A DNA stretch of 64,000 bases from Pseudomonas oryzihabitans. Lineage in GTDB: Bacteria; Pseudomonadota; Gammaproteobacteria; Pseudomonadales; Pseudomonadaceae. A program made the position numbers and the translations under genes. Below, one piece after another: positions 1-64,000 of this stretch. Positions within the stretch are counted from its first letter, which is position 1; every line of letters begins with the position of its first letter. The DNA lies in NCBI RefSeq assembly GCF_001518815.1, contig NZ_CP013987.1, forward strand, positions 62,001 through 126,000. The letters are read 5' to 3'. The notes beneath the pieces are model-generated. The model had not been told where the DNA came from. It was given only the letters and a program-made list of their open reading frames with translations, and ran no database searches.

Positions 1-1
1 G

Positions 2-838
2 GTTCGCCTGGCCGATCCGGGCTGGAGTGACATCGCCGCCACCAATGCCCTCACCGGGGCGGTGCTGACGGCGCTGGGCTACACCAGCAAGGTCGATACC
101 CTGGCGGTGCCGATCATCTACGGTGGCATGCGCAACGGGCAGGTGGACGCCTTCCTCGGCAACTGGATGCCGGCACAGCAGGCGCACTATGACCAGTTCG
201 TGAAGACCGGCCAGGTGACCGAGCTGGCGCAGAACCTGGTCGGTACCGAATTCACCCTGGCCGTGCCCACCTATGTCTGGGAGGGCGGAGTGAAGAGCTT
301 CGACGATCTGGCCAAGCATGCCGACAAGTTCGGCAAGAAGATCTACGGCATCGGGGCCGGTGCGCCGGCCAACCAGTCGTTGCAGAAGATCATCCAGGAC
401 AACGAATTCGGCCTGGGCAGCTGGCAGCTGGTGGAGTCCAGCGAACAGGCCATGCTGTCCCAGGTAGGGCGCGCGGTGAAGCGTGACAAGTGGGTGGTCT
501 TTCTCGGCTGGACCCCGCACCCCATGAACGTCGACTACCCGATCAAGTACCTGACCGGGGGTGACAAGTACTTTGGTACCGCCGGTACGGTGAACACCCT
601 GACACGCAAGGGCTACGCCGAGCAGTGCCCCAATCCGGCCCGACTGCTGACCAACATGAAATTCACCCTGGACATGGAAAACGCCATCATGAGCGCCGCA
701 CGGGACAAGGGCGGCAGCTATGACACCGCCGCCAAGGCCTGGCTCAAGGCGCATCCCCAGGTGCTGGAGCCCTGGCTGCAGGGGGTCACCACCCGCGACG
801 GCCAGCCCGGCCTGCCAGCGGTGCAGAAAGCCCTCTGA
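2..838 (+). CDS. Choline/betaine ABC transporter substrate-binding protein (5' end cut off)
   Basis: The reading frame is open from the window edge, so the N-terminus and signal peptide are missing; about 278 residues remain. The text has the fold-typical segments of the ChoX/OpuAC family: a Trp in PGWSDI, LGY, the FLGNWMP motif and a later VFLGWTPHPMN segment, whose aromatic residues form the cage for a quaternary ammonium group in this family. It should deliver choline, betaine or carnitine to a periplasmic-facing ABC importer whose other genes lie outside the window. This fits the gbcA/gbcB betaine demethylation genes about 13 kb away. Which quaternary amine is bound cannot be told from sequence. 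It converges with norR with a gap of only three bases and no terminator. Confidence 0.85.
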   Translation, partial: VRLADPGWSDIAATNALTGAVLTALGYTSKVDTLAVPIIYGGMRNGQVDAFLGNWMPAQQAHYDQFVKTGQVTELAQNLVGTEFTLAVPTYVWEGGVKSFDDLAKHADKFGKKIYGIGAGAPANQSLQKIIQDNEFGLGSWQLVESSEQAMLSQVGRAVKRDKWVVFLGWTPHPMNVDYPIKYLTGGDKYFGTAGTVNTLTRKGYAEQCPNPARLLTNMKFTLDMENAIMSAARDKGGSYDTAAKAWLKAHPQVLEPWLQGVTTRDGQPGLPAVQKAL

Positions 839-841
839 GGA

Positions 842-2380
842 CTACCTGAGACCGAGCCGGCGCGCCAGGCGGGCGAGGTTGGCGCGGTCCAGCCCCAGGG
901 CCGCGGCGGCCAGGGTCCAGTTCTGGCCATGCTGCTCCAGGGTCTGGGTGATGGTCTGGCGCTGGAAGGCGTCGGTGGCGTCGCGCAGAGAGGTGGCGGG
1001 GACCACGGGATCGTCACTGGGCAGAGGCGCGGCATCCAGCGGCAGGCCGAGTTGCTCGCCGTCCAGGGTCAGAATGCCGCCACGCTCCGCGCTGCCGGCA
1101 TGGGCCTTGAGCGCCGCGCGACTGATGAGGTGAGAGAGCTCGCGCACATTACCGGGCCAATCGTAGGCCAGCAGGATGCGCTGCGCCGCGGGGGTCAGGC
1201 GCAGGCCGCGCAGCCCCAGTCGCGCGCGATTCTGTTCCAGGTAGAAGCCCGCCAACAGCAGGACGTCGCGCCCGCGCTCGCGCAAGGCGGGTACCGCCAG
1301 GGGGTAGACGCTCAGGCGGTGATAGAGATCGGCACGAAAGCGCCCGTCACGCACGGCTTCGGCCAGGTCGCGATTGGTGGCGGCGATGATGCGTACGTCC
1401 ACCTTGAGATCGCGATCCGAGCCCAGGCGCTGCAGCTGGCCGCTCTGCAGCACCCGTAGCAGCTTGGCCTGCACCGTCAGGGGCAATTCGCCGACCTCGT
1501 CGAGAAACAGGGTACCGCCGTCGGCCAGTTCGAAACGCCCGCGGCGCTCGCTGACCGCGCCGGAAAAGGCGCCGCGCACATGGCCGAAGAGTTCGCTTTC
1601 TACCAGCGCCTCGGGCAGAGCCGCGCAGTTGAGGCTGATCAGCGGCCGCTGCTGGCGCAGGGAGCGCGCATGCACCGCCTCGGCCACCAGTTCCTTGCCA
1701 ACCCCGGTTTCGCCGGTGATGAGCACCGTCAGGTCGCTGGCCGCCACGGTCTCGATCTCCTGGCGCAGCCGCAGGCTGGCCGGACTCTGGCCGATGAGTT
1801 CGCGGGGCCGCTGATGCCCCACCGATTGCTGGTAGGCCACGGTTAACTCGTGCTCGCTGACGATGCGGGCGGACAACTGGCCGATGCGCTCGGCGGCGGC
1901 CACGGTGGCGGCGGCCAGGCCGGCGAAGGCGGCGAGGGTAGTGAGATCCTCGGGGCGGGCATTCTGCGCCCGCAGCGAATCCAGGGTCAGCAGTCCCCAG
2001 AGCTGGTCCTGCACATAGAGTGGACAGCCCAGGCAGTCATGAACCTCCAGGTGCCCGTGCACGCCTTCCACCAGGCCGTCGTAGGGATCGGGCAGGTCGC
2101 AGTCGGCGGCGAAGCGGGTTGGGGTGCGGCTCGCCAGCAGCAGCGCCAGGCGGGGATGCTCGCCGACCTTGAAGCGGCGTCCCAGGGTATCGGCATTCAG
2201 GCCACGCACCGCCAGGGGCACCAGCACCTCGCCGTCCAGGCGCAGCAAGGCCACCGCATCGAAAGTCAGCACCTGGCGCAGGGCGTCGAGCAGACTGGCA
2301 TAGCGCTGCTGATCGGGCAGATCGCGGGCCAGATCCGCCACCAGCGGCACCATCACATCGAGCAGGGTGGGACGAGTCAA
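842..2380 (-). CDS. norR: NorR-type nitric-oxide-responsive sigma54 activator
   Basis: A 512-residue bacterial enhancer-binding protein with an N-terminal GAF domain (about 20-165), a central AAA+ domain with Walker A GETGVGKE at 223-230, and a C-terminal Fis-type helix-turn-helix. The GAF domain keeps Asp/Cys-rich segments (DCDLPDPY near 93-100, HDCLGCPLY near 114-122) like those around the non-haem iron of E. coli NorR. The sigma54-contact loop reads GAFSGA (270-275) rather than GAFTGA. It faces hmp, so it should activate hmp in response to NO, as FhpR does in P. aeruginosa. The start is TTG, chosen because the protein begins as NorR proteins do and a GAGG lies five bases upstream. A NorR-type operator overlaps this start codon, which suggests autoregulation. 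Confidence 0.9.
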   Translation of the reverse strand: MTRPTLLDVMVPLVADLARDLPDQQRYASLLDALRQVLTFDAVALLRLDGEVLVPLAVRGLNADTLGRRFKVGEHPRLALLLASRTPTRFAADCDLPDPYDGLVEGVHGHLEVHDCLGCPLYVQDQLWGLLTLDSLRAQNARPEDLTTLAAFAGLAAATVAAAERIGQLSARIVSEHELTVAYQQSVGHQRPRELIGQSPASLRLRQEIETVAASDLTVLITGETGVGKELVAEAVHARSLRQQRPLISLNCAALPEALVESELFGHVRGAFSGAVSERRGRFELADGGTLFLDEVGELPLTVQAKLLRVLQSGQLQRLGSDRDLKVDVRIIAATNRDLAEAVRDGRFRADLYHRLSVYPLAVPALRERGRDVLLLAGFYLEQNRARLGLRGLRLTPAAQRILLAYDWPGNVRELSHLISRAALKAHAGSAERGGILTLDGEQLGLPLDAAPLPSDDPVVPATSLRDATDAFQRQTITQTLEQHGQNWTLAAAALGLDRANLARLARRLGLR

Positions 2381-2419
2381 TTTGACCTCGGCGAGTCATG
2401 GGGACCTGGTCATTATGAC
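2376..2419. promoter_or_regulatory. Three NorR binding sites (GT-N7-AC)
   Basis: Three copies of the NorR core lie in 44 bases: 2376-2386 (GTCAATTTGAC), 2395-2405 (GTCATGGGGAC) and 2409-2419 (GTCATTATGAC). The outer two match GTCA-N3-TGAC fully; the middle one keeps GT-N7-AC but has one changed base in the inverted half. E. coli norVW is also controlled by three such sites. The first overlaps the norR start codon. Confidence 0.85.
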
Positions 2420-2461
2420 CGCTCGACTGGGCAAAGGCCTGATCTAGCGCAGGTTTTAAGC

Positions 2462-2477
2462 TGGCACGACTCGTGAT
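2462..2477 (+). promoter_or_regulatory. Sigma54 (-24/-12) promoter of hmp
   Basis: TGGCACGACTCGTGAT has a perfect -24 element TGGCACG; the -12 element is GTGAT where the consensus is TTGCW, so the usual GC is GA. It lies 43 bases after the last NorR site and 36 bases before the hmp ATG. The match is imperfect, but NorR dependence of hmp supports it. Confidence 0.65.
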
Positions 2478-2512
2478 ACGGCCAGGGCAGTCCTGTTTTG
2501 GAGAACCCTGCC

Positions 2513-3682
2513 ATGCTGTCATCCGAGCAACAAGCCATCATCAAGGCCACCGTTCCTCTGCTGGAAACCGGCGGTGAAGCCCTGACCCGGCACTTCTACG
2601 ACAAATTGCTGAACAACAACCCCGAGATCCGTCCGCTGTTCAACGGTGCCCACCAGGCCAGCGGTGCCCAGGCGCGGGCATTGGCCCGGGCAGTGCTGAT
2701 GTACGCTCGCTACATCGATCGCCTGGATACCCTGGGACCGCTGGTCGAGCAGATCGTCAACAAGCACGTCTCCCTGCAGGTCCAGCCGGATCACTATCCG
2801 CTGGTGGGCATCGCCCTGCTGCAGAGCATTCGCGAGGTGCTGGGCACCGAGGTGGCCACCGATGCGGTGATCGACGCCTGGGCCGCAGCCTATGGACAGT
2901 TGGCCAATCTGCTGATCGGCGCCGAAGAACAGCGCTATGCGGCCCAGGCCGACGCGCCTGGAGGCTGGCGCGGCGGACGCCCGTTCCGCATCGCGCGGAT
3001 CGAGCCGGAAAGCGAAGAGATCAGCTCCTTCTACCTGGAACCGGTCGACGGCCTGCCGACCAGCATCGCCCAGCCCGGCCAATACCTGGGCCTGAGCGTC
3101 ACCCTGGACGGCGTCGAGTACCGGCGCAACTATTCGATCTCGGCGACCAGTGAGGGTCAGGGCTATCGCATTAGCGTCAAGCATCAGCCGGGTGGCCTGG
3201 TCTCGCGCTTCCTGCACACCGAGGCCCATGAAGGCACCATGTTGCAGGTCTTTGCGCCTGCTGGCGAGTTCGTCCTGCAGGCGTCGACCAAGCCTCTGCT
3301 GCTGATCGCCGGGGGCGTCGGCATCACGCCACTGCTGCCCATGGTGTCGGCGGCCCTGCCGAGCGGGCGACCAATCCAGCTGATTCACTGTACCCGCCAT
3401 GTCGGGGTGCAGGCCTTCGGTCACTGGCTCGAAGAGCAGGCCGCTCATCATCCGCAACTGCAGCTGTACTTCTGCTACAGCGAGCCGGTAGCCGAGGAAG
3501 CCTTCGCTTCGCGACTGGACAAGACGCGCCTGCAGCGCTGGCTGCCCAAGGCCCGCGACCTGGACGCCTATGTACTTGGCCCACAGCCGTTCATGGCCCA
3601 GGTACGCCGTGACCTGCTGGAACTGGGCGTACCGGAGCAGCAGATTCGCCACGAGTTCTTCGGACCCGCGGCGGAACTCTGA
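2513..3682 (+). CDS. hmp: Flavohaemoprotein, nitric oxide dioxygenase
   Basis: A 389-residue flavohaemoglobin that oxidises NO to nitrate using O2 and NAD(P)H. The N-terminal globin (about 1-138) has the distal Tyr29 in HFYD and the proximal His85 in NKHVSLQ, followed by an FAD domain with RRNYSIS and an NAD domain with GGVGITPLL. The start is the ATG that gives the standard MLSSEQQAIIK opening; a GGAG lies upstream. A frame extending to TTG at 2498 adds only five residues and is not needed. The gene stands alone between norR and a strong terminator, under NorR/sigma54 control. Length matches the family. Confidence 0.96.
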   Translation: MLSSEQQAIIKATVPLLETGGEALTRHFYDKLLNNNPEIRPLFNGAHQASGAQARALARAVLMYARYIDRLDTLGPLVEQIVNKHVSLQVQPDHYPLVGIALLQSIREVLGTEVATDAVIDAWAAAYGQLANLLIGAEEQRYAAQADAPGGWRGGRPFRIARIEPESEEISSFYLEPVDGLPTSIAQPGQYLGLSVTLDGVEYRRNYSISATSEGQGYRISVKHQPGGLVSRFLHTEAHEGTMLQVFAPAGEFVLQASTKPLLLIAGGVGITPLLPMVSAALPSGRPIQLIHCTRHVGVQAFGHWLEEQAAHHPQLQLYFCYSEPVAEEAFASRLDKTRLQRWLPKARDLDAYVLGPQPFMAQVRRDLLELGVPEQQIRHEFFGPAAEL

Positions 3683-3687
3683 AAATG

Positions 3688-3721
3688 AAACGCCTGCGGT
3701 CAATTGGCCGCGGGCGTTTTG
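3688..3721 (+). terminator. Rho-independent terminator after hmp
   Basis: AAACGCCTGCGG at 3688-3699 pairs with CCGCGGGCGTTT at 3708-3719 with one G-U pair and an eight-base loop; the stem ends in a short T run. It lies six bases after the hmp stop. Confidence 0.85.
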
Positions 3722-3769
3722 CCAAGTGCTCAAGGATGCCACCCAATGGCGGCACCTTTTAGTCAGGGT

Positions 3770-3997
3770 TTAGCGACGCTGGTAGACGATTTCCTTGCTA
3801 CCACCTTCGCAACTGCCCACCACCTTGGCGGAAGCGCTGGCGCTGCCCTTGTCCACCACCTCAAGACTGTAGTGCGCCACCTGCTTGGCCTGCAGCTTGG
3901 CATCGATATCGGCCTTGACCGTGTCGCACGAGGTGCCAGCGGCGAAGGCACCGCCGCTCAGGGCCAACAAACCGAGGGTGATCACGACTTTACGCAT
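3770..3997 (-). CDS. DUF1161 periplasmic protein
   Basis: A 75-residue protein with a clear signal peptide (LGLLALSGGAFA, cleavage near residue 20). The mature part has two Cys (in TSCDTVKADID and VVGSCEGG) that could form a disulphide, and ends in KEIVYQRR. This layout is that of DUF1161, small secreted proteins of unknown role. A second member is at 60070-60318. It is transcribed on the minus strand just downstream of dodecin, 40 bases away, so the two may be co-transcribed. Function unknown. Confidence 0.8.
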   Translation of the reverse strand: MRKVVITLGLLALSGGAFAAGTSCDTVKADIDAKLQAKQVAHYSLEVVDKGSASASAKVVGSCEGGSKEIVYQRR

Positions 3998-4037
3998 CTT
4001 GCCTGTCCTTTTGCTCGGGGAGGAAAGGGGTATCAGC

Positions 4038-4253
4038 TCAGCTCGCTTCGATACGGAAGCCGATCTTCAGGGTGACCTGGTAGTGGGCTACCTTGGCATC
4101 CTGGATATGGCCACGGATCTCGCCCACTTCGAACCACTCGAGGTTCTTCACGGACTTGGAGGTCTCGGCGAGAGCGTTGTTGATCGCATCCTCGACGCTA
4201 GTAGTGGAGGAGCCAACGATTTCCAGCTTCTTGTAGGTGTGATGATCGGACAT
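4038..4253 (-). CDS. Dodecin (flavin-binding dodecamer)
   Basis: A 71-residue protein with the dodecin signature: KKLEIVGSS near the start, a central helix, LEWFEVGEIRGHI in the middle and YQVTLKIGFRIE at the end. Dodecins assemble into hollow dodecamers that store FMN, riboflavin or CoA; the Trp of LEWFEV is the residue that stacks on the isoalloxazine ring in known structures. An AGGAGACTG sequence sits just upstream of the ATG. It precedes the DUF1161 gene in the same direction. The flavin link to nearby flavoenzymes such as Hmp is only suggestive. Confidence 0.93.
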   Translation of the reverse strand: MSDHHTYKKLEIVGSSTTSVEDAINNALAETSKSVKNLEWFEVGEIRGHIQDAKVAHYQVTLKIGFRIEAS

Positions 4254-4474
4254 GAACAGTCTCCTGGGTCAGCAATGACGGGCGTTGCAGCCGGTGGCCG
4301 GCTACCGGTTGACCGGTGTCGCGGTCGACTCGCCGGGAAGGGTGCCGCTGTCATTTGAGGCTGCGAAAAGCCCTGATAAGTTCACTGCCCAGGTGCCAGC
4401 CCAGGGCTTTATGCTGCACTTTCCAACGGCTCGGTAGTCACATTTCCTGAATCCGTCCACCTCAGGAGGTTGTC

Positions 4475-4798
4475 ATGGCCCGTAACACCGATTACCAAGC
4501 GTCCATCGCCGGCATCGAGAACGAAATCAACAGCCTGCTCGACTCGCTGGCATCGTTGAAGAAGAATGCCGCTCGCGAATCCCGCAGCGGTCTGAACACC
4601 TTCAAGAGCACCGCTCGCGAAGCCCTGCATCACTCGGGTGATTCGCTGGAAGAGGTCTATGACGACGTGCGCCGCCTGACCCGCCAGTATGGCCGGGCCG
4701 CTGGTGGTGTTGCCCGCGAACATCCCTGGGCCACCGTTGGCATTGCCGCCGGCGTGACCATTCTGGTCGGCTGGGCGCTGCTGCGCGGCGACAACTGA
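4475..4798 (+). CDS. DUF883 (ElaB/YqjD-type) membrane-anchored protein
   Basis: A 107-residue protein with a long charged alpha-helical N-terminal part, the EHPW motif at the entrance to a single C-terminal membrane helix (ATVGIAAGVTILVGWALL), and a short cytoplasmic tail. This is the layout of the ElaB/YqjD/YgaM group, inner-membrane proteins of which some bind ribosomes in stationary phase in E. coli. A strong AGGAGG lies seven bases upstream of the ATG and a perfect palindromic terminator follows. It is monocistronic. Confidence 0.88.
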   Translation: MARNTDYQASIAGIENEINSLLDSLASLKKNAARESRSGLNTFKSTAREALHHSGDSLEEVYDDVRRLTRQYGRAAGGVAREHPWATVGIAAGVTILVGWALLRGDN

Positions 4799-4804
4799 TC
4801 GCCT

Positions 4805-4836
4805 GCCAAAGGCATCCCGGCCGGGATGCCTTTGGC
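4805..4836. terminator. Perfect 32-base palindromic terminator shared by convergent genes
   Basis: GCCAAAGGCATCCCGG is followed directly by its reverse complement. It ends one base before the trpI stop codon, so it can end both the DUF883 transcript and the trpI transcript. There is no long T run, but A and T triplets occur inside the stem on either strand. Confidence 0.8.
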
Positions 4837-4837
4837 C

Positions 4838-5734
4838 TCAGGACCCGGCCAGCTCCTGTCTGAGCCAAGCCGCCAACTGTTCCACCCGCTCATCCGCCAA
4901 CCGGCCAGGCGCCCACAACGCCAATTCCGCACCGGTCCCGGCGAAACCCCAGGGCGCGACCAGTCGCCCCGCCTTGAGATCCGCCGCCACCAGTGGCTCC
5001 GGCGCGATCGCTACCCCCAGTCCCGACAACGCCGCCTCCAGCAGGTAATAGAGGTGCTCGAAGCCCTGCCCGTATTCCAGCGCCGGTGTTTCCAGGCCCT
5101 GGGTGGCGAACCACTGTGGCCAGGCCTGGGGCCGCGACAGGGTGTGCAGCAGCCGCTCCGCCAATAGCGCCGAGAGGTCGCCTTCCTTGAGTCTCAGATA
5201 GGCCGGGCAGTAGGGGCTCAGTACCGGACCGATGCGCTCAGGCGCCAGGTGGTAGGGCATGACGTCCTGTGGTGGTGCGCTTTCAGTGAACAGCAGGCTG
5301 GCGTCTAGGCCGGCGGCGGCGAGGGGGGTGTCGTCGGTACGGGTCGACAGGTGCAAATGCAACTCCGGCAGATCCCTATTGAGCCGATCCAGCCGTGGAA
5401 TGAACCAGCGCGCCACCAGACTGCCGGGGCAACCCAGCACGAAGGGCCCCTGGCGATTGCCGGCCTTGAGTTCGGCGCAGACCTCGCGCAGCCGCTCGAA
5501 GACATCGCCACTCACCTCGCGCAATCTCAGCCCGGCCTCGGTCAGCGCCAGGCCGCGGCCCTCGCGACGGAACAAGGCCACGCCCAGCTGTTCCTCCAGC
5601 GCACGTATTTGCCGGCTCACAGCACCATGGGTCACATGCAGCTCGTCACCGGCACGACTCATTCCGCCCAGGCGGGCAGTGGCCTCGAAGGCGCGCAGGG
5701 CATTCAGGGGTGGTAAGTCGCGGGGATCGCTCAT
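4838..5734 (-). CDS. trpI: TrpI, LysR-type activator of trpBA
   Basis: A LysR-family regulator of 298 residues with an N-terminal winged helix-turn-helix ([15 protein letters not shown] to [13 protein letters not shown]) and a periplasmic-binding-fold effector domain. The C-terminal segments [28 protein letters not shown] and APWGF are typical of TrpI, which senses indoleglycerol phosphate. It is divergent from trpBA, the standard Pseudomonas arrangement. The start chosen is the ATG giving [17 protein letters not shown], matching known TrpI proteins; an in-frame ATG eight codons upstream at 5758 has no ribosome site. Confidence 0.92.
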
Positions 5735-5759
5735 CTGTGAGGTTTCCTGACAGGTCATC

Positions 5760-5780
5760 GCGATCTTATCGATTTATCGC
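5760..5780. promoter_or_regulatory. Possible TrpI operator between trpI and trpB
   Basis: The only clear dyad in the 92-base gap is GCGAT at 5760-5764 with ATCGC at 5776-5780 around an AT-rich centre, placed 26 bases upstream of the trpI start and 46 bases before trpB. Size and position suit a LysR-type site. The match to known TrpI sites was not checked. Confidence 0.45.
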
Positions 5781-5826
5781 CAGCACTCAAGCAGGTAAGG
5801 TAGATCCATCTTCGCAGGAGAATCCC

Positions 5827-7035
5827 ATGACCCAGACCGCTTATCGCCAGGGCCCCGACGCTCAAGGCATGTTCGGCCAGTTCGGTGGCCGCTATGTCGC
5901 CGAAACCCTGATGCCGCTGATCCTCGATCTGCAGCGCGAATACGAGACCGCCATGGAAGATCCGGCGTTTCTCGAGCAGCTGGCCTATTTCCAGCGCGAC
6001 TACGTCGGTCGGCCCAATCCGCTGTACTTCGCCGAGCGCCTGACCGAGCACTTCGGCGGCGCCAAGATCTATCTCAAGCGCGAAGAGCTGAACCACACCG
6101 GCGCGCACAAGATCAACAACTGCATTGGCCAGATCCTGCTGGCCAAGCGCATGGGCAAGACCCGCATCATCGCCGAGACTGGTGCCGGCATGCACGGAGT
6201 GGCTACCGCTACCGTCGCCGCGCGCTTCGGCCTGCCCTGCGTCATCTACATGGGCAGCACCGACATCGACCGCCAGCAGGCCAACGTCTTCCGCATGAAG
6301 CTGCTGGGTGCCGAGGTGATTCCGGTCACGTCCGGTACCGGCACCCTCAAGGACGCCATGAACGAGGCCCTGCGCGACTGGGTGACCAACGTTGCCGACA
6401 CCTTCTACCTGATCGGCACCGTGGCCGGTCCGCACCCCTATCCGGCCATGGTCCGCGATTTCCAGGCGGTGATCGGTCGCGAGACCCGCGCGCAGATCCT
6501 GGAGAAGGAAGGACGCCTGCCCGACAGCCTGATCGCCTGCGTCGGCGGCGGCTCCAATGCCATGGGCCTGTTCCACGAATTTCTCGATGACACCGACGTC
6601 GCCATCGTCGGCGTCGAGGCCGGCGGGCACGGCGTGGACACCAACAAGCATGCCTCCAGCCTCAACGGCGGGGTGCCCGGGGTACTGCACGGCAACCGCA
6701 CCTTCCTGCTGCAGGACGACGATGGCCAGATCATCGACGCCCACTCTATTTCCGCTGGCCTGGACTATCCCGGCATCGGCCCGGAGCACGCCCACCTGCA
6801 CGACGTGAAGCGCGTGGAATACGTGCCGATCAACGATGACGAGGCACTCAAGGCCTTCCACCAGACCTGCCGCCTGGAAGGCATCATCCCGGCGCTGGAA
6901 ACGGCTCACGCCCTGGCCGAGGCCTACAAGCGCGCTCCGCACCTGCCCAAGGACCACCTCATGGTGATCTGCCTCTCGGGCCGCGGCGACAAGGACATGC
7001 AGACCGTGATGAGCCACCTGGGAGACAAGCTATGA
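5827..7035 (+). CDS. trpB: Tryptophan synthase beta chain
   Basis: A 402-residue PLP enzyme that joins indole and serine to make tryptophan. The PLP lysine is K95 in HTGAHKINN; the phosphate-binding loop GGGSNAMG is present, as are GRYVAETL near the start and CLSGRGDKD near the end. The ATG at 5827 has a GCAGGAG ribosome site; the frame open further upstream runs into trpI and is not coding. It overlaps trpA by four bases (ATGA), so the chains are made together. Expression should depend on TrpI. Confidence 0.98.
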
Positions 7036-7838
7036 GCCGCCTGGAAACCCGTTTCGCCGCGCTGAAGGCCGAGGGCCGCGCGGCCCTGGTCACCTACACC
7101 ACCGCAGGCGACCCGGACTATGACACTGCCCTGGCGATCCTCAAGGGCCTGCCGGCGGCCGGTGCCGACGTCATCGAGCTGGGCATGCCCTTCACCGATC
7201 CCATGGCCGACGGTCCGGCCATCCAGGCTGCTGCCCTGCGTGCCCTGCAGGGTGGCCAGAACCTGGCCAAGACCTTGGAGATGGTGCGGGACTTCCGCCG
7301 CGAAGAGCGGGAGACGCCACTGGTGCTGATGGGCTACTACAACCCCATTCACCGCTATGGCGTGGAGCGCTTCCTGGCGGAAGCCGCCGAGGCTGGCGTG
7401 GATGGCCTGATCGTGGTCGACCTGCCGCCCGAGCATGACGCCGAGCTGGCCCTGCCCGCCCAGGCCGCCGGCATCGACTTCATTCGCCTGACCACGCCGA
7501 CCACCGATGACGCCCGCCTGCCGCGAGTACTCAATACCAGTTCCGGTTTCGTCTACTACGTTTCCGTCGCCGGCGTGACCGGGGCCGGTTCGGCTACCAC
7601 GGAGCATGTCGAGGCTGCCGTGGCACGTCTGCGGCGCTTTACCGACCTGCCCCTGGCGGTCGGCTTTGGTATCCGTACCCCGGAACAGGCCCGAGTGATC
7701 GCTCGGATCGCCGATGGCGTAGTGGTGGGCTCGGCTTTCGTCGATCAGATCGCCAAGGCCGAATCCTCCGGTGCCGCCATCGATGGCGTGCTCGGGCTCT
7801 GCAAGCAGCTGTCGGATAGCGTGCGCACTGCGCGTTGA
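7032..7838 (+). CDS. trpA: Tryptophan synthase alpha chain
   Basis: A 268-residue TIM barrel that cleaves indole-3-glycerol phosphate to indole. The catalytic residues are at their family positions: Glu49 in VIELGMPF and Asp60 in DPMADGP. The phosphate-binding segments [10 protein letters not shown] and [10 protein letters not shown] are present. It starts inside the trpB stop codon. A strong terminator follows. Confidence 0.98.
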
Positions 7839-7855
7839 GCATGCACCTGCGCTTC

Positions 7856-7883
7856 AAAAAGACCGCTTAGGCGGTCTTTTTTT
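7856..7883 (+). terminator. Terminator of the trpBA operon
   Basis: GACCGC and GCGGTC pair across a TTAG loop, flanked by an A run before and a run of eight T after: the classic intrinsic terminator, 18 bases past the trpA stop. Confidence 0.92.
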
Positions 7884-7900
7884 ATGCTTGAACGACCCTG

Positions 7901-8560
7901 GGCCTGTGCATAACTCTGTGGGCAGTCTGTTCGCTCTAGACGCAAAGGCCCGTACCAGAAGGCCTGCAGCAGAGTTTGCCTTGTTGATCGAATTCGGTAC
8001 GCGGTGATCAGATCAGTCAACCCGCGTACGAAAGCGTCCTTTGCCGTCATTGCCTGACAGGTAAAGGCTGTGGATAAGCCTTGGGCAAGTTGTCAGCAAC
8101 TCAAGGGACGGAAGCCAGGCTAAAATCGATCAAAAAATAGCCAATATGGAACGACTCGGAGGAAGAGCGGAGTGACGCCGCTATTGCCCGGTTTCCCACA
8201 TCTACTGTGTGCGTGCCTGTGGAAAAGATGTGGGACTCACCCTGTAGGCCAGGGTTGGCAAGGCTTGCAGAGGATTGTACAAAAAATGATCAATTCATTT
8301 TTGGGGGTTTTCCACAACCCACAATAGAGCTGCATAGGCCTGTGGATAGGTTGTTCGTTCTGTCCTGAAGGCCATGACTGACGCGGCTTGCAGAGAATTG
8401 ATCAAATAATGACCAGTTTCCTGCGATATTCTCAAGTCAAGGGATTTCTTGCGTAGGCCCAGAGAGTTATCCACTCTTGTTCAGCGCGTAGCTTAGCCGT
8501 CGCCGCTAAATGACCTGTGGGTAAGTCTGTTGATTTTCTGTTTGGAAGCCTGTGCATGAA
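7901..8560. other. Gene-free region with a cluster of DnaA-box-like motifs (origin-like or DnaA-binding locus)
   Basis: This 660-base stretch has no supportable gene. It holds full matches to TTWTNCACA or its complement at 7905-7913, 8069-8077 (perfect TGTGGATAA), 8218-8226 and 8308-8316, and one-mismatch forms at 8192-8200, 8341-8349, 8467-8475, 8516-8524 and 8551-8559. Most point the same way and open a loose repeat unit (CCTGTGGATA ... GGCTTGCAGAG ... TTGATCAAA) that recurs every 120-175 bases. AT-rich blocks with TGATCAA follow several units (about 8121-8140, 8274-8302, 8395-8412). This resembles oriC architecture. It may be an origin, a secondary origin or a DnaA-titrating locus. Confidence 0.5.
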
Positions 8561-8568
8561 GCCACTCG

Positions 8569-8979
8569 CTAGCGCAGCGTCACCTGTTGCTGCAGGCCAG
8601 CCGCTGGCAGGGTAAAGGCACATTCCTCGAAGGTGGCCATGCGCATGCGTAGCGGCGGATTGTTGCTGTAGCCGTATTGTTCGGTGGGCATGCCGATGAA
8701 ATTGGTATCCAGCGTGCTGTTGCTGTTGCTGTCGTGGATGACCGATACGGCATAGCGCCCGGGTGGCAGCTCGAAGCGCTGTTCCTGGACACCTGGCTGG
8801 GCGGCGATATGGGCCTGGGCCACGGGTGTCTTGTGTTCCTTCCAGGCGTCTTCGCTGGCGAACACCGCCAGCAGCAGCTGGCCTCCCGAGGCATCGACCG
8901 TCTCCACTCGCACCTGCAGTTCGGCGGCGTGCAGCACACCGCTCAGACAGAGACCAGCGACCAGCAACAGAGACTTCAT
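8569..8979 (-). CDS. DUF2141 secreted protein
   Basis: A 136-residue protein with an N-terminal signal peptide (LLLVAGLCLSGVLHA) and a beta-rich body. The segments LPPGRYAVSVIHDSNSN, LDTNFIGMPTEQYGYSNN and MRMATFEECAF are the hallmark of DUF2141, exported proteins of unknown role. The second of two close ATGs (8977-8979) was chosen because AAGGA lies six bases upstream; the first ATG would be only one base from it. It is ten bases downstream of the HAD gene and probably shares its transcript. Confidence 0.82.
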   Translation of the reverse strand: MKSLLLVAGLCLSGVLHAAELQVRVETVDASGGQLLLAVFASEDAWKEHKTPVAQAHIAAQPGVQEQRFELPPGRYAVSVIHDSNSNSTLDTNFIGMPTEQYGYSNNPPLRMRMATFEECAFTLPAAGLQQQVTLR

Positions 8980-8989
8980 GGGCATTCCT

Positions 8990-9622
8990 TCAGCAGGGAG
9001 AGGACGTCAGCCGGAGCAGCTCGGCTGGCTGTTCGAAAAAGAGATCGGGGCGCTGCGCTCGTAGGGTGGTCGGGCAACCATAGCCCCAGGCCACTGCAGC
9101 ACAGCCCAGACCCGCGCGGCGCGCGGCCTGGAGATCGCGTAGCTCGTCGCCCACATAGAGCGCATCGGCCGGCGCGACGCCCTGCCGGCGGATCAGGCGC
9201 GCCAGGCGCCGCGCCTTGCCCAGCAGGGGAATATCGAATTCGCCATCGGGGAACAGATGTCCGGCCTGGGGCAGTACCTGGTGGACCGCGGCGGCGGAAT
9301 TGGAAGTCGCTAGCCCCAGCTGCAGTCCGCTGGTCTGCAACTGGTCGAGTGCCTGGGGGATCTCGGCGAAGGGAGCGACCTGGTCGCCCCGCTGGGCCAG
9401 CAGGCGGCGATAGTGACGGGCGATCCGCGGTACGCGCCACAGCGGGATGCCCAGGCTGTCGAGCAGGCCGGTCAGGGAGGCGGCGCGCAGCTGCGGCCAC
9501 TCCTCCGGCGCCGGCTGGCGAAAGCCATGGGTTCGCGCCAGCTCGCCGAGGCAGCTCAGCAGAAAGGGCAGGCTGTCCGCCAGGGTGCCGTCGAAGTCGA
9601 AGATGACGTAGCGGTAGCTCAT
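8990..9622 (-). CDS. HAD-superfamily phosphatase, phosphoglycolate phosphatase-like
   Basis: A 210-residue HAD hydrolase with motif I FDFDGTLADS (residues 8-17, nucleophile Asp8 or Asp10 region), motif II ATSNS near 104-108, a Lys in LLGKARRL and motif IV YVGDELRD. The helical cap between motifs I and II is the PGP/Gph type. The substrate is likely a small phosphate ester; which one cannot be read from sequence. No good ribosome site precedes the ATG. DUF2141 follows closely in the same direction. Confidence 0.88.
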   Translation of the reverse strand: MSYRYVIFDFDGTLADSLPFLLSCLGELARTHGFRQPAPEEWPQLRAASLTGLLDSLGIPLWRVPRIARHYRRLLAQRGDQVAPFAEIPQALDQLQTSGLQLGLATSNSAAAVHQVLPQAGHLFPDGEFDIPLLGKARRLARLIRRQGVAPADALYVGDELRDLQAARRAGLGCAAVAWGYGCPTTLRAQRPDLFFEQPAELLRLTSSPC

Positions 9623-9719
9623 GCGAGAGGGGCGCGGTGGGCGAAGGCGCCAGCGTAGCGGGCGCCTTTCTGTTTTGCCACCGCGACCGCGTTCGGCAGG
9701 AGCGTCCCTGCCGGCCAGG

Positions 9720-11345
9720 TCACACGCGGAAGCGGCGGATCTGGCCGTTGAGTTCCACCGCCAGTTCGGAGAGCTGCTGGCTGGCGGCGCGGGTCTGTTC
9801 GGCGCCGGCGGCGGTCTGCACCGACAGATCGCGGATGCGCACCAGATTGCGGTCCACCTCGCGGGCCACCTGGGCCTGCTCTTCGGCCGCGCTGGCGATC
9901 ACCAGGTTGCGCTCGTCGATGCCCGACACCGACTGGGCGATGGCGGCCAGGGCGGCGTTGGCCGACTGCGCCTGCTCGCGGGTCTGGCGCGCCTGGTCGG
10001 CGCTGGTCAGCAGCGCATCGACGGTCTGGCCGGTGCCCTGCTGGATGCTGCCGATCATGCCTTCGATCTCGCGGGTGGACTCGCCGGTGCGATGGGCCAG
10101 GGCGCGGACCTCGTCGGCGACCACGGCGAACCCCCGACCGGCGTCACCGGCACGGGCGGCTTCGATGGCGGCGTTGAGCGCCAGCAGGTTGGTCTGTTCG
10201 GCGACCGCGCGGATGACGTCCAGCACCTGGCTGATGTTGCGGGTCTGTTCGGCCAGCTGGCGGGCCTGTTCGCTAGCGCCCAGTACGTTTTCGGTGAGTA
10301 CCTCGATGGCGCCCAGGGTATCGCCCAGCTGACGCTGGCCCTGACGTGCGGTATCGGCGGCCTGGCGCGATTCGGAAGAGGTGGAGGTGGCATTGCCGGC
10401 CACCTCGTCCACCGCCTGGCTCATCTCGGTGACGGCGGTGGCCGCCATCTCGATCTCGCTGTTCTGCTGCTGCAGGCCATGGGCGCTCTCCTGCATGACC
10501 GCGGTCATTTCCTCGGCGGCCGAGGCCAGCTGAGTAGCGGAATGGCCCAGGTGACCCAGGGTATCGCGTAGGTTGGCCTGCATCTGCTGCATGGCCTGCA
10601 GCAACTGGGCGGCCTCGTCGTGACCACGGGTGTCCAGGGTCTGGGTCAGGTCGCCGCTGGCGATGGTCCGGGCGGCGGCGACGGCTTCGGCGATGGGCCG
10701 GGTCATGCTCAGGGTCAGGCGCCAGGCCAGCAGCACGGTCAGGCTCAGGGCCAGGGCGATGACCATCCAGGTGATGGAGGTGGCCTGGGTGTAGGTGTCG
10801 CTGGAGTTCTGGGAGGCGGCCTTGATGTCTTCCTGGTTGATCTTGCGCAGGGCTTCGGTGCGCTCGTTCATCTGCGCACCGAGCTGGGCCATGCTGGTCT
10901 GGATCAGGCTACGGGCATCGTCGAGCTTGCCGGCATTGATGAGATCGGCGAGTTGGCCCGTGTAACGGCTGTAGTCGCGCTGGATCTGGCGCAGGGCGTC
11001 GAAGGCCTGGCGCTCACGATCAGCGCTGATGAGTTTTTCATAGCGACCGAAACCGGCTTCGATGTCGGCGTTGATGCCATCGATCTTCTTGCGCGTGGCG
11101 GCGACGGTGGCGGCATCCGGAATCGCCAGCAGGCGTAGCACCTCGACCCGGGTCCGGGCGAGTTGCAGGGCCAGGTTATCGGCTTCGACGATGCTGGGAA
11201 CGTTGTTGGTCTCGATTACCTGACCCTGGGTACGGATCTGCGACAGTTGCAGCAGCCCGAACAGGCCCAGACTGGCCACGAGGATGGCCAGGAGGCCGAA
11301 ACACAGCACACTGCGGATGGCGATGGAGAAGGAACGAAAGGTCAC
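9720..11345 (-). CDS. Methyl-accepting chemotaxis protein (first of a tandem pair)
   Basis: A 541-residue chemoreceptor. It has a first membrane helix at about 12-33, a four-helix-bundle periplasmic sensor (about 35-188), a second membrane helix (about 190-212), HAMP, and a signalling domain with the hairpin tip [18 protein letters not shown]. The sensor is the 4HB_MCP type, whose ligands are usually small organic or amino acids; the ligand here is unknown. The start is GTG with a GGGG upstream. The neighbouring receptor at 11480-13105 is a close paralogue: signalling domains nearly identical, sensor domains much less so. Confidence 0.93.
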   Translation of the reverse strand: MTFRSFSIAIRSVLCFGLLAILVASLGLFGLLQLSQIRTQGQVIETNNVPSIVEADNLALQLARTRVEVLRLLAIPDAATVAATRKKIDGINADIEAGFGRYEKLISADRERQAFDALRQIQRDYSRYTGQLADLINAGKLDDARSLIQTSMAQLGAQMNERTEALRKINQEDIKAASQNSSDTYTQATSITWMVIALALSLTVLLAWRLTLSMTRPIAEAVAAARTIASGDLTQTLDTRGHDEAAQLLQAMQQMQANLRDTLGHLGHSATQLASAAEEMTAVMQESAHGLQQQNSEIEMAATAVTEMSQAVDEVAGNATSTSSESRQAADTARQGQRQLGDTLGAIEVLTENVLGASEQARQLAEQTRNISQVLDVIRAVAEQTNLLALNAAIEAARAGDAGRGFAVVADEVRALAHRTGESTREIEGMIGSIQQGTGQTVDALLTSADQARQTREQAQSANAALAAIAQSVSGIDERNLVIASAAEEQAQVAREVDRNLVRIRDLSVQTAAGAEQTRAASQQLSELAVELNGQIRRFRV

Positions 11346-11479
11346 GGCGGCAGCCCCGGTGAAGATTGAGGCCCCTTGTAACGGCTAGGACCGCCGTGAC
11401 TTGATGGTCATTCGTCTTAAATCGGATCTAGGCACCGACACGGCGTCCGGGCTGACCATTCGCCATGTTCGATCTGCTA

Positions 11480-13105
11480 CTAGAACTGGAAGCGCTGCAC
11501 CTGGCCGCTGAGGGTATCCGCCAGTGCCGCCATCTGCTGGCTGGCACTGTAGGTCTGCTCGGCGCCGGCGGCAGTCTGCACCGAGAGGTCGCGGATGCGT
11601 ACCAGGTTGCGATCCACTTCACGGGCCACCTGGGCCTGCTGCTCGGCAGCGCTGGCGATCAGCAGGTTGCGTTCGTCGATGCCGGATACCGCACCTGCGA
11701 TGGCAGCGAGGCCGGCATTGGCCGCCTGGGCCTGTTCCCGGGTCAGGCGTGCCTGATCGGCACTGCTCAGCAGCGCATCGACGGTCTGGCCAGTGCCCTG
11801 CTGGATACTGCCGATCATCTTCTCGATCTCGCTGGTCGAGTCCCCGGTGCGCTTGGCCAGGGCCCGTACCTCGTCGGCCACCACGGCGAAGCCGCGGCCC
11901 GCCTCACCGGCTCGGGCGGCTTCGATGGCGGCGTTGAGCGCCAGCAGATTGGTCTGCTCGGCCACCGCACGGATCACGTCCAGTACCTGACTGATGTCGC
12001 GAGTCTGGCTTTCCAGCTCACGGGCCTGGGCACTGGCGCCAAGGACCTGGTCGGTGAGGGCTTCGATGGCTCCGAGGGTCTCATCCAGCTGGCGCTGGCC
12101 CTGGGCCGCCGTCTGGGCGGCCTGGCGCGACGCGGTGGAGGTCGAGCCGGCATTGCCGGCGACCTCTTCGACCGCCTGGCTCATCTCGGTGACGGCGGTG
12201 GCTGCTAGCTCGATCTCGCTGTTCTGCTGGCGTAAGCCGTGGGCGCCTTCCTGAGTCACCGCGGTCATCTCCTCGGCGGCCGAAGCCAGCTGAGTGGCCG
12301 AATCGCCAATGTGCGCGAGGGTCTCGCGCAACTGGGTCTGCATCTGCTGCATGGCCTGCAGCAGCTGAGCCGCCTCGTCCCTACCACGGCTATCCAGCGC
12401 CTGGGTCAGATCACCCGCGGCGATGGTACGGGCTGCCGCCACTGCCTGGGCGATGGGGCGGGCGACGCTACGTGTCAGACGCCAGGCGAGCAACCCGGTG
12501 AGGCTCAGAGCTAGCAGGATCGCCAGCCCGGTCACGCCGTTTGAGCGCTCATAGGCGGTATCGGCCTCGGTACTGGCAAGATGGATATCCTGCTGAACCG
12601 CGTTGCGCAGCGTCTCGATGCTGGCATTCATCCGGATACCCAGCTGTGCCATGCTCTGCTGGACTACCTGGCGCGCCTCGGCCATCTGGCCGGCACTGGC
12701 CAGGTCGGCCAATTGCCGCACACCGTGCATGTATTCCCGGTGCACCTGGCGCAGATCGTCCAGTGCCTGCCGGCTCTGTGGCGATAGCGCGCCTTGCTGA
12801 TAGCGCCCGAAGGCGGCCTGGACGTCGGTACTCAGGCCGTCCAGCTTCTTGCGGGTGTTGGCCAGGGTTTCGGCATCGGGCATGGCCAGCAGACGCAGGG
12901 TTTCGATGCGGGTTCGCGCCAGCAGCAGTCCCAAATCATTAGCAGCGACGAGCGTGGGAATATGGCGCTGTTCTACCTGGTGCCCCAACTGGCGGATTTG
13001 CGCCAACTGGAACCAGCCGAACAAGCCGAGGGCGGCGACAAGTGTCGCAAGAATGCCAAAACAGAGCAGATTGCGAGTAGCGATGGACAGCGAGCGAAGA
13101 GTCAT
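11480..13105 (-). CDS. Methyl-accepting chemotaxis protein (second of a tandem pair)
   Basis: A 541-residue receptor with the same layout as its neighbour: membrane helix near 10-32, 4HB sensor, second helix near 190-212, HAMP, and a methyl-accepting signalling domain with [18 protein letters not shown]. The ATG at 13105 gives [17 protein letters not shown], aligned with the neighbour, and has an AGG eight bases upstream; an ATG eight codons earlier has no support. A perfect CRP/Vfr-type palindrome lies 27 bases upstream. The pair is separated by 134 bases with no evident terminator. Confidence 0.93.
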
Positions 13106-13131
13106 GATGAGCCTGTGGAGAGGGTACAAAA

Positions 13132-13147
13132 TGTGACCAGGCTCACA
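13132..13147. promoter_or_regulatory. CRP/Vfr-type binding site upstream of the chemoreceptor
   Basis: TGTGACCAGGCTCACA fits TGTGA-N6-TCACA exactly in both halves. Vfr is the Pseudomonas CRP homologue that reads this consensus. The site sits 27 bases before the chemoreceptor ATG, so close that it may repress, or activate from a downstream-shifted promoter. Confidence 0.65.
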
Positions 13148-13231
13148 ACTTTATGTGATGTTTTAGAATAAAGGCGTGGAAAAAGGGTGCGTCAAAAAAC
13201 CGCATTGCCATAAAGACAGATTATTGAAATG

Positions 13232-13258
13232 CCCATGGAGCCCTTGCGGCTCCATGGG
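13232..13258 (-). terminator. Hairpin terminator of gbcA
   Basis: CCCATGGAGCC and GGCTCCATGGG form an 11-base-pair stem with a five-base loop, 21 bases after the gbcA stop. On the minus strand it is followed by a T-containing but not uniform stretch. Confidence 0.65.
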
Positions 13259-13278
13259 TGATGAAAAACCTACCGTCT

Positions 13279-14571
13279 TCAGTCGCCGCTGACCTGGCGC
13301 AGATGGCCGGCTGGCGCCTCTTCGCCGAGGTTGTTGAGCAGGCGCTCGCTGTACCAGTCGATGAAGTTGATCACGCCGAATTCGTAAGTCTTTGAGTAGG
13401 GACCCGGCTGGTAGGCCTTGGAGTTGATACCGCGCTGGTTTTCCTCGGCCAGGCGACGATCCTGGTCGTTGGTGGCATCCCAGACCTTGCGCAGGTTGAC
13501 CGGATCGTAGTCGACGCCTTCCACGGCATCCTTGTGTACCAGCCACTTGGTGGTCACCACGGTCTCGGTCGGACCCAGCGGCCAGACGGTGAAGACAATC
13601 ATGTGATCGCCCATGCAGTGGTTCCAGGAGTGCGGCAGGTGCAGGATGCGCATGGAACCCAGGTCCGGGTCCTTGATGCGACCCATGAGTTTCTTGCAGC
13701 CGGGCTTGCCGTCCAGGGTCATGGACACGGTACCGGCGAGCAGCGGCATGCGCACGATGCGGTTGCGCAGGCCGAAGCTGGCGTGGGCATAGGGGATGTT
13801 GTCGGCGTCCCAGCGACTGGTGCAGGCGGCGACCTGGTCCTTGAACGCCTGGGAGGCACGCGGATCGGTGACGTCGTCCCATTCCAGCAGGGTGTTCAGC
13901 AATTCGGGGTGGGAACCGCTGCAGTGATAGCACTCGCGGTTGTTTTCCAGCACCAGCTTCCAGTTGGCCTGCTCGACCAGGTCGGTGCGTACCGCGACCT
14001 TGGCGTTCTCCATGTCGTACGGCTCCATGTAGTGCTCGAGCGTACGCAGGAAGTCGTCGATGGCCGGCGGTTCATCGGCCAGGGAGATGAAGATGTAGCC
14101 GCCAGCGGTCTTGACGTGGATCGGCTTGAGGTTGAAGTCGGCCATGTTGAAGTCGGCGCCCATCTCGGTGCCGGCGAACAGCAGGCGGCCGTCCAGCTCG
14201 TAGGTCCACTGGTGGTAGGGGCAGACCAGCTTGGCGACCTTGCCCTTGTCGCTCACGCAGAGGCGCGAGCCGCGGTGACGGCAGACGTTGTGGAAGGCGT
14301 GGATCTTGCCCTCGGCGCCACGGATCACCAGGATGGGGTTGTCGCCCAGCTGCAGGGTGATGAAGTTGCCCTTGGTGGGGATCTCGCAGGTCATGCCGGC
14401 GATCAGCCACTCCTTGCCGAAGATCTCCTGCATGTCGATCTGGAACAGGCGCTCGTCGTTGTAGAAGGGCTGGGGCAGGGAATAGGTGCGCTCGCGGGTG
14501 CGCAGCATCTCGGCCGTGGCCTTGCGGGCCGGATCGAGAGGGTCGCCCAAACTCAAGGTGCTGACGTCCAT
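13279..14571 (-). CDS. gbcA: Glycine betaine monooxygenase, Rieske oxygenase subunit
   Basis: A 430-residue Rieske-type oxygenase. The Rieske cluster ligands are in CRHRG and CPYHQW (spacing C-X-H-X17-C-X2-H), and the mononuclear iron site is in NNRECYHCSGSH. The protein opens MDVSTLSLGDPLDPARKATAEML, the same as GbcA of P. aeruginosa, which removes a methyl group from glycine betaine to give dimethylglycine and formaldehyde with electrons from GbcB. The ATG at 14571 has a GAGG seven bases upstream; the longer frame to 14619 is not needed. It is divergent from gbcB over 330 bases. Confidence 0.95.
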   Translation of the reverse strand: MDVSTLSLGDPLDPARKATAEMLRTRERTYSLPQPFYNDERLFQIDMQEIFGKEWLIAGMTCEIPTKGNFITLQLGDNPILVIRGAEGKIHAFHNVCRHRGSRLCVSDKGKVAKLVCPYHQWTYELDGRLLFAGTEMGADFNMADFNLKPIHVKTAGGYIFISLADEPPAIDDFLRTLEHYMEPYDMENAKVAVRTDLVEQANWKLVLENNRECYHCSGSHPELLNTLLEWDDVTDPRASQAFKDQVAACTSRWDADNIPYAHASFGLRNRIVRMPLLAGTVSMTLDGKPGCKKLMGRIKDPDLGSMRILHLPHSWNHCMGDHMIVFTVWPLGPTETVVTTKWLVHKDAVEGVDYDPVNLRKVWDATNDQDRRLAEENQRGINSKAYQPGPYSKTYEFGVINFIDWYSERLLNNLGEEAPAGHLRQVSGD

Positions 14572-14901
14572 CGTACATCCTCGTGGCCACCGCGATGGGT
14601 GGCGAAAGTGGTTGGTCACGGTACTGCAAGGCTTTTACGGCCGACGGGGCGGGAGCGCCGAATGATCCCAGACTTCGCCCGTCGCGCGCTGTTCAGGTTC
14701 GGCTTGGGGCGGAGTGTGGGGCCGGAGCCGGGAGAGGGCCTTGCTCATGGGCGACATGGCCGACGCTGTTCACGACGCCCCAGCCCTTGCCGTTGCTGGG
14801 CCGGTCGCCATCGGCATGTGGATGTCGCGATTGGGAAAGTGGCGGTCGTGGGGCCCTCACAGAATCGCCGCCAATAGCCCCAGTGGCAGTCGAGGTGCGC
14901 C
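14572..14901. promoter_or_regulatory. Divergent gbcA/gbcB control region
   Basis: This 330-base gene-free stretch must carry promoters for both genes. In P. aeruginosa gbcA and gbcB are activated by the AraC-family regulator GbdR in response to betaine or dimethylglycine. I see a pair of inverted heptamers, GCGACAT at 14751-14757 and ATGTCGC at 14822-14828, one nearer each side, that could belong to activator sites. I did not match them to a published GbdR consensus. Confidence 0.4.
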
Positions 14902-15999
14902 ATGAACACTTTCATCAACCCTGTTACCACCCAGACCTGGACCAATGGCCGCCATCCCGTGCGCTGCGTCAAGGTAATCCAGGAAACCTGGGACGTGCGC
15001 ACCTTCTGCTTCACGGCCGAAATTCCGCTGATGTACTTCTTCAAGCCGGGCCAGTTCGTGACCCTGGAACTGGAGATCGATGGCAAGCAGGTGATGCGTT
15101 CCTACACCATCTCCAGTTCGCCTTCGGTGCCCTACAGCTTCTCCATTACCGTCAAGCGCGTGCCGGGCGGCCTGGTGTCCAACTGGCTGCACGACAACCT
15201 CAAGGTCGGTGAGAACCTGGCCGTGCATGGCCCGGTCGGCCTGTTCAACGCCATCGACTACCCGGCCGACAAGGTGCTCTACCTCTCCGGCGGCGTGGGT
15301 ATCACCCCGGTGATGTCCATGGCGCGCTGGTTCTACGACACCAACGCCAGCGTCGATATGGTCTTCGTGCACAGCGCCCGTACCCCGCGCGACATCATCT
15401 ATCAGGGCGAGCTGGAGCACATGGCTGCCCGGATCGACAACTTCGCCCTGAACCTGGTGTGCGAGCGCACCGAGCATGGCGAATCCTGGGCCGGCTTCCG
15501 TGGCTACTTCGATCGCCGCATGCTGGAGCTGATGGCACCGGACTTCCGCGAGCGCGAGATCTTCTGCTGCGGCCCCACGCCCTACATGAACGCCGTCAAG
15601 GCCATGCTCCGCGAGCTGGACTTCGACATGACCCGCTACCACGAGGAATCCTTCGGCGCGACGCCGCCGGAAGCCAAGGTCGAGGCCGCCGAACAGGCCG
15701 AAGCCGCCGCCGACCTGCCGCCGATTCCCCTGGAAGCCCAGTGCCTGATCTCGTTCACCGAGAGCGACAAGAGCATCAACATCGGCCCCGGCGAGACCAT
15801 CCACGGCGCCGCCGCCAAGCTTGGCCTGCACATTCCCAAGGCCTGCGGCATGGGCATCTGCGGGACCTGCAAGGTGCTCAAGAAGAGCGGCGAGGTGGTC
15901 ATGGACCACAATGGTGGCATCACCGAGGAAGATGAAGCCGAAGGCTACATCCTGTCCTGCTGCAGCATTCCGAAGGGGGATGTGCAGATCGAGTTCTGA
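14902..15999 (+). CDS. gbcB: Glycine betaine monooxygenase, reductase subunit
   Basis: A 365-residue electron-transfer protein that feeds GbcA. Domain order is an FAD-binding domain with RSYTISSSP, an NAD-binding domain with LSGGVGITPVMSM and CCGPTPYM, and a C-terminal plant-type [2Fe-2S] ferredoxin with CGMGICGTCK and a final CCSIP cysteine. GAGG stands seven bases before the ATG. The family and the divergent gbcA make the assignment firm. An Ala/Glu-rich linker joins the reductase and ferredoxin parts. Confidence 0.95.
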   Translation: MNTFINPVTTQTWTNGRHPVRCVKVIQETWDVRTFCFTAEIPLMYFFKPGQFVTLELEIDGKQVMRSYTISSSPSVPYSFSITVKRVPGGLVSNWLHDNLKVGENLAVHGPVGLFNAIDYPADKVLYLSGGVGITPVMSMARWFYDTNASVDMVFVHSARTPRDIIYQGELEHMAARIDNFALNLVCERTEHGESWAGFRGYFDRRMLELMAPDFREREIFCCGPTPYMNAVKAMLRELDFDMTRYHEESFGATPPEAKVEAAEQAEAAADLPPIPLEAQCLISFTESDKSINIGPGETIHGAAAKLGLHIPKACGMGICGTCKVLKKSGEVVMDHNGGITEEDEAEGYILSCCSIPKGDVQIEF

Positions 16000-16007
16000 G
16001 GGCAAGG

Positions 16008-16098
16008 GTAGGTTGGGCTGAGACAGCTTCATTGTCGAAGCCCAACAAGGCAGGGTGCCGTGGTGGTGTTGGGCTTCGCTGCGCTCAGCCCAACCTAC
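16008..16098. repeat. Inverted-repeat element, single copy (same family as the array at 43.5-44 kb)
   Basis: GTAGGTTGGGCTGAG at 16008-16022 is matched by its reverse complement at 16084-16098. An inner pair, GAAGCCCAAC (16037-16046) and GTTGGGCTTC (16068-16077), makes a nested hairpin. The element sits nine bases after gbcB, between gbcB and a convergent gene, where it may act as a bidirectional terminator. No transposase or coding capacity. Confidence 0.85.
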
Positions 16099-16126
16099 AA
16101 CTAGCGGTACCGCGTCCCGAAAACCG

Positions 16127-17239
16127 CTAGGCCAGCCGCAACGGCAGGTGCAGGGTGATGATCACCTCGCCCGCGCCGTTGGCGAAGCGCGCCTCGCCAC
16201 CAAAGCTTTCGCTGAGCGCCTTGACGATGGGCAGGCCCAGACCCCAGCCGCGTTTGTCGCTGCGGGTGGAGATGAAATAGGGCGTGGCCAGATTGGCCAG
16301 GACCTCGTCGGGGAACTGGCCGAGGTTGCGCAATTCCAGTACCACCCGCTCCCCGATCCGCTGCTGGCGCACCTGGATCGGCGTACCGCTCTGGCCATGC
16401 TTGGCGGCGTTGAGCACCAGGTTGTCGAAGATACGCAGGAAGGCGTACCTGTCCCAGAGCACCTCCAGCTCGGGCGTCTCCAGCCGAAGGTCGAGCGCAT
16501 TGCTGAATTGCAGGCGCAGATTGGCCGCCGCCTCTTCCAGCAGTGGCCCCAGCACCAGGGGATCGCCGTTGAGGCGGACGCCGCCGCCCAGACTCATGTG
16601 ACTGATGTCCAGCACGTCGGTGATCATCTGGTTCATCCGCTGCAGATTGTCGTGCAGCGTCTGCAGGAGATCGTCGGTACGCCGCGCCGGACTGCGCTGC
16701 ATCAGGTTGACCACCATGGTGGCGGCGGTGAGCGGTGAGCGCAGGTCATGGTTGAGCGATCTCATGAAGCGTTCGAGCATGACCTTTTCCGCCTGCAGAT
16801 TCTCGCTGCGGGCGATGGCCGAATTGCGCTGCTGCTCCATGTGTCCGACCCGGGAACTGGCCTTGAGCAGGGCACCGACGGTGGCCAGCACCTCTTCCGG
16901 ACTGATCGGATGGATCAGATAGGCCTGGGCGCCGGTATTGAAGCCCTGCGCCCGGTCGAGGCCGGACACGAAGGTGGCCGAGATGTTGATGATGGCGGGC
17001 AGGCGACCCCAGCCCAGCTTGTGCTCGATGGCCTGGATCAGTTCGAAGCCGGTGGTGTCCGGCAGGTTGACGTCGATGATCACCAGCTCGACCGACGCGT
17101 CGATCAGCGCCAGCCCGGCGGTGCCGCTGGCCGCTTCGAGCACCTGGTAGTGCGGCTGACCTTCCAGGATCTTGCGCAGCACATAGCGATTGGCCTCGGT
17201 GTCATCGATGATGAGGATACGCCGCACAGGGCTAGTCAT
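16127..17239 (-). CDS. Receiver-histidine kinase protein ending the stressosome operon
   Basis: A 370-residue protein with an N-terminal receiver domain (IIDD at 10-13, phospho-acceptor Asp56 in IIDVNLP), a short coiled linker, a HisKA domain with His164 in SLNHDLRSPL, and a HATPase_c domain with WGLGLPIV near the end. No membrane helix and no DNA-binding domain. Its start overlaps the stop of the hybrid kinase gene by eight bases. It probably takes phosphate from that kinase or another, then signals onward by phosphotransfer or protein contact; the target is unknown. Confidence 0.88.
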   Translation of the reverse strand: MTSPVRRILIIDDTEANRYVLRKILEGQPHYQVLEAASGTAGLALIDASVELVIIDVNLPDTTGFELIQAIEHKLGWGRLPAIINISATFVSGLDRAQGFNTGAQAYLIHPISPEEVLATVGALLKASSRVGHMEQQRNSAIARSENLQAEKVMLERFMRSLNHDLRSPLTAATMVVNLMQRSPARRTDDLLQTLHDNLQRMNQMITDVLDISHMSLGGGVRLNGDPLVLGPLLEEAAANLRLQFSNALDLRLETPELEVLWDRYAFLRIFDNLVLNAAKHGQSGTPIQVRQQRIGERVVLELRNLGQFPDEVLANLATPYFISTRSDKRGWGLGLPIVKALSESFGGEARFANGAGEVIITLHLPLRLA

Positions 17240-18989
17240 CGGTCAGGCTCCGCGCCAGGGCGCAGACTTCGGCGAGCAACCGTTCGGCATGATCGGGGGC
17301 GTGCTTGAACAGGATGGCGCGGCAATAGTCCTGCAGCCGCAGGCGACCGGCCTCGTCCAGTGGCTGGGCGGTGTTGATCAGCACCCGGCGATGCATGCTC
17401 CAGTCCATGCTGGCGAGCAGGTCTTCGCCGTTGATGTCCGGCAGATCGAGGTCGAGGATGATGATGTCCGGGCGCACGGCATTGAGGCGATCCAAGCTGC
17501 TACGGGCGCTGTCGGCCTCCAGCAGGACCGGGTTGAGGCGTTCGAGGGTGCGACGGACCAGATAGCGATCGCCTTCGTTGTCTTCGATCACCAGCACGGT
17601 CAGGTTGCTGAGATCCAGCTCCTGTCCGGCCTCCGCGTCACTGACGTAGCGACGGGGCAGCCGCAGGGTGAAGCGACTGCCCCGTCCGACCAGGCTGTCG
17701 AGGGACAACTCGCCCTTGAGCAGCACGGCCAGGCGCTGGGCCAGGGGCAGGCCCAGGCCTGTGCCTTCGATATGGGTCAGGTGCGGCGAGCGGATGCGCT
17801 CGAACTCCTCGAAGATCTTCTGCTGGTCTTCCTCGGCGATGCCGATCCCGCTGTCTTCCACCAGGAATTCCAGGGTGGCGTCGTCCGGCTGGAACACCTG
17901 GATGCGCACCTGCCCCTGGGGGGTGTACTTGAAGGCGTTGGAGATCAGATTGCGCAGCACCTGGAACAGCCGGCTCTCGTCGGTTTCCAGCAGCACCTCC
18001 GCCGGCGGCGGGGCGACGCTGAAGCTGACTTGAGGATAGCGCGGCGCCAGGGCCATGGCGAACTGGTCGAGGCGCTCGATGAAGGCGCCCAGCTGGAACG
18101 GCTGGGGCACGATGGTCAGGCGGCCGGACTGCACCTCGGCCAGCGCCAGCAACTCGCTGACCAGATTGGCCAGCTCCAGCGCGGCGTCGCTGATGAAGCG
18201 TACCTGGCGCTGCTGCTCGGCATTGAGCGCGCCATCCACACCACTGGCGAGCAGCTTGGCGACGTTCTCGATGATGTTGATCGGGGTACGGAATTCATGG
18301 GTCATGTTGGAGAAGAAACGGGTCTTCGCCTCGCTGGCCTCCTTGAGTTCCTGGGTAGCTTTTTCCAGTTCCGAATAGAGCGCCACCACGCCCTGATTGG
18401 TGTTTTCCAGCTCCTTGTTGGTGACCTCCAGCTCCGACTGGCGCAATTGCAGCTCGGTGTTGGTCAGCAGCAGCTCTTCGCTCTGCAGGCGGATCTGCTG
18501 ATAGGGATCGGGCGGCGTACTGCCTTGCAATTCGACGACCAGGGCGCGTAGCACGTCCTGCTCGGGCCAGGGCCGCGGCGCCTGGTACTTACAGGCGGTG
18601 ATCCGGGTGCCGGCAGGGGAGGTCTGGAGATCGAACTCGTCGAACAGCCGCTGGGCGCCGCGCAGGCCGATGCCCATGCCGGTGCTGGAGCGATAGCTGC
18701 CGTCGCGGATGGCCTCCAGCTCGGCGATACCCGGGCCCTGGTCGAGGGCGCGGACCTGTAGCCCACGTAGCCGCTGGTCGTCGCCGCACAGCAGGGCGAA
18801 GTCGAAATGGCCGCTGCCCGCGTACTGATGAATGTTGCGCGCCAGCTCCGAGACCGCGGTAGCCAGGCGGATCTGCTCCAGTACCGGCCATTCCAGGGCC
18901 GCGGCCAGGCGTTTGGCCGCCTGGCGGCAGTGCACGATGTCCTGCTCGCTGCGCAAGGGAAGGGTCAGCAGGGGCAGGGCGTCAAACAT
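17232..18989 (-). CDS. Cytosolic hybrid histidine kinase with N-terminal RsbT-like domain
   Basis: A 585-residue protein. Residues 1-135 form an RsbW/RsbT-type ATPase domain (N-box SELARNIHQYAG, DQGPGI near 83-88, GMGIGLRGAQ near 104-113). Residues 160-220 are a coiled coil rich in Glu, Leu and Asn. HisKA has His231 in NMTHEFRTPINI, then HATPase_c with GLGLPLAQRL near 411-420. A C-terminal receiver holds Asp513 in IILDLDLPDING. The ATG at 18989 overlaps the preceding stop by eight bases. The anti-sigma-type domain fused to a hybrid kinase links stressosome output to phosphorelay signalling. No membrane segment. Confidence 0.88.
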   Translation of the reverse strand: MFDALPLLTLPLRSEQDIVHCRQAAKRLAAALEWPVLEQIRLATAVSELARNIHQYAGSGHFDFALLCGDDQRLRGLQVRALDQGPGIAELEAIRDGSYRSSTGMGIGLRGAQRLFDEFDLQTSPAGTRITACKYQAPRPWPEQDVLRALVVELQGSTPPDPYQQIRLQSEELLLTNTELQLRQSELEVTNKELENTNQGVVALYSELEKATQELKEASEAKTRFFSNMTHEFRTPINIIENVAKLLASGVDGALNAEQQRQVRFISDAALELANLVSELLALAEVQSGRLTIVPQPFQLGAFIERLDQFAMALAPRYPQVSFSVAPPPAEVLLETDESRLFQVLRNLISNAFKYTPQGQVRIQVFQPDDATLEFLVEDSGIGIAEEDQQKIFEEFERIRSPHLTHIEGTGLGLPLAQRLAVLLKGELSLDSLVGRGSRFTLRLPRRYVSDAEAGQELDLSNLTVLVIEDNEGDRYLVRRTLERLNPVLLEADSARSSLDRLNAVRPDIIILDLDLPDINGEDLLASMDWSMHRRVLINTAQPLDEAGRLRLQDYCRAILFKHAPDHAERLLAEVCALARSLTDD

Positions 18990-19962
18990 GCTTGAGTACC
19001 AAAACGGTGGCATCGTCGGAAAGACGCCGGAAGTCACGATGCAGGAGCGCTGCGATCAGCGCGGGATGGCGCGCCCCGAGCCCGGAGTGCTCGCCCAGGC
19101 CGACCTTGGAGGTCAGTCCGTCGGAGTTCAACACCAGCAGGGTGCCTGGCGTCCAAGGGTAGGTGAAGGTCTGGATCCGACCGATCCGGTAGCCCAGGGT
19201 GCCATTGTTAGACACCAGACTGCGCGAGGTGTTGCCAAGCAGGCGCCCGGCGATGTTGCCGATGCCACAGAAGCTCACCTGACCCTGATCGGGGTCCAGC
19301 TCGGCGAGGGCCAGGGCCGCGCCGCGGGTTTCCATCAGGGCCTGATGCAGATTTTCCATCAGCCGCTGCAGGGGCAGGTGCGTGCCCTGGCGCAGGAACA
19401 GCTCCCGCGCCCGGCGACTGGCCGCGGCGGCCTGCTGGCCGTGTCCCAGGCCATCGCATACCAGCAGGCGACGCCCGCTGACCGCCCAGGTGTCGCCACA
19501 GACCTGCTCCTCGGGGTGCGGCGTGCAGAGGGCACCATGCTGCAGCCGGGTACTGGGTGCCCCAGCGAGATGAAAGCGCGCCAGCACCACGGTCCCTTGA
19601 CCCGGTCGCGAGTGGATATCGAAGACATCGGATTGCCGGCGGATCGCTCCGAGACCTGCCCCCAGGGTGGCCGCGGTGCTGTAGTGATCGGTCAGGCAGC
19701 GGGCGACGTCGTGCATGCCTGGGCCGCGATCAACCGCCAGGACATCGAGCACGCCTTCGGCGCCCAGCGTCGCGAAAAGCTCGCCGTGACCCGCATGGCG
19801 GATCAGGTTATAACCCAGTTCCTGAGCGACGATGGTCAGCCGCCCGAGCAGGGTTTCGTCAGTGGTGACGGTGCCCGCCAGCCGCACCAGGGCGCGCCGC
19901 GCGGCATCGACATGGACCGTGCTGGTCACCGGCAGCACCAGGCTGCACGGCTGCTCGTTCAT
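18982..19962 (-). CDS. RsbX-like PP2C phosphatase fused to an RsbT-like ATPase domain
   Basis: A 326-residue protein. Residues about 15-130 form a GHKL ATPase domain (AQELGYNLIRHAG at 46-58, DRGPGM at 78-83). Residues about 140-326 form a SpoIIE/RsbX-type PP2C phosphatase with metal-ligand segments EEQVCGD (151-157), VCDGLGHG (168-175) and LNSDGLTSK. In B. subtilis, RsbX removes phosphate from RsbS and RsbR to reset the stressosome; this protein should do so here. It starts by ATGA overlap with rsbT at 19959-19962. The extra ATPase domain is not in classic RsbX. Confidence 0.87.
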   Translation of the reverse strand: MNEQPCSLVLPVTSTVHVDAARRALVRLAGTVTTDETLLGRLTIVAQELGYNLIRHAGHGELFATLGAEGVLDVLAVDRGPGMHDVARCLTDHYSTAATLGAGLGAIRRQSDVFDIHSRPGQGTVVLARFHLAGAPSTRLQHGALCTPHPEEQVCGDTWAVSGRRLLVCDGLGHGQQAAAASRRARELFLRQGTHLPLQRLMENLHQALMETRGAALALAELDPDQGQVSFCGIGNIAGRLLGNTSRSLVSNNGTLGYRIGRIQTFTYPWTPGTLLVLNSDGLTSKVGLGEHSGLGARHPALIAALLHRDFRRLSDDATVLVLKHV

Positions 19963-20348
19963 CGCCACTTCCACAATTCGACGGTCGTGCCCTGGCCGGG
20001 CTGGCTATCGATATGGAAGTCGTCCACCAGCCGTCGCGAACCGGACAGCCCCAGCCCCAGGCCCTTGCCCGAGGTGTAGCCATCGACCATGGCGCGGTCG
20101 AGGTCGGCGATGCCCGGACCGTTGTCGCGGATCACTAGGCGGATCGCCGGCTTGCCGGCCCGCACCGTCTCCTCGATCAGGCACTCGCCGCCCAGGCCGT
20201 AGACCAGACCATTACGCGCGATCTCGCTGGCCGCGGTGACGATCTTGGTCTGGGAGATCAGCCCCAGACGGATGGCTTCGGCGACCTTGCGCACCTGCTG
20301 ACGGATCAGCACGATGTCAGTCTCCTGGCGGAGTGGAAGCGTCTGCAT
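19959..20348 (-). CDS. rsbT: RsbT, stressosome switch serine/threonine kinase
   Basis: A 129-residue GHKL-type kinase. The N-box Asn46 lies in SEIARNGLVYG, the ATP-lid Asp in IRDNGPGI (74-80), and the glycine box in GKGLGLGLSGSRRL. RsbT is held by RsbR/RsbS, phosphorylates both on stress, and leaves to activate its target. The ATG at 20348 was chosen because the family begins about seven residues before the conserved RxExDI segment; it overlaps the rsbS 3' end by 32 bases, which is longer than usual. A GTG three codons upstream is possible. Confidence 0.92.
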   Translation of the reverse strand: MQTLPLRQETDIVLIRQQVRKVAEAIRLGLISQTKIVTAASEIARNGLVYGLGGECLIEETVRAGKPAIRLVIRDNGPGIADLDRAMVDGYTSGKGLGLGLSGSRRLVDDFHIDSQPGQGTTVELWKWR

Positions 20349-20742
20349 CTTCGCCACTCTCTGACTCCTCCAGCGATTCGTCGTCGGCGACCATGGCTTC
20401 CAAGCGGCGCATGCCCTTTTCCATGTTCAGCGCCGTGGCGATGCCATCCAGCGACAGCCCCAGTTCCACCAGGGTGATGGCCACCGCCGGCTGCATGCCG
20501 ACCACGATCACCTTGGCATCGAGGATGCGCGATACCTGGGCGATATGGGACAGCATCCGGCCAATGAAGGAATCGACGATTTCCAGGGCCGAGATGTCGA
20601 TGAGCACGCCCTTGGCCTTGTGCCGGACGATCTGCTCGGTGAGGTCTTCCTGCAGGTCCAGCGCCAGCTGGTCGTGCATGTCCACCTGGATGCTCAGCAA
20701 CAGGAAGGGGCCCAGCTTGAGGATGGGAATCCGGTCGATCAT
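20317..20742 (-). CDS. rsbS: RsbS, STAS-domain stressosome core protein
   Basis: A 141-residue STAS-domain protein that opens MIDRIPILKLG. The phospho-acceptor Ser58 is in EIVDSFIGRML, matching Ser59 of B. subtilis RsbS, and GMQPAVAITLVELG follows as in the family. RsbS and RsbR build the roughly 1.8 MDa stressosome that holds RsbT. The C-terminus has an unusual acidic tail (ESLEESESGEDADAS). The ATG at 20742 has GAGGAG upstream; a longer frame to 20814 overlaps rsbR and is rejected. Confidence 0.94.
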   Translation of the reverse strand: MIDRIPILKLGPFLLLSIQVDMHDQLALDLQEDLTEQIVRHKAKGVLIDISALEIVDSFIGRMLSHIAQVSRILDAKVIVVGMQPAVAITLVELGLSLDGIATALNMEKGMRRLEAMVADDESLEESESGEDADASTPPGD

Positions 20743-20752
20743 GGCGGGCTCC

Positions 20753-21592
20753 TCAGCGCACGGTCGGGGCGGCCAGGCGCACGCCCTGCTGGCGCAAGGC
20801 CAGGCGGAAGGCATCGGCCAGGGACGCCTTGGTGATCACATCGCCGAGTTCCACGCCCAGGTGGACGATGGTGGCGGCGATCTGCGGGCGGATGCCGCTG
20901 ATGATGCACTGGGCGCCCATCAGCCGCGCGGCGGTCACGGTCTTGAGCAGGTGCTGGGCGACCATGGTATCCACCGTGGGCACACCGGTGATGTCGATGA
21001 TGGCGATGTCGGATTCGGTCTGGACGATCTTTTCCAGCAGCGACTCCATCACCACCTGGGTGCGGTTGCTGTCCAGCGCGCCGATCAACGGAATGGCCAG
21101 GATGCCGTCCCACAGCTCCACCACGGGGGTGGACAGCTCCAGCATGCTTTCCTGCTGCTCGCGGATCACCGTCTCGCGACCCGTCATGTAGCTTTCCATG
21201 CTGTACAGGCCGAGGTCGTCGATCAGCCGGGTGGCGGCCCAGATTTCGGCGAGGGGATCGTCACACTCGTTCTGGATCAGGGTGAACAGCGGTTCCTTGA
21301 GCGAGAAGACGAAGGTCGCCGTCTGCGAAGGCGTCAGGCCCGCTCGGCTCTGGTCGAAGGAGAAGCGCTCCAGCAGCGCCCGTACCGGCTGCCAGTGCGG
21401 CTCGCGCAAGTCCCCGAGACCCTGAGCCGCGGCTACCGTAATCCGCCGCAGGAACTCGGCGGAATTGGCCAGGATGGTGGTTTCGTCGAGCAGGTCGACG
21501 CGCATGCCGGCGGCGCGCTGGGCGCCGATCCAGGCGTCGAGCAGCGCCCGCTCGTGGGTGCGCAGCAGCTCGACCAAAGCGGTACTGTACAT
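20753..21592 (-). CDS. rsbR: RsbR, STAS-domain stressosome sensor protein
   Basis: A 279-residue protein with an N-terminal helical sensor (about 1-150; RsbRD_N type rather than the globin-like RsbRA type) and a C-terminal STAS domain (about 155-275). The two RsbT target threonines of B. subtilis RsbRA are conserved as T209 in GVPTVDTMVA and T241 in RPQIAATIVHLG. It is the first gene of the operon and is followed by rsbS after ten bases. The signal sensed is unknown; the N-terminus has no haem or flavin ligand that I recognise. Confidence 0.92.
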   Translation of the reverse strand: MYSTALVELLRTHERALLDAWIGAQRAAGMRVDLLDETTILANSAEFLRRITVAAAQGLGDLREPHWQPVRALLERFSFDQSRAGLTPSQTATFVFSLKEPLFTLIQNECDDPLAEIWAATRLIDDLGLYSMESYMTGRETVIREQQESMLELSTPVVELWDGILAIPLIGALDSNRTQVVMESLLEKIVQTESDIAIIDITGVPTVDTMVAQHLLKTVTAARLMGAQCIISGIRPQIAATIVHLGVELGDVITKASLADAFRLALRQQGVRLAAPTVR

Positions 21593-21673
21593 GGAGGTTC
21601 CTAGGTGAAGAAAGGCGGCTCAGGACGGGCCAACCGGACGAAGAGGGTGCGGGAGGAGATGGTAGGGCGAAGG

Positions 21674-21697
21674 GGACCTGGCCGTCTGGCCAGATCC
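21674..21697 (-). terminator. Possible terminator of the PepSY gene
   Basis: GGACCTGGCC and GGCCAGATCC form a ten-pair stem (one G-T pair) with a four-base loop, eight bases past the PepSY stop. No T run follows on the minus strand, so it may work weakly. Confidence 0.35.
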
Positions 21698-21704
21698 CGA
21701 GAGA

Positions 21705-21968
21705 TCACATGTCCATCTTTTCCTTGGTGATCTTGCCGGTCTTGGCGTCGGCATGGAAGTCGTACTTCATACCATCTTTCTTCATGCCTTCGCCTTCCCA
21801 CTGACCGTCATCGGCTTCGATCTTGCTGATCGAGGTATAGCCCTGCTCCATGAGCTTGGACTTGACGTCGTTCATGGGCATCCAGTCAGCACCGGGCTGG
21901 TCGGCCAGGGCCGCGGTGCTGGCCAGGACGGAACAGGCAAACAGGGAAGCGAGCAGCTTGGATTTCAT
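21705..21968 (-). CDS. PepSY-domain periplasmic protein
   Basis: An 87-residue protein with a signal peptide (KLLASLFACSVLASTAALA, cleavage near residue 22) and one PepSY domain: VKSKLMEQGYTSISKIEADDGQWEGEGMKKDG and a FHADAKTGKITKE end. PepSY domains often inhibit proteases or bind metals or small ligands. Such short single-domain proteins are common in Pseudomonas, sometimes near two-component genes. It precedes rsbR by about 110 bases in the same direction; a link to the stressosome is possible but unproven. Confidence 0.85.
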   Translation of the reverse strand: MKSKLLASLFACSVLASTAALADQPGADWMPMNDVKSKLMEQGYTSISKIEADDGQWEGEGMKKDGMKYDFHADAKTGKITKEKMDM

Positions 21969-22043
21969 CGCGCGAGACCTCGTCGTGGTGGTATGTCCTG
22001 GCTTGGACCACCACCACGGGCGACAAATCCCCCGAGCAGGCCC

Positions 22044-23009
22044 TCAGGTACGGGATTCTTCGACCAGATGCGGCAGCAATCCAGCCGGTGCCGCCTTGGA
22101 TTTGCCCTTGGCCTTGCGGGGTGCATAAGGGTGGCTAGCCAGGCGCCAGAGATCGCGCCAGCGCTCGGCGAGGGTAGTGGGCTTGTCGAGGTAGAGGCGC
22201 AGGCCCAGGGAAAAGGCTTTCACCCGCAGGCGCTCGCGTTGCAGGGCCAGGCTTTCGCCGATGGCCTGGCGGGTGTTGCTGGCGCCGAACAGCGTCGGCT
22301 CGCTTTCCAGCAGCTGCTGCATCACCGCCATGTCGTGGTCGTCGCCCAGGTATTCCGAGAGGCGCTTGAGGCTCTTCTGGCGCGTCTTGAATTCCGCCGG
22401 CCAGGCCGCGGCGAGCAACTGGGTGTGGTACCAGTGATCCTTCACTCGCTTGCGCCAGTCGTGCAGGGTCTCGTCGGTGGGCTTGTCGCGAGCGGTCTTG
22501 AGCGCCTGGCGCCCGGCCTTGTAGTTGTCTTCCAGTCCTCGGGTGAAGAGGGCGAAGCCCTTTCCGGAGAGCTTCCAGCCGGCTACCTCCTCGCGCAGGG
22601 CCGCCAGTTCGTCGAGCAGTTCGGGATGACCGCTGGCCGCGGCGATCTGCTGGTCGGCGCGCTCCTGCAGGCGCTGGCGTACGCGCTTCATGGCGGGCGA
22701 GGCGAAACGCTTGCGATCGGACTCGCCCAGCTTGTCCCAGCTCTCCACCAGGGCGGCGCTGTCGCGCAGCGAAGAGAGCTCACGGCCCAGGTCGCGCAGG
22801 CGCCGGTTGCGACTGGCGAAGGCGCGCTTGCCGAGGGCGCCGTGCAGCAGGCGCAGCAGGGCACGCAATTCCTTGAGGCGCTTGCGCGTCTCGTGCACCC
22901 CCTTGGGGGTCCCGCTCGCCAGCGACGCTTCAGCCTGGACCAGACGATCCGTCACCACTCGGCGGACTTCCTCGTCAGCCGGTTGCCGCGCATCGAAACG
23001 AAAGGCCAT
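22044..23009 (-). CDS. CHAD-domain (polyphosphate-binding) protein
   Basis: A 321-residue helical protein made of CHAD halves, with the conserved basic and His residues: GVHETRKRLKELRALLRL near 40-57, and LHDWRKRVKDHWYHTQLL and LGDDHDM later. CHAD proteins bind inorganic polyphosphate through these positive helices. The gene faces a polyphosphate:AMP phosphotransferase, which supports a polyphosphate role. The ATG at 23009 has GAGGAG upstream; the open frame to 23096 has no start support. The C-terminus is basic (RKAKGKSKA). Confidence 0.92.
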   Translation of the reverse strand: MAFRFDARQPADEEVRRVVTDRLVQAEASLASGTPKGVHETRKRLKELRALLRLLHGALGKRAFASRNRRLRDLGRELSSLRDSAALVESWDKLGESDRKRFASPAMKRVRQRLQERADQQIAAASGHPELLDELAALREEVAGWKLSGKGFALFTRGLEDNYKAGRQALKTARDKPTDETLHDWRKRVKDHWYHTQLLAAAWPAEFKTRQKSLKRLSEYLGDDHDMAVMQQLLESEPTLFGASNTRQAIGESLALQRERLRVKAFSLGLRLYLDKPTTLAERWRDLWRLASHPYAPRKAKGKSKAAPAGLLPHLVEESRT

Positions 23010-23096
23010 CGAACTCTCCTCAATAGATAGACTGCAGCACCCGCTAGCGCGGGAGCGTAATGGTGTGAAGACCACTGCAACAGCCGTAGATGCCAA

Positions 23097-23125
23097 ATTT
23101 CATTTAATCGTCATATTGCCGTCAT
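23097..23125 (+). promoter_or_regulatory. Candidate Pho box between CHAD and PPK2 genes
   Basis: Three units of the type NNNTCAT repeat every 11 bases: ATTTCAT (23097), TCGTCAT (23108) and CCGTCAT (23119), with AT-rich spacers. PhoB half-sites are CTGTCAT at 11-base spacing. The best half matches 6 of 7. A TATAGT at 23173-23178 is a possible -10, but 48 bases away, farther than usual. Confidence 0.4.
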
Positions 23126-23206
23126 GGAAATCCGCGCCGGGCACGGTCTGCTGCAGAGCCGGTCAGAAGGGCTATAGTTGCCCGACCACCTAGCGAGGAG
23201 ATCCGG

Positions 23207-24691
23207 ATGTTCGAAGCCGCCGAGAACGAACACCTGCTCGACGAGGCCACCTACGATGCCAAGCTGCCCAAGCTGCGCGAGGCACTGCTGGCCGCCCAGT
23301 ACGAACTCAAGGCGCAGGGGCGTTTCCCGGTAATCGTGCTGATCAATGGCATCGAGGGCGCCGGCAAGGGCGAGACGGTCAAGCTGCTCAACGAGTGGAT
23401 GGATCCGCGCCTGATCCGGGTCGAGACCTTTCTGCAGCCCACCGTCGAGGAGCGCCAGCATCCGCCTGCCTGGCGTTACTGGCAGCGGCTGCCGGGCAAG
23501 GGCCGGACCGGTGTCTTCTTCGGCAACTGGTACAGCCAGATGCTGCACGCGCGGGTCAACAAGGAGCTCAGTCGCTTCGAGCTGGACGCCGCCATCGACC
23601 AGGCGGAGCGCTTCGAGCGGATGCTGGCGGACGAGGGCGCGCTGATCCTCAAGTTCTGGTTCCATCTGTCCAAGAGCCAGCTCAAGCAACGTCTGAAGCA
23701 CCTCAAGAACGATCCCCGCCTGGGCTGGAAGCTCAGTCCGCTGGACTGGCGCCAGGCCCGGGTCTACGACCGCTTCGTCAAGCAGGGCGAACGCGTGGTG
23801 CGCCGCACCCATCACGACTACGCCCCCTGGCACGTGGTGCCCGGCTTCGACGAGCGCTTTCGCAGCCTGACCGTCGGCACCGTGCTGCTCAAGGCCTTGC
23901 AGCGCGCCCTGGCCAACAAGCCGCGCAAGCAGCGCCGGGCCGCCGCCGTGGTGTCGCCGCCGGTGGATGGTCGCGGTGTGCTGGAGGCCATGGACCTGAC
24001 CCAGCGCCTGGACAAGGCCGACTACAACGATCAGCTGCTCGCCGAACAGGCGCGCCTGGCCCGGCTGCTGCGCGACAAGAAGTATCGCCGCCACGCCCTG
24101 GTGGCGGCCTTCGAGGGCAATGACGCCGCTGGCAAGGGCAGTGCCATCCGCCGCGTCACCGGCGCCCTGGACCCCCGCCAGTACCGCATCGTCCCGGTCG
24201 CCGCGCCCAGCGACGAGGAACTGGCCCAGCCCTATCTCTGGCGCTTCTGGCGGCACATTCCGCGGCAGGGCAACTTCACCATCTTCGATCGTTCCTGGTA
24301 CGGCCGGGTGCTGGTGGAGCGGGTAGAAGAATTGACGCCCATGGCCGATTGGCAGCGCGCCTATGGCGAGATCAACGAATTCGAGGAACAGCTCCACGAC
24401 GCTGGCATCGTGCTGGCCAAGTTCTGGCTGGCCATCGACCAGGACACCCAGCTGGAGCGTTTCCGCGCCCGCGAGGAAACACCCTTCAAGCGATTCAAGA
24501 TCACCGAGGACGACTGGCGCAATCGCGACAAGTGGGATCTCTACAGCCAGGCCGTCAACGACATGGTGGTGCAGACCAGCACGGCCATCGCGCCCTGGAC
24601 GCTGGTGGAGGCCAACGACAAGCGATTCGCGCGGGTCAAGGTGCTAAGGACACTCAATGAGGCGTTGGAAAGGGCGTATGACAAGGGCTGA
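23207..24691 (+). CDS. pap: Polyphosphate:AMP phosphotransferase (double PPK2 domain)
   Basis: A 494-residue protein with two PPK2 domains in tandem. The first (about 1-235) has Walker A GIEGAGKG at 48-55; the second (about 265-494) has GNDAAGKG at 304-311, plus FDRSWYGRVLVERVE as the second conserved block. Two-domain PPK2 proteins are class II enzymes that use polyphosphate to make ADP from AMP, as in P. aeruginosa Pap. Both domains keep the P-loop, but in class II enzymes usually only one half is active; which one cannot be told here. A GCGAGGAG site precedes the ATG. Confidence 0.94.
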   Translation: MFEAAENEHLLDEATYDAKLPKLREALLAAQYELKAQGRFPVIVLINGIEGAGKGETVKLLNEWMDPRLIRVETFLQPTVEERQHPPAWRYWQRLPGKGRTGVFFGNWYSQMLHARVNKELSRFELDAAIDQAERFERMLADEGALILKFWFHLSKSQLKQRLKHLKNDPRLGWKLSPLDWRQARVYDRFVKQGERVVRRTHHDYAPWHVVPGFDERFRSLTVGTVLLKALQRALANKPRKQRRAAAVVSPPVDGRGVLEAMDLTQRLDKADYNDQLLAEQARLARLLRDKKYRRHALVAAFEGNDAAGKGSAIRRVTGALDPRQYRIVPVAAPSDEELAQPYLWRFWRHIPRQGNFTIFDRSWYGRVLVERVEELTPMADWQRAYGEINEFEEQLHDAGIVLAKFWLAIDQDTQLERFRAREETPFKRFKITEDDWRNRDKWDLYSQAVNDMVVQTSTAIAPWTLVEANDKRFARVKVLRTLNEALERAYDKG

Positions 24692-24737
24692 GTGAAGCCC
24701 GGCTTTCGGTAAAAGCGGTTGCTCAGCTCGTTATCGT

Positions 24738-24990
24738 GCTTTGGGGATACTTTTGTTTCGCCCCGCCGGGCGACTCACTTTTTTCAATCGCGGCTGCGCG
24801 CCCCGCACAAAAGTAAGCAAAAACGCTTGCCCCGCCATCCGGCCCCGGCTGCGCCGGGGTCCGCTCTCTCCATCGTCGCTCCAGGGGCTCGCCGCGAAGG
24901 GCCTTCCCTGGCCCTCGCGACTCTCGCGGCATCCATGCCGCTCGACCCCTTACGCGACGATTGCGTTCGCCCTGCTGGAAGGGGCGTTGG
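24738..24990. repeat. Dispersed intergenic repeat typical of Pseudomonas genomes; no gene
   Basis: The 425 bases between pap and the cold-shock gene hold no supportable gene. The stretch with TTTTGTTTCGCCCCGCCGGG and CACAAAAGTAAGCAAAAACG is one I recognise as recurring in many Pseudomonas intergenic regions, where it is often miscalled as short proteins. A GC-rich tail with inverted GGCCCCGG / CCGGGG motifs follows. Role unknown; copies elsewhere could not be searched. Confidence 0.5.
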
Positions 24991-25071
24991 CCGCGCCTGG
25001 ACGTTTGATTGCCAGCTGGGGGGTCGGAGTGAAGCGTGGTAAGGCTGGCTTGAATGCTAAACCCCAGAAAC

Positions 25072-25096
25072 GAAAAAGCCCCGCCGAAGCGGGGCC
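25072..25096 (-). terminator. Terminator of the cold-shock gene
   Basis: GCCCCGC and GCGGGGC pair across a four-base loop; on the minus strand the stem is followed by a run of five T. It is 22 bases past the stop codon. Confidence 0.9.
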
Positions 25097-25117
25097 TTTC
25101 TGCAACCGGATCAGTCG

Positions 25118-25327
25118 TTAGACGACTTGAACCTGGTCAGCTTGCATACCCTTCTGGCCTTTGACAGCCACGAAAGTGACCTTCTGGCCTTCGCTCAGGC
25201 TCTTGAAGCCGGCGCTTTCGATGGAGCGGTAGTGCACGAACAGGTCGGCGCCGCTTTCCGGGGTGATGAAGCCGTAGCCTTTCTCATCGTTGAACCACTT
25301 GACGGTGCCATTTTCACGATTGGACAT
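25118..25327 (-). CDS. Cold-shock domain protein (CspA family)
   Basis: A 69-residue single cold-shock domain. RNA-binding motifs are KGYGFI (RNP1, residues 16-21) and LFVHY (RNP2, residues 29-33); the start [12 protein letters not shown] and end QADQVQVV are typical. The protein binds single-stranded RNA or DNA as an RNA chaperone. The ATG has GGAG upstream. The 267 bases before the next gene on the other strand hold its promoter and probably a long leader, as in cspA-type genes; no cold box was identified. Confidence 0.95.
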
Positions 25328-25594
25328 GAGTATCTCCAGGTGTAGGGGGAACAACCACGTTAGCGAGACATTCGCTAGCGGGACTGTAATGCGAGAGTGA
25401 GACGAGCCAGGAGATGAAAATGAAGCAACATCAAGCAGGTATCGAGTAACTATTGCAGTAGCAGTGCCCACACCATACTCGCTTTCACGAGCTTGTATAG
25501 CCCTGATTCGCATATTTGTTGACCAATGGCGCTGCTTGCGCTGCCAGGGCGCCTCACTCAGGCTACGGATTCCCCTGCTCGAAAGAGACTCCGC

Positions 25595-28500
25595 ATGGAC
25601 AAGCTGCACCGGATCAAGGGGGCCTGGCCCTACCTGATCGCCGTCTTTCTCAACGCCTTCGTCGATCTTGGCCACAAGATCGTCATCCAGAACACCGTGT
25701 TCAAGGTCTATGACGGTTCCACCCAGGTGGTGCTGACCGCCCTGGTCAACGGCATGATGCTGTTGCCCTTCATCCTGCTGTTCAGTCCCTCCGGCCATGT
25801 GGCCGATCGCTTCGCCAAGGTCCGGGTATTGCGCCTCGGCGGTTGGGCGGCGGTGGCCATTACCCTCGGCATCACCCTGGCGTATTACGCCGGGCTGTTC
25901 GAACTGGCCTTCGCCATGACGCTCTTGCTGGCCATCCAGGCGACCTTCTATTCGCCGGCCAAGTACGGCTATATCAAGGCGCTGTTCGGCAAGCAGCGGC
26001 TGGCCGAGGGCAACGGCCTGGTGCAGGCCAACTCCATCATCGCCATCCTGGCCGGCACCGTGGTCTTCACCGCTTTCTTCCAGCTGCACCTGGGCGAAGA
26101 CCACGCCACGCCCCACGCCATCCTGCAGGACATCGCCCCGCTGGGCTGGCTGCTGGTGCTCTGCAGCCTGGCCGAGGTGGCGCTGCTCTATCGTCTGCCG
26201 ATCCTGGAAGAACCCAAGGCGCGGCAGCCGTTCGACTGGCACGCCTATGTGCGGCTACGCAGTGCCCGACGCAATCTGGCGGTGATCGGCGAGAATCCGG
26301 TGATCCGCCTGTCGATCATCGGCCTGGCGGTGTTCTGGTCGGTGGGCCAGGTGCTGCTGGCGAGCTTTCCGGCCTATGCCAAGGATCACCTGGGCATCGA
26401 CAACGTGCTGCTGTTGCAGGGCATCCTGGCCTGCGCCGGGATCGGCATCGCCATCGGCTCGTCCCTGGCCAGCCGGGCCTCGCGCGGGCGCATCGAGACC
26501 GGGCTGATCCCGGTGGGCGCCCTGGGCATCGCCCTTGGCCTGTGGTGGCTGCCGGCACCCAGTTCGGCCCTGGTGCATGCGCTCAATTTCGTCTTCATCG
26601 GCCTGATGGGCGGCCTGTTCATCGTTCCGCTCAATGCCCTGATCCAGTTCCATGCCCGCGAAGACCAGCTCGGTACCGTGCTGGCCGCCAACAACTGGGT
26701 GCAGAACGTGGCCATGCTGAGCTTTCTGGTACTCACCGCGGTGATTGCCCTGCTCGGCCTGGACAGTCGCTGGCTGCTCCTGCTGATCGCGGCCGTGGCC
26801 ATGATCGGCGGGGCCTACACGGTGTGGAAGCTGCCCCAGAGTCTGGTGCGCTTCCTGCTCGGCCTGATGGTCACCCGTCACTACCGCATCCAGGTCCAGG
26901 GGCTGCAGAACCTGCCGGCGCAGGGCGGGGTGCTGCTGTTGGGCAACCACATCAGCTGGGTCGACTGGGCCATGGTGCAGATCGCCAGTCCGCGGCCGGT
27001 GCGCTTCGTGATGCTCAGGTCGATCTATGAGCGCTGGTACCTGAAGCCCTTCCTCAAGGCGATGGGGTGCCTGCCCATCGCCCAGGGCAGCGGCGCCGGC
27101 GCGGCGCTGGAACAGGTGGCTGGCCTGCTGAGTGCGGGGGAGGTGGTCTGCCTGTTCCCCGAAGGCGCCATCAGCCGTACCGGCCAGCTCGGCGAATTCC
27201 GCCGTGGCTACGAAAAGGCCTGCGAGCGGGTCGGCCCGGAGGTGCAGATCGTGCCCTTCTACCTGCGCGGCCTCTGGGGCAGCCAGTTCTCGCGTTCTTC
27301 GAGCAAGCTCAAGGAGCTGCGCGACAGTCCGCTGCACCGCGAGGTGGTGGTGGCCTTCGGCAAGGCGCTGTCCAAGGACACCCCGGCCGATGTGCTCAAG
27401 CGCCGCATCTTCGAATTGTCGATCCGCTCCTGGGAGCGCTATATGCAGGGCCTGCCGTCGCTGGCCGACGCCTGGGTGGCCAGTGTCAAGCGGCGACCCA
27501 ACGGCCTGGCCCTGGTGGACGACCTGGGGGCGCCACTCAAGGCCGCCCAGGCGCTCACCGGCGCCGCCTGCCTGGCGCGGCGGATGCGTAAGCAGCCCGA
27601 GGCCAATCTTGGCCTGCTGCTGCCGACCAGCAGCGGCGGCATGCTGGCCAACATGGCGGTGCTGCTGGCCGGCAAGACGCTGGTCAACCTCAATTACACC
27701 GCCACGCCCGAGGCGCTGCGCTCCGGGCTGGATCAGGCCGGTATCCGTACCGTCTACACCTCCAGGCGGTTTCTCGAACGCCTGAAGAAGCGCGGCCTGC
27801 CGGTGGATGAGTTGCTCAGCGGACGCGAGGTGGTGGATCTGGAGGAGCTTCGCGCCGGTATCGGCAAGGCCGAGTTGCTGGCGAACTGGCTGGCGGTGCG
27901 GCTGCTGCCCACCGCCATGCTGCAGGTGCTGGTGAGCCGCGCCCACGACCCCGAGGCCACCGCCGCCATCCTTTTTTCCAGTGGCAGCGAGGGCACGCCC
28001 AAGGGGGTGATGCTCAGCCATAGAAACATCATGGCCAACCTCAAGCAGACCTCGGACGTGCTCAACACCCAGGACGACGACGTCTTCATGGCGTCGCTGC
28101 CGCTGTTCCACGCTTTCGGTCTCACCGTGACCCAATTCCTGCCGCTGATCGAAGGGCTGCCGGTGGCCTGCCAGGCCGATCCGACCGATGTGGCCGGCAT
28201 CGCCAAGGCGGTGGCGACCCACCGCGCCACGGTGCTTTGCGGCACCTCCACCTTCCTACGACTGTTCGTGCGCAACGCCAAGGTGCATCCGCTGATGCTG
28301 GAGAGCCTGCGCATCGTGGTGGCCGGTGCCGAGCGGCTGGATCCGGCGGTACGCGAGGCCTTCAAGCTCAAGTTCAATCAGGACATCTACGAGGGGTACG
28401 GCGCTACCGAGACCGCCCCGGTGGCCTCGGTCAACCTGCCCGACGCCCTGGACGTCAGCTATCTGCAGGTGCAGCGCGGCGGCAAGCTCGGCACCGTGGG

Positions 28501-29101
28501 CATGCCCCTGCCGGGAACCGGACTCAAGATCGTCGATCCCCAGACCTTCGCCGAATTGCCCACTGGCGAGGCCGGCATGGTGCTGATCGGCGGGCCGCAG
28601 CTGATGCAGGGCTATCTGAACGATCCCGAACGCACCGCCAGGGCCATCCGTGAAATCGACGGCGAGCGCTGGTACGTGACGGGCGACCAGGGCCGGCTGG
28701 ACGAAGATGGCTTTCTCACCATCGTCGATCGCTATTCGCGCTTCGCCAAGATCGGCGGCGAAATGGTCAGCCTGGGCGCCGTGGAGCAGGCCCTGGCCAA
28801 GGCGGTGGCCGATCCGGAGATCGAGCTGCTGGCGGTCAATCTGCCCGATGCCAGGAAGGGTGAGCGCATCGTGGTGCTGCACACCGGTGAGCTGGACGGC
28901 GCCACGGTAGAGAAGACCCTGCTGGCCCAGGGGGTGGGTGGACTGCTGTTGCCCTCGGTCTGGCTGGCAGTGGACAGCCTGCCGAAACTGGGCACCGGCA
29001 AGGCCGATGTGGCCGGCGCGAAACGCCTGGCGCAGACACTGTTGAGCGATGTGGGACAGGAGCAGGAGGTAAATCGTCCGCCAGGCGCCAGCGAACCCTA
29101 A
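25595..29101 (+). CDS. aas: LplT-Aas fusion: lysophospholipid flippase, acyltransferase and acyl-ACP synthetase
   Basis: A 1168-residue three-part protein. Residues 1-410 are an MFS transporter of the LplT type (about 12 membrane helices). Residues about 425-620 are a PlsC-like acyltransferase with the HX4D motif in GNHISWVDW near 449-457. Residues about 640-1150 are an AMP-binding synthetase with the P-loop [10 protein letters not shown] near 793-802 and GYGATE. In E. coli LplT and Aas are separate, adjacent proteins that import and re-acylate lysophosphatidylethanolamine. Here both sit on one chain. The ATG at 25595 gives [15 protein letters not shown]; the frame open upstream is not conserved-looking. 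Ribosome site weak (AAGAG). Confidence 0.92.
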
Positions 29102-29158
29102 AGCCTGGCGCCGTTCGGCCGATCATGAGGGGGCTAATCATCTTTTGAGGTGTCTCCG

Positions 29159-30790
29159 GTGAAGCTACGCTCCCTCAACATCGCCCCGCGCGCCCTGGTC
29201 GCCTTTGGCTTCTTCGCCTTGCTGGTGATCGGCCTCGGCCTGTTTTCCCTCGGTCAGAATCGTGTCATCAAGGAGGGCGAGGAGCAGATCGTCGGCAACG
29301 TGATTCCCAGCGTCCAGACCATCGGCGAGATTCGCGCCGATCTACTGAGTCTGCGCATGCACAACCAGGCGTTGATGCTGGCCAGCTCCCAGGCCGAGAC
29401 CCAGGCCGTGCACCAGAATATCGAGACGGCCAAGGCCGCCCTGGAAAAGCATGTGCGCCAATTCGAAGGCCTGCTGCTCACCGACCGGGGACGTGAGGTC
29501 TATAGCCGCATGACCAGCCAGCTGGCCACCTACCTGAACAACCAGGCCCGCTACCTGAAGGCACTGGACGACCAGAATGACACCGAGCTGCTCAAGCTCA
29601 GTGGCCAGGACGGCGAGATGGCCCACAGCGGCAACGCCCTGAGCGCCACCGTCAACGAGCTCGCCGGTCTGGTCGATGGCAAGGTCACGCGCCTGGCTGC
29701 CGCCTCCATGGCCACCTATCGCACCACCATCGCCATTACTGTGGCCGTGATGCTGGCAGCCCTGGCTGGCACCCTGCTGCTGGCCTGGCGTTTCACCCGC
29801 AGCCTCACCGGGCCGCTGGAAAAAGCCCTGGCGGTGGCTGAGCGGATCGCTGCCAACGACCTCAGCCGGTCGGTGGAGCAGGACGGGCGCGACGAACCCG
29901 GACGGCTGCTCGCCGCCATGGCGCGGATGCAGGACAACCTGCGCGGGACCCTGGAGCGGCTGACCCTGTCGTCCAACACCCTGGCATCCACTTCCGAGGA
30001 GATGTCGGCAGTCACCGAGACCGGCCTGCGCGGCATTCAGCGGCAGAACGATGAACTGGCCCAGGCCGCCACCGCGGTCAACCAGATGACCACCGCCGTA
30101 GAGGAGGTGGCGCGCAATGCCTCTGCCGCCAGCGCCGCTGCGCAGGATAGCCGCAGCTCCGCCGATCTGGGGCAGCGCCGGGTCGAGGAGACCCTGACCA
30201 CCATCCACGCCCTACACACGGCCGTGGCCTCCAGCAGCGGCGAGATCGATGGCCTGGCCGCTCAGGTGCAGCGCATCAGCGGGGTGCTCGACGTCATCCG
30301 CGGCATCGCCGAGCAGACCAATCTGCTGGCGCTCAACGCCGCCATCGAAGCCGCCCGCGCGGGCGAGGCAGGCCGTGGCTTTGCCGTGGTGGCCGACGAG
30401 GTGCGGGCCCTGGCGGCCCGTACCCAGCAGTCCACCGGCGAGATCGAAGACATGATCGGCGCCATCCAGGGCGGCGCGGGCAAGGCGGTGGACGCCATGG
30501 CCACCAGCAATCAGCAGGCCGCTGCCTGCCTGGAGGTGGCTGCCGCCGCTGGCGAGGCCCTGGCCGAGATCGGCCGTCACATCGTGCAGATCACCGAACG
30601 CAACCTGAGCATCTCCGCCGCCACCGAAGAGCAGGCCCAGGTAGCCCGCGAGGTGGATCGCAACCTCACCAGCATTCGCGACCTGTCCACCCAGAACGCC
30701 GCAGGGGCCAGCCAGACCGCTACCGCCAGCACCGACCTGGCCCGCCTGGCCGGTGAGCTGAATGGCGCGGTGCGGCAATTCCGTCTCTGA
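29159..30790 (+). CDS. Methyl-accepting chemotaxis protein
   Basis: A 543-residue chemoreceptor: membrane helix near 14-34, 4HB periplasmic sensor to about 185, second helix near 188-210, HAMP, and a signalling domain with [18 protein letters not shown]. It starts [19 protein letters not shown], a common opening in Pseudomonas receptors. The GTG at 29159 is preferred because GAGG lies eight bases upstream; GTG at 29150 touches that site. It is not part of the tandem pair at 9.7-13.1 kb; its signalling domain differs more. Ligand unknown. Confidence 0.93.
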
Positions 30791-30849
30791 CCGCCAGGCG
30801 TGCGTCGGCCATACTTGAGGGCACTCCTGGCTGAACAGAGGTACCCGCG

Positions 30850-31845
30850 ATGCGCCTGACCGTCTTTAGTGCCCAGCCCTACGACCGCGACTCCCTGGAG
30901 GCGGTCGCCCGGGAGCGCCTGGCAGGGCGGGACGTGACCCTGGTCCACCAGCCGGTTGCCCTGTCGCTGTCCACCGCGATCCTGGCCGAAGGCAGCCAGG
31001 CGGTGTGCGTCTTCGTCAACGACTGCCTCGACGCCGCCGTGCTGGAAGCCCTCCAGGGCCTGGGCGTACGGGCCGTGCTGCTGCGCTGCGCCGGCTACAA
31101 CAACCTGGACCTGGCTGCGGCGCGACGCCTCGGTCTGTTCGTGGCCCGGGTGCCGGCCTATTCGCCCGAAGCCGTGGCCGAACACGCCCTGGCGCTGCTG
31201 ATGACCCTCAACCGCAAGACCCACCGTGCCTACAACCGGGTACGAGAGGGCAATTTCGCGCTGGACGGCCTGCTTGGCAGCACCCTGAATGGCAAGACCG
31301 TAGGGCTGGTCGGCCTCGGCCAGATCGGCCTGGCCACGGCGCGTATCTTCCATGGCCTGGGCTGCCGGGTACTGGGCCATGATCCGCAGCCGCCGGCCGC
31401 CTTCGCTGCCTATGGCGATGCGGTAGCGCTGGAGCCCCTGCTGGACGAGGCGGATGTCATCAGCCTGCATTGCCCGTTGCTGGAGAGTACCCGCTACCTG
31501 ATCGACGCCGTGGCCTTGGCGCGGATGAAGCCCGGGGCGGTGCTGATCAATACCTCGCGGGGCGCCCTGATCGACACCGAGGCGGTGATCCAGGCACTCA
31601 AGCGCCGGCAGCTGGGCGGGCTGGCCATTGACGTCTACGAGCAGGAGAGCGAGCTGTTCTTCCAGGATCGCTCCCATGACTACATCGACGATGATCTCTT
31701 CGTGCGCCTGATGACCTTTCCCAATGTACTGATCACCGGTCACCAAGGCTTCTTCACCGCCGAGGCCCTGCGCGAGATCGCCCTGGTCACTCTCGGCAAC
31801 CTGGCAGACTTCCTCGACGGTCACGCCTGCCCCAATGCGCTCTAG
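30850..31845 (+). CDS. ldhA: D-lactate dehydrogenase (fermentative, D-2-hydroxyacid family)
   Basis: A 331-residue D-2-hydroxyacid dehydrogenase. The NAD-binding glycine motif GLVGLGQIG is near 149-157, the catalytic Arg is in NTSRGALID, and the Glu/His pair is in DVYEQE and GHQGFFT. The opening RLTVFSAQPYDR and the YEQESELFFQDRSHDYIDD stretch are typical of LdhA, which reduces pyruvate to D-lactate with NADH. It ends by a four-base convergent overlap with the MFS gene. Confidence 0.93.
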   Translation: MRLTVFSAQPYDRDSLEAVARERLAGRDVTLVHQPVALSLSTAILAEGSQAVCVFVNDCLDAAVLEALQGLGVRAVLLRCAGYNNLDLAAARRLGLFVARVPAYSPEAVAEHALALLMTLNRKTHRAYNRVREGNFALDGLLGSTLNGKTVGLVGLGQIGLATARIFHGLGCRVLGHDPQPPAAFAAYGDAVALEPLLDEADVISLHCPLLESTRYLIDAVALARMKPGAVLINTSRGALIDTEAVIQALKRRQLGGLAIDVYEQESELFFQDRSHDYIDDDLFVRLMTFPNVLITGHQGFFTAEALREIALVTLGNLADFLDGHACPNAL

Positions 31846-33266
31846 CGGGCGATGTCCTCCAGTGCCCGGTTGCGGGTGCGCGGGCCGAACAGGCCAATGG
31901 TCAGCACCACGATCAGCATGCTGGCGACGATGAAGGCCAGCACGCCCGGCGTGCCCAGGCGCTCCAGCAGGGCGCCGATCAGCAGGCTGCTGAACACTGT
32001 GGACAACCGGCTGAAGGAATAGCAGAAGCCCACCGCCCGGGCGCGGATGGCGGTGGGAAACAGCTCGGCCTGGTAGGAGTGGAAGGCGAAGGTCAGCCAG
32101 GCGTTGCAGAAGGTGATGCCCACGCCGCAGAGGATCAGCCCCAGGGCGCCCTGCTGCAGGGCGAACAGGCCACCGAACACCACGGTGCCCAGGGCGGAAC
32201 CGACGATCTGCCACTTGTTCTCGAAGCGATTGGCGATGCGCACGAACAGCAGCGGGCCCAGCGGATAGGCGAGGGTGATGACGAAGGCGTAGCCCAGGCT
32301 GTGGGTCAGGCTCACGCCCTGGCCGGAGAGCAGCGTCGGCAGCCAGTTGCCGAAGCCGAAGAAGCCAATGGCCTGGAACAGGTTGAAGACGATCAGCATC
32401 ACCACCCGCCGCCGATAGGGTGGCTGCCAGAGGGCGGCGAAGCGGGCGCTTACCGCTCGTTCTTCCACTACCTCTGCAGGTGGCGGCAGCGGCTGGCCGC
32501 TATCGGCCTGGCAGGCGGCTTCCAGGCGCTCCACGCCGTGCTCGGCTTCATCCAGCCGCCCCTGTTGCGCCAGCCAGCGTGGCGATTCGGGCAGACGCTG
32601 GCGCAGCCACCAGATGAACAGGGCGAAGAGGGCGCTGGACAGCACCACCCAGCGCCAGCCGGAGATGCCCAGTGGCGCCTGGGGCACCAGCCACCAGGAC
32701 AGCAGCGCCACGGCCGGCACTGACAGGAACTGGATGGCGAAGGCGAACGCGAAGGCCGAGGTACGCATGGCCTTGGGTACCAGCTCCGACAGATAGGCGT
32801 CGATGGTGACCAGCTCCAGGCCCAGGCCGATGCCGACCACGAAGCGCAAGGCGATCAGTCCCAGGGCGGTGGTCTGCAGACCCATGGCGAGGGTCGCCAG
32901 GGTGTAGCCGACCAGTGCCCAGGTAAAGATCGCCCGGCGCCCATAGCGGTCGGCGATAGGGCTGAGCAGGCTGGCACCGACGAACAGGCCGAGAAAGGTA
33001 GCCGCGGCGAAGGCCGCCTGATCGGAGATGCCGAATACCCCGGCGGCCCCGGTGTGAAAGACGCCGTCACGCAGCAGACCCGGGCTGATGTAGGCGGTCT
33101 GGAACAGATCGTAGAGTTCGAAGAAGCCGCCGATGGACAGGAGCGCGACCAGCCGCCAGAGCGTGCGGGTGGCCGGCAGGCGATCGAGGCGCGCCGACAG
33201 GGTGGCAGCTCGGGAAGCGCCGGGCAGGGCGGCGGTGCTGGTGAAAACTGGTTGAGCAGAAGGCAT
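31842..33266 (-). CDS. MFS transporter, sugar/organic-solute porter type
   Basis: A 474-residue protein with about 12 membrane helices and a central loop around residues 215-260. MFS signatures are DRYGRR after helix 2 and GLGLELVTIDAYLSELVP in helix 4, and RLPESPRWLAQQGR before the central loop, the pattern of the sugar-porter-like MFS groups. It starts the minus-strand side of the sugar/polyol island, downstream of the SorC-type regulator, so it may import the same substrate as the ABC system or a related one. Substrate not determinable. Confidence 0.85.
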   Translation of the reverse strand: MPSAQPVFTSTAALPGASRAATLSARLDRLPATRTLWRLVALLSIGGFFELYDLFQTAYISPGLLRDGVFHTGAAGVFGISDQAAFAAATFLGLFVGASLLSPIADRYGRRAIFTWALVGYTLATLAMGLQTTALGLIALRFVVGIGLGLELVTIDAYLSELVPKAMRTSAFAFAFAIQFLSVPAVALLSWWLVPQAPLGISGWRWVVLSSALFALFIWWLRQRLPESPRWLAQQGRLDEAEHGVERLEAACQADSGQPLPPPAEVVEERAVSARFAALWQPPYRRRVVMLIVFNLFQAIGFFGFGNWLPTLLSGQGVSLTHSLGYAFVITLAYPLGPLLFVRIANRFENKWQIVGSALGTVVFGGLFALQQGALGLILCGVGITFCNAWLTFAFHSYQAELFPTAIRARAVGFCYSFSRLSTVFSSLLIGALLERLGTPGVLAFIVASMLIVVLTIGLFGPRTRNRALEDIAR

Positions 33267-33323
33267 GGGACGCTATCCAGAGAACAGTCGTCCTACAGCT
33301 TACGGAGCAACCCCGCTGAATGT

Positions 33324-33359
33324 TGCCAAATATTTCCTTTTTACAAGGGGTCTTTGGCA
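33324..33359. other. Inverted repeat between MFS gene and SorC regulator
   Basis: TGCCAAA (33324-33330) and TTTGGCA (33353-33359) frame CCTT/AAGG, a nested dyad. It lies after the regulator gene and 58 bases upstream of the MFS start, so it could be a weak terminator of the regulator or an operator for the transporter. Confidence 0.35.
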
Positions 33360-33404
33360 GGATCTAGCGCCTGAATGCCTGATTCTGGCAGTAACGTGTG
33401 CGGA

Positions 33405-34355
33405 TCAAGGTACCAGCGCCAGTGCGGTGCGCAAGTCGACCACCAATACATCCAGATAGCCGCCCTGCAGGGCGCCGCGGATGGCGTTGACCTTGCGCAG
33501 GCCGCCGGCGAGGCCGACGACGCGGTCGATCTCCAGCAACTGCGGCAGGCTCACCGAGACCACGGTTTCTTCGCTGTCGTCCAGCACCGGGCGGCCCTGG
33601 GCGTCAAAATACCTCAGGCAGATGTCGCCCACGGCGCCCCGCGCGGCGAGCACCTCCAGCATGGCTTCGCCATGGTAGTTGCCGCTGTTGCGTAGCAGCT
33701 GCGAGGGCTCCAGCTCGCCGATGCCGACCAGGGCCACGGTAAGTCGGGCGAAGCGCTCGGTGACCTCGCGAACCTCGTCCAGCTGCAGGATGCGCTGACG
33801 ACTTTCCGGTGAGTGCTCGATGCTCTGCGACGGCAGTAGATAGGCAGGACAGCCCAGCAGATTGGCCAGCTGCTGGGTCAGCAGGGTGGCCTCGAAGGCG
33901 CCCTTGTTGCCGACACCGCCCAGCAGCTGCACCACTTCGGTCGCGCCCTGGCGACTGCTGCCACGGTGCATGTGGCCCACCATGGCGCGGATCGTGGAGC
34001 TCCAGGAGGAGATACCGATATGGTCGCGCTCGGTGACGCTGGTTTCCAGGTAGTGGGCGGCGGCCGAGCCGATGGCCTGCTTGATGGCTTCTTCGTCGTC
34101 GCCAGTGGGCTCAACCACGATAGCCTGGCGAATACCGTAGCGCTGCTGCAGCTGACGTTCCAGTTCGAGATGGAAGTTGCGCGGCCGCTGTACCGAGATA
34201 CGGACGATGCCCTCCTTGAGCGCTCGACTCAAGGCGCGGCTGACGAAGGATTGCGACAGGTCGAGCTGAGCGGAGATCTGCGACTGCTTGAGCCCTTCTT
34301 CATAGTAGAGCGAGGCGATTTTGGTCAGCAGGCGTTGTTCTTCGAGGTTACTCAT
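33405..34355 (-). CDS. SorC/DeoR-type sugar-binding transcriptional regulator
   Basis: A 316-residue regulator with an N-terminal helix-turn-helix (LTKIASLYYEEGLKQSQISAQLDLSQSFVSRAL) and a C-terminal sugar-phosphate-binding domain (VVQLLGGVGNKG, IGELEPSQLLRNSGNY, VVGLAGGLRKVNAIRGAL). SorC proteins sense phosphorylated sugars or polyols and control catabolic operons. It sits among the transporter, dehydrogenase and kinase genes it most likely controls. The ATG at 34355 gives MSNLEEQRLLTKIA and has a GGGA upstream. Confidence 0.9.
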   Translation of the reverse strand: MSNLEEQRLLTKIASLYYEEGLKQSQISAQLDLSQSFVSRALSRALKEGIVRISVQRPRNFHLELERQLQQRYGIRQAIVVEPTGDDEEAIKQAIGSAAAHYLETSVTERDHIGISSWSSTIRAMVGHMHRGSSRQGATEVVQLLGGVGNKGAFEATLLTQQLANLLGCPAYLLPSQSIEHSPESRQRILQLDEVREVTERFARLTVALVGIGELEPSQLLRNSGNYHGEAMLEVLAARGAVGDICLRYFDAQGRPVLDDSEETVVSVSLPQLLEIDRVVGLAGGLRKVNAIRGALQGGYLDVLVVDLRTALALVP

Positions 34356-34680
34356 CCATATTCCCGGTACCAGCGGATACGCCGCACTCGCGGCTGCCGG
34401 CCCGAACCGAGAGGTCCTCGGGTCGCGACGAACCACCGAAAAGCAGGCACGTACCTGTTAGAAAGGCGCATTTTCCGGCTATTTTTGCTCAGCCTGCCCT
34501 TCAGCGCCAAGGCTTTTGCAGCCCAGGCGCTGGAGAAACGTCGCAGGCCTGCTCATTAGCTTGCGAGCGAGTGTCGAACAGAATGAAAAGACCCAAGGAG
34601 GCAGCGTTTGTGAAGGGTAAGGCGCATCCGAACGGCCTTTAAGAGCTGTTTGACTGGCCGCAGCTCCTATCAACCGGTGC
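34356..34680. other. Intergenic stretch with no supportable gene
   Basis: The 325 bases between the regulator and the first dehydrogenase hold the regulator's promoter. A minus-strand frame at 34479-34673 is open, but it has no ribosome site, and its end (LQRLGCKSLGAEGQAE) is a string I associate with repeated non-coding DNA in Pseudomonas. I see no tRNA or clear riboswitch. Confidence 0.4.
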
Positions 34681-35481
34681 TCAGGACATGATCAGGCCAC
34701 CATCCACATTGATGGCCTGGCCGGTGATATAGGCCGCGTCTGCCGAAGCCAGAAAGGCCACCAGGCCGGCCACGTCGGCCGGGGTACCGGCGCGCTTCAT
34801 GGGGATGTTGCCGACCCATTCGGTCATCAGTTCGCCCTGACCATAGCGCTTTTCCGGGGTGGAGAGGATCTCGCCCCAGACCCGGTCGTTGTAGTCCCAC
34901 ATCTCGCTTTCGATGATGCCTGGGCAGAAGGCATTGACCGTGATGCCATGGCGCGCCAGTTCGTGGGCCAGGCTCTGGGTGATGCCAATGACGCCCATCT
35001 TGCTCGCCGCATAGTGAGGCGTGTAGATGAAGCCCTGGCGACCCTGGCCGGAGCTGGTGTTGATCAGCCGCCCGCCATGGCCAGCGGCGACCATGCGCTT
35101 GGCCGCTTCGCGGCAGCACAGCCAGACGCCGGTGGTGTTGACCTGCAGGACGCGGTCGAAGTCCTCGCGCGGCATGCGGTCGAAGGCATCGATGGTAATG
35201 ATGCCGGCGTTTTGCACCGAGACGTCGATGCGCCCGAAGCGGGCTTCGGCCTGGGCATAGAGGTCGGCCACCGCCGCCTCGTCGGTGATGTCCACCACCA
35301 GCGGCAGGACCTCGGCGCCGGTATCGGCCACCAGCCGTGCAGCGGTCTCATGCACCCGCTCGGCATTGGACACCAGCACCAGATTGGCACCCTCACGACC
35401 GAAGCGTTCGGCGATACCCTCGCCGATGCCCCGGCAACCGCCGGTTATCACTACGGTTTGACTAGCGAAGCGACGTTCCAC
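34681..35481 (-). CDS. Short-chain dehydrogenase, probable polyol dehydrogenase (1)
   Basis: A 266-residue SDR. The Rossmann motif TGGCRGIG is at 13-20, NAG at 91-93, the catalytic Ser in NTSSGQG (about 143-144), Tyr157 and Lys161 in HYAASK, and the end ITGQAINVDGGLIMS is SDR-typical. The GIIESEMWDYNDRVWGEI segment belongs to a subgroup often found in sorbitol- or other polyol-oxidising loci. It likely oxidises a sugar alcohol to a ketose with NAD(P)+. It follows the second dehydrogenase after 54 bases. Exact substrate unknown. Confidence 0.85.
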   Translation of the reverse strand: MERRFASQTVVITGGCRGIGEGIAERFGREGANLVLVSNAERVHETAARLVADTGAEVLPLVVDITDEAAVADLYAQAEARFGRIDVSVQNAGIITIDAFDRMPREDFDRVLQVNTTGVWLCCREAAKRMVAAGHGGRLINTSSGQGRQGFIYTPHYAASKMGVIGITQSLAHELARHGITVNAFCPGIIESEMWDYNDRVWGEILSTPEKRYGQGELMTEWVGNIPMKRAGTPADVAGLVAFLASADAAYITGQAINVDGGLIMS

Positions 35482-35535
35482 GTGAAACCTCCTAGAGCGG
35501 CTGGCGATTCGGCGCGCGTGATCGCCAGCGGGTTG

Positions 35536-36300
35536 TTACCAGCAGACGAAACCGCCATCGACGATCAGGTCGACGCCGGTACAGAAGGACGCGGCAGGGC
35601 TGCACAGGAAGATCGCTGGGCCGACCATTTCTTCCACCTCGGCCATGCGGCCCAGCGGGGTGGTCTGCTCGAAGATCTTGACCTGGTCGGCCACCTCCGG
35701 ACGGGTATTCATGGGGGTGGCGGTGTAGCCGGGGCTGATGCAGTTGACCCGGATGCCGCGCTCGGCCCATTCCATGGCCAGGCTCTTGGTCAGGTGGATG
35801 ACCCCGGCCTTGGAGGTGTTGTAATGGGCCTGCAAGAGGCCACGGTTGACGATGCTGCCGGACATGGAGGCGATGTTGACGATGGCACCCTTGCCGCGCG
35901 GCAACATGACCCGCGCCTGGGCCTGGCAGCTGAGCATCACACCGGTGAGGTTGATGTCGAGCATGCGCTGCCAGCGCTCCAGCTCCAGTTCCTCGGCCGC
36001 TTGGGCGTTGGCGATGCCGGCGCTGTTGACGGCCAGGCTCAGGGGGCCGAATTCGACTTCGGTGCGGGCCACGGCGGCTTCCAGGTCAGTGGCGCTGGTC
36101 ACCGAGCCTTCCAGGGCCAGGGCGCGGCGGCCATGGGCCTGGATGCGCTCGACGGTGCCGGCAAGGTCGCGACTGCCGGGCAGGTCGAAGCAGGCCACGT
36201 TTGCGCCGGCCTCGGCGAGCCCGACGGCGATGGCCTGGCCGATGCCGCTGCCGGCACCGGTGACGAAGGCGGTCTGGCCGCCGAGATCGAAGAGACGCAT
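35536..36300 (-). CDS. Short-chain dehydrogenase, probable polyol dehydrogenase (2)
   Basis: A 254-residue SDR with TGAGSGIG at 14-21, Asp39 at the end of the second strand (NAD rather than NADP preference), NSAG at 92-95, Ser145 region in NIASMSG, and Tyr160/Lys164 in HYNTSK. The segments YTATPMNTRPEV and CTGVDLIVDGGFVCW are shared with pentitol and tetritol dehydrogenases. It sits 14 bases downstream of the ABC ATPase gene, so the import and oxidation genes form one operon. Confidence 0.85.
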   Translation of the reverse strand: MRLFDLGGQTAFVTGAGSGIGQAIAVGLAEAGANVACFDLPGSRDLAGTVERIQAHGRRALALEGSVTSATDLEAAVARTEVEFGPLSLAVNSAGIANAQAAEELELERWQRMLDINLTGVMLSCQAQARVMLPRGKGAIVNIASMSGSIVNRGLLQAHYNTSKAGVIHLTKSLAMEWAERGIRVNCISPGYTATPMNTRPEVADQVKIFEQTTPLGRMAEVEEMVGPAIFLCSPAASFCTGVDLIVDGGFVCW

Positions 36301-36314
36301 TGGAGAACTCCTAG

Positions 36315-37820
36315 TCAGGCGGTAGCCAGTTCCATCACGGCCACGGGTGTGGCCTGTTCACGTTCGAGAATGCCCATCTGCTGGCCACGGCTCATCACCA
36401 TGACCCGGTGCGACAGGCCGAGTACCTCGTCCAGATCCGAGCTGACCACGATCACCGCCATGCCAGTGGCGGCCAGTTCGGCGATCACCTGGTAGATGGC
36501 GGCCCGGGCGCCGACGTCGATGCCGCGGGTGGGCTCGTCGAGGATGAAGACCTTGGGATTGCGCGCCAGCCACTTGGCGATGATCACCTTTTGCTGGTTG
36601 CCACCGGAGAGGGCGGCGATTGCCTGCTCCGGCTGACCCTTGACACCGAGGCGCGCCACCGCCTTGCGGGCGAAGGCACGCAGGCCGCTGGGAGAGACCC
36701 AGCCACCACCGGAGAGCAGGTCGGTATTGCCATAGATGAGGTTTTCCTCGATGGCATGGTCGACCACCACACCCTGCTGCTTGCGATCCTCGGGGACCAG
36801 TACGATGCCGGCGCGGATGGCGTCGAAGGGCGAGGCGAAGCGGCAGGTCTGGCCTTCCAGCGCCAGCTCGCCGGTGACCTGTTCGGCGGCGCCGGCTATG
36901 GCGCGGACCAGCTCGGTACGGCCGGCGCCGACTACCCCGGCCACGCCGAACACCTCGCCGGCGCGCACGCTGAAATCGATATCCTTGAGCGGCATTTCGC
37001 GGCAGCTCAGACCCTTCACCTGGAGCACCTCGCGGGCGGCGGGCGCTGCCATGGCCGGAAAGATGCGCTCCACGCTGCGCCCGACCATCTCTTCCACCAG
37101 TTGCCGCACCGGTACCTGGGCGGTGGCGTGCAGGGCGATCTGGCGCCCGTCGCGCAACACCAGCACCCGGTCGGCGATCCGCGCGATTTCTTCCAGGCGA
37201 TGGCTGATGTAGATGAAGGAGACGCCCTCGGCCTTGAGCCGCTCGACTTGGGCGAACAGCAGTTCGGTCTCTTCGCCGCCGAGCGCTGCGGTGGGTTCGT
37301 CGAGGATCAGCAGGCGCGCCTTGAGGGTCAGCGCCTTGGCGATTTCCACCAGCTGCTGGGCGGCCACGCTGAGGCCGGCCACGGTGCGTGTAGCGGGTAC
37401 CTTCAGCCCCAGGCGATCCAGCTGCCGCTGGGCCTCGGTTTCCATGAAGGTGCGATCGATGCGGCCGCCGCGCATGGGCAGGCGGCCAACGAACATGTTT
37501 TCGGCGATGGTCAGCTCCGGCAGCAGGCGGATCTCCTGGTGGATCAGGCCGATGCCCGCAGCCAGGGCGGCGCCGGGGGAATCCGGGGCGTAGTCCCGGC
37601 CCAGCCAGGTCATGCGACCACCTGCTTCCGGCGGCACCAGGCCGGCGATGATGGAGGACAGGGTGGACTTGCCGGCGCCGTTCTCGCCGAGCAGGGCCAG
37701 GACTTCACCGGGCTGGATGTCGACGTCTACCCCCGCCAGCACCTCGATGCCGGCGTATTTCTTGCCGATGTTTCTCAGGCTGAGGGCGGCGGGCTGTTCC
37801 AGGGGCATGACGGCGGACAT
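36315..37820 (-). CDS. ABC transporter, sugar ATPase with two nucleotide-binding domains
   Basis: A 501-residue RbsA/XylG-type ATPase with two ABC domains. The first has Walker A GENGAGKS and signature LSVAAQQ; the second has GVVGAGRTE in place of a canonical Walker A and signature LSGGNQQ, the usual degeneracy of this family. LDEPTAAL and LDEPTRGIDVG are the two Walker B/D-loop segments. The ATG at 37820 has GGAGG four bases upstream; frames to 37871 extend past it. It serves the binding protein and permease encoded upstream. Confidence 0.92.
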   Translation of the reverse strand: MSAVMPLEQPAALSLRNIGKKYAGIEVLAGVDVDIQPGEVLALLGENGAGKSTLSSIIAGLVPPEAGGRMTWLGRDYAPDSPGAALAAGIGLIHQEIRLLPELTIAENMFVGRLPMRGGRIDRTFMETEAQRQLDRLGLKVPATRTVAGLSVAAQQLVEIAKALTLKARLLILDEPTAALGGEETELLFAQVERLKAEGVSFIYISHRLEEIARIADRVLVLRDGRQIALHATAQVPVRQLVEEMVGRSVERIFPAMAAPAAREVLQVKGLSCREMPLKDIDFSVRAGEVFGVAGVVGAGRTELVRAIAGAAEQVTGELALEGQTCRFASPFDAIRAGIVLVPEDRKQQGVVVDHAIEENLIYGNTDLLSGGGWVSPSGLRAFARKAVARLGVKGQPEQAIAALSGGNQQKVIIAKWLARNPKVFILDEPTRGIDVGARAAIYQVIAELAATGMAVIVVSSDLDEVLGLSHRVMVMSRGQQMGILEREQATPVAVMELATA

Positions 37821-37923
37821 GGGGCCTCCGAAGGGGGAGAGCTGAACCGGTGCCTCCATTGCAAGGCACATAAGGCATGGGCTGGACGCGGCGGGCGCTG
37901 CCCGCCACTGGCCAGTCCCACCG

Positions 37924-38856
37924 TTACGGATGGTTCTCGATGAAGGGGGCGACGTTATCCTTGGTGGTCAGGATCGCCTCCTGCAATTGCTCCTTGGGCA
38001 GCTGCTTGCCTTCCTTGAGCGCTACCGCCGATTCCAGGGCCATGCGACCCATCTTGCGAGTCTGCTGGGTCATGGTGGCGGACAGGGTGCCGGCGGCCAC
38101 CGCCTTGAGACCGGCCACGTCGCCGTCGAAGCCGACGATGGTCACCGGATGATCGAGGTTGGCCACCTTGACCGCCTGGGCAGCGCCAAGGGCCATGGCG
38201 TCGGCGCGACCAAAGAAGACGTTGATGTTGGGATCACGCTGGAGCATGTCCTGGGCCACGGCGAAGCCCTTGTCCTGGGCCCACTCGGCAGGCTGCTGGG
38301 CAACCACCTTCAACTCGGGAAACTTGGTCAGGCCTTCGGAAAAGCCCTTGGCGCGATCGTTTTCCGGCGTGGTGCCGATCTGGCCCTGAAGGATGGCTAC
38401 GCGGCCCTTGCCTTCGGTGACCTTGCCGACGTATTCGGCCAGGGTGCGGGCGGCGGCGACGCTGTCGCTGGCGATGAAGGTGTCACCGGGGGCGTCGGGG
38501 GCATTGCGGTCCACTGCCACCACCGGGATGCCGGCGGCCTTGGCCGCCTTGACCGGGACGCCGGCGGCGGTGGCGCCGGCCGGAATGTAGATCAGGGCGT
38601 CTACCTGGCGGGTGATCAGGTCCTGGATCTGGTTGACCTGGGTCGCCGAGTTGCCCTGGGCGTCCACGGTGATCACCTTGATGCCCTTGGCCTTGCCCTC
38701 GGCTTCGACGGCCTGCTTGATCTGGTTGAAGAAGTCGGCCTGCAGGTTGGCCACGGCCAGGCCCACGGTGAGTTCCTTGGCCTGGGCATTGAGGGCACCG
38801 GCGCAGGTCATGGCGGCGAACAGGGTACCGAGCAACAGCTTCTTGGGGGTCAGCAT
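37924..38856 (-). CDS. Ribose-type ABC transporter substrate-binding protein
   Basis: A 310-residue periplasmic protein: signal peptide (KKLLLGTLFAAMTCAGALNAQA, cleavage near residue 26), then the type-I fold with VGLAVANLQADFFNQI and DALIYIPAG, VVAVDRNAPDAP and VGFDGD. Aromatic and Asp/Arg residues at these places bind the sugar in RbsB-like proteins. The ATG at 38856 has GGAG eight bases upstream; a GTG three codons earlier is less likely. The substrate is probably a sugar or polyol that matches the island's enzymes. Confidence 0.9.
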   Translation of the reverse strand: MLTPKKLLLGTLFAAMTCAGALNAQAKELTVGLAVANLQADFFNQIKQAVEAEGKAKGIKVITVDAQGNSATQVNQIQDLITRQVDALIYIPAGATAAGVPVKAAKAAGIPVVAVDRNAPDAPGDTFIASDSVAAARTLAEYVGKVTEGKGRVAILQGQIGTTPENDRAKGFSEGLTKFPELKVVAQQPAEWAQDKGFAVAQDMLQRDPNINVFFGRADAMALGAAQAVKVANLDHPVTIVGFDGDVAGLKAVAAGTLSATMTQQTRKMGRMALESAVALKEGKQLPKEQLQEAILTTKDNVAPFIENHP

Positions 38857-38912
38857 GGATTGCACTCCGTTGTTATTGTTGTACTGCGGTGTCTACGCGA
38901 AGCAGAGCTAAC

Positions 38913-39908
38913 TCAGCGCTGCCCGTTACGGCGGCGCAAGGTGTCCAGGGTGACGGCCAGGGCGATGACGATGCCGATGATCACCTGCTGCACGAAGGGC
39001 GAGACCCCTAGCAGATTCAGGCCATTGCGCAGCACGCCGATGATGAGCACGCCCACCAGGGTGCCGCCGACGCTGCCCACGCCGCCGCTGAGGCTGGCGC
39101 CGCCGATCACCACCGCGGCGATGGCATCCAGCTCCATGGACAGGCCGGCGCTGGGCTGGGACGAATCCAGCCGCGCGGCCATGGCCACCGCGGCCAGCCC
39201 GGCCAGGGCACCGCTCAGGGCATAGATCCAGATGGTGAGGGTGCGTACCTTGATGCCCGACAACCGTGCCACCTCGGCGCTGCCGCCCATGGCATAGAGG
39301 TTGCGGCCACCGGCGCGAAAGCGCAGGAAGACCCAAGCCACCAGCAGCATCAGCAGAAACAGCCCGACGGTGACCGAGAGGAAGCCGAAGTGCCGCACCG
39401 TGGCCAGGTTGGTGAACCAGTCCGGGAAGCCGACGATCTGGCGGCCGTCGGTAAGGATGTTGGCCAGGCCCCGAGCCACCGACATCATGGTCAGGGTGGC
39501 GATGAAGGCGGGCAGCCGTGCCTTGGCGATCAACAATCCTGATACCAGGCCGCATACCAGGCCGCCGAGGATGGCAGCAGGAATCGCCAGGCCAAGCGAC
39601 CAGCCCATGTCCTGATAGAGCCAACCGAGCAGCATCATGGCGAAGGCCAGGACCGAGCCGACCGAGAGGTCGATGCCGCCGATGACGATGACCAGGGTCA
39701 TGCCGATGGCCAGGATGCCGAGCACGGTTACCTGGTCGAGGATGTTGAGGGCGTTGCGCAGGGAGAAGAAGTACTCCGAGGTAAAGGAGAACACGGCGAT
39801 CAGCAGCGCCAGGCCGATCAGCGGACCACCGACGTTGCGCGGCAGGCGCAGTGCCAGGCGGGCCAAGGGCTTGGCGGGTGGCGAGGCGGTCGGGGCTTTG
39901 GCGTCCAC
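38913..39908 (-). CDS. Ribose-type ABC transporter permease
   Basis: A 331-residue membrane protein with about eight to ten helices, of the RbsC/AraH family: IDLSVGSVLAFAMM in an early helix and LDAIAAVVIGGASLSGGVGSVGGTLVG as the conserved coupling segment. A GTG start has AGGAG six bases upstream. It is the first gene of the minus-strand operon permease-binding protein-ATPase-dehydrogenase(-dehydrogenase). The unusual order, with permease first, is seen in some sugar operons. Confidence 0.9.
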   Translation of the reverse strand: MDAKAPTASPPAKPLARLALRLPRNVGGPLIGLALLIAVFSFTSEYFFSLRNALNILDQVTVLGILAIGMTLVIVIGGIDLSVGSVLAFAMMLLGWLYQDMGWSLGLAIPAAILGGLVCGLVSGLLIAKARLPAFIATLTMMSVARGLANILTDGRQIVGFPDWFTNLATVRHFGFLSVTVGLFLLMLLVAWVFLRFRAGGRNLYAMGGSAEVARLSGIKVRTLTIWIYALSGALAGLAAVAMAARLDSSQPSAGLSMELDAIAAVVIGGASLSGGVGSVGGTLVGVLIIGVLRNGLNLLGVSPFVQQVIIGIVIALAVTLDTLRRRNGQR

Positions 39909-40244
39909 GAGCTTCTCCTGGGGTTATTGTTCTTGTGTATGGCTCGCTTGAATATTTATGCGTGCCTGATTTTTAATTCAGACTCCCCCTGTTCTGGGTG
40001 GAAGTCAAGCGGCTTTTCATTGCCACTTTCTTAACGCGATGGCCTCGGCAATCCCGCATACAGCCGCGCATCCTATCCGCTCCGCCCGGCGATAACGTCG
40101 CTCCGTCGCTATTGACGGCCCCCTGGATTGGGGTCTAAATGATAAATATATTTTCAGTGACGAATAAATATTCATAAGACGCCCACTGAAACCTTGGCAG
40201 GCGTCTGCTCTATCGCAGCTTCGGATACCCGAGGGGGTCGCCTG
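39909..40244. promoter_or_regulatory. Divergent control region with mirrored AT-rich operators
   Basis: This 336-base gene-free region separates the ABC operon and the transketolase operon. TGAATATTTAT occurs at 39949-39959 near the permease start, and its exact reverse complement at 40164-40174 near the transketolase start. A related GATAAATATATT starts at 40141. Their AT-rich nature stands out in GC-rich DNA. They are good candidates for the SorC-type regulator's sites, one facing each operon. Confidence 0.6.
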
Positions 40245-41081
40245 ATGAATCCGTTCCAGTACGACGTCGCGCAGATTCGCGAAAAGGCCCGGCTGATCCG
40301 CCGGCGCGTCATCCAGCTCAACGCCGCCTCGCCGGCCGGCGGCCATACCGGGGCCGACCTGTCGGAGACCGACATCCTCGCCACTCTCTATTTCCGGTTG
40401 CTCGACGTCGCCCCGGAACGCCTCGCCGATCCTCAGCGTGACATCTACATCCAGAGCAAGGGCCACGGCGTCGGCGGCCTCTACTGCTGCCTGGCCGAAG
40501 CCGGCTACTTTCCGCCGGAATGGCTCGACACCTATCAGCATTTCGACTCCCACCTGCCGGGTCATCCGGTGCGGCAGAAGACCCCCGGTATCGAACTCAA
40601 CACCGGCGCCCTGGGCCATGGCCTGCCGGTGGCTACCGGTATCGCCCTGGCTGCCCAGCGCGACGGCAGTCCGCGCCGTGTCTATGTGCTGACCGGCGAT
40701 GGCGAGCTGGGCGAGGGCTCCAACTGGGAGTCGGCACTGACCGCCGCCAAGTACCGGCTGGACAACCTGACGGTGATCGTCGACCACAACCGTCTGCAAC
40801 TGGCCGGCCCTACCGCGGAGATCCTGCCGCTGGAACCGCTGCCCGAGAAGTGGCGCGCCTTCGGCTTCCATGTGGTCGAGTGCGACGGCAATGACGTCGC
40901 CCAGCTGGTGGAGACCCTGGAGACCCTGCGCGAACACCGCGGCCAGCCCCAGGTGCTGATCGCCAATACCGTCAAAGGCAAGGGGGTTTCCTTCATCGAG
41001 GGCAAACCCGAATGGCACCACCGGGTGCCCAAGGGCGACGAAATCGCCGCTGCACTGGAGGAGCTCGACCATGGCCACTGA
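40245..41081 (+). CDS. Transketolase-like protein, N-terminal (TPP-binding) subunit
   Basis: A 278-residue protein equal to the first third of transketolase. It has GGHTGADLSETDILATLY, QSKGHGVGGLYCCLAEAGY, LGHGLPVATGIALA and the TPP/metal motif GDGELGEGSNWESALTAAKY ending in DHN. The partner subunit is the next gene. Split transketolases of this kind include AptA/AptB, which act on D-apulose 4-phosphate, and others in pentose or tetrose routes. The ATG at 40245 has a GAGGGGG site. Confidence 0.9.
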   Translation: MNPFQYDVAQIREKARLIRRRVIQLNAASPAGGHTGADLSETDILATLYFRLLDVAPERLADPQRDIYIQSKGHGVGGLYCCLAEAGYFPPEWLDTYQHFDSHLPGHPVRQKTPGIELNTGALGHGLPVATGIALAAQRDGSPRRVYVLTGDGELGEGSNWESALTAAKYRLDNLTVIVDHNRLQLAGPTAEILPLEPLPEKWRAFGFHVVECDGNDVAQLVETLETLREHRGQPQVLIANTVKGKGVSFIEGKPEWHHRVPKGDEIAAALEELDHGH

Positions 41082-42027
41082 TACCCAGACCCCGGGCGAA
41101 GCCCATCTCGCCAGCGTCATGGTCGAGGCTTTCATCGCCGCGGTGGACGCTGGCGTCGACCTGGTGCCGGTGGTGAGCGATTCCACCTCCACGGCCAAGA
41201 TCGGCCCCTTCGTCAAACGCTTCCCCGAGCGCCTGGTCAACGTCGGCATCGCCGAGCAGACCCTGGTCGGGGTGGCGGCTGGCCTGGGCCTGGCCGGCAA
41301 GGTGGCGGTGACCTGCAACGCCGCGCCCTTCCTGATCTCCCGCGCCAACGAGCAGGTCAAGGTGGACGTCTGCTACAACAGGTCCAACGTCAAGATGTTC
41401 GGCCTCAACGCCGGGGCCAGCTACGGTCCCCTGGCCAGCACCCATCACAGCCTCGACGACATCGCCGTGATGCGCGGCTTCGGCAACGTGGAAATCTATG
41501 CCCCGGCCGACGGCGCCGAGTGCCGGCAGATCGTCGAGCACGCCCTGGCCCACGACGGTCCGGTCTATATCCGCCTGGATGGCAAGGCGCTGCCCGACCT
41601 GCACGGTCCCGACTATCGCTTCGTCCCCGGTCAGGTGGATGTCTTGCTACCCGGGCATGACGTCAGTCTGGTGGCCCTAGGCTCGGTGGTCCACGAGGCG
41701 GTGGAGGCCGCCCGGTTGCTGGCCGAGCAGGGCATCAGCGCTCAGGTGATCAACCTGTCGTCGATCCGTCCGCTGCGGCGCGAGGCGCTGCTCGAAGCCC
41801 TCTGCGCCACTCGCACGGGCGTCGTCACGGTGGAAGAGCACAATGCCAACGGCGGGGTGGGCAGCCTGGTGGCCGAGGTCATGGCCGAGGCCGCCCTGGG
41901 CGTGCCGCTGATCCGCCTGGGCATCGCCGATGGCGAGTATGCTGCCGCCGGGGCTCGCGGGCCGACCCGCGCCAAACATGGCATCGATGCCGCCGGCATC
42001 GTTGCGGCGGTGCAGCGCCTGAGCTGA
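41071..42027 (+). CDS. Transketolase-like protein, C-terminal (pyrimidine-binding) subunit
   Basis: A 318-residue protein with the transketolase Pyr domain and C-terminal domain: VNVGIAEQTLVGVAAGLGLAGKVAV (with the catalytic Glu of IAEQ) and SYGPLASTHHSLDDIAVMRGFGNVEIYAPAD, then the GIIxx-like C-terminal fold with VEEHNANGGVGSLVAEV. It overlaps the N-terminal subunit gene by 11 bases, so the two are translationally linked and should form one heteromeric enzyme. Confidence 0.9.
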   Translation: MATDTQTPGEAHLASVMVEAFIAAVDAGVDLVPVVSDSTSTAKIGPFVKRFPERLVNVGIAEQTLVGVAAGLGLAGKVAVTCNAAPFLISRANEQVKVDVCYNRSNVKMFGLNAGASYGPLASTHHSLDDIAVMRGFGNVEIYAPADGAECRQIVEHALAHDGPVYIRLDGKALPDLHGPDYRFVPGQVDVLLPGHDVSLVALGSVVHEAVEAARLLAEQGISAQVINLSSIRPLRREALLEALCATRTGVVTVEEHNANGGVGSLVAEVMAEAALGVPLIRLGIADGEYAAAGARGPTRAKHGIDAAGIVAAVQRLS

Positions 42028-42067
42028 ACCTCAGGCGTGCGGAACTAGAAGAACAACAGGAGCTGCC

Positions 42068-43540
42068 ATGGCCGCCGAGCCGCTGATCCTCGCCCTCGAC
42101 GAGGGCACCACCAATGCCAAGGCGATCCTGGTGGATCGTGCCGGTCGGGTCGTGGCCCGCGGTTCCCGGCCGCTCACGGTCCAGCATCCGCAGGCGGGTT
42201 ATGCCGAGCAGGATCCCCTGGCCATCTGGCAGGCCCTGCAGGGTGCCATCGGTGACTGCCTGGCCCAGGTGGACGCACCCCTGGCGGCCATCGCCATCAG
42301 CAACCAGCGCGAATCCGCCCTGGCCTGGGAGCGCCGTAGCGGCCAGTTGCTCGGTCCGCTGGTGAGCTGGCAGTGCAAGAGATCCCAGCCGCAGTGCGAG
42401 GCCCTGCATGCTGCCGGTCACGGCGAGGCGATCCTGCAGCGCAGCGGTCTGGCGCTGGACCCGATGTTTTCCGCCGGCAAGTGGCGCTGGCTACTCGATC
42501 AGATCCCTGACGGCACGGCCCGCGCCGCCGCGGGCGAAATCTGCCTGGGCACCGTGGACAGCTGGCTGCTCTGGCAACTCAGCGGTGGCACGAGCTTTCT
42601 CATCGACGCGGCTAACGCGGCCCGTACCCAGTTGCTCGACCTGCGGGGCGGCGACTGGGACCCGCAGCTGCTGAGCCTCTTCGACATTCCCCGGGCGGCG
42701 CTGCCGGAGATCCGACCCAGTGCCGGCTACTTTGGCGAGACGCGCGCCCAGGGCCCCCTGCCAGCCGGTCTGCCGATCCTGGCGATGATCGGCGATTCCC
42801 ATGCGGCCCTGTTCGGCCAGGGCGGTTTCGTCCCAGGCAAGGTCAAGGCCACCCTGGGTACGGGTTCTTCGCTGATGACACCCATCGCCGAGCCGGTGGT
42901 GTCTGCCCATGGCCTGGCCACCACCCTGGCCTGGCGCCTGGGGGATACTCCGACCTTTGCCTTGGAAGGCAACATCGTCCACACCGGCGCCGCGGTCGGC
43001 TGGACGGCTCGCCTGGTGGGCAGTGCAGGGGACCTGGATGTGCTGGCCGCCGAAGCCGCGGCGCTGCCGGACAACGGTGGCGTCTACTTCGTCCCGGCCC
43101 TGGGTGGCCTTGGCGCCCCGCACTGGCGGGCCGAAGCGCGTGGACTGTTCTGCGGTCTGGGTGAGAACTGCGGGCGGGCGCACCTGATGCGCGCGGCTCT
43201 GGAAGCCATCGCCTACCAGATCCGCGATGTCTTCGACGCCATGCAGCAGGACAGTCCGACGCCCCTGGAAGAACTCTGGGTGGATGGCGGCGCCACGCGC
43301 AACGAATGGCTGCTGCAGTTCCAGGCCGATCTTCTGCAACGTCCGGTGATCTGTAGCCTGTCGCCGGAGGTCTCGGCGCTGGGCGCCGCTCATCTGGCCG
43401 GTCATGCCCTCGGCTGGTGGCAGGACGCCGCGGCACTAGGGGATCTGGAGCGCCCGCGGCGGCGCTACGAACCTCGCGCCAATGCCGTGCCCGAGCTGTA
43501 CGCCGGCTGGCGCCAGGCCCTGGCGCGAACGCTGCTGTAA
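42068..43540 (+). CDS. FGGY-family carbohydrate kinase
   Basis: A 490-residue kinase with LALDEGTTNAKAILVD (phosphate-binding 1), ISNQRESALAWER, SWQCKRSQ, GDSHAALFGQGGF, TLGTGSSLMTP and WVDGGATRNEWLLQFQADLL, the FGGY pattern shared by glycerol, xylulose, ribulose and apulose kinases. It probably phosphorylates the ketose made by the dehydrogenases, giving the substrate of the split transketolase. A CAGGAG site precedes the ATG, 40 bases after the transketolase gene. An inverted-repeat array follows. Confidence 0.9.
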   Translation: MAAEPLILALDEGTTNAKAILVDRAGRVVARGSRPLTVQHPQAGYAEQDPLAIWQALQGAIGDCLAQVDAPLAAIAISNQRESALAWERRSGQLLGPLVSWQCKRSQPQCEALHAAGHGEAILQRSGLALDPMFSAGKWRWLLDQIPDGTARAAAGEICLGTVDSWLLWQLSGGTSFLIDAANAARTQLLDLRGGDWDPQLLSLFDIPRAALPEIRPSAGYFGETRAQGPLPAGLPILAMIGDSHAALFGQGGFVPGKVKATLGTGSSLMTPIAEPVVSAHGLATTLAWRLGDTPTFALEGNIVHTGAAVGWTARLVGSAGDLDVLAAEAAALPDNGGVYFVPALGGLGAPHWRAEARGLFCGLGENCGRAHLMRAALEAIAYQIRDVFDAMQQDSPTPLEELWVDGGATRNEWLLQFQADLLQRPVICSLSPEVSALGAAHLAGHALGWWQDAAALGDLERPRRRYEPRANAVPELYAGWRQALARTLL

Positions 43541-43548
43541 ACAAGACC

Positions 43549-43641
43549 GTAGGTTGGGTTGAGACGGCTCCATCGGCGAAGCCCAACAATGCGGATTCGA
43601 CCTGGGCACCGTTGGGCTTCGCTGCGCTCAACCCAACCTAC
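43549..43641. repeat. Inverted-repeat element, array copy 1
   Basis: GTAGGTTGGGTTGAG at 43549-43563 with reverse complement CTCAACCCAACCTAC at 43627-43641, and inner GAAGCCCAAC / GTTGGGCTTC. Starts nine bases after the kinase stop. Same family as 16008-16098. No coding capacity. Confidence 0.85.
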
Positions 43642-43708
43642 GAGCGGGTACGTCGTGCCGAGGGGCGCCCTCACCCCAACCCTTTGCCAAAAGGAGAGGG
43701 GCTAGACC

Positions 43709-43796
43709 GTAGGTTGAGGCGGCTCCATCGCCGAAGCCCAACAACGCGGATTCGACCTGGGCACCGTTGGGCTTCGCTGGGCTCAACCCAACCTAC
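43709..43796. repeat. Inverted-repeat element, array copy 2 (5' arm shortened)
   Basis: Same element with five bases (GGTTG) missing from the left arm, which reads GTAGGTTGAGG; the right arm is intact. A spacer of about 67 bases with the motif CGTCGTGCCGAGGGGCGCCC separates it from copy 1, and a near-identical spacer separates it from copy 3. Confidence 0.8.
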
Positions 43797-43864
43797 GCGC
43801 GGGTACGTCGTGCCGAGGGGCGCCCTCACCCCAACCCTCTCCCAAGGGGAGAGGGGGCTAGACC

Positions 43865-43957
43865 GTAGGTTGGGTTGAGGCGGCTCTATCGTCGAAGCCC
43901 AACAACGCGGATTCGATCGGGGCACCGTTGGGCTTCGCTGCGCTCAGCCCAACCTAC
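43865..43957. repeat. Inverted-repeat element, array copy 3
   Basis: Full-length copy: left arm GTAGGTTGGGTTGAG, right arm CTCAGCCCAACCTAC, the inner hairpin pair present. The three copies recur with a period of about 156-160 bases, showing that element plus spacer was duplicated as a unit. From the array to the kinB stop (44056) no gene is seen. Confidence 0.85.
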
Positions 43958-44055
43958 CGGCCACCGTAGCGTGGAAAACGGCGCAGCCTTTTCCACTGGG
44001 GCATCGTGACGAGGTGCTGCCTTCACCCCAACCTACGGCCATCCATGGGTGCGGC

Positions 44056-45846
44056 TCAGGTCGGCAGGGTCATGAAGATCTGGGTGCCCTGACCGGGGCG
44101 GGAGACCACGCCGATGCGGCCACCGTGCTGGCGGATGATTTCCTTGCACAAGGCCAGGCCCAGGCCGGCGCCGCCCTTCTGGCTGCCGATCTGCACGAAG
44201 GGCTCGAACACCCGGCCCTGCTGGGCATAGGCGATACCTTCACCATTGTCCTGCACCGCCATCAGCAGCTGGTCGTTCTGGCGCAAGGCCTGGATGACGA
44301 TGCGCCCGCCCGCCGGGGTATGGCGCAAGGCATTGCTCAGCAGATTGTCGAACACCCGGCCCAGTTGCTTGGGATCCAGGCTGACCCGTGGTAGCGGCGT
44401 ATGCAGCAACTCGACGGCCAGCTCGACATCGCGCTCGCGGGCCTCGTCGGCATGGCGGCCGCGGGCCTCTTCGAGCAATTCGGCGATTTCGCTCGGCAGC
44501 TTTTCCGGGCGCTGCAGGCCGCTCTGGTGACGGGAATAGTCCAGCAGGTCGTTGATCAGCTGCACCAGCCGATGGGTCTCCTCGTCCACCGTCTGCAGCA
44601 GATAGGCCTCGCGTGACTCCGGGGCCACTTTGAGGCGCTCGCGCAGGAGACCGAAGGCCATGTGCATGCCGGTGACCGGGGTGCGCAATTCGTGGGAGGC
44701 GCGCAGGACGAACTCGTTGCGTACCCGATCGAAGGCGCGCTGTTCGGTGACATCGCGCAGCACCATGAGCGCACCCACGCTGCGGCCATCGGCGTGGTTC
44801 ACCGGCGTCAGACTCCAGGCCAGCAGCCGGACCTCGTCGTCGACACGGATCTCCAGATCTTCCGGGGCGGCATTCAGCGCGCCACCGGCTAGTACCCGCT
44901 GCACGCTGGCCTCGATCTCCGGCCGTTCCAGGGCGGCGATCAGGGATTCGCCCAGGTGGTTCTCGTTCCAGCCCAGCTGGCGGCAGGCCACCGGATTGGC
45001 GTGCTCGATGTTGCCCTGGGGATCGAGGATCACCAGGCCGTAGTCGATGCTGTCGAGCACCGCCTGCAGGCGCCGCTGCCCGGCCACCAGGGCCTCGACA
45101 TTGGTCTGGCTGAGGCGGTGCAGGGCCTGGGCCATGTTGCCGAAGCGACGGCTGAGCAGGGTGAATTCGGCGATCTGGGAGGTGGGGAGCTGGACGTCGA
45201 AATTGCCCTGGCTGATGCGCTCCGCGGCCTTGGCCAGGCCGTCGATGGGACCGGTGAAGCGCTTGGCGATGCCGTTGGCGGTCACCACCCCGGTGACCAG
45301 GATGGCCACGCCGATCAGCGCCAGCAGCATGGCGATGATCACCGCCCGATCATGGGCCTCGTCCTGCATGCGCTCCAGGGTCACCACATAGCTTTTCTGC
45401 AGGTCGTAGATCCGATTGCGCAAGGCGTCGAGGGTCTGCTGGAACCCCGGATCGGCGCGCAACTGGTTGTAACCGCCCGGCGGCGACCGCAGGTAATCGG
45501 CAAAGCGCTCATAGCGACGCTTGACGTCTTCCAGCACGGCCAGCTGCTCGGGCTTGTGCATCTCGCCCTGGACCAGTTGCAGGTTCTGCTCGAAGCGTTG
45601 CTGGGCGGCGACCAGGGATTGCGGATCCGGAGCGCCATCGAGCATCTGGAACAGGCTGTTGCTCAGCTCCTGGCGCATGTTCAGCGTCAGGTTGATGAAG
45701 TCCAGGTTGCTGCGGGTCTGGACGCTCTGCTCGCGAGCCAGGTGCAGGACGCTGACCAGTCCCACCAGCAGCCCGATGAGGGCCACGGCGATCAGCGCGG
45801 AGATGCTGAGGAAGAGGCGGGTGTGCAGCTTGATCGGCAGTTTCAT
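44056..45846 (-). CDS. kinB: KinB membrane sensor histidine kinase
   Basis: A 596-residue kinase with membrane helices near 12-32 and 170-190, a periplasmic helical sensor between, HAMP, a PAS domain (about 255-370), HisKA with His385 in RASHELRTPVTGMH, and HATPase_c with DNGEGIAYAQQGRVFEPF and GAGLGLALCKEI. Sequence, length and the phospho-His number match KinB of P. aeruginosa. It acts on AlgB, whose gene precedes it with an ATGA overlap (45843-45846). In P. aeruginosa the pair controls alginate, virulence and acute-to-chronic lifestyle genes. Confidence 0.94.
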   Translation of the reverse strand: MKLPIKLHTRLFLSISALIAVALIGLLVGLVSVLHLAREQSVQTRSNLDFINLTLNMRQELSNSLFQMLDGAPDPQSLVAAQQRFEQNLQLVQGEMHKPEQLAVLEDVKRRYERFADYLRSPPGGYNQLRADPGFQQTLDALRNRIYDLQKSYVVTLERMQDEAHDRAVIIAMLLALIGVAILVTGVVTANGIAKRFTGPIDGLAKAAERISQGNFDVQLPTSQIAEFTLLSRRFGNMAQALHRLSQTNVEALVAGQRRLQAVLDSIDYGLVILDPQGNIEHANPVACRQLGWNENHLGESLIAALERPEIEASVQRVLAGGALNAAPEDLEIRVDDEVRLLAWSLTPVNHADGRSVGALMVLRDVTEQRAFDRVRNEFVLRASHELRTPVTGMHMAFGLLRERLKVAPESREAYLLQTVDEETHRLVQLINDLLDYSRHQSGLQRPEKLPSEIAELLEEARGRHADEARERDVELAVELLHTPLPRVSLDPKQLGRVFDNLLSNALRHTPAGGRIVIQALRQNDQLLMAVQDNGEGIAYAQQGRVFEPFVQIGSQKGGAGLGLALCKEIIRQHGGRIGVVSRPGQGTQIFMTLPT

Positions 45847-47192
45847 AGCCCGTACTGCTTACGTTTTCGATAGAGCGTGGAGGCATCGATGCCCAGGGTT
45901 CTGGCGGCCTGGTCGAGGGTCTCGCTGGTAGCCATCACCGCGGCGATGTGGGCCCGTTCCAAGGCTTCCAGGCTCAGCGCCTCGCCCACCCGCGGGGCGC
46001 TGGCGGCGCCACTGGTGGCCGGGCTGTCACCCATGCCCAGGTGGCTGACGTCCACCAGATCCTGGCCGCAAATGATGCTGGCGCGTTCGATGACGTTGCG
46101 CAGCTCACGGACGTTGCCCGGCCAGCCATAGTTGCGCAGGGCTTCCAGGGCCGCCTCGCTGAAGCCGTGGGCAGGACGGTTGTAATCCTTGACGAAGCGG
46201 GCGAGGAAGCGCTCGGCGAGATCGACGATGTCTTCCTTGCGTTCGCGTAGTGGCGGCAGGGTGAGCACGATGACATTGAGACGATAGAGCAGGTCTTCGC
46301 GGAATTCGTTTTCCGCCACCATCTGTTCCAGGTTGCGGTTGGTGGCGGCGAGGATGCGCACGTCGGCACGGCGCGTCACCGGATCGCCGACGCGTTCGTA
46401 TTCCTTGTCCTGGATGAAGCGCAGCAGCTTGGGCTGCAGGGCCAGGGGGAAGTCACCGATCTCGTCGAGAAAGAGGGTGCCGCCATCGGCCTGGCTGACC
46501 CGGCCGAGGGTGCTCTCGCTGGCCCCGGTGAAGGCACCGCGGGTGTGGCCGAACATTTCGCTTTCCATCAGATCGGCGGACAGCGACGGGCAGTTGATGG
46601 TGACGAAGGTCTTCTTGGCGCGCCGACTCCAGGCGTGGATGGCCCGGGACAGTTCGCCCTTGCCAGAGCCGGATTCACCGAGGATCAGCACGTTGGCATC
46701 GGTGGTGGCGACCTGCCGGGCGGTCTCCAGGATGCTCATCATCGCCGGACTGCGCGAGTCCAGGCCGGCGCTGGACTTGCGCACCTCGCCTTCGAGGGCT
46801 TCCAGGCGCGCCGAGAGCTGACGGAATTCGAGCTGCTTGGCCGCGGCCATGCGCAGCTGATCGGGGCTGCAGGGTTTCACCAGGTAGTCGGCGGCGCCGG
46901 CCTGCATGGCATCCACGGCGGTATCGATGGCCGAGTGGGCGGTGACGATCACCACCCGCATCCAGGGCGCCTGGATGCGCATCTGCTGCAGGACGTCCAG
47001 ACCGTTGTCCGCGCCCAGGCGCAGATCGAGAAAGCAGAGATCATAGACCTGCCGCAAGAGCAGGGCCTCGGCCTGGGCCGCGCTGTTGGCCGTGGCGACG
47101 CTATAGCCGGCGTCTTCCAGGCAGAAACGAAAGGTACGCAGGATGGCGGCTTCGTCGTCCACGAGCAGGATGCGACCGCTGGTTTGTTCCAT
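45843..47192 (-). CDS. algB: AlgB, NtrC-family response regulator
   Basis: A 449-residue sigma54-type response regulator: receiver with Asp56 in CFLDLRLG, AAA+ domain with Walker A GESGSGKG and the sigma54 loop GAFTGA, and a C-terminal Fis-type HTH (LDQAARTLGIDASTLYRKR). The ATG at 47192 gives MEQTSGRILLVDDE; the frame to 47381 runs through regulatory DNA and is rejected. In P. aeruginosa AlgB is a 449-residue activator of algD and other genes; length and architecture agree. Two TGCA-N4-GCAA motifs lie 75-140 bases upstream of its start. Confidence 0.95.
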   Translation of the reverse strand: MEQTSGRILLVDDEAAILRTFRFCLEDAGYSVATANSAAQAEALLLRQVYDLCFLDLRLGADNGLDVLQQMRIQAPWMRVVIVTAHSAIDTAVDAMQAGAADYLVKPCSPDQLRMAAAKQLEFRQLSARLEALEGEVRKSSAGLDSRSPAMMSILETARQVATTDANVLILGESGSGKGELSRAIHAWSRRAKKTFVTINCPSLSADLMESEMFGHTRGAFTGASESTLGRVSQADGGTLFLDEIGDFPLALQPKLLRFIQDKEYERVGDPVTRRADVRILAATNRNLEQMVAENEFREDLLYRLNVIVLTLPPLRERKEDIVDLAERFLARFVKDYNRPAHGFSEAALEALRNYGWPGNVRELRNVIERASIICGQDLVDVSHLGMGDSPATSGAASAPRVGEALSLEALERAHIAAVMATSETLDQAARTLGIDASTLYRKRKQYGL

Positions 47193-47265
47193 GACGGGAG
47201 AACTCCGGGCCAAAGGGCCGAAACGCACTAAAGGACAGGGCTGGCAGTTAGTCCATGATACATCG

Positions 47266-47495
47266 TGCAAGTTGCAATCCGCAGGGCTACTGGATGATCC
47301 ATTTGCGGTCTTGTAGCCATCGTGCAGATCGCAACCCGAAGGGGCGAGAACAACAAAAAGGCTGTTTTTATGACAGCCCAACGTGCTTTTGCGATGACCG
47401 TTGCCGTTGCGCCTGGCAGGGAACAGGCCAGGCGCCCTCCCGTTACCCTCTGGCCATCATGCAAAACGCAATGCGTCAGGCGTTGCACCTTGCAA
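47266..47495. promoter_or_regulatory. Four TGCA-N4-GCAA motifs: candidate upstream activator sites
   Basis: The algB/small-operon gap (47193-47634) contains TGCAAGTTGCAA (47266-47277), TGCAGATCGCAA (47323-47334), TGCAAAACGCAA (47460-47471) and TGCACCTTGCAA (47484-47495). The first three sit in 21-base units that begin CATCGTGCA or CATCATGCA and end CG. The last overlaps an 18-base perfect palindrome (47484-47501). They lie 75-310 bases upstream of a sigma54 promoter, where enhancer-binding proteins act. AlgB is the natural candidate. Confidence 0.6.
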
Positions 47496-47568
47496 GGTGC
47501 ATGTGCGAAGAGCATGGGTTGAAAACATAAGTTATTGTTTTTAAAGGCAAAAACGATTTTTAAAAAGC

Positions 47569-47584
47569 TGGCACGTAGTCTGCA
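47569..47584 (+). promoter_or_regulatory. Sigma54 promoter of the small-protein operon
   Basis: TGGCACGTAGTCTGCA matches TGGCACGNNNNTTGCW with one change (C for the first T of the -12 block) and has the GG-N10-GC spacing. It lies 51 bases before the first gene's ATG. The region just before is AT-rich. Confidence 0.85.
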
Positions 47585-47634
47585 ATCTTCTTGGCAAGCC
47601 GGCCTTAGGGCCAACGGACTGCAGGAGAGACCCG

Positions 47635-47889
47635 ATGATCAGCCAGACCCTTCGCAAGCACTTGGTAGGTACTGCGCTCTTCGCTTGCTTCGCTAGCGCC
47701 GCCGTCGCTGCCCCCCAGGGCCAGGACGTCAGCCGCGAACAGGCACTCATCGCCTCCACCCGCATTGCTGCCCAGGCCATGGTGCCCGCAGCCAAGCCGC
47801 TGGCCAGTCAAGGTCGTGGGGAACTCAAGGCCATCCCGGCACAGTCCAATGGTGACCGCCTGGTGAAGCAGACCCGCTGGGTATTCTGA
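47635..47889 (+). CDS. Small secreted protein, first gene of a sigma54 operon
   Basis: An 84-residue protein with an evident signal peptide (HLVGTALFACFASAAVA, cleavage near residue 26). The mature part is Ala/Gln-rich with SREQALIASTRIAAQAM and a C-terminal RWVF. GCAGGAG precedes the ATG. I do not recognise a family. It is divergent from algB, and the sigma54 promoter and upstream repeats tie it to AlgB or a similar activator. Probably periplasmic. Confidence 0.75.
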   Translation: MISQTLRKHLVGTALFACFASAAVAAPQGQDVSREQALIASTRIAAQAMVPAAKPLASQGRGELKAIPAQSNGDRLVKQTRWVF

Positions 47890-47893
47890 GGTC

Positions 47894-48315
<422 letters not shown>

Positions 48316-48630
48316 CGCCAGACTCATGAGCGAGACAAGCTGCCGGTCGTGACGACCGGTGGCTGAGGCTCTGTCATCGGATTGCAGCTTTAAGCCGATT
48401 CAATGGACATCCTCGAAGTCGTCTCCCAACCGGAGACGCATGGGCCACATGGTCGGGACGCTCTGCAGTAGGGGAGGGTTCCAAGAGTACAGGGAGTACT
48501 TTCGCACTCGTAGCGGACTGGGCTGGTTACGACCATACCCCTGAATTCGACCGGTTTCGTCTGTTATCGAAACCTGCCGACGTCAGGGGTATTGTCGTTC
48601 TAGGGCCAGTCATCCGAGTTGCGATGGCGC
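48316..48630. other. Intergenic stretch with strong hairpins; possible structured RNA or terminator
   Basis: No gene is supported. CCGGTC/GACCGG near 48342-48358 makes a small hairpin after the operon. A larger fold lies at 48535-48592: ATACCCCTGA pairs with TCAGGGGTAT over ten bases, and inside it GGTTTCG pairs with CGAAACC over seven with an eight-base loop. The convergent efflux gene ends at 48631. A small RNA is possible but no promoter is clear. Confidence 0.35.
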
Positions 48631-49530
48631 TCAACCCTGCCAGAAGGCATCCCACCAGGACCGTTCGCCCCGAACGTCTTCCAGGACCACCGTGCAGGTG
48701 GTTCCAGCCGCGAGCAGCAGGCCCTCCGGTAACGGGTCCAGAGCGATGCGTACCGGTACCCGTTGGGCCAACCGTACCCAGTTGAAGGTGGGATTCACGT
48801 CGGCCGTGAGTTCGCGGCTCTGGGGATTGTCACGGTCGTAGATGCCACGGGCGATGCTTTCCACATGGCCATGCAGCGTCTGGCCGCTCATCAGCCGCAT
48901 CTCGGCGGCCGCGCCCACCCGTACATGGGGCAGCTTGGTCTCTTCGAAATAGCCATAGACCCAGAACGAGTGGGCGTCGATGACGGCCAGCTTGGGCGCG
49001 CCAGCAGCGGCGTAGTCACCCTTGAACACCGACAGGTTGGTCACATAGCCGTCGACCGGCGCCAGGACGCGGGTGCGCTTGAGGTTGAGGCGTGCCGATT
49101 CCAGCTGGGCCTGGGCCTGGCGCAGATCCGCTTCGGCGGCCAGGGCAGCGGCACTGGCGTCTTCGCGGTTCTCGCGGGAGACCACCAGGCTGTCGATGTC
49201 GGCACGGCGCCGGGCATTCTGCTGGCGCATGGCGAGAGTCGCCTTGCGGGCAGCGACCGAGGCCTCGGCCTGATGCACGGCGATTTCGTAGTGCTCTGGA
49301 TCGATCTGCAGCAGCAGGTCGCCCTTGTTGACCCACTGGTTATCGCGCACGGCGATCTCGGTCACCAGACCCGCCACGTCGGGCGCGATGGTGATGACCT
49401 CGGCGCGCACCCGGCCGTCACGGGTCCAGGGATCGTTCATGTAGTGCACCCAGAGCAGCCGCCCGAGGATCAGCGCTAGGCAGACCACCAGCAGGGTAAA
49501 GAGCACGCCGAAGAGTTTCTTGAGAATCAT
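48631..49530 (-). CDS. HlyD/EmrA-type membrane fusion protein (AaeA-like)
   Basis: A 299-residue periplasmic adaptor anchored by one N-terminal membrane helix (about 8-30). It has VRAEVITIAPDVAGLVTEIAVRDNQWVNKGDLLLQIDPEHY (lipoyl half 1), a short helical hairpin, and RVLAPVDGYVTNLSVFKGDY (lipoyl half 2), then a beta-barrel domain. AaeA-type adaptors work with FUSC pumps to export aromatic carboxylic acids. It is the last gene of a four-gene operon, ten bases after DUF1656. Confidence 0.9.
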   Translation of the reverse strand: MILKKLFGVLFTLLVVCLALILGRLLWVHYMNDPWTRDGRVRAEVITIAPDVAGLVTEIAVRDNQWVNKGDLLLQIDPEHYEIAVHQAEASVAARKATLAMRQQNARRRADIDSLVVSRENREDASAAALAAEADLRQAQAQLESARLNLKRTRVLAPVDGYVTNLSVFKGDYAAAGAPKLAVIDAHSFWVYGYFEETKLPHVRVGAAAEMRLMSGQTLHGHVESIARGIYDRDNPQSRELTADVNPTFNWVRLAQRVPVRIALDPLPEGLLLAAGTTCTVVLEDVRGERSWWDAFWQG

Positions 49531-49540
49531 GGCAGGAGTC

Positions 49541-49741
49541 CTAGCGATAGACGCACAGCGCCAGGGCGCAGTAGAGGCAGATGAACAGGGCCAGGCGCAG
49601 CAGCGCCGGATGCCAGACGACGTGATAGAGGCCGACCGCGGCCAGCACTCGGTCCAGCGCCCAGGCGAGCAGGGCGGCGACCAGGAACAGCACCGTCACG
49701 GTGGGCAGATAGAGGCCATGGAAGGCGATTTCACGGGGCAT
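49541..49741 (-). CDS. DUF1656 (AaeX-like) small membrane protein
   Basis: A 66-residue protein with two membrane helices. The opening MPREIAFHGLYLPTVTVLFLVA and VVWHPALLRLALFICLY are the DUF1656 pattern. It always sits between FUSC and HlyD genes in such operons and is thought to help the pump. The ATG overlaps the FUSC gene end by 11 bases. It is shorter than the open frame that contains it, whose N-terminal extension is the shadow of the pump gene. Confidence 0.9.
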   Translation of the reverse strand: MPREIAFHGLYLPTVTVLFLVAALLAWALDRVLAAVGLYHVVWHPALLRLALFICLYCALALCVYR

Positions 49742-51887
49742 GGAGGATCTCGTGATAGCGGGCCAGCGGACCCTGGGGATCGAGCAGGGCGCTGCGGATG
49801 AAGTGCAGATCGCTCTGCACCTGGCGCAGGGGCGACTCGTCATAGGGCAATTCCGGCGGTTCGACCACGGCCGCGACGGCGGCCAGGGCAGCGTCCACGG
49901 CAGCCAGGGCCCGACGCAGGTTTTCCGCTCCGGGCTTGAGGAAGAGGCGCACCAGGGCGCGACCGAGGACGCGGATGGCCTGGCGCCAGGCGCTGTGCTC
50001 GGCATAGCGGGGTGCCCCAGGCAGGCGTAGCTGCAGCTGGCGCAGCTCGATCACCGCGTGACCGATTTCCAGTACGCAAAAGGCCCAGCCGATCAGGCGC
50101 CGCTGAGCCTCGCCCTGGCCGGCGCTGACGCCATAGGCCTGGTTGAGCAGGTCGCGGGTCTGGCCTTCGAAGGCCGGCGCCAGGTGCGGCAGCGGGGCGC
50201 TCACTGCGCGCACCAGCTGCCGACGCAGGTCACGCTCCAGGCGCCGCCATAGCCAGGGGCTGTTGGGCGGCAGCAGCACCGCCGAGACCGCTGCGGTGAT
50301 CACCATCGACAGCACCACGGCGATGCCGTTGTTGATGAAGGCGTAGGCATCGTAGACCGGCGGATTGTCGGGCAGCGAGGTAAAGCAGAAGAACACCAGG
50401 CAGCCCAGGCCATAGCCCATCCAGCCCGGCCGCAGGGAGATCCAAGTGCCGAGCATGAACACTGGCGCCAGGGTCAGCAGCAGCAGCGGTAGACCGGCGA
50501 TCCAGGGAAAGACGAAGAAGGTCAGGAAGAAGCCCAGCAGGACGCCACCGCTGGCGCCAATGGCCATCTGCAGCGCCGTGCGCTTGGGATCGGGCGAGGC
50601 CGAGGCCAGCGCCGAGACGGCGGCGGCGTTGAGCGCCAGCATGCCGCCACTGGGATAGGCGCTGGCGATCCAGAAGGCGCCCAGCACCAACACCAGGAAG
50701 GCGCTACGGATGCCAGTGACCGCTGCGCCCAGGGCGTTGGCCTTGGCCACGAAGCGCGGCTTCCACTGCTCGCGACTGTGCCGCGGCGCCGCCAGGGAAG
50801 CATGGGTCTGCAGGTAGTCATGCCATTCGCCGGTGAAGCGGAAGAGCAGCTCTACGGCCGTCTCGAAGTCCCGCCGGTCCAGCTCGCTCAGGGGCGGCAG
50901 CTCGGCGCGCAGGGCGCGAATGCGCGGTCGCAGGGCCTGGTGCAGGGCGTCCAGCCGGGCGGCGGCGGCGGGCGCGGCGCTGTCGCTGAGGGACTGGCCC
51001 CGCCACTCCTCGAAGAGGTCGATCAGCGGTGCCCAGAGGCGTTCCAGCGCCACCAACGGCGCCGCGGCTTCACGCTCGCGCAGCCGCATCAGCAAGCGGC
51101 TCAGCGCATGCAGGCGGGTGGTGAGGCCCATGAATTCGGCATTCAGCCGCGCCAGGCGTCCGCTGCGCATGCGCATGTGCGGATCTTCGAAGGCCGAGGC
51201 GCTGCGCAGGCTTTCCAGCCCTACCGCCTCGGCGGCCAGACGCACGCCGGCGGCTTCCAGGGTGGCGCGGTCGAGGCGGCCACGCAGCACGTCGGCCGCC
51301 AGGCCGGCAAAGCCGCCCATGCGTCTATAGAGGGCCGCGCGCATGGCCGTGGCGCTGGTCTGCGGAAAGACCGCGGCGCTCACCGCGCCGCTGCAGAGCA
51401 CGCCCAGGGTGATGGCCAGTACCCGCATCACCGCCGACATGAAGGCGGTATCGGCGTTCAGGGCGGCGGGAATGCCGATCAGCGCGGCGGTATAGCCGGC
51501 CAGCATGCAGGCATAGCTGCGGAAGTCGCGGTAGCGCGCCGATCCGGCCACGCACAGCCCGATCCACAAGGCCAGAAAGATCAGGAAGGGCACCCGCTCC
51601 TGGGCGAACAGGGCGATCAAGACCAGCATCACCGCCAGCCCCAGCAGGGTGCCCATCACCCGGTAGAAGCTCTTGGCCAGAACCTGACCGCTCTGCGGCT
51701 GCATGACGATGAAGACGGTGATCACCGCCGAACTCGGATGCGGCAGTTGCAGGCGCATGGCCAGCCACAGGGTCAGGCTGGCGGCGAGCAGCACCTTGGC
51801 CTGGTACAGCCAGAGGCTGCCATCGCTGCGCGCCCAGGCGCCCAGGGCCTGGCGCAATGGCGAGTGGGTGGCCGCGTGGGTACTCAC
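49731..51887 (-). CDS. FUSC-family efflux pump (AaeB-like)
   Basis: A 718-residue inner-membrane transporter with two membrane blocks (about 20-175 and 380-530), each with five or six helices, and cytoplasmic domains after each. Segments HPSSAVITVFIVMQPQSGQVLAKSFYRVMGTLLG and YPSGGMLALNAAAVSALASASPDPKRTALQMA mark the FUSC/AaeB family, which exports aromatic acids such as p-hydroxybenzoate. GTG start overlaps the upstream channel stop (GTGA at 51884-51887). Confidence 0.9.
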   Translation of the reverse strand: MSTHAATHSPLRQALGAWARSDGSLWLYQAKVLLAASLTLWLAMRLQLPHPSSAVITVFIVMQPQSGQVLAKSFYRVMGTLLGLAVMLVLIALFAQERVPFLIFLALWIGLCVAGSARYRDFRSYACMLAGYTAALIGIPAALNADTAFMSAVMRVLAITLGVLCSGAVSAAVFPQTSATAMRAALYRRMGGFAGLAADVLRGRLDRATLEAAGVRLAAEAVGLESLRSASAFEDPHMRMRSGRLARLNAEFMGLTTRLHALSRLLMRLREREAAAPLVALERLWAPLIDLFEEWRGQSLSDSAAPAAAARLDALHQALRPRIRALRAELPPLSELDRRDFETAVELLFRFTGEWHDYLQTHASLAAPRHSREQWKPRFVAKANALGAAVTGIRSAFLVLVLGAFWIASAYPSGGMLALNAAAVSALASASPDPKRTALQMAIGASGGVLLGFFLTFFVFPWIAGLPLLLLTLAPVFMLGTWISLRPGWMGYGLGCLVFFCFTSLPDNPPVYDAYAFINNGIAVVLSMVITAAVSAVLLPPNSPWLWRRLERDLRRQLVRAVSAPLPHLAPAFEGQTRDLLNQAYGVSAGQGEAQRRLIGWAFCVLEIGHAVIELRQLQLRLPGAPRYAEHSAWRQAIRVLGRALVRLFLKPGAENLRRALAAVDAALAAVAAVVEPPELPYDESPLRQVQSDLHFIRSALLDPQGPLARYHEILHAP

Positions 51888-53398
51888 CGCGCGGCCCGCT
51901 CGACGGCCACGCGGGCCGGCACCAGATCCTGGTCGTCCGGCCCGCGTTCGAGGTCCGCGCCGCCGCCGAGGGCGACCAGGGCGCCGGCCTGGGCGGCCAG
52001 GCGCAGGGCGTGTACCTGGGCGGTGACGCGCTGCTGGGCGAACAGCCGGGTCTGGGCGTCGAGCACGTGCAGGTAGTCGGTCAGGCCGCGGCGGAAGGCC
52101 TCGCGGGCGATGTCATAGGTGCGCTGGGCCTCCTGGCTGGCCTGGTCGGCGAGGGTGGCCTGCTTGGCGGCCGAGTCGGCCTTGATCAGGGCATCGGAGA
52201 TGTCCTTGAGCGCATCCACCAGGGTCTGGTTGTAGGCGCTGACCGCCAGGTCGTAGGCCGCCGATTCCGCGCCGAGGCGACTGCGCAGGGCGCCACCGTC
52301 GTAGATCGGCAGAGAGAACGCCGGGCCTATGAAGGAGCCGGTCTTGGCGTGAGTCAGCATCTCGCTGAGGCGGCCCAGAGTCAGGAACTGGCCGACGTTG
52401 GCCACCAGGTCGATGTTGGGATAGAAGCTGGCCCGGGCCACGTCGACGCCCTTGGCCGCGGCCGCGATCTGCCAGCGACGCGCCACCACATCGGGCCGCT
52501 TGCCGACCAGTTCCAGCGGCAGGCGGCTGGGCAGCCGCGGGGCCGCGCCCAGGGTCAGCCGCGGTCGTTGCAGGCGGGCGCCAGCACCCGGGCCCTTGCC
52601 GGCCAGGGCGGCCAGTTGGTTGCGATCCAGTGCCAGGGTCTCGTCCAGGGCTTCCAGCTGGCGCTCGGTCTCGGGCAGCAGGGCGCGCGCCTGGCTGACC
52701 TCGAACTGGGTGCCGAGACCGCCGTCCAGTTGCCGCTGGGCCAGGTCGGCCAGCTGCCGCTGCTGCTCCAGGGTGGCGGCGAGGATGTCGCGCTGGTCAT
52801 GGTGCAGAGCGAAGCCGATATAGCTGCGGACGATGTTGCCGGTCAGCTCCAGCTCGGCGGCGCGCACCTCGGCGGCGGCCTGGTGGGCCTGGTCCAGGGC
52901 CTGGGCGCTGGCGTCGCGCTCGCGACCCCAGAAGTCCAGCGCATAGCTCAGGCCCAGCTCGGTATTGTTGTTCCAGGTGGTGCGATCGGACAGCTCGCCC
53001 GGGCCATAGAAGCCGTCGGTGGGCCAGCTGTAGCGCTTGAAGGCACCCTTGGCCTCCACCTGCAGTGCTTCGCGGGATTCGGCCAGGCCCGCCAGGGATT
53101 CGGCGCGGCGCACCCGGGCGGCGGCCGTGGCCAGGCGCGGGTTGTCCGCCAGGGCGCCGGTGATCCAGGCATTCAGCTGGGGATCGCCATAGGCGCGCCA
53201 CCACTGGCGCTCGGGCCAGGCGGCCTGCCCGGCGGCGGCGCGGATGGCGGCGTCGGTGGCCAGTGCCTGGTCGTCGAGACGCTGCGCCTGGGGGGCATTG
53301 TGACCGGTACCGATACAGCCGGCCAGCAGGGTCGCGAGGGCGACCACCGTGAGCGCAGGCCAGACTCTGCAAGAGGAAGGCGACACGTGGGGATCCAT
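51884..53398 (-). CDS. Outer-membrane efflux lipoprotein (NodT/OprM family)
   Basis: A 504-residue outer-membrane factor. After the N-terminus the lipobox LLAGC gives a lipid-anchored Cys; two OEP repeats follow, with ERQWWRAYGDPQLNAWITGAL and ARLQRPRLTLGAAPRLPSRLPLELVGKRPDVVARRWQIAAA as typical segments. It supplies the outer-membrane exit duct for the pump, so the operon encodes a full tripartite system. Start uncertain: ATG at 53398 (MDPHVSPSS) is chosen, but a GTG four codons on is possible. Confidence 0.9.
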   Translation of the reverse strand: MDPHVSPSSCRVWPALTVVALATLLAGCIGTGHNAPQAQRLDDQALATDAAIRAAAGQAAWPERQWWRAYGDPQLNAWITGALADNPRLATAAARVRRAESLAGLAESREALQVEAKGAFKRYSWPTDGFYGPGELSDRTTWNNNTELGLSYALDFWGRERDASAQALDQAHQAAAEVRAAELELTGNIVRSYIGFALHHDQRDILAATLEQQRQLADLAQRQLDGGLGTQFEVSQARALLPETERQLEALDETLALDRNQLAALAGKGPGAGARLQRPRLTLGAAPRLPSRLPLELVGKRPDVVARRWQIAAAAKGVDVARASFYPNIDLVANVGQFLTLGRLSEMLTHAKTGSFIGPAFSLPIYDGGALRSRLGAESAAYDLAVSAYNQTLVDALKDISDALIKADSAAKQATLADQASQEAQRTYDIAREAFRRGLTDYLHVLDAQTRLFAQQRVTAQVHALRLAAQAGALVALGGGADLERGPDDQDLVPARVAVERAAR

Positions 53399-53629
53399 TT
53401 GCAACAGGGCCATACCCGCGCGGGGCGTCGAGAAGCGCAGCGAGGGTGGCGAGATGAGCTGGAACTGAAGAGGACGCCAGCGAACGGGACGGTCGATGGA
53501 CGTTACCATTAGGCTGCTAACGATTCTATAAAATTCCAGGGGAGCCGATTAGCGCGCCAACTGGCGAATCTTTGTTTCACATACTGAAATAATATGGAGA
53601 ATGGCGCTTTTCCAGACTGTCGAGGCGGC

Positions 53630-54583
53630 ATGGACACCCTGCACAACATGCGCGTTTTCGTCGCCGTGGTGGAAAGCGGCAGCTTCACCGGTGCGGCCCA
53701 GACGTTGCAGACCACCACCGCCCATGTCTCCCGGGCGGTGGCCCATCTCGAAACCCATCTGCGCACCCGGCTGCTGCACCGCACCACCCGGCGCATCGCC
53801 CTGACCGAGGCCGGTCAGCGCTACCTGGCGCGCTGTGAGCAGATCCTCGCCTATGTCGAGGAAGCCGAAGCCGAGGCCGGGCATGCCCAGGCACGCCCGG
53901 AAGGGCGGTTGCGGGTGCACAGCATGACCGGCATCGGTCAGCACTACGTGATCCGCGCCATCGCCGGCTATCGCGCCCTGCACCCCGAGGTACGCTTCGA
54001 CCTGACCATGGCCAACCGTATCCCCGATCTGCTGGAGGAGGGCTTCGACCTGGCCATCGTGGTAGCCGTGGAGCTGCCCGACTCCGGTTTCGTCTCCCAG
54101 CAGATCGGCCAGACCTACAGCATCCTCTGCGCCTCGCCTGCCTATCTGCAGGAGCACGGCCAGCCGCAGACCCCGGCGGAGCTGGCCGATCACGCCTGCC
54201 TGAGATTCATCAGTCCCGTGGTCTCCTTCGACCGCTGGCACTTCGAGGGTCCCAACGGTCCGGAAACCTTTCGCATCGGCGAGACGCCCTTCCAGGTCAA
54301 TGTCGGCGACGCCATGACCGAGGCTCTGCGCCAGGGCCTGGGCATCGGCGTGCTGCCGCTCTACTCGGCGGTGGACGGCCTGCGCGACGGCAGCCTGGTA
54401 CGGGTGCTGCCGGCCTATCGCCTGCAGCGGCTCAACGCCTATGCCCTCTATGCTTCGCGGCAGTACCTGGACGCCAAGATCAGAACCTGGGTCGCCTATC
54501 TGCGCGAGGAGATCCCCGGGGCGCTGGAAGCGGACGAAGCCTTCGTACGCGCCGCCAGTAAAGTCGTCGGCCCAGCGCATTGA
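53630..54583 (+). CDS. LysR-family regulator of the efflux operon (AaeR-like)
   Basis: A 317-residue LysR protein. The HTH is MRVFVAVVESGSFTGAAQTLQTTTAHVSRAVAHLETHL, followed by RTRLLHRTTRRIALTEAGQRYL and an effector domain. It is divergent from the efflux operon across 231 bases, the classic set-up for a regulator that senses the pump's substrate. The ATG at 53630 has a GAGG six bases upstream; a longer frame from 53594 is not needed. A hairpin at 54616 ends the transcript. Confidence 0.9.
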   Translation: MDTLHNMRVFVAVVESGSFTGAAQTLQTTTAHVSRAVAHLETHLRTRLLHRTTRRIALTEAGQRYLARCEQILAYVEEAEAEAGHAQARPEGRLRVHSMTGIGQHYVIRAIAGYRALHPEVRFDLTMANRIPDLLEEGFDLAIVVAVELPDSGFVSQQIGQTYSILCASPAYLQEHGQPQTPAELADHACLRFISPVVSFDRWHFEGPNGPETFRIGETPFQVNVGDAMTEALRQGLGIGVLPLYSAVDGLRDGSLVRVLPAYRLQRLNAYALYASRQYLDAKIRTWVAYLREEIPGALEADEAFVRAASKVVGPAH

Positions 54584-54615
54584 GATCGGCAGGGTGCTTG
54601 GACTAAGCTCGGGAA

Positions 54616-54636
54616 GACCGCGCCCCATGCGCGGTC
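54616..54636. terminator. Hairpin terminator after the LysR gene
   Basis: GACCGCG and CGCGGTC pair across a seven-base loop, 33 bases past the stop codon; a short T-containing stretch (ATAGTTAGTAG) follows. Confidence 0.65.
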
Positions 54637-54825
54637 ATAGTTAGTAGGCTATTGAAATATCGCCCGGTATCGCGGTCCTGAGGGCGACAGGACGGCTTCC
54701 TCCCGGCACGCTTGCGTGTCGCCGAGGTCCATGTCCCGAGTCGGTGGCGACGCCGACGGACCGCCGTGCAGGACGGCCGGATCATGCAGGCGGTCAGGGA
54801 CCGCCGTCAGCGCCACGGGAGTCCA

Positions 54826-55815
54826 ATGAGCGCCACAGCAGGACCCACTTTGAGATTCGCCGACCAGCCGCTCAAGGGCATCGCCCTGATCTGCCTTGCC
54901 GTCTGGCTGTTCGCCTCCCACGACGCCCTCTCCAAATACCTCTCCGGCTTCTATCCGGTGGTCATGGTGGTCTGGGCCCGCTATCTGTCCCACACCCTGC
55001 TGATGATGGGGATCTTCATCCCGCGCTCGGGCCTGGCGGTGATTCGCACCAAACGCCCGGGATTGCAGGTGCTCAGAGCCCTGTGCCTGATCGGCTGCAG
55101 CCTGTTCTTCACCACCGGGCTGCGCTACCTGCCGATGGCCGAAGCCACGGCGGTCAACTTTCTCGCCCCGCTGATGGTGACGGCGCTGTCGGTACCGCTG
55201 CTCAAGGAGAGTGTCACCCGCAGCCAGTGGGCGGCGGTGCTGGCGGGCTTCGTCGGGGTGCTGATCATCGTGCGGCCGGGCGGCCAGCTGTTCACCCCGG
55301 CGGTGCTGCTGCCGGTCTGCTCGGCGGTGTGCTTCGGCCTCTACCAGCTGCTGACGCGGCTGCTCAGCGGCATCGACAGCCCCACCACCAGCAACTTCCT
55401 CACCGGCATCATCAACACTCTGGTGCTGAGCAGCGTGGTGCCCTTCTTCTGGGAGATCCCCACCCTGACCCACGGCTTCATGCTGGCCTTGCTCGGCCTC
55501 TTCGGCATGTCGGGCCATCTGCTGCTGACCCAGGCCTTCCGCTATGCGCCGCCAGCGCTGCTGGCACCCTTCAGCTATGGCCAGATCGTCACCGCCGGCA
55601 TTATCGGCTACCTCGTCTTCGGCCATGTGCCGGACAGCGGCGCGCTGATCGGCATCCTGATCATCTGCGCCAGCGGCCTGGCGGTGGCCTGGCAGCAGAG
55701 CCGCAAGGCGTCCAAAGCCAAGAAGGCTCGGGCGGTGCCGGCAGCGCAACCCGAGGCGCTGCCAGAGGTGGTGGCCGATGCCGCCGCGGGCACCCCGGCT
55801 CAGCGCAGCCCGTAG
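54826..55815 (+). CDS. EamA/DMT-family transporter
   Basis: A 329-residue protein with ten membrane helices and two EamA halves. Typical text: [48 protein letters not shown] and [31 protein letters not shown] proteins export amino acids, nucleotides or other metabolites; the cargo is unknown. The ATG at 54826 has GGGAG five bases upstream; a frame to 54712 is open but implausibly Arg-rich. Its last 16 bases overlap the ubiA 3' end on the other strand. Confidence 0.9.
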
Positions 55816-56747
55816 TCGGCGATGATCCCGACGAGGATCGCCAGCCCGGCCCAGTGGTTGTGCAGGAAGGCCTTGAAGCACACCAGGGGGTCGCGGTCGC
55901 GGGTGACGTGGAATTCCCAGGCGAAGCAGCCGGCCGCCACCACCAGGCCCAGGTAGAAGGGCAGGCCCAGGCCGAAGCGGCCACCGGCCAACGCCAGGCA
56001 GAGCAGGGTCAGGCCCTGCAGGGTGGCGATGATCACCCGGTCGGCGTCGCCGAACAGGATGGCGGTGGACTTCACCCCGATCTTGAGATCGTCCTCGCGG
56101 TCGGCCATGGCGTAGTAGGTGTCGTAGCCCACCGTCCAGATCACGTTGGCGACGAACAGCAGCCAGGCCGCGGCCGGCAGCTCGCCGGTCTCGGCGGTGA
56201 AGGCCATGAGCATGCCCCAGGAAAAGGCCGCACCCAGCACCGCCTGCGGGTAGTAGGTGTATCTCTTCATGAAGGGATAGAGCGCGGCCACGCCGAGGGC
56301 GCCGAAAGATAGCCAGACGGTGGTGGCGTTGGTGCAGAGCACCAGGCCGAAGCTGATCAGCACCAGCACGGCAAAGAACAGCAGGGCCTCCTTGGGCGAG
56401 ATGCGTCCGGTGGCCAGGGGGCGATTCTTGGTGCGGGCGACGTGGCCGTCGAAGTTGCGGTCGGCGAAGTCGTTGATCACGCAGCCGGCCGATCTCATCA
56501 GCACCACGCCGAGCACGAAGATCACCAGGTTCTTCAGGCTCGGCACGCCCTCGGCGGCGATCCACAGCGCCCAGAGGGTGGGCCAGAGCAACAGATAGAT
56601 GCCGATGGGTCGGTCCAGCCGGGTGAGCTGGACGAAGTCGCGGATGCGCTCGCTACGAGGGCGCGTGGCGATGACCCGGGCACTGGGCTCGGGGCCGCGG
56701 GGCGCGGCAGGACGGCGATCGAGGGGGCGGGAAGCGTTCTTTTTCAT
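55800..56747 (-). CDS. ubiA: 4-Hydroxybenzoate octaprenyltransferase
   Basis: A 315-residue membrane prenyltransferase of ubiquinone synthesis. The two Asp-rich metal motifs are [19 protein letters not shown] and [28 protein letters not shown] is the conserved entry helix. It joins the polyprenyl tail to 4-hydroxybenzoate made by UbiC, the adjacent upstream gene. The N-terminus (about 40 residues, Arg/Pro-rich) is longer than usual. ATG at 56747 chosen over a TTG six codons upstream; the ribosome site is weak for either. Confidence 0.95.
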
Positions 56748-56777
56748 CGGGCGGCTGCTTGGCAAAGGGCCCGGCGA

Positions 56778-57380
56778 TTATAAGGGCCCTGTCGTGTCGC
56801 CGCTGCCGTCCTGACGGATCAGCGCCTGTTCGTGTTCGGCATGGGGCCAGAAGGCCGGCAGGAAGACTTCGCCCACCAGGATGGCCAGCAACCCGCGGCT
56901 GAACACCGAACGACGCGCCCAGCAGGCCGTGGACGCCGCGCCGTCGGGCAGCCAGGCCAGCGGATAACGGCAGGCTTCCAGGGGGCCGCGGACAAAGGCC
57001 GGTGCCTGGAACAGCCAGTGGCCGAGCGGTCGATCACCGAGCGCCGCCAGGTCGAAATCGGCGGCTTCCAGGGCCTTGCGCGCCGCCACGCTGCGGGCAA
57101 AGACCCAGGCTTCGCCATCGCCGCGCAGCCAGACCTCACGCACCCAGCCAGGGCTGCTGGGCGGGACGTCCAGCGCCTGGCACTCGTCCGGACGCAATGG
57201 TTGCCAGCCCTGGGTGATCACCTCGACGGCGAAGCGTCCGCCCGCGAGGGCGGTGAGTCGCTCGGTGAGGGAGCCGCGGTCGGCGTAAAGCCAGCCGAGA
57301 GGCGCCTCCCGGTAATCCGGCGCCTGGCTGGCCGCCGTCTGGGTCAGCCAGCGCGGTGAGCCGTCACAGTCCCCAGACAT
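56778..57380 (-). CDS. ubiC: Chorismate pyruvate-lyase
   Basis: A 200-residue protein that makes 4-hydroxybenzoate and pyruvate from chorismate. Family text: PRWL near the start, DRGSLTERL, VREVWLRGDGEAWVFARSV (Arg and Gly of the active site), RPLGHWLF and GEVFLPAFW (C-terminal Glu). It overlaps the DUF2780 gene upstream by 17 bases, and ubiA follows in the same direction, so an operon DUF2780-ubiC-ubiA is likely. The first residues (MSGDCDGS) may be an over-extension. Confidence 0.93.
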   Translation of the reverse strand: MSGDCDGSPRWLTQTAASQAPDYREAPLGWLYADRGSLTERLTALAGGRFAVEVITQGWQPLRPDECQALDVPPSSPGWVREVWLRGDGEAWVFARSVAARKALEAADFDLAALGDRPLGHWLFQAPAFVRGPLEACRYPLAWLPDGAASTACWARRSVFSRGLLAILVGEVFLPAFWPHAEHEQALIRQDGSGDTTGPL

Positions 57381-57933
57381 TGCCCAGGGTGCTCAGCAGG
57401 GAGGGCTGGGTGCCTTGCTTGCCGAGATAACCCAGGATCACCTGGGCGAACTGGCTGGTCATGCCGCTGTTCATGCCCAGGGCATTGAAGGTCTTGTCGA
57501 CGTCCTGGCGGCTGTCGACATTGCCCAGCAGGCTGCCCAGCGGACTCTCCTTGGCATCCTTTCCACCACCGCCGAGCAGACTGCCCAGGCCACCGAGTTG
57601 CGCCAGGCCACCGGTGGCATTGGCGCCGGCCAGCTGGTCCAGCCCTGGCACGGCCTTGGCCAACTGGCGGTAGTCGGTGCCGACCAGCTGGTTCTTGGCC
57701 AGGCCCAGCAGGGCACCGGTGCCGCCCACCGCCTGTTGCGGGGTGACGTTGAGCTGGCTGGTCAGCGCCTGCAGCAGGCCCTGCGCCTGGGGCGTGGCGG
57801 CCGCCGCGGCGGTGGCCTTGGCGTTGCTGTTGCCGTTGGCGCCGTTGTAGGCGTTGACGGCGTCGTTGAGGTTGAAGGCGAACACCGGGCTGGCGGCGAG
57901 CACCAGCGGCAGGGCGAGAACGGACAGACGCAT
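57364..57933 (-). CDS. DUF2780 secreted protein
   Basis: A 189-residue protein with a signal peptide (LSVLALPLVLAASPVFA, cleavage near residue 20), then a low-complexity Asn/Ala/Gly stretch and a body with LLQALTSQLNVTPQQAVGGTGALLGLAKNQL and a C-terminal FAQVILGYLGKQG. This is the DUF2780 (VcgC/VcgE) family of unknown role. Overlap with ubiC links their translation. Confidence 0.85.
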   Translation of the reverse strand: MRLSVLALPLVLAASPVFAFNLNDAVNAYNGANGNSNAKATAAAAATPQAQGLLQALTSQLNVTPQQAVGGTGALLGLAKNQLVGTDYRQLAKAVPGLDQLAGANATGGLAQLGGLGSLLGGGGKDAKESPLGSLLGNVDSRQDVDKTFNALGMNSGMTSQFAQVILGYLGKQGTQPSLLSTLGNVWGL

Positions 57934-58060
57934 GGGCAGACTCCAGCGATTTGCGTGAAAGGTCAGAGGATAACCCGCTGGCGATGACCACAGACTGAAC
58001 GGCGTCCCTGCGCGGACCCGACGCTGCGGTTATCATCGCCGTTTTGCCGGGAGAACACCG

Positions 58061-59290
58061 ATGCTCAACGGGTTGTGGCTGGGCTTCTTCATCGTCGCCG
58101 GGATCAGTGCCTTCGGCCAGTGGCTGGTGGCCGGCAACGCCGGGGTCTTCGCCGCCATGGTGGAGAGCCTGTTCGCCATGGCCAAGCTGTCGGTGGAGGT
58201 CATGGTGCTGCTGTTCGGCACCCTGACCCTCTGGCTCGGCATTCTGCGCATCGCCGAAAAGGCCGGGCTGGTGGATGCCCTGTCACGGCTGCTCGGTCCG
58301 CTGTTCGCCCGGCTGATGCCCGAGGTGCCGCGCGGCCATCCGGCACTGGGACTGATCACCCTCAACTTCGCCGCCAACGGCCTGGGCCTGGACAACGCCG
58401 CCACCCCCATCGGCCTCAAGGCCATGCGGGCCCTGCAGGAGCTCAACCCCAGCAGCACCACGGCGAGCAATGCACAGATCCTCTTCCTGGTACTCAACGC
58501 CTCTTCGCTGACGTTGTTGCCGGTAACGGTGTTCATGTACCGCGCCCAGCAGGGCGCCACCGATCCGACCCTGGTGTTCCTGCCGATCCTGCTGGCCCAC
58601 ACCTGCGCCAATCTGGTCGGGCTGTTCTCGGTGGCCTTCATGCAGCGGCTGAAACTCTGGGACCCGGTGGTGCTGGCCTGGATCGGCGGGGGCGCCCTGG
58701 CCTTTGGGGCCTTCGTCGCCTTTCTCTTCACCCTGACCGCCACGGCGCTGTCCGGGCTGTCGTCGCTGCTCGGCAACCTGACCCTGTTCGGCATCATCCT
58801 GGCATTCATGATCCTTGGCGCCCTGCGCAAGGTGCCGGTCTACGAAGCCTTCGTCGAAGGTGCCAAGGAGGGTTTCGACGTCGCCAAGTCGCTGTTGCCC
58901 TACCTGGTGGCCATGCTCTGCGCGGTGGGCGTGCTGCGTGCCTCCGGCGCCCTGGAATTCATCCTCGAAGGCGTTCGCCATGCGGTGACCTTCTTTGGCT
59001 GGGATACCCGATTCGTCGAGGCCCTGCCCACCGCCCTGGTCAAGCCCTTCTCCGGCAGCGCCGCCCGCGCCCTGCTGATCGAGACCATGCAGACCCACGG
59101 TGTGGACAGCTTTCCGGCCCTGGTGGCGGCCACCATCCAGGGCAGTACCGAGACCACCTTCTATGTGCTGGCGGTGTACTTTGGCGCGGTGGGCATCCAG
59201 CGCGCGCGCCATGCGGTGGGCTGCGCCTTGCTGGCGGAATTCACCGGGGTCACGGCGTCGATCCTGATCTGCTACTGGTTCTTCGGCTGA
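58061..59290 (+). CDS. Nucleoside-recognition-domain membrane protein (SpmA-SpmB-like fusion)
   Basis: A 409-residue inner-membrane protein with about ten helices and two Gate (nucleoside recognition) repeats. NFAANGLGLDNAATPIGLKAMRAL is in the SpmA-like half and KPFSGSAARALLIETMQTHG with ATIQGSTETTFYVLAVYFGAVG in the SpmB-like half. Proteins of this type occur in many proteobacteria with no set function. GGGAG precedes the ATG. Its last 19 bases overlap the convergent gene. Confidence 0.88.
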   Translation: MLNGLWLGFFIVAGISAFGQWLVAGNAGVFAAMVESLFAMAKLSVEVMVLLFGTLTLWLGILRIAEKAGLVDALSRLLGPLFARLMPEVPRGHPALGLITLNFAANGLGLDNAATPIGLKAMRALQELNPSSTTASNAQILFLVLNASSLTLLPVTVFMYRAQQGATDPTLVFLPILLAHTCANLVGLFSVAFMQRLKLWDPVVLAWIGGGALAFGAFVAFLFTLTATALSGLSSLLGNLTLFGIILAFMILGALRKVPVYEAFVEGAKEGFDVAKSLLPYLVAMLCAVGVLRASGALEFILEGVRHAVTFFGWDTRFVEALPTALVKPFSGSAARALLIETMQTHGVDSFPALVAATIQGSTETTFYVLAVYFGAVGIQRARHAVGCALLAEFTGVTASILICYWFFG

Positions 59291-59940
59291 ACCTTGGGTT
59301 CCAGGTCGAGCATCCAGTCGTTCTGCACCATGCGTCTTTGACGACGGGAGGTGAGCTGCTGGGTCTGCCAGTCCTCGGCGATCAGGGCGCAGTAGTTGCC
59401 GTCGTGCTGCCCGAGGCGAAAGCGCCGGCGCACCCCGATCGGATCGTGATCCGAGCCATAGAAGGCCACCGCACGAATCTCCAGGCCCTCGAACACCCAG
59501 CCCTCGGGTGGTCGGTGGCTGTCCATGGTCAGGCCGTTGTGCTCGGCGGCGCGGCGGATCAGGCCCTGGAAGGTGCCGATGTGGGTAAAGTCACCGGTAT
59601 TGAGCGGCCCCTGGTGGGTCGCCTCGCCCAGCACCAGTTCGGGATCGAAGTCATCCTGACCACTCTCGCGGATGTCGGTGACATCGGTGTAGAGCGTCTC
59701 GCGATTGGTCTTGAGGATCACCGTGAGCTGGTTGATGAACACCGGCTCGGCGCTCATGTTCGACAGCAGGCACAGGGCGCCCACGCCCTTGCCGGCGCCC
59801 CGGTTGATGATCAGCCGCGGCTGGCGCTGGCGCTTGTAGTTGTTGAGCAGCAATTGGGCATAGAGCACCCAGACGCCCAGGGTGCAGCACTGGGCGAAGA
59901 GCGTGAGGACTTGGGAGTTGTCTTTCAACCACTGGAACAT
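59272..59940 (-). CDS. Uncharacterised protein with one N-terminal membrane helix
   Basis: A 222-residue protein: a membrane helix near residues 9-31 (LTLFAQCCTLGVWVLYAQLLL), then a soluble domain with PRLIINRGAGKGVGALCLLSNMSAEPVFINQLTVIL. I do not recognise the family; it resembles proteobacterial proteins annotated only as hypothetical. The ATG at 59940 (MFQWLKDN) is chosen as the most natural start; the frame reaching 60054 has no better site. Convergent overlap with the SpmAB-like gene. Confidence 0.75.
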   Translation of the reverse strand: MFQWLKDNSQVLTLFAQCCTLGVWVLYAQLLLNNYKRQRQPRLIINRGAGKGVGALCLLSNMSAEPVFINQLTVILKTNRETLYTDVTDIRESGQDDFDPELVLGEATHQGPLNTGDFTHIGTFQGLIRRAAEHNGLTMDSHRPPEGWVFEGLEIRAVAFYGSDHDPIGVRRRFRLGQHDGNYCALIAEDWQTQQLTSRRQRRMVQNDWMLDLEPKVQPKNQ

Positions 59941-60069
59941 AGGGGCACTTCGCTGGAAAGAATGACTATCGGAAAGACCGTTCGGGTTCCAGGTTCCACC
60001 GCTTCGCTGACCAATGGGTCGCGCTGAGAACATCGCCACAGCTCGGGCGTCCAAGCCTGAGAGGTCATC

Positions 60070-60318
60070 ATGCCAAGGAAAATCGCCATGCTGCGTCTAT
60101 CGCTACTCTGCTGTACCGCCCTGTTGAGCACGGCTGCGCTGGCCGAACCCCTCTCCTGCGACCAGCTCAAGGCCGAGATCGAGGTCAAGATCCAGTCCGC
60201 CGGGGTGACCGCCTATACCCTCGAAGCGGTACCCAATGCCGAGGTGACCGATCCCAATATGGTGGTGGGCAGCTGCGCCAACGGCACCCACAAGATCCTC
60301 TACCAGCGCAACGACTGA
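60070..60318 (+). CDS. DUF1161 periplasmic protein (second copy)
   Basis: An 82-residue secreted protein: signal peptide (LRLSLLCCTALLSTAALA) and a mature part with SCDQLKAEIEVKIQSAGVTAYTLEAV and VVGSCANGTHKILYQRND. The two mature Cys and the KILYQR ending match the first copy at 3770-3997. GAGAGG lies six bases before the ATG. Function unknown. Confidence 0.82.
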   Translation: MPRKIAMLRLSLLCCTALLSTAALAEPLSCDQLKAEIEVKIQSAGVTAYTLEAVPNAEVTDPNMVVGSCANGTHKILYQRND

Positions 60319-60382
60319 ACCTCGGGCAGGGCGACAGACCGTTCATCCGCTGGATGCTTGTACAGTTCTCTCTGGCTTAGTA

Positions 60383-60398
60383 CTGTTTGCGCATACAG
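60383..60398. promoter_or_regulatory. LexA (SOS) box
   Basis: CTGTTTGCGCATACAG fits CTG-N10-CAG, with the dyad extending outward to TACTGT...ACAGTA over 20 bases. It overlaps a likely promoter (TTGTAC at 60358 as -35). It lies 23 bases upstream of a small gene start. Confidence 0.7.
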
Positions 60399-60421
60399 TA
60401 TTTAGCCAAGAGGGTAATGCC

Positions 60422-60598
60422 ATGTCGCCGTTCGCTCGGATTCGCCAAGCTCTATCCCTTGTCCAGCCTGCACCGCGCTGGATGGAACGCGAGGATTTCC
60501 TGCGCCTGAGTCGCCAGCTGCGCGAGCAGAAAGGGCGCCCTGCACCGGTCCGTGCCCCGAGCCGGGATCAGGACGACTGGCTCAGCGTGCCTGCCTAG
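60422..60598 (+). CDS. Small basic protein likely under LexA control
   Basis: A 58-residue protein, MSPFARIRQALSLVQPAPRW at its start, then charged residues (MEREDFLRLSRQLREQKGRP) and a tail RDQDDWLSVPA. Arg-rich with no signal or membrane helix, so probably cytoplasmic. AGAGGG lies seven bases upstream of the ATG and a LexA box covers the promoter. SOS-induced small proteins often block division or modulate repair; no family is recognised here, so the function is open. Confidence 0.7.
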   Translation: MSPFARIRQALSLVQPAPRWMEREDFLRLSRQLREQKGRPAPVRAPSRDQDDWLSVPA

Positions 60599-60644
60599 GG
60601 ACTTGCAGCCTGGTCGAGCACGCGTCTTTGCTGGTAGCGGTCGG

Positions 60645-61076
60645 TTAGAAGGGCGAGCAGATGCCTCGCTCCGAGGTCACCAGCTCACGCTGAGCTTCGT
60701 AGAGCGTGATCTCGCCCCGGCCGAAGGTGTGCTCGGCCTCCAGTCGATAGCGCCGGCCAGCCTGGAAGTCGCCGTAGTCCAGTTCCAGATAGCACTGGAT
60801 CTGCAAGGGCTCGTTCCAGCCAAAGCGCGGACCGAAGCCGCCCCCGCCATAGAGTTCGTAGCGATAGCTCACCTTGAGGCTGTGGCTGCCGGGGGTGAGC
60901 TGGAAGTAGCGGCCGTCGTCGAGACGTCGACCGTCCTGGGATTCGGCCAGCAGCGAGGCGCCTACCGCGGGTTCGCGCAGCACCAGATCGACCCACGCCT
61001 GGTTGGGGTCGACGGGAGGCAGCGGTGTGGTGCAGCCACCGAGCAGCAGCAGAAGAGCCAGCAGGCGCAGACGCAT
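60645..61076 (-). CDS. Small lipoprotein (paralogue 1)
   Basis: A 143-residue protein with lipobox LLLGGC (lipid-anchored Cys near residue 15). The body has NQAWVDLVLRE, DDGRYFQLTPGSHSLKVSYRYELYGG and FQAGRRYRLEAEHTFGRG. It shares its layout with the lipoprotein 34 bases upstream: Asp-Gln-Ala-Trp after the lipobox, PGSH, and Y-RLEA. Role unknown; likely an envelope protein. Confidence 0.82.
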   Translation of the reverse strand: MRLRLLALLLLLGGCTTPLPPVDPNQAWVDLVLREPAVGASLLAESQDGRRLDDGRYFQLTPGSHSLKVSYRYELYGGGGFGPRFGWNEPLQIQCYLELDYGDFQAGRRYRLEAEHTFGRGEITLYEAQRELVTSERGICSPF

Positions 61077-61110
61077 GGACGGCGACTCGCGACAGGGAGA
61101 TCAGCCGAGT

Positions 61111-61533
61111 CTACACGTCGCCGCAACGACTGGCATTGCTGCGCGCCACTTCCTGGTTGCGCTCGTCATAGAGGCGCGCCCAGGGCCGCCAGCCGGTCTG
61201 GCCGGCCTCCAGGCGATAGCGCTCGCCCGCGCTGAAGGCCTTGTAGTTGAGGGTCACCAGGCAGGTGCGTGCCAGCGGATCGGCCACCTGCGCGCCGATG
61301 TTGGTGGGCTGCACCTCGAACTGGTAGCGTACCTGCAGATCGTGGCTCCCTGGCCAGACCTGGAAGTAGCGTTTGTCTTCGAGTTCCTTGCGGTCGGCAC
61401 GCAGGGCTTCCAGCTTGGCCTTGCCGTCGCTGTCCAGATCGATCCAGGCCTGTGCCGGATCCGGTTTGGGCAGCGGCCATAGGGAACAGCCACTCAGGAA
61501 CAGCACAGGCAACAGCAGGCACAGTCTACGCAT
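61111..61533 (-). CDS. Small lipoprotein (paralogue 2)
   Basis: A 140-residue lipoprotein, lipobox LFLSGC (Cys near 16). The body has PAQAWIDLDSDGKAKLEA, DKRYFQVWPGSHDLQVRYQFEV and SAGERYRLEAGQTGWRPWARLYDE. It is a clear paralogue of the gene just downstream, from a tandem duplication. The ATG at 61533 shares its CAT/ATG bases with the divergent metallopeptidase start (61532), so the two genes abut completely. Confidence 0.82.
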   Translation of the reverse strand: MRRLCLLLPVLFLSGCSLWPLPKPDPAQAWIDLDSDGKAKLEALRADRKELEDKRYFQVWPGSHDLQVRYQFEVQPTNIGAQVADPLARTCLVTLNYKAFSAGERYRLEAGQTGWRPWARLYDERNQEVARSNASRCGDV

Positions 61534-62656
61534 GACGGCTACAACTCCGGGCAGGGAAGGGCGCGCCACCCAGTCAGGCACCCTGCCTGCGCAACGCGCG
61601 GGCCGCTGGCTGGCGCTGCTGTCCCTGGCGATCGGACTGGGCGGTTGTACCTCGGTCGGGTACTACGGTCAGATGGTACAGGGCCAGTGGGTGCTGATCC
61701 GTGATCGCGAGCCCATTGCGACGGTCGTCGTCGATCCCGCGCGCCCCGCCGCCCTGCGCGAACGCCTTGCCGCTGCCGCGGCCGCGCGGCGCTTCGCCAG
61801 TGCCGAACTGGCCTTGCCGGACAACGCCAGCTATCGCAGTTTCGTCGAACTCAAGCGCCCCTTCGTGCTGTGGAACGTCTTCGCCACCGCCGAGTTTTCC
61901 ACCCGGCCCACCACCCACTGCTTTCCCATCGCCGGTTGCGTGGCCTATCGCGGCTACTACCAGGAGGCCGCAGCCCGGGCAGCGGCGCAGGCGTTGCAAC
62001 GGCAGGGCCAGGACACCTACGTCGGCGGCGTACCGGCCTATTCGACGCTGGGCTGGTTCAGTGATCCGCTGCTGAGCAGCATGCTGCGCTGGGACGATGA
62101 CCAGGTGGCCGCGACCATCTTCCACGAGCTGGCCCACCAGCGCTTTTACCTGCCGGGCGATACTGCCTTCAATGAATCCTACGCCACCTTCGTCGAAGGG
62201 GAAGGGCTGCGGCAATGGCGCGCCAGTCGTGGCCTGCCGCCGCCGGACGCTGGGCGCGAGGCCCGCTACCAGCAATTTCGCGCCCTGCTGCTGACCACCC
62301 GCGAAGACCTGGCGCGGCTCTATACCCAGCCGCTGACGCCCACGGCCAAGCGCACCGCCAAGGCCCGGCGTTTCGCCCAGTTGCGCGCTGACTATCAGCG
62401 CCTGCGCGCCACCCCGGCCTGGCGTGACGAGCGTCGCTTCGATGGCTGGATGAGCCAGCCGCTCAACAATGCGCGGCTGGTGCCCTATGGGCTGTACGAA
62501 CAATGGGTGCCGGCCTTCGCGGCGCTCTATGCACAGCACCCGGGCAATTGGCCGGCCTTCTTCCACCGGGTACGGCTATTGGGCGAGCGCCCGGCGGCCG
62601 AACGCGAGCAGGCGCTCAAGGCGCTGCTCGGCCAGGCGGCAACACCGCAGCCCTAG
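61532..62656 (+). CDS. Lipoprotein zinc metallopeptidase (aminopeptidase-like)
   Basis: A 374-residue protein with a lipobox (LGLGGC) and a zinc-binding HEXXH-type motif in TIFHELAHQRFY near residues 200-210; a downstream Glu in NESYATFVEGEG is the likely third ligand. The family is annotated as putative aminopeptidase in proteobacteria. The start chosen is the ATG giving MTATTPGREG, directly back-to-back with the lipoprotein gene; the open frame continues upstream without support. The ribosome site is poor. Confidence 0.85.
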   Translation: MTATTPGREGRATQSGTLPAQRAGRWLALLSLAIGLGGCTSVGYYGQMVQGQWVLIRDREPIATVVVDPARPAALRERLAAAAAARRFASAELALPDNASYRSFVELKRPFVLWNVFATAEFSTRPTTHCFPIAGCVAYRGYYQEAAARAAAQALQRQGQDTYVGGVPAYSTLGWFSDPLLSSMLRWDDDQVAATIFHELAHQRFYLPGDTAFNESYATFVEGEGLRQWRASRGLPPPDAGREARYQQFRALLLTTREDLARLYTQPLTPTAKRTAKARRFAQLRADYQRLRATPAWRDERRFDGWMSQPLNNARLVPYGLYEQWVPAFAALYAQHPGNWPAFFHRVRLLGERPAAEREQALKALLGQAATPQP

Positions 62657-63999
62657 CGCGGCGCTCGCCAGTTGGACCAGGCAGCGACCAGGCCCAGCCC
62701 GGCCGCCAGGGCCAGTCCCAGGCGCGGGGCCAGCCCGGCATCCAGATGCAGCAGCAGCGCCAGGGCCGCGGCGCCCAGTGCCATGCCGGTCTGGCGCGCG
62801 GTCGCCTGGACGCCGCCGGTGGCGCCGTTGCGACCGAGCGGGGCAGCGGTCAGCATGATCCTGTTGTTGGGCACCTGGAAAAAGCCGAAGCCGATGCCAC
62901 CGACGATCAGGCAGGGAACCAGCAGCGTGGTGGACTGCTCCAGCGGCATCACCGCGGCAGCCGCCAAGCCCAGGGCGATCCCCAGGCCGCCGAGCATGCA
63001 CAGTCGCTGGGGGGGATAGCGATCGGCCAGGCGCCCGGCCACCTGTGCCGACACGGCCACGGTGAGCGGCCAGGCCAGCATCAGCAGGGCAATCTGCAGG
63101 GGTACCAGGCCCAGCTGGTGCTGCAGGTAGAAGGGCAGGGCGAGAAAGCAGAGCATCTGCGCGGCGAAGGAGCAGACCGAGGCCAGCACCGAGTGACGCA
63201 TGGCGGGCAGCCCCAGCAGATCGACGGGCAGCAATGGCGCCGCCAGCCCGCGTTCGCGACGCACCAGCAGCACCAGACTGGCCGCGGCCAGCAGCAGCAG
63301 GACCACCCCCTGCAGGGGCGCGCCGCCAAGACGCTCCAGGCCGCCGATGCCGGCGCAGAACAGCAGGGCGTTGAGCAGCACGCTGACGGGATCGAGACGG
63401 CGTTGCGCGCGGGGGCTGTCGGGCAGGTTGCGCACCAGCAGGCCGACCAGGATAGCCAGGGGTACGTTGATCGCGAACAGCCAGGGCCAGCCGCCCAGCG
63501 CCAGGATGGCCGCGCCCAGGCTGGGCGCGGCTGCCGAACCCAGGGCCACGCAGAGGGCGTTGATGGCGATGCCGCGACCCAGGCGCGCGCGCGGATAGGA
63601 CAGCCGCACGATGCCGGCACTGACGCACATGATGGCGGCGGCGCCCACGCCCTGCAGCGCTCGGGCGGCGACCAGGCTGGCAAGATCCGGGGCCAGGGCG
63701 CAGCCCAGGGAGGCCAGGCCGAAGATGCCGACGCCGGTGGCGAACACCGGACGCAAGCCTAGCCGCTCGGCCACCGCGGACAACGGAAACAGCAGGGCGA
63801 CCAGGCTCAGCTGGTAGGCGCTGACGATCCACACCGCCGCAGCGGCGGACACATCCAGGGCCTCGGCGATGCTGGGCAGGGCCAGGTTGGCGATGCCACT
63901 GTCCAGCACCGTCATGCTGATGGCCAGGAGCAGGGCGGCAACAGCACGGTAGCGGCGCGGGCGCGGCAGTCCGTCGGCGACGGAGGCGGTGGCGCTCAA
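62653..63999 (-). CDS. MFS transporter, drug/multidrug efflux type (start at window edge)
   Basis: A protein of at least 448 residues with about 12-14 membrane helices. VLDSGIANLALPSIAEALDVSAAAAVWIVSAYQL is the DHA2-type opening (motif D1/C region) and PRARLGRGIAINALCVALGSAAAP follows in helix 5. Such proteins export drugs, dyes or natural toxic compounds. The first codon seen is TTG at 63999; the true start may lie beyond the window. It overlaps the metallopeptidase stop by four bases. Confidence 0.88.
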   Translation of the reverse strand: MSATASVADGLPRPRRYRAVAALLLAISMTVLDSGIANLALPSIAEALDVSAAAAVWIVSAYQLSLVALLFPLSAVAERLGLRPVFATGVGIFGLASLGCALAPDLASLVAARALQGVGAAAIMCVSAGIVRLSYPRARLGRGIAINALCVALGSAAAPSLGAAILALGGWPWLFAINVPLAILVGLLVRNLPDSPRAQRRLDPVSVLLNALLFCAGIGGLERLGGAPLQGVVLLLLAAASLVLLVRRERGLAAPLLPVDLLGLPAMRHSVLASVCSFAAQMLCFLALPFYLQHQLGLVPLQIALLMLAWPLTVAVSAQVAGRLADRYPPQRLCMLGGLGIALGLAAAAVMPLEQSTTLLVPCLIVGGIGFGFFQVPNNRIMLTAAPLGRNGATGGVQATARQTGMALGAAALALLLHLDAGLAPRLGLALAAGLGLVAAWSNWRAPR

Positions 64000-64000
64000 T

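What the first reader, a model, noticed from the sequence alone, without database searches (positions are those of the whole stretch)
16127..21592. Stressosome operon in a Pseudomonas, ending in two-component proteins with no DNA-binding output
Seen: rsbR, rsbS, rsbT and an RsbX-like phosphatase gene in order, then a hybrid histidine kinase and a receiver-kinase, all overlapping or within ten bases. RsbS Ser58 and RsbR T209/T241 are conserved. Known: RsbRST controls SigB in Bacillus and, in Gram-negatives, is linked to two-component or c-di-GMP proteins. Inference: stress sensed by RsbR is passed by RsbT to a cytosolic phosphorelay that here has no transcription-factor end; the final target must be coded elsewhere.
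Basis: partly seen in the sequence, partly recalled or inferred. Interest (0 to 1): 0.72.

Follow-up and report, generated by a model that had tools for sequence, protein, structure and literature searches.

The report
Stressosome wired to histidine kinases
A six-gene operon in a Pseudomonas pairs the stress-sensing complex known from Bacillus with a histidine-kinase relay, and comparison with relatives points to a short shared helix as a possible plug that joins them.

Summary
In detail: rsbR-rsbS-rsbT-rsbX-D1-D2, minus strand, 16127-21592, one tight operon with conserved catalytic sites. The order stood in 40 of 40 close loci (38 genomes). RsbR is in 13 of 13 genomes held for the genus and 152 of 398 of the family. 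No D1 or D2 relative scanned with Pfam had a DNA-binding domain. The interpretation needs three changes. (2) Before its kinase core D1 has a helix, TNxG[VL][VL]AL[YH]xE[LVI]. It recurs in kinases without the RsbT domain and in actinobacterial PP2C effectors; in 103 of 103 ORFs tested it lies just after rsbX. I propose it receives RsbT or the fused paralogue. But 20 of 127 loci with rsbX lack it. (3) D2's receiver lacks the usual lysine, as do 52 of 52 relatives of the same kind. Binding and phosphotransfer are not shown. New variant of a known kind.

The parts
20753..21592 (-). rsbR: sensor domain (RsbRD_N, res. 6-107, globin-like model) + STAS (res. 157-248); T209 and T241
   Evidence: Pfam; invariance; fold; the genome search with RsbR (E up to 1) gave only itself and RsbS
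20317..20742 (-). rsbS: single STAS domain, S58
   Evidence: Pfam; S58 41/41
19959..20348 (-). rsbT: GHKL switch kinase; starts 32 nt inside rsbS
   Evidence: Pfam; E42, N46, D75, G77, G79, G98, G100 41/41; overlap
18982..19962 (-). rsbX-like: N-terminal RsbT-like ATPase (res. 16-127) + PP2C/SpoIIE phosphatase (res. 165-325)
   Evidence: Pfam; 14 motif positions checked, 13 at 41/41 and G233 at 40/41
17232..18989 (-). D1: RsbT-like ATPase + helix + HisKA (H231) + HATPase + receiver (D513, K562)
   Evidence: Pfam; 18 motif positions checked, 17 at 41/41 and position 469 E or D
18588..18932 (-). D1 residues 20-134: RsbT paralogue domain
   Evidence: PF13581; tree; model pLDDT 90.5 (residues 1-165); Foldseek best matches SpoIIAB and RsbW
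18366..18401 (-). D1 residues 197-208, TNQGVVALYSEL: proposed stressosome output helix
16127..17239 (-). D2: receiver (D56, H110 in place of Lys) + HisKA (H164) + HATPase (N305 in place of the G1 Asp); last gene
   Evidence: Pfam (G333 is 40/41, F309 varies)

Best explanation
The operon encodes a stressosome whose output is a cytosolic histidine-kinase relay. RsbR (a globin-like sensor probably without haem, plus STAS) and RsbS form the core. RsbT phosphorylates the STAS residues T209, T241 and S58; RsbX, tethered by its own RsbT-like domain, removes the phosphates. D1 is an RsbT paralogue fused to a histidine kinase. Either RsbT in trans or the D1 domain in cis is held by the unphosphorylated STAS core; when stress phosphorylates the core it is freed and grips the TNxG[VL][VL]ALYxEL helix next to the kinase core, ordering the coiled coil and switching on autophosphorylation at H231. 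Phosphate then goes to D513 of D1 and/or to D2, whose unusual receiver and kinase half pass or gate it towards an unlinked partner. Shown: genes, domains, conserved residues, gene order, paralogy, and that in the loci held the helix was found only just after rsbX. Inferred: every binding, switching and phosphotransfer step.
For: Domains and conserved catalytic residues. Order R-S-T-X-D1-D2 in 40/40 loci. Tree (quick, SH-aLRT): RsbT and D1 domains together split from the X domains at 100; RsbT one group at 88 (32 rows), D1 one group at 92 (24 of 26 rows; the other two were wrong ORFs). D1 domain model: best Foldseek matches are SpoIIAB and RsbW, in entries with a STAS or sigma partner. The Arg that aligns by eye with RsbT R19, named in PMC12143880 as an RsbU contact, is invariant in RsbT, X and D1 (41/41 each; Listeria RsbT for comparison). 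Helix in 40/40 first-type D1s and 30/30 kinases without the RsbT domain, where it starts 23-92 residues from the longest ORF start (29 of 30 at 62 or fewer), and in PP2C effectors; 103 of 103 ORFs follow rsbX; 24 of 24 plasmid records matching it have it in a stressosome locus; none of 200 permuted patterns hit any ORF. PMC12143880 (passages): RsbT activates RsbU by ordering a coiled-coil linker. Natural variants: one D1 domain has by eye lost its ATP-site residues but is kept (L285); R-X-D1 without rsbS or rsbT (L079).
Against: No binding or phosphorylation data. Heinz et al. (PMC9237108, section 10) report failure to show VvRsbT-VvD1 interaction in a related but different system. 20 of 127 loci with an rsbX match lack the helix (L081 is cut by its contig end), and only 24 of the 99 plasmid records with an RsbS match gave a helix match, so stressosomes without it are many. 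Some RsbT-domain kinases lack it (L066, L079, L286, and the HWE-type L087, L088, L298), so the domain can work without it. Conserved signalling helices are common in kinases and phosphatases, so the motif may only transmit. The RsbU linker resembles the motif at three residues at most (T89, R91, G92 by the paper's numbering) and the Listeria RsbU linker does not keep the Gly. The 40 loci and 103 ORFs include near copies (L132 = L062, L133 = L085, L067 and L068 one strain).
Confidence: 0.45

Rival explanations
1. D1 docks directly on the stressosome core through its RsbT-like domain and reads the STAS phosphorylation state there; RsbT is only the kinase of the core and never touches D1. The helix is just a conserved transmission element.
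For: All three enzymes of the operon carry the STAS-binding fold (D1 domain); loci with RsbR and an RsbT-kinase but no rsbS or rsbT beside them exist (L079, L286; the genome of L286 has a full operon elsewhere, L285); one D1 domain is degenerate in its ATP site by eye, as expected of a pure docking domain (L285).
Against: 30 of 30 second-type Pseudomonas kinases and the five actinobacterial PP2C effectors scanned lack the domain but keep the helix; direct docking cannot explain them.
Confidence: 0.3
2. RsbT phosphorylates the downstream kinase on Ser/Thr, the possibility raised by Heinz et al. for kinases without RsbU_N.
For: Raised in PMC9237108 (section 10 read); RsbT retains the kinase residues checked.
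Against: I did not look for a conserved Ser/Thr target; the fused paralogue and shared helix suggest a binding mechanism.
Confidence: 0.12
3. The D1 domain is an active Ser/Thr kinase for some other STAS protein of the cell, making D1 a branch point rather than an end.
For: Its E48, N52, D83 and four glycines are intact in 41/41; the genome has six STAS matches besides RsbR and RsbS.
Against: Neither neighbour of the operon looks like a STAS gene by eye; the degenerate L285 case.
Confidence: 0.08

Closest known systems
Bacillus/Listeria stressosome RsbRST-X with RsbU-RsbV-RsbW-SigB
   Same: RsbR, RsbS, RsbT and a PP2C feedback phosphatase with the conserved Thr/Ser sites; RsbT there activates its effector through a coiled-coil linker (PMC12143880, passages)
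   Different: No RsbU_N effector; effector is a histidine kinase; RsbX has an extra RsbT-like domain; RsbR single copy
Vibrio vulnificus RSTX-D1-D2 (Heinz et al. 2022, PMC9237108; section 10 read, other passages seen)
   Same: RSTX followed by a two-component pair in one cluster; the paper also names kinase-receiver phosphorelays as a downstream type in other genera
   Different: There RsbR is a haem globin and RsbX a single-domain phosphatase (the paper); D2 is linked to c-di-GMP (PMC10014275, passages). In the four loci that I read as this type (L294, L296, L299, L300) D1 is HK-REC-REC-HPt without RsbT domain or helix, and the one D2 scanned (L299) is REC-HD
Effectors with RsbU_N beside stressosome genes: Moorella GGDEF protein and proteobacterial kinases (as cited in PMC4976288 and PMC12143880, passages)
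   Same: RsbT carries the signal to a non-SigB effector
   Different: Those targets use RsbU_N; here no RsbU_N match appeared in any protein scanned
SpoIIAB/RsbW/RsbT GHKL switch kinases
   Same: Fold and ATP-site motifs of the D1 and X N-terminal domains
   Different: Here fused to a histidine kinase or a phosphatase

Membership tests
Stressosome RsbRST module | RsbR with sensor + STAS and the two conserved Thr | tested here: met
Stressosome RsbRST module | RsbS single STAS with conserved Ser | tested here: met
Stressosome RsbRST module | RsbT GHKL kinase with intact N, G1, G2 boxes | tested here: met
Stressosome RsbRST module | Megadalton RsbR-RsbS-RsbT complex | not testable with these tools
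   needs purification and cryo-EM
RsbX feedback phosphatase, single PP2C domain | single-domain PP2C | tested here: not met
   326 aa with an N-terminal HATPase_c_2 domain; in the PP2C half six of seven positions checked are 41/41, one Gly 40/41
RsbU-type RsbT target | RsbU_N four-helix domain | tested here: not met
   no such Pfam match at E 0.01 in the six proteins
Vibrio-type RSTX-D1-D2 | haem-binding globin sensor in RsbR | tested here: inconclusive
   globin-like fold but no conserved His in residues 1-150: best columns H13 21/41, H66 15/41; haem binding itself untested
Vibrio-type RSTX-D1-D2 | D2 with a c-di-GMP domain (GGDEF, EAL or HD) | tested here: not met
   D2 is REC-HisKA-HATPase
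Canonical receiver domain | Asp pocket, phospho-Asp and conserved Lys | tested here: not met
   D2: D12, D13, D56 kept, Lys replaced by H110 in 41/41; 69 of 70 other receivers of this genome examined have Lys

The most novel reading that the evidence does not exclude
The TNxG[VL][VL]AL[YH]xE[LVI] helix is a portable docking tag by which RsbT, or an RsbT paralogue fused in cis, drives unrelated effectors (histidine kinases, PP2C phosphatases) in one large class of non-SigB stressosomes; D1 is then a direct molecular bridge between Ser/Thr partner switching and His/Asp signalling.
Probability: 0.4. Interest if true: 0.82.

Novelty: new variant of a known kind. Interest (0 to 1): 0.6.

Why it matters
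How stressosomes without SigB pass their signal on is open; Heinz et al. note that most downstream proteins in their set lack the RsbT-binding domain RsbU_N (PMC9237108). A conserved helix shared by two unrelated effector types, and an RsbT paralogue fused beside it, make that question testable with peptides and point mutants. The module is common in Pseudomonadaceae and occurs on the Deinococcus radiodurans megaplasmid and in bacteria of several phyla.

Tried and rejected
Haem sensing: the RsbR sensor model is globin-like but has no conserved His, so I do not claim O2 sensing.

Target by neighbourhood: in the flanks of 29 first-type loci no gene family stood in more than 7 (a crude choice of ORFs). 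The 7-member group linked kinases of different kinds (L051, L056, L063 close to each other; L041, L042, L045 another kind; L043 a third). Two of 30 second-type loci, with flanks of about 3 kb, have a phytochrome-like gene next to the operon: kept as a note only.

Promoter: no sigma-70-like promoter or terminator over 15900-22100, and no shared upstream block but the region just before the start codon in nine near relatives; this says little.

HPt or STAS partners in the genome: 13 HPt and 8 STAS matches; none singled out.

RsbU likeness of the helix: short, not kept in Listeria; not used as proof.

D2 as a dead kinase: its G1 Asp is Asn in 41/41, but some active kinases carry Asn there (recalled), so I leave it open.

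phmmer of the D1 domain against solved structures gave only chance-level matches; the alignment search and the fold search found SpoIIAB.

Rows dropped: L079, L090 and L091 are not D2 proteins; L090 and L091 D1 rows were wrong ORFs and sit on a long false branch; a first receiver count read some loci on the wrong strand and was redone. The first motif pattern missed L104, L107, L108 and L285, whose helix ends in Ile; the revised pattern gives 107 ORFs in 107 of 134 loci; position after rsbX was computed for the first 103. L147 entered these counts with one neighbouring ORF only, and L145, L146 and L148 not at all. Near copies were not removed: L132 is the contig of L062, L133 that of L085, L067 and L068 are one strain. 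The RsbT-domain tree has few columns and many open forks.

Literature: searches of the held open-licence library (listings cut at 40 of 66, 20 of 261, 12 of 105) showed no paper on a Pseudomonas stressosome-kinase operon, the RsbT-kinase fusion or the helix. The two main reviews (Pane-Farre 2005, 2017; seen only in a reference list) were not read and may describe the fusion. Papers opened: PMC9237108 (section 10 and passages), PMC4976288, PMC10014275, PMC12143880, PMC5209427, PMC8508746 (passages).
Full report
What is there. The minus strand of 21592-16127 holds rsbR, rsbS, rsbT, rsbX, D1 and D2. Pfam gives RsbR = RsbRD_N + STAS; RsbS = STAS; RsbT = GHKL ATPase; RsbX = RsbT-like HATPase_c_2 + SpoIIE phosphatase; D1 = RsbT-like HATPase_c_2 + HisKA + HATPase + receiver; D2 = receiver + HisKA + HATPase.

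How common. All 13 genomes held for the genus (this one included) and 152 of 398 drawn from the family have this RsbR at E 1e-20. By identity, 34 of the 152 fall at 66-100%; the others that the cut list shows lie at 51-58%, but for one partial match at 63%. In 40 loci of the first type (38 genomes: L132 and L133 repeat L062 and L085) all have the six genes in order on one strand. In 30 sampled loci of the second type, rsbRSTX is followed by a kinase of about 280-350 residues as read from the longest ORF, and a protein starting with a receiver, about 640-730 residues where complete (L111 is cut by its contig end); Pfam of three of these D2s and one kinase gave REC-PAS-HK-REC and HisKA-HATPase. 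The collection scan kept the best 80 of 95 matches, 79 distinct loci, so it favours close relatives. Beyond pseudomonads, R-S-T-X-D1-D2 with the RsbT domain on D1 occurs in Gemmatimonadales, Bdellovibrionales, Solirubrobacter, Terriglobia and Rhodospirillaceae loci (Pfam of some) and on the Deinococcus radiodurans MP1 megaplasmid. In the one Solirubrobacter D2 scanned it is REC-PAS-PP2C. In L087, L090 and L298 the RsbT domain is fused to a different kinase type, HisKA_2/HWE.

Three paralogues. A tree of 93 RsbT-like domains (quick method) separates RsbT plus D1 domains from X domains at support 100, with RsbT (32 rows) one group at 88 and D1 (24 rows) one group at 92; two further D1 rows were wrong ORFs. 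The same split runs through several phyla, so I infer that the trio is older than the spread of the operon. All three keep the GHKL residues checked in 41 of 41. The D1 domain model (pLDDT 90.5) matches SpoIIAB and RsbW best, kinases whose known partners are STAS proteins or sigma factors.

The helix. The start of the second-type kinases aligned with the D1 linker: ELEETNQGVLALYAEL against ELENTNQGVVALYSEL. A pattern from this segment is present in 40 of 40 first-type D1s, 30 of 30 second-type kinases, 12 of 16 kinases of other named loci and 7 of 15 of the loci from the phylum sample (L285 of that sample has it with a final Ile). It is also in the gene after rsbX in Amycolatopsis and relatives (11 loci by the first pattern, 3 more with Ile). 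Five of these were scanned: all are PP2C phosphatases, not kinases, three with a GAF match, over cut-off in one. Of 8565 ORFs (70 or more residues, 90 in the last 20 loci) in 134 loci, 103 carry the first pattern and in all 103 it lies from -50 to 900 nt after the end of an rsbX match on the same strand; a revised pattern gives 107, one per locus, in 107 of the 127 loci with an rsbX match. In 72,556 plasmid records a 32-residue query found 24 at E up to 1; 23 lie 1.5-2.2 kb from an RsbS match, one of them across the start of a circular record, and the last, in Nonomuraea, lies in a locus with R, S, T and X matches. The converse does not hold: 99 plasmid records have an RsbS match, so 75 gave no helix match, most of them Phaeobacter and Streptomyces. 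In this genome the six other places that match a 63-residue piece of the region lack the motif. In second-type kinases the helix and a short variable tail are the whole input region, so the signal should arrive there. PMC12143880 (passages) shows that RsbT activates RsbU by ordering a coiled-coil linker, with T89, R91, G92 and Q94 implicated. I infer that the helix is the receiving site and that D1 has an RsbT paralogue fused beside it.

D2. Its receiver keeps the Asp pocket but has His in place of the conserved Lys in 41 of 41. In 43 true D2 relatives (46 rows less three wrong ones) the residue is H in 37, Q in 4, D in 1, E in 1; in nine more it is H in 7, Q in 1, A in 1: no Lys in 52. Thirteen of the 52 were scanned with Pfam and all 13 are fused to a kinase or, once, a phosphatase. 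Lys is present in six other receivers at that position (L071, L086, L089, L292, L299, L300): two scanned ones stand alone (L071, L086), L299 is the REC-HD protein. It is also present in 69 of 70 other receivers of this genome examined (of 103 matches). What its loss does to signalling is unknown.

Limits. Everything about binding, activation and phosphate flow is inference. Exceptions exist: RsbT-domain kinases without the helix (L066, L079, L286, HWE types), and Vibrio-like and Bacteroidetes loci without it. L079 has R-X-D1 with no rsbS, and no stand-alone rsbT, found in its draft genome, whose completeness is not given; L285 has a D1 domain whose ATP-site residues are lost by eye. Both argue that the domain's first role is binding.

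Verdict. A real, conserved operon of a known kind in a variant for which I found no description. The shared helix and the fused RsbT paralogue are the parts that a specialist would want to test.

Noticed in passing
L145 4204-10008: Deinococcus radiodurans MP1 megaplasmid carries the same R-S-T-X-D1-D2 operon (DR_RS15570-15595), annotated only as STAS, anti-sigma and ATP-binding proteins.
   Followed up: partly
L146 7157-12576: A 29-kb Xanthomonas vasicola plasmid carries the second-type stressosome-kinase operon.
   Followed up: partly
   Followed up: partly
L118 8545-10800; L144 992-3232: A phytochrome-like gene (motif recalled) lies next to the operon in two of 30 second-type Pseudomonas loci.
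   Followed up: no
window 20317-20348: rsbT starts inside rsbS with an overlap of exactly 32 nt in 40 of 40 loci, which suggests coupled translation.
   Followed up: no
window 21705-21968: A small co-directional gene (87 aa, PepSY-like by eye) lies 112 bp upstream of rsbR; its 3' end is conserved in the window and eight near relatives. It might share the transcript.
   Followed up: no
window 13279-15999: Genes that look like glycine betaine demethylase subunits (Rieske oxygenase and reductase; by eye, no search) lie beyond D2; the nearer one ends convergently with it.
   Followed up: no
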